Source: Nitrososphaerota archaeon (GTDB lineage Archaea > Thermoproteota > Nitrososphaeria > Nitrososphaerales > Nitrosopumilaceae). From it: a stretch of 5,143 nt of DNA. Position 1 is the first letter of the stretch. Each line of letters starts with the position of its first letter. Shown here in pieces: positions 1 through 5,143 of this stretch. Below the pieces are notes generated by a model, which searched no databases, was not told the DNA's origin, and saw only the letters and a list, made by a program, of their open reading frames with translations. The stretch spans positions 1 to 5,143 of the forward strand of contig JAUXKJ010000039.1 of NCBI GenBank assembly GCA_030624325.1, read 5' to 3'. Made by a program: the position numbers and the translations under genes.

Positions 1-2978
1 ACTTCGCCAAATTTTTCCTGCAAAAATTCAGCAGTATGTTCTGTTGCAAGAATTTTAAATCCAAGATTTTTGAGCGACGCAGTAGTTTGTAAAAGTTTTT
101 CTTTATTTTCTTCGCCTCCGATGGTGATTAACACAGTTCCTTTCTTTGGAAGAGAATAACCTACTGATATCAATCCTTTTGCAAGCGCGTCATAGAAACT
201 AATTCCAAAGCAAGCTGCTTCTCCAGTAGACTGCATTTCAACTCCTAAAATCATATCTGCTCCTTCTAGCTGCATAAAAGAAAATTGTGGAACTTTGATT
301 CCATATTGGGTTACGTTTCTCCATTGATCATCAGGTATTTGTGGAATTTTTTTACCGAGAACTGCAGAAGATGCCAAGCTGATTAAATTGGTTTTAACGA
401 ATTTTGAAACAAATGGCATTGAACGTGATGCCCTGATGTTTAACTCTATAACATAAACTTGGTCTTCATTGATAAGAAATTGTAAGTTAAATGGTCCTTT
501 GATGTTAAATGATTTAGCAATTTTTTTGGTATTATCAGTTATTGTTTCAATAATTTTGTTGTTAAGACGCCAGGGAGGAATGCACATCATAGCATCGCCT
601 GAATGAACTCCTGCACTTTCAATGTGTTCTACGAGTGCACCAATTATGATGGTTTCACCATCTGAAACGCCATCTACATCAACTTCTAAGGAATTTAGCA
701 TGAATTTTGAGATAACAACTGGATGATCAGGAGATAGTGTTGTTGCTTCGTTAACAAATTTTTTTAATTCTCCTTGCGACCACACAACCTTCATTGCAGC
801 TCCGCTTAGGACATAGGATGGCCTCACAATCACTGGATACTCTACTTCAATCGCAAAATTTTTTGCTTCAGTGATGTTCGAAAAAGCCTGCCATTTTGGT
901 TGTTTAATGTGCAACTCATCAAGTACTGCACTGAATTTTGAACGGTTTTCTGCTCTATCTACATCTTCTGCAGAAGTTCCAAGTAGTTGGATTCCGTTTT
1001 TAGCAAGTTTTGGAGTTAGATTGTTTGCAGTTTGACCACCAACCGAAGTCACAATTCCCTTACAATTTTCAAACTCCTGAATATCTAAAATGCGCTCCAG
1101 AGTTAATTCTTCAAAGTAAAGCCTTTGGCAAATATCATAGTCAGTTGATACCGTTTCTGGATTACAATTTACCACAGCAACATTTTTTTCTCCATTTTCT
1201 TGCAAGCCCAAAACCATGTTTACTGTGCCCCAATCAAATTCTACACTACTTCCTATTCGATATGGTCCTGCACCCAAAACCAGAATTCCTTCTTCTTGTG
1301 GTGATATTTCAAAATCGTTTTTGTCTCCACCGTATGTAAGGTATAGATAATTTGTTTTTGCAGGCCATTCAGCAGCTAGCGTATCTATTTGTTTTACTAC
1401 CGGAACAATGCCTTCCTTTTTTCTTATTTGGCGAATTTCCATTTCATCGATACCTGAAGCTCTTCCAATTTGCCTGTCAGAAAACCCGAGTTTTTTAGAT
1501 TCTCGTAAAAGATTAGGTTCAATCTTTGATTCTTTTAATTTCTGTTCTGTATCTACAATGTTTTTTATTTTTTCAATAAACCATGGATCAATTGCGGATA
1601 TTTTGTAAATTTTTTCAACAGAAATTCCTTTCTTAAGTGCAGCAGCAACATAGAATAGAATGTAATCATCTGTAGATAAAAGATGATTTTCGATTTCTTC
1701 TTCATCGTAAGTTTTTCCATTCATACGATTTAGAACTAGTCCGTCATTACCAATATCGAGCATCCTAATTGATTTTTGAAGCGATTCTTCAAACGTTCTT
1801 CCTACTGCCATTACTTCTCCCACAGATTTCATGCTTGGACCAATGTTTCTATTTGCAAGCTCGAATTTGTTAAAGTCCCATCTAGGATGTTTGCATACAA
1901 TATAGTCAAGGGATGGTTCAAAACATGCAGTAGTAACTTTGGTAATTTTGTTAACCAGTTCTGGCAATGAATAACCAATACCTAATTTTGCAGACATGTA
2001 GGCAAGTGGATAACCGGTTGCTTTGCTAGCAAGTGCTGAAGAACGAGAAAGTCTTGGATTTATCTCGATTGCAACATACTTTTCAGATTCAGGATCCAAT
2101 GCAAATTGTATGTTGCATTCACCAACTATACCAACATGTTTTGTGGCCCTTAAAGCAGCTGATCTCAATAAATGATATTCTCGGTTGTTAATTGTCTGAG
2201 AGGGAGCAACTACAATGTTATCTCCAGTATGTACCTTCATTGAAAGAACATTTTCCATGTTACATACAATGATATTATTTCCTGAATAGTCTTGCATTAC
2301 CTCATATTCAATTTGCTTCCAGCTTCCAACATATTCTTCAATCAGTATTTGACCCACCATACTTGCACTAAGTCCTCTACCAACAATTTCATACAACTCG
2401 ATTTCATTAAAGGCAACCCCGCCACCTTTTCCTCCTAGAGTATAAGCAACTCTCACAATCACTGGATAACCTAATTCACTAGCAACTTTTTTTGCGTCTT
2501 CAAATGAATAAACGGTTTTACTTTTGAGCATAGGAACTCCGCATTGCGTCATAGAATCTTTGAAAAGTTGTCTATCCTCAGTCGATTTAATTCCTGAAAT
2601 TTGTGTCCCAAGTACCTTGATTCCATATTTTTGTAGTATTCCTTGCTCGTCAAGTTTTACGCCACAGTTTAGAGCGGTTTGGCCTCCAAACCCAAGCATT
2701 AGTCCATCTGGTCTTTCTTTTTCAATAATTGATGTCACATATTCTGGCGTAACTGGTAAGAGGTAAACTTGGTCTGCAAATCTGGTATCGGTTTGAATTG
2801 TTGCAATGTTTGGATTGATAAGAATACTTTTCAGTCCGTCTTCGCGAATTGCCTTGAGGCATTGGCTTCCGGAGTAGTCAAATTGGCGGTCGTTTTAGCG
2901 ACTTTCGCCGGCTTCTCCGATTTTTAATGCCCCGCTCCCTAACACTAGAATTTTTTTTAGCGACTCATTTTTTGGCAG
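1..2978 (-). CDS. carB: Carbamoyl-phosphate synthase large subunit, 3' end outside window, in-frame stop inside a 21-base insertion
   Basis: Cytoplasmic CarB makes carbamoyl phosphate from bicarbonate, two ATP and the ammonia supplied by CarA, for pyrimidine and arginine synthesis. Numbering from CTG at 2978 and omitting the insertion at 2903-2883, the visible ~985 residues follow E. coli CarB closely. The N-terminus LPKNESLKKILVLGSG lines up with the family's MPK...ILGAG. The first ATP-grasp half has RVAYTLGGKGGG, His243 in VHTGD, and metal ligands Glu298/Asn300 in EINPRLSRS. The linker ends in QIDTLAAEW. The second half begins GPYRIGSSVEFD and has RPSYVLSGAAM and Glu838/Asn840 in ELNIRASRS. 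It ends about 50 residues into the C-terminal MGS-like regulatory domain, so roughly 80 residues are missing. Upstream frame stops leave CTG as the only plausible start, giving a 14-base overlap with carA. An in-frame TAA at 2897-2895 interrupts GEAGE/FDYSG; otherwise the frame is open. Identification is certain; whether the gene is intact depends on that insertion. An annotation lacking the insertion hypothesis might start at GTG 2738 or ATG 2699 and lose the conserved N-terminus. Confidence 0.95.
2883..2903 (-). other. Candidate 21-base mRNA intron in carB (bulge-helix-bulge type)
   Basis: Seen: between the codons GGC GAA (2909-2904) and TTT GAC (2882-2877) lie 21 extra bases that translate as Ser-Arg-stop-Asn-Asp-Arg-Gln. 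CarB proteins run directly from ...GEAGE or GQACE into FDYSG at this point, so the seven codons are not expected, and the TAA would truncate the protein after about 27 residues. Deleting exactly these bases rebuilds GEAGEFDYSGSQ without changing frame. Known: archaeal splicing endonuclease cuts after the second base of paired three-base bulges, and protein-gene introns of this kind exist, for example in crenarchaeal cbf5. Inferred: the element is removed from carB mRNA. The sequence alone fixes the boundary only within two bases, because AA occurs on both sides. The outer helix of a strict motif is absent or very weak, so this would be a relaxed form. Alternatives are a disrupting insertion, stop readthrough or an assembly error. 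Confidence 0.5.
2885..2909 (-). other. Hairpin with three-base bulge spanning the carB insertion
   Basis: Read on the carB strand, GGCG (2909-2906) pairs with CGCC (2888-2885), AAA (2905-2903) is unpaired, GTCG (2902-2899) pairs with CGAC (2892-2889), and the loop is CTAAAA (2898-2893). This gives eight Watson-Crick pairs with one 3-base bulge on the 5' side. Directly after CGCC comes AAT (2884-2882), a candidate 3' bulge or loop. Six of the eight pairs are G-C, notable in an AT-rich genome. Further out, CGGAG (2919-2915) could pair with CTCCG (2873-2869) across a large internal loop, a weak substitute for the outer helix of a strict bulge-helix-bulge motif. The pairing is a direct observation; its role in splicing is inference. 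Confidence 0.75.
2893..2965 (-). repeat. Direct repeat of 11 bases, AGTCGCTAAAA, two copies
   Basis: AGTCGCTAAAA occurs at 2965-2955, where it overlaps the carB codons for Glu-Ser-Leu-Lys-Lys, and again at 2903-2893, where it forms the first half of the 21-base insertion. The copies start 62 bases apart and lie in different frames relative to carB. An exact 11-base match at this distance is unlikely by chance. It suggests the insertion may have formed partly by copying nearby sequence, although coincidence cannot be excluded. Confidence 0.6.
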
Positions 2979-4137
2979 CCTTTTCCTCCTCCATTAGGTT
3001 TTTCAGTTCTTCAAAAACGAATTTACAATCATAAGGTCCAGGTGATGCTTCTGGATGAAATTGAACTGCAATACATTTTTGCTTTTTGTGTTTTATTCCC
3101 TCAACGGTTTTATCATCAGTATTAGAAAACCACAAGTTAAATTCTGAATTTTTTAAAGTGTCTGGACTAATGCAGTAACCATGGTTTTGACTAGTAACAT
3201 ATACTTGATCATTTTCTAAATTAACACAAGGTTTGTTTTGACCTCTATGTCCATACTTTAGTTTGTAAGTATCTGCTCCTCCTGCTAAGCCAAGAATTTG
3301 GGCTCCAAGACATATTCCTAATGTTGGAATATTTTTTTCGATTAAGGATTTTGCCGTCTTAATTGTGTCAGGACAACTCTGGGGATCCCCTGGACCGTTG
3401 CTAACAACAACTCCTTTTGGTTTGTAAGATAGGATTTTTTCAATAGAACTATTCCATGGAACCTTTACAACCTTGTATCCTATTTCTCTAATATTTCGCA
3501 AAATCGCGTTTTTAACTCCAGTATCAATTACAACAACTGTTTTCTTGTCTTTTCCAAAAACTTGTTCATCTTTTGTTGACACTACATCCATGAATTTTTC
3601 TGTGGTATAGTTTTGTGCCGAAGAAAGTTGTTTCTTAACCTTCTCTTCATCAATTTCAGAATCTGACACTACAAGAGCTGCCATCATTACTCCGCTAGTT
3701 CGTAATTTTTTTGTTAATTCCCTTGTGTCAATTCCTGATATTCCAGGTATTTTCTCTTTGTAAAGCCATTCATCTAGAGTCATTGAAAGGTTCCAGTGAC
3801 TGGCAATCATTGAAAGCTCATGGATGACTAGCCCTCTTACCTGAATTTTATCAGATTCGAAATAGCTGGAAATACCATCATCATCTTTTATTGCTGGATC
3901 GGGGACACCATAATTTCCAATTAGAGGATAAGTAAAAGTTAGAATTTGACCACTATAGGAAGGATCTGTCAAAGTTTCAGGATAGCCTACCATTCCTGTA
4001 TTGAAGACTATTTCTCCAAAAACGACAGTAGAATAGCCAAACCCAATCCCATCAAGAACTGTCCCATCATCAAGGATCAGCTTTCCAAATTTTTTTGCGT
4101 ATTGGGCTTTTTTTGTGGTAATTGTGACCCTCGACAA
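2965..4137 (-). CDS. carA: Carbamoyl-phosphate synthase small subunit (glutaminase)
   Basis: CarA (390 residues, close to the usual size) hydrolyses glutamine and channels ammonia to CarB in the cytoplasm. Residues 17-150 form the CarA-specific N-terminal domain, with GEIVFNTGMVGYPETLTDPSY at about 41-61 and GISGIDTRELTKKLR at about 132-146. Residues 200-380 are a class I glutamine amidotransferase: SNGPGDP near 246-252, nucleophile Cys276 in GICLGAQ, YGHRGQN near 295-301, QNHG near 317-320, and His361/Glu363 in QFHPE. The triad is complete. GICLGAQ has Ala where many relatives have His or Asn, not a catalytic position. The start is TTG 4137: an in-frame stop lies at 4158-4156, no ATG or GTG falls between them, and the next in-frame Met is residue 49, inside the conserved domain. 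The nearby ATG at 4142 is out of frame. The 3' end overlaps carB by 14 bases, indicating one transcript. Confidence 0.97.
   Translation of the reverse strand: MSRVTITTKKAQYAKKFGKLILDDGTVLDGIGFGYSTVVFGEIVFNTGMVGYPETLTDPSYSGQILTFTYPLIGNYGVPDPAIKDDDGISSYFESDKIQVRGLVIHELSMIASHWNLSMTLDEWLYKEKIPGISGIDTRELTKKLRTSGVMMAALVVSDSEIDEEKVKKQLSSAQNYTTEKFMDVVSTKDEQVFGKDKKTVVVIDTGVKNAILRNIREIGYKVVKVPWNSSIEKILSYKPKGVVVSNGPGDPQSCPDTIKTAKSLIEKNIPTLGICLGAQILGLAGGADTYKLKYGHRGQNKPCVNLENDQVYVTSQNHGYCISPDTLKNSEFNLWFSNTDDKTVEGIKHKKQKCIAVQFHPEASPGPYDCKFVFEELKNLMEEEKAAKK
2985..2992 (-). promoter_or_regulatory. Shine-Dalgarno sequence for carB inside carA
   Basis: GGAGGAGG lies six bases upstream of CTG 2978 and would pair well with the anti-Shine-Dalgarno end of archaeal 16S rRNA. 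It overlaps the carA codons for the Glu-Glu-Glu run near the CarA C-terminus, so amino-acid composition alone could have produced it. Its spacing fits CTG 2978 and not ATG 2968, which is 16 bases away and opens a frame of only three codons. It supports translation of carB coupled to carA and decides the start codon. Confidence 0.6.
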
Positions 4138-4152
4138 GTCATCTTGATTACT

Positions 4153-4170
4153 GATTTAAGTTTTATGAAA
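4153..4170 (-). promoter_or_regulatory. Candidate TATA-type promoter of carAB
   Basis: The carA-proximal half of the 60-base gap reads TTTCATAAAACTTAAATC on the minus strand. An archaeal TATA-like element, either CATAAAAC or CTTAAATC, centred about 20-28 bases before TTG 4137 would place transcription initiation at or just before the start codon, giving a leaderless or nearly leaderless carA mRNA. No convincing Shine-Dalgarno sequence precedes TTG 4137, which agrees. The call rests on composition and spacing only. No operator or riboswitch-like structure is visible in the gap. Confidence 0.4.
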
Positions 4171-4179
4171 TTTGATCGC

Positions 4180-4197
4180 AAAAAAATATTAAAAAAA
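4180..4197 (-). terminator. Candidate T-tract terminator after cdvC
   Basis: Immediately after the cdvC stop codon the minus strand carries T7 (4197-4191), AATA (4190-4187) and T7 (4186-4180). Archaeal RNA polymerase commonly terminates at T-runs without a stem-loop, so cdvC transcription probably ends here and carAB starts from its own promoter. In an AT-rich genome such tracts also occur by chance, and readthrough into carAB remains possible. Confidence 0.5.
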
Positions 4198-5143
4198 TTA
4201 GAGAGCCTTAAAGTCTTCGCTCCACTTGTAATAGGCTCGAATCATTTCCATTGAAACGCTGGGTTTTCTTTGAGTCTTTATCTGTCTAAAGTCTAACATG
4301 GTTAGATTTTTTGGTTGAGGTAATTCTTGGCCTTGTACAGGTTCTTGATAGGCTGTAGAATCAAAAAGTTCATGAACAGCTTTGAGCTGGGCTGATTGAC
4401 AAACGTCTTTGATATCACTTGCACTGTATCCCTCAAAGAGTTTGGCAAGCTCATGTGTTTTAATTCTCATATCTTTTTTCAAAGGAGCAGTGTATAGATC
4501 AAATAGATTCTGTCTTGCCTCCAGACTTGGAAGAGAAACATAAATCCTTTTTTGGAATCTACGCAAAAATGGCCAGTCAAGACTCCATGGTTTGTTTGTT
4601 GCCCCAATTACATACAACTTTACATCCTTTCCTTTACTGTTTACTCCATCCATTTCAGAAAGAAATTGATTTTTTGTCCTTATTTCTCCACCAATCTCAC
4701 TGCTACGAGAACCTAAAAGCGAATCAACTTCGTCTATAAACAAAATTACTGGTTTTCCTTCCTTTTCATTAAGGGCATGAGCCATTTTGAAAAGCTTTGA
4801 AACATTTTTCTCTGCTTCACCTAACCATTTACTCATCATTGAGGCTGCATCGACGTTTACAAAATAACCGTCTATTTCACTTGCAGTAGCTGCTGCAAGA
4901 ATTGTTTTACCACACCCTGGTGGACCATAAAAAAGCAGTCCTCTAGGCCATCCTAGTGGAAATAAATCAGGTCTTTTGGTAGGATATACAATAGATTCTC
5001 TCAAGGCACTCTTTGCATCTTCTAAACCAATTACCTCCTTCCAGCTAATGTTTGGTTTTTCTTTCAAAATAAGATCTTCAAAATCATCTTGCTTCTTTCT
5101 ATCAAGAGAGGCCCGTTGTTCTGTAGGAGATGCTTGAGGGTCA
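4198..5143 (-). CDS. cdvC: CdvC, Vps4-like AAA ATPase of cell division, 5' end outside window
   Basis: CdvC is the archaeal counterpart of ESCRT Vps4: a ring-forming ATPase that remodels CdvB polymers during cytokinesis. The window encodes the last 314 residues. Counting from the window edge, residues 1-26 are a charged linker ([16 protein letters not shown]), followed by [13 protein letters not shown] entering the AAA domain, Walker A GPPGCGKT (73-80), pore loop SKWLGEAEK with its Trp (about 104-112), Walker [10 protein letters not shown] (133-141), sensor GATN (180-183) and arginine-finger region LRRFQKRI (about 193-200). The C-terminus [18 protein letters not shown] matches the Vps4-type terminal helix. 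The N-terminal MIT domain expected for CdvC would lie beyond the window. The frame is open through TTG 5067 to the edge with plausible linker sequence, so that TTG is not the start. The core looks complete and active. A proteasomal or Cdc48-type AAA protein is less likely because there is a single AAA domain with Vps4-style pore loop and tail. Confidence 0.9.

Follow-up and report, generated by a model that had tools for sequence, protein, structure and literature searches.

A candidate bulge-helix-bulge intron conserved in the carB coding sequence of ammonia-oxidising archaea

Introduction

An intron in the pre-mRNA of cbf5 has been described in the Sulfolobales and Desulfurococcales, with lengths of 16-44 bp (Table 1 of PMC2738675, published in 2009). 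According to the accessible text of that paper, this intron was gained once and lost in some lineages, and it has been misidentified or ignored in annotation; neither Nitrosopumilus maritimus nor Cenarchaeum symbiosum has a cbf5 intron in the accompanying table. The same text states that splicing had been confirmed for no other genes, while citing predictions made in a rudivirus paper and a Sulfolobus chapter. As presented in the accessible part of a 2020 report (PMC7714728), the cbf5 mRNA intron is the only additional archaeal bulge-helix-bulge (BHB) intron reported, to which that report adds its own HVO_1309 leader. Here we analyze an insert in carB that very probably belongs to the same small class. 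A search of titles and abstract starts, in which subscription papers are poorly covered and a prior mention is thus possible, returned no report of a carB intron, and none is named in the accessible portions of PMC12397907, PMC13149111 or PMC11782384.

Results

A 21-nt insert interrupts carB downstream of carA

The window, meaning the whole 5,143-nt stretch of DNA analyzed here, encodes on its minus strand a CdvC-like AAA ATPase, carA and carB (from about 2978), in that order. carA lies directly upstream of carB and overlaps its start. The features of the locus are the following.

4198-5142, minus strand: CdvC-like AAA ATPase, matching NF041006 with 435.6 bits (below its cutoff of 650) and truncated by the window end
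2965..4137, minus strand: carA, small subunit, matching TIGR01368 with 448 bits
2904..2978, minus strand: carB exon 1, ending ...KIGEAGE at 2904; the start codon is unsure, CTG at 2978-2976 being likely
2883..2903, minus strand: candidate intron of 21 nt with an in-frame TAA, located by reading the sequence and by same-site inserts in relatives
3..2882, minus strand: carB exon 2, 960 codons, all open, continuing past the window end

The insert AGTCGCTAAAACGACCGCCAA (minus strand 2903-2883) separates ...KIGEAGE from FDYSGSQC..., and translation through it yields GEAGE-SR*NDRQ-FDYSG. The original prediction of 21 extra bases with a TAA splitting this motif was confirmed by reading the minus strand. 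Its further claim, that removal of these bases restores a full CarB frame, is borne out by the match of exon 2 to TIGR01369 (1359.7 bits, cutoff 1027) and by the junction itself, since the motif obtained after removal, GEAGEFDYSGSQ, aligns without gaps to IGQAGEFDYSGSQ of mitochondrial (human-type) CPS1 (5dot). An 11-nt direct repeat, AGTCGCTAAAA (minus strand, 2893-2903 and 2955-2965), is common to the insert and the carB start. It was considered as a possible origin of the insert and set aside as probably coincidental, relatives such as L001 having no exact repeat.

The same site is occupied or exactly empty in relatives

A scan of species genomes yielded 180 relatives, of which the best 80 were kept. 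Comparison of these related carB genes at the junction between GEAGE and FDYSG, a check of the kind proposed in the original prediction, placed an insert at the identical site in 42 of the 80 (33 of 21 nt, eight of 22 nt and one of 20 nt), including the named strain Nitrosotenuis chungbukensis MY2 (L009). The remaining 38 have no insert and are exactly in frame at the junction. We refer to the two groups as intron-bearing and intronless.

For a wider survey, a covariance model (R1) trained on 31 distinct sequences was applied to 400 genomes from the class to which the genome of N. chungbukensis MY2 (G001) belongs, and matched 315 of them. Judged by the span of the match, with letters read for part of the sample only, 204 of the 315 are intron-bearing (89-109 nt, equivalent to introns of 20-40 nt) and 106 span exactly 69 nt, that is, without an intron. 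One further match (G272; E 0.0098) has an ambiguous span of 77 nt, and this breakdown leaves out four matched genomes (G387, G389, G396, G400). Letters were read at 125 located loci, some from genomes of the first set, and revealed an intron at 108 and none at 17. The proposed cut positions restore the CarB motif at 80 of 80 loci in the first set and at 125 of 126 in the wider set, intronless loci included; at the remaining locus (L201) the motif script did not locate the junction. In a phylum-level sample R1 matched 94 of 300 genomes, the 206 unmatched ones being uninformative on the intron. The 30 intron-bearing genomes among these matches all belong to the class sample as well, and the 44 matched genomes outside the class sample span 68 or 69 nt. 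Locus counts given throughout are not genome counts, as some loci from L081 onward share genomes with L001-L080.

Altogether, 74 distinct introns of 20-40 nt occur among 151 intron-bearing loci (window included). The reading frame is broken by 49 of them, and all 25 whose length is a multiple of three contain an in-frame stop.

Several features of the carB start were recorded alongside. The likely CTG start in the window (2978-2976) lies before the carA stop, TGA at 2967-2965. Codon -25 relative to the junction is ATG, TTG or GTG in 36 of 148 intron-bearing loci, CTG in 64 and some other codon (TCG, TTT, AGT, GAT etc.) in 48, these being counts of loci, some from one genome, and for some of the latter 48 the start may sit a codon or more from -25; a canonical codon occupies the position in 42 of 53 intronless loci. 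A GGAGG-like motif often precedes codon -25 in intron-bearing loci. The long upstream frame, carA, extends beyond codon -25 in 119 of 148 intron-bearing versus 13 of 53 intronless loci.

The insert and its flanks form a relaxed BHB motif

Together with the adjoining ends of the two exons, the insert can fold into one long hairpin, whose core comprises the following elements.

2903..2905, minus strand: 5' bulge AAA, with the proposed cut after the second base (GAA^A)
2882..2884, minus strand: 3' bulge AAT, with the proposed cut after the second base (AA^T)
2906..2909, minus strand: central helix P3, exon strand GGCG
2885..2888, minus strand: central helix P3, intron strand CGCC, resting on pair counts across 110 distinct sequences
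2899..2902, minus strand: inner helix P4, 5' strand GTCG, resting on pair counts and compensatory changes
2889..2892, minus strand: inner helix P4, 3' strand CGAC, resting on the same evidence

Bulges and central helix lie where the original prediction had put them from the cutting rule of the archaeal splicing endonuclease. Pairing was counted in 110 distinct sequences from the 151 intron-bearing loci and in 47 from 55 intronless ones, leaving out repeats of one sequence and loci without 36 nt on either side. Because the protein fixes the positions of the exons, pairs could be counted without alignment choices. The 5' bulge reads AAA, AGA, AAT or AGT, and the 3' bulge AAT, ATT or AGT, in all 110 distinct sequences. 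Over its first four pairs, the inner helix P4 is paired in 435 of 440 cells, as against 1-38% when slid by one or two positions, and its pairs exchange among U-A, C-G, G-C, A-U and U-G. The central helix, GGCG/CGYY, is paired in 420 of 440 cells, its terminal pair being G-A in 20 of the 110 distinct sequences; in one locus (L157) exon 1 has GGTG and the intron CACC, so that the two sides of the exon-intron boundary have changed in compensation. A core alignment of 48 sequences, comprising the window and 47 of 66 listed distinct introns of 20-28 nt, has 93.7% of cells paired versus 19-54% when slid, and 86 cells changed on both sides versus 32 in shuffles. Another measure, how many pairs include such double changes, shows no excess in this alignment (5 versus 4.7 in shuffles). 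Across the whole stem, 95.4% of cells are paired in 31 sequences, compared with 29-47% when slid. No Rfam covariance model matched window positions 2600-3200 up to an E-value of 1.

The motif has two attributes of archaeal BHB introns, a central helix of about 4 bp flanked by a 3-nt bulge on each side, and an inner helix on the intron side. Where the canonical form has an exon helix adjoining the 3' bulge, pairing is weak or absent and an interior loop is present instead. Pairing between the exons resumes farther out, in two stems.

2915..2920, minus strand: outer helix P2, exon 1 strand TCGGAG, resting on pairing and on codons invariant in intron-bearing rows
2869..2874, minus strand: outer helix P2, exon 2 strand CTCCGG, resting on pairing and codon conservation
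2928..2934, minus strand: outer helix P1, exon 1 strand (C)GGGGCA, resting on pairing counts
2855..2861, minus strand: outer helix P1, exon 2 strand TGCCTC(A), resting on pairing and codon conservation

The lack of a convincing outer helix had been conceded as the weak point of the original prediction. This holds for the position directly beside the 3' bulge, but not for the exon codons beyond it. Because the outer stems exist without adjoining the 3' bulge, the carB motif is a relaxed, rather than a canonical, BHB.

Exon codons near the junction are frozen in intron-bearing genes

The outer helix P2 is paired in 654 of 660 cells (99%) in intron-bearing rows versus 236 of 282 (84%) in intronless ones, and the corresponding values for five pairs of P1 are 516 of 550 (94%) and 180 of 235 (77%). 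Within P1, two inner pairs are each unformed in 17 of the 110 rows, and the pairs at its two ends in 59 and 18, respectively. Since intronless genes also pair at P1 and P2, the coding sequence itself supplies part of this pairing and, since the outer stems are mostly invariant, their support comes from synonymous constraint more than from covariation.

Codon entropy was computed for 43 intron-bearing sequences (42 loci and the window) over 604 conserved synonymous carB columns. It is zero in 14 of the 604, nine of which fall within codons -10 to +8 of the junction (hypergeometric P of 6e-12, for bounds chosen after looking and for related sequences). None of these nine columns is invariant in the 38 intronless genomes; two reach 37 of 38, one of them with another codon. 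The intronless genomes have their own 21 zero-entropy columns of 656, elsewhere in carB. The frozen exon codons form the stems TCGGAG/CTCCGG and GGGGCA/TGCCTC. In stability, the hairpin surpasses the mean of 300 synonymous exon shuffles in 20 of 20 chosen representatives, with z below -2.3 in ten and above -1.7 in eight.

Splicing-enzyme genes and a single strong core-model site per intron-bearing genome

The presence of splicing machinery was assessed in 20 genomes of relatives, 12 intron-bearing and eight intronless. The splicing endonuclease (PF01974) is found in all 20, with two copies in 18, including all 12 intron-bearing ones; the single-copy genomes, G008 and G009, are both intronless. 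An RtcB ligase is found in 18 of the 20 and in ten of the 12 intron-bearing genomes, with no match in G003 and G005, both intron-bearing and of completeness not given. In its accessible text, PMC4090602 assigns an alpha2-beta2 endonuclease to Thaumarchaeota. That of PMC2738675 describes the cbf5 structures of its newly added species, two exceptions aside, as unconventional BHBs, which should be cut by a hetero-oligomeric endonuclease.

A second covariance model (R2), restricted to the core and built without most of the carB context, was used to score at most 150 candidates per genome. For each of 24 intron-bearing genomes, many of which had supplied its training sequences, it returned a single strong match (E of at most 9e-8); six intronless genomes gave no strong match, and eight other matches overall had E-values of 0.66-4.8. 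The single strong site per intron-bearing genome led us to reject a mobile or repeated element, and a plasmid search gave no match. R2 could miss introns whose central helix differs, and these genomes may hold other mRNA introns beyond carB.

Gain, loss and annotation of the candidate intron

In a CarB tree built quickly from 204 rows, which left out L094 and L136 as too short and was rooted on three intronless rows of our own choosing (L196-L198), presence of the intron needs at least 11 changes, seven of them forced by well-supported branches. In the simplest history suggested by these sequences, the intron was gained once, near the base of the ammonia-oxidising archaea, and was then lost exactly on repeated occasions. 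On the rooted tree, such losses affect L195, L199 and L200, many genomes with Nitrosopumilus in their title, and also L033 and L055, whose sisters are intron-bearing; the number of losses is uncertain because several inner branches are weak. L033 and L055 differ from their close relatives L028 and L061 in the exact presence or absence of the intron. L033 keeps intron-type codons in exon 1 and has changed codons in exon 2, possibly a trace of how these introns are lost.

Public protein predictions were searched for the best 120 matches per listing. Among the matches listed, the 28 proteins at least 94% identical to the window CarB all begin past the splice site, with MLGFGGQ as the start in 25, and a protein named from N. 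chungbukensis (P0194) begins at MLINPN. In some soil-type predictions (P0124, P0132, P0135, P0136, P0187) the insert is read through in another frame of exon 1. One prediction, P0121, from a 1.17-Mb contig, has a CarB N-terminus that is joined and free of the intron, with 94% identity to a soil-type query that carries it, and the later part of P0121 is no longer CarB-like, as after a frameshift; it is possibly a recent intron loss. Joined proteins (P0121, P0138) were considered as evidence of the cDNA type and not counted, as a lost intron explains them equally well.

Discussion

Comparative sequence evidence makes it highly probable that the carB insert is a conserved BHB pre-mRNA intron excised by the tRNA-splicing machinery, as originally predicted. 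This reading is supported by the use of the same site across the class, the exact absence of the insert elsewhere, the frame-breaking lengths, the covarying inner helix, the fixed bulges, the pairing on the exon side and the presence of the enzyme genes; among the comparative predictions examined, the one that failed is a helix adjoining the 3' bulge. In each 3-nt bulge the tRNA-splicing endonuclease would cut between the second and third bases, the exons would be joined by RtcB, and full-length CarB would be translated from the spliced mRNA; translation of unspliced mRNA from the window would end after about 27 residues.

Known translational bypass elements are hairpin inserts of variable length that contain stops, and the carB insert resembles them in each of these respects; on this reading the ribosome would hop over the hairpin and the insert would be retained in the mRNA. 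Classic bypassing, however, requires matching take-off and landing codons, and the codon before the insert (GAA or GAG) equals the last triplet of the insert in none of the 151 loci. Bypassing also does not predict exon-intron pairing in BHB geometry or exon-exon pairing outside it, and we regard it as very improbable. Decay of the gene, or an error of sequencing or assembly, is what a conserved gene with an in-frame stop or a shifted frame would ordinarily bring to mind. The original prediction had disfavored decay, and the comparison leaves this explanation with a practically negligible chance: the insert is conserved in 204 of 315 matched class genomes and in a named strain, all 960 codons that follow it are open, and the surrounding structure is under constraint. 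The insert might instead be an idle structured element, with a second intact carB or a micro-protein from exon 1 filling in. Two model matches are indeed present in three of the 315 matched genomes (G167, G244, G364), but the other 312 have a single match when ten candidates per genome are scored, and an idle element would not be expected to hold exact splice positions through lengths of 20-40 nt, which renders this explanation barely credible.

With excision of a BHB intron as the preferred reading, our guess is that the intron is largely neutral and persists because it is seldom lost exactly. A regulated switch seems unlikely. Under that proposal, splicing of carB would set the CarA:CarB ratio and thus flux into pyrimidines and arginine, would be tied to the supply of tRNA-splicing machinery and slowed by the unusual, often non-AUG, initiation beside the overlapping carA, and the signal would therefore have been kept by selection in exon codons since the group arose.

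carB would thus be a new gene for a known, very small kind of element, the BHB introns of archaeal coding sequences, of which cbf5 holds the only confirmed one that we found in print. If true, the carB intron would be a second archaeal coding-sequence intron, ancient and widespread in an abundant group and located in a core enzyme, and splicing of archaeal mRNA could no longer be seen as an oddity confined to a single gene of thermophiles. Public predictions of the CarB protein would then be corrected, and the intron would offer a natural set of gains and losses for asking how introns are gained, lost and kept.

Compared with known systems, the size of the carB intron is not unusual, given the 16-44 bp of cbf5 introns. 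cbf5 is another gene in another archaeal group, and its splicing is backed by cDNA, whereas carB belongs to core metabolism and its splicing is inferred. The HVO_1309 leader is, as carB is proposed to be, an mRNA substrate of the archaeal splicing endonuclease, but it is an untranslated leader and not an intron of a coding sequence. With the BHB introns of archaeal pre-tRNA and pre-rRNA, carB shares the 4-bp central helix and the two 3-nt bulges; those introns are cut after the second bulge base, and the same position and enzymes would be expected for carB. It differs from them in lying within an mRNA and in having the exon helix beside the 3' bulge replaced by an interior loop and distant stems.
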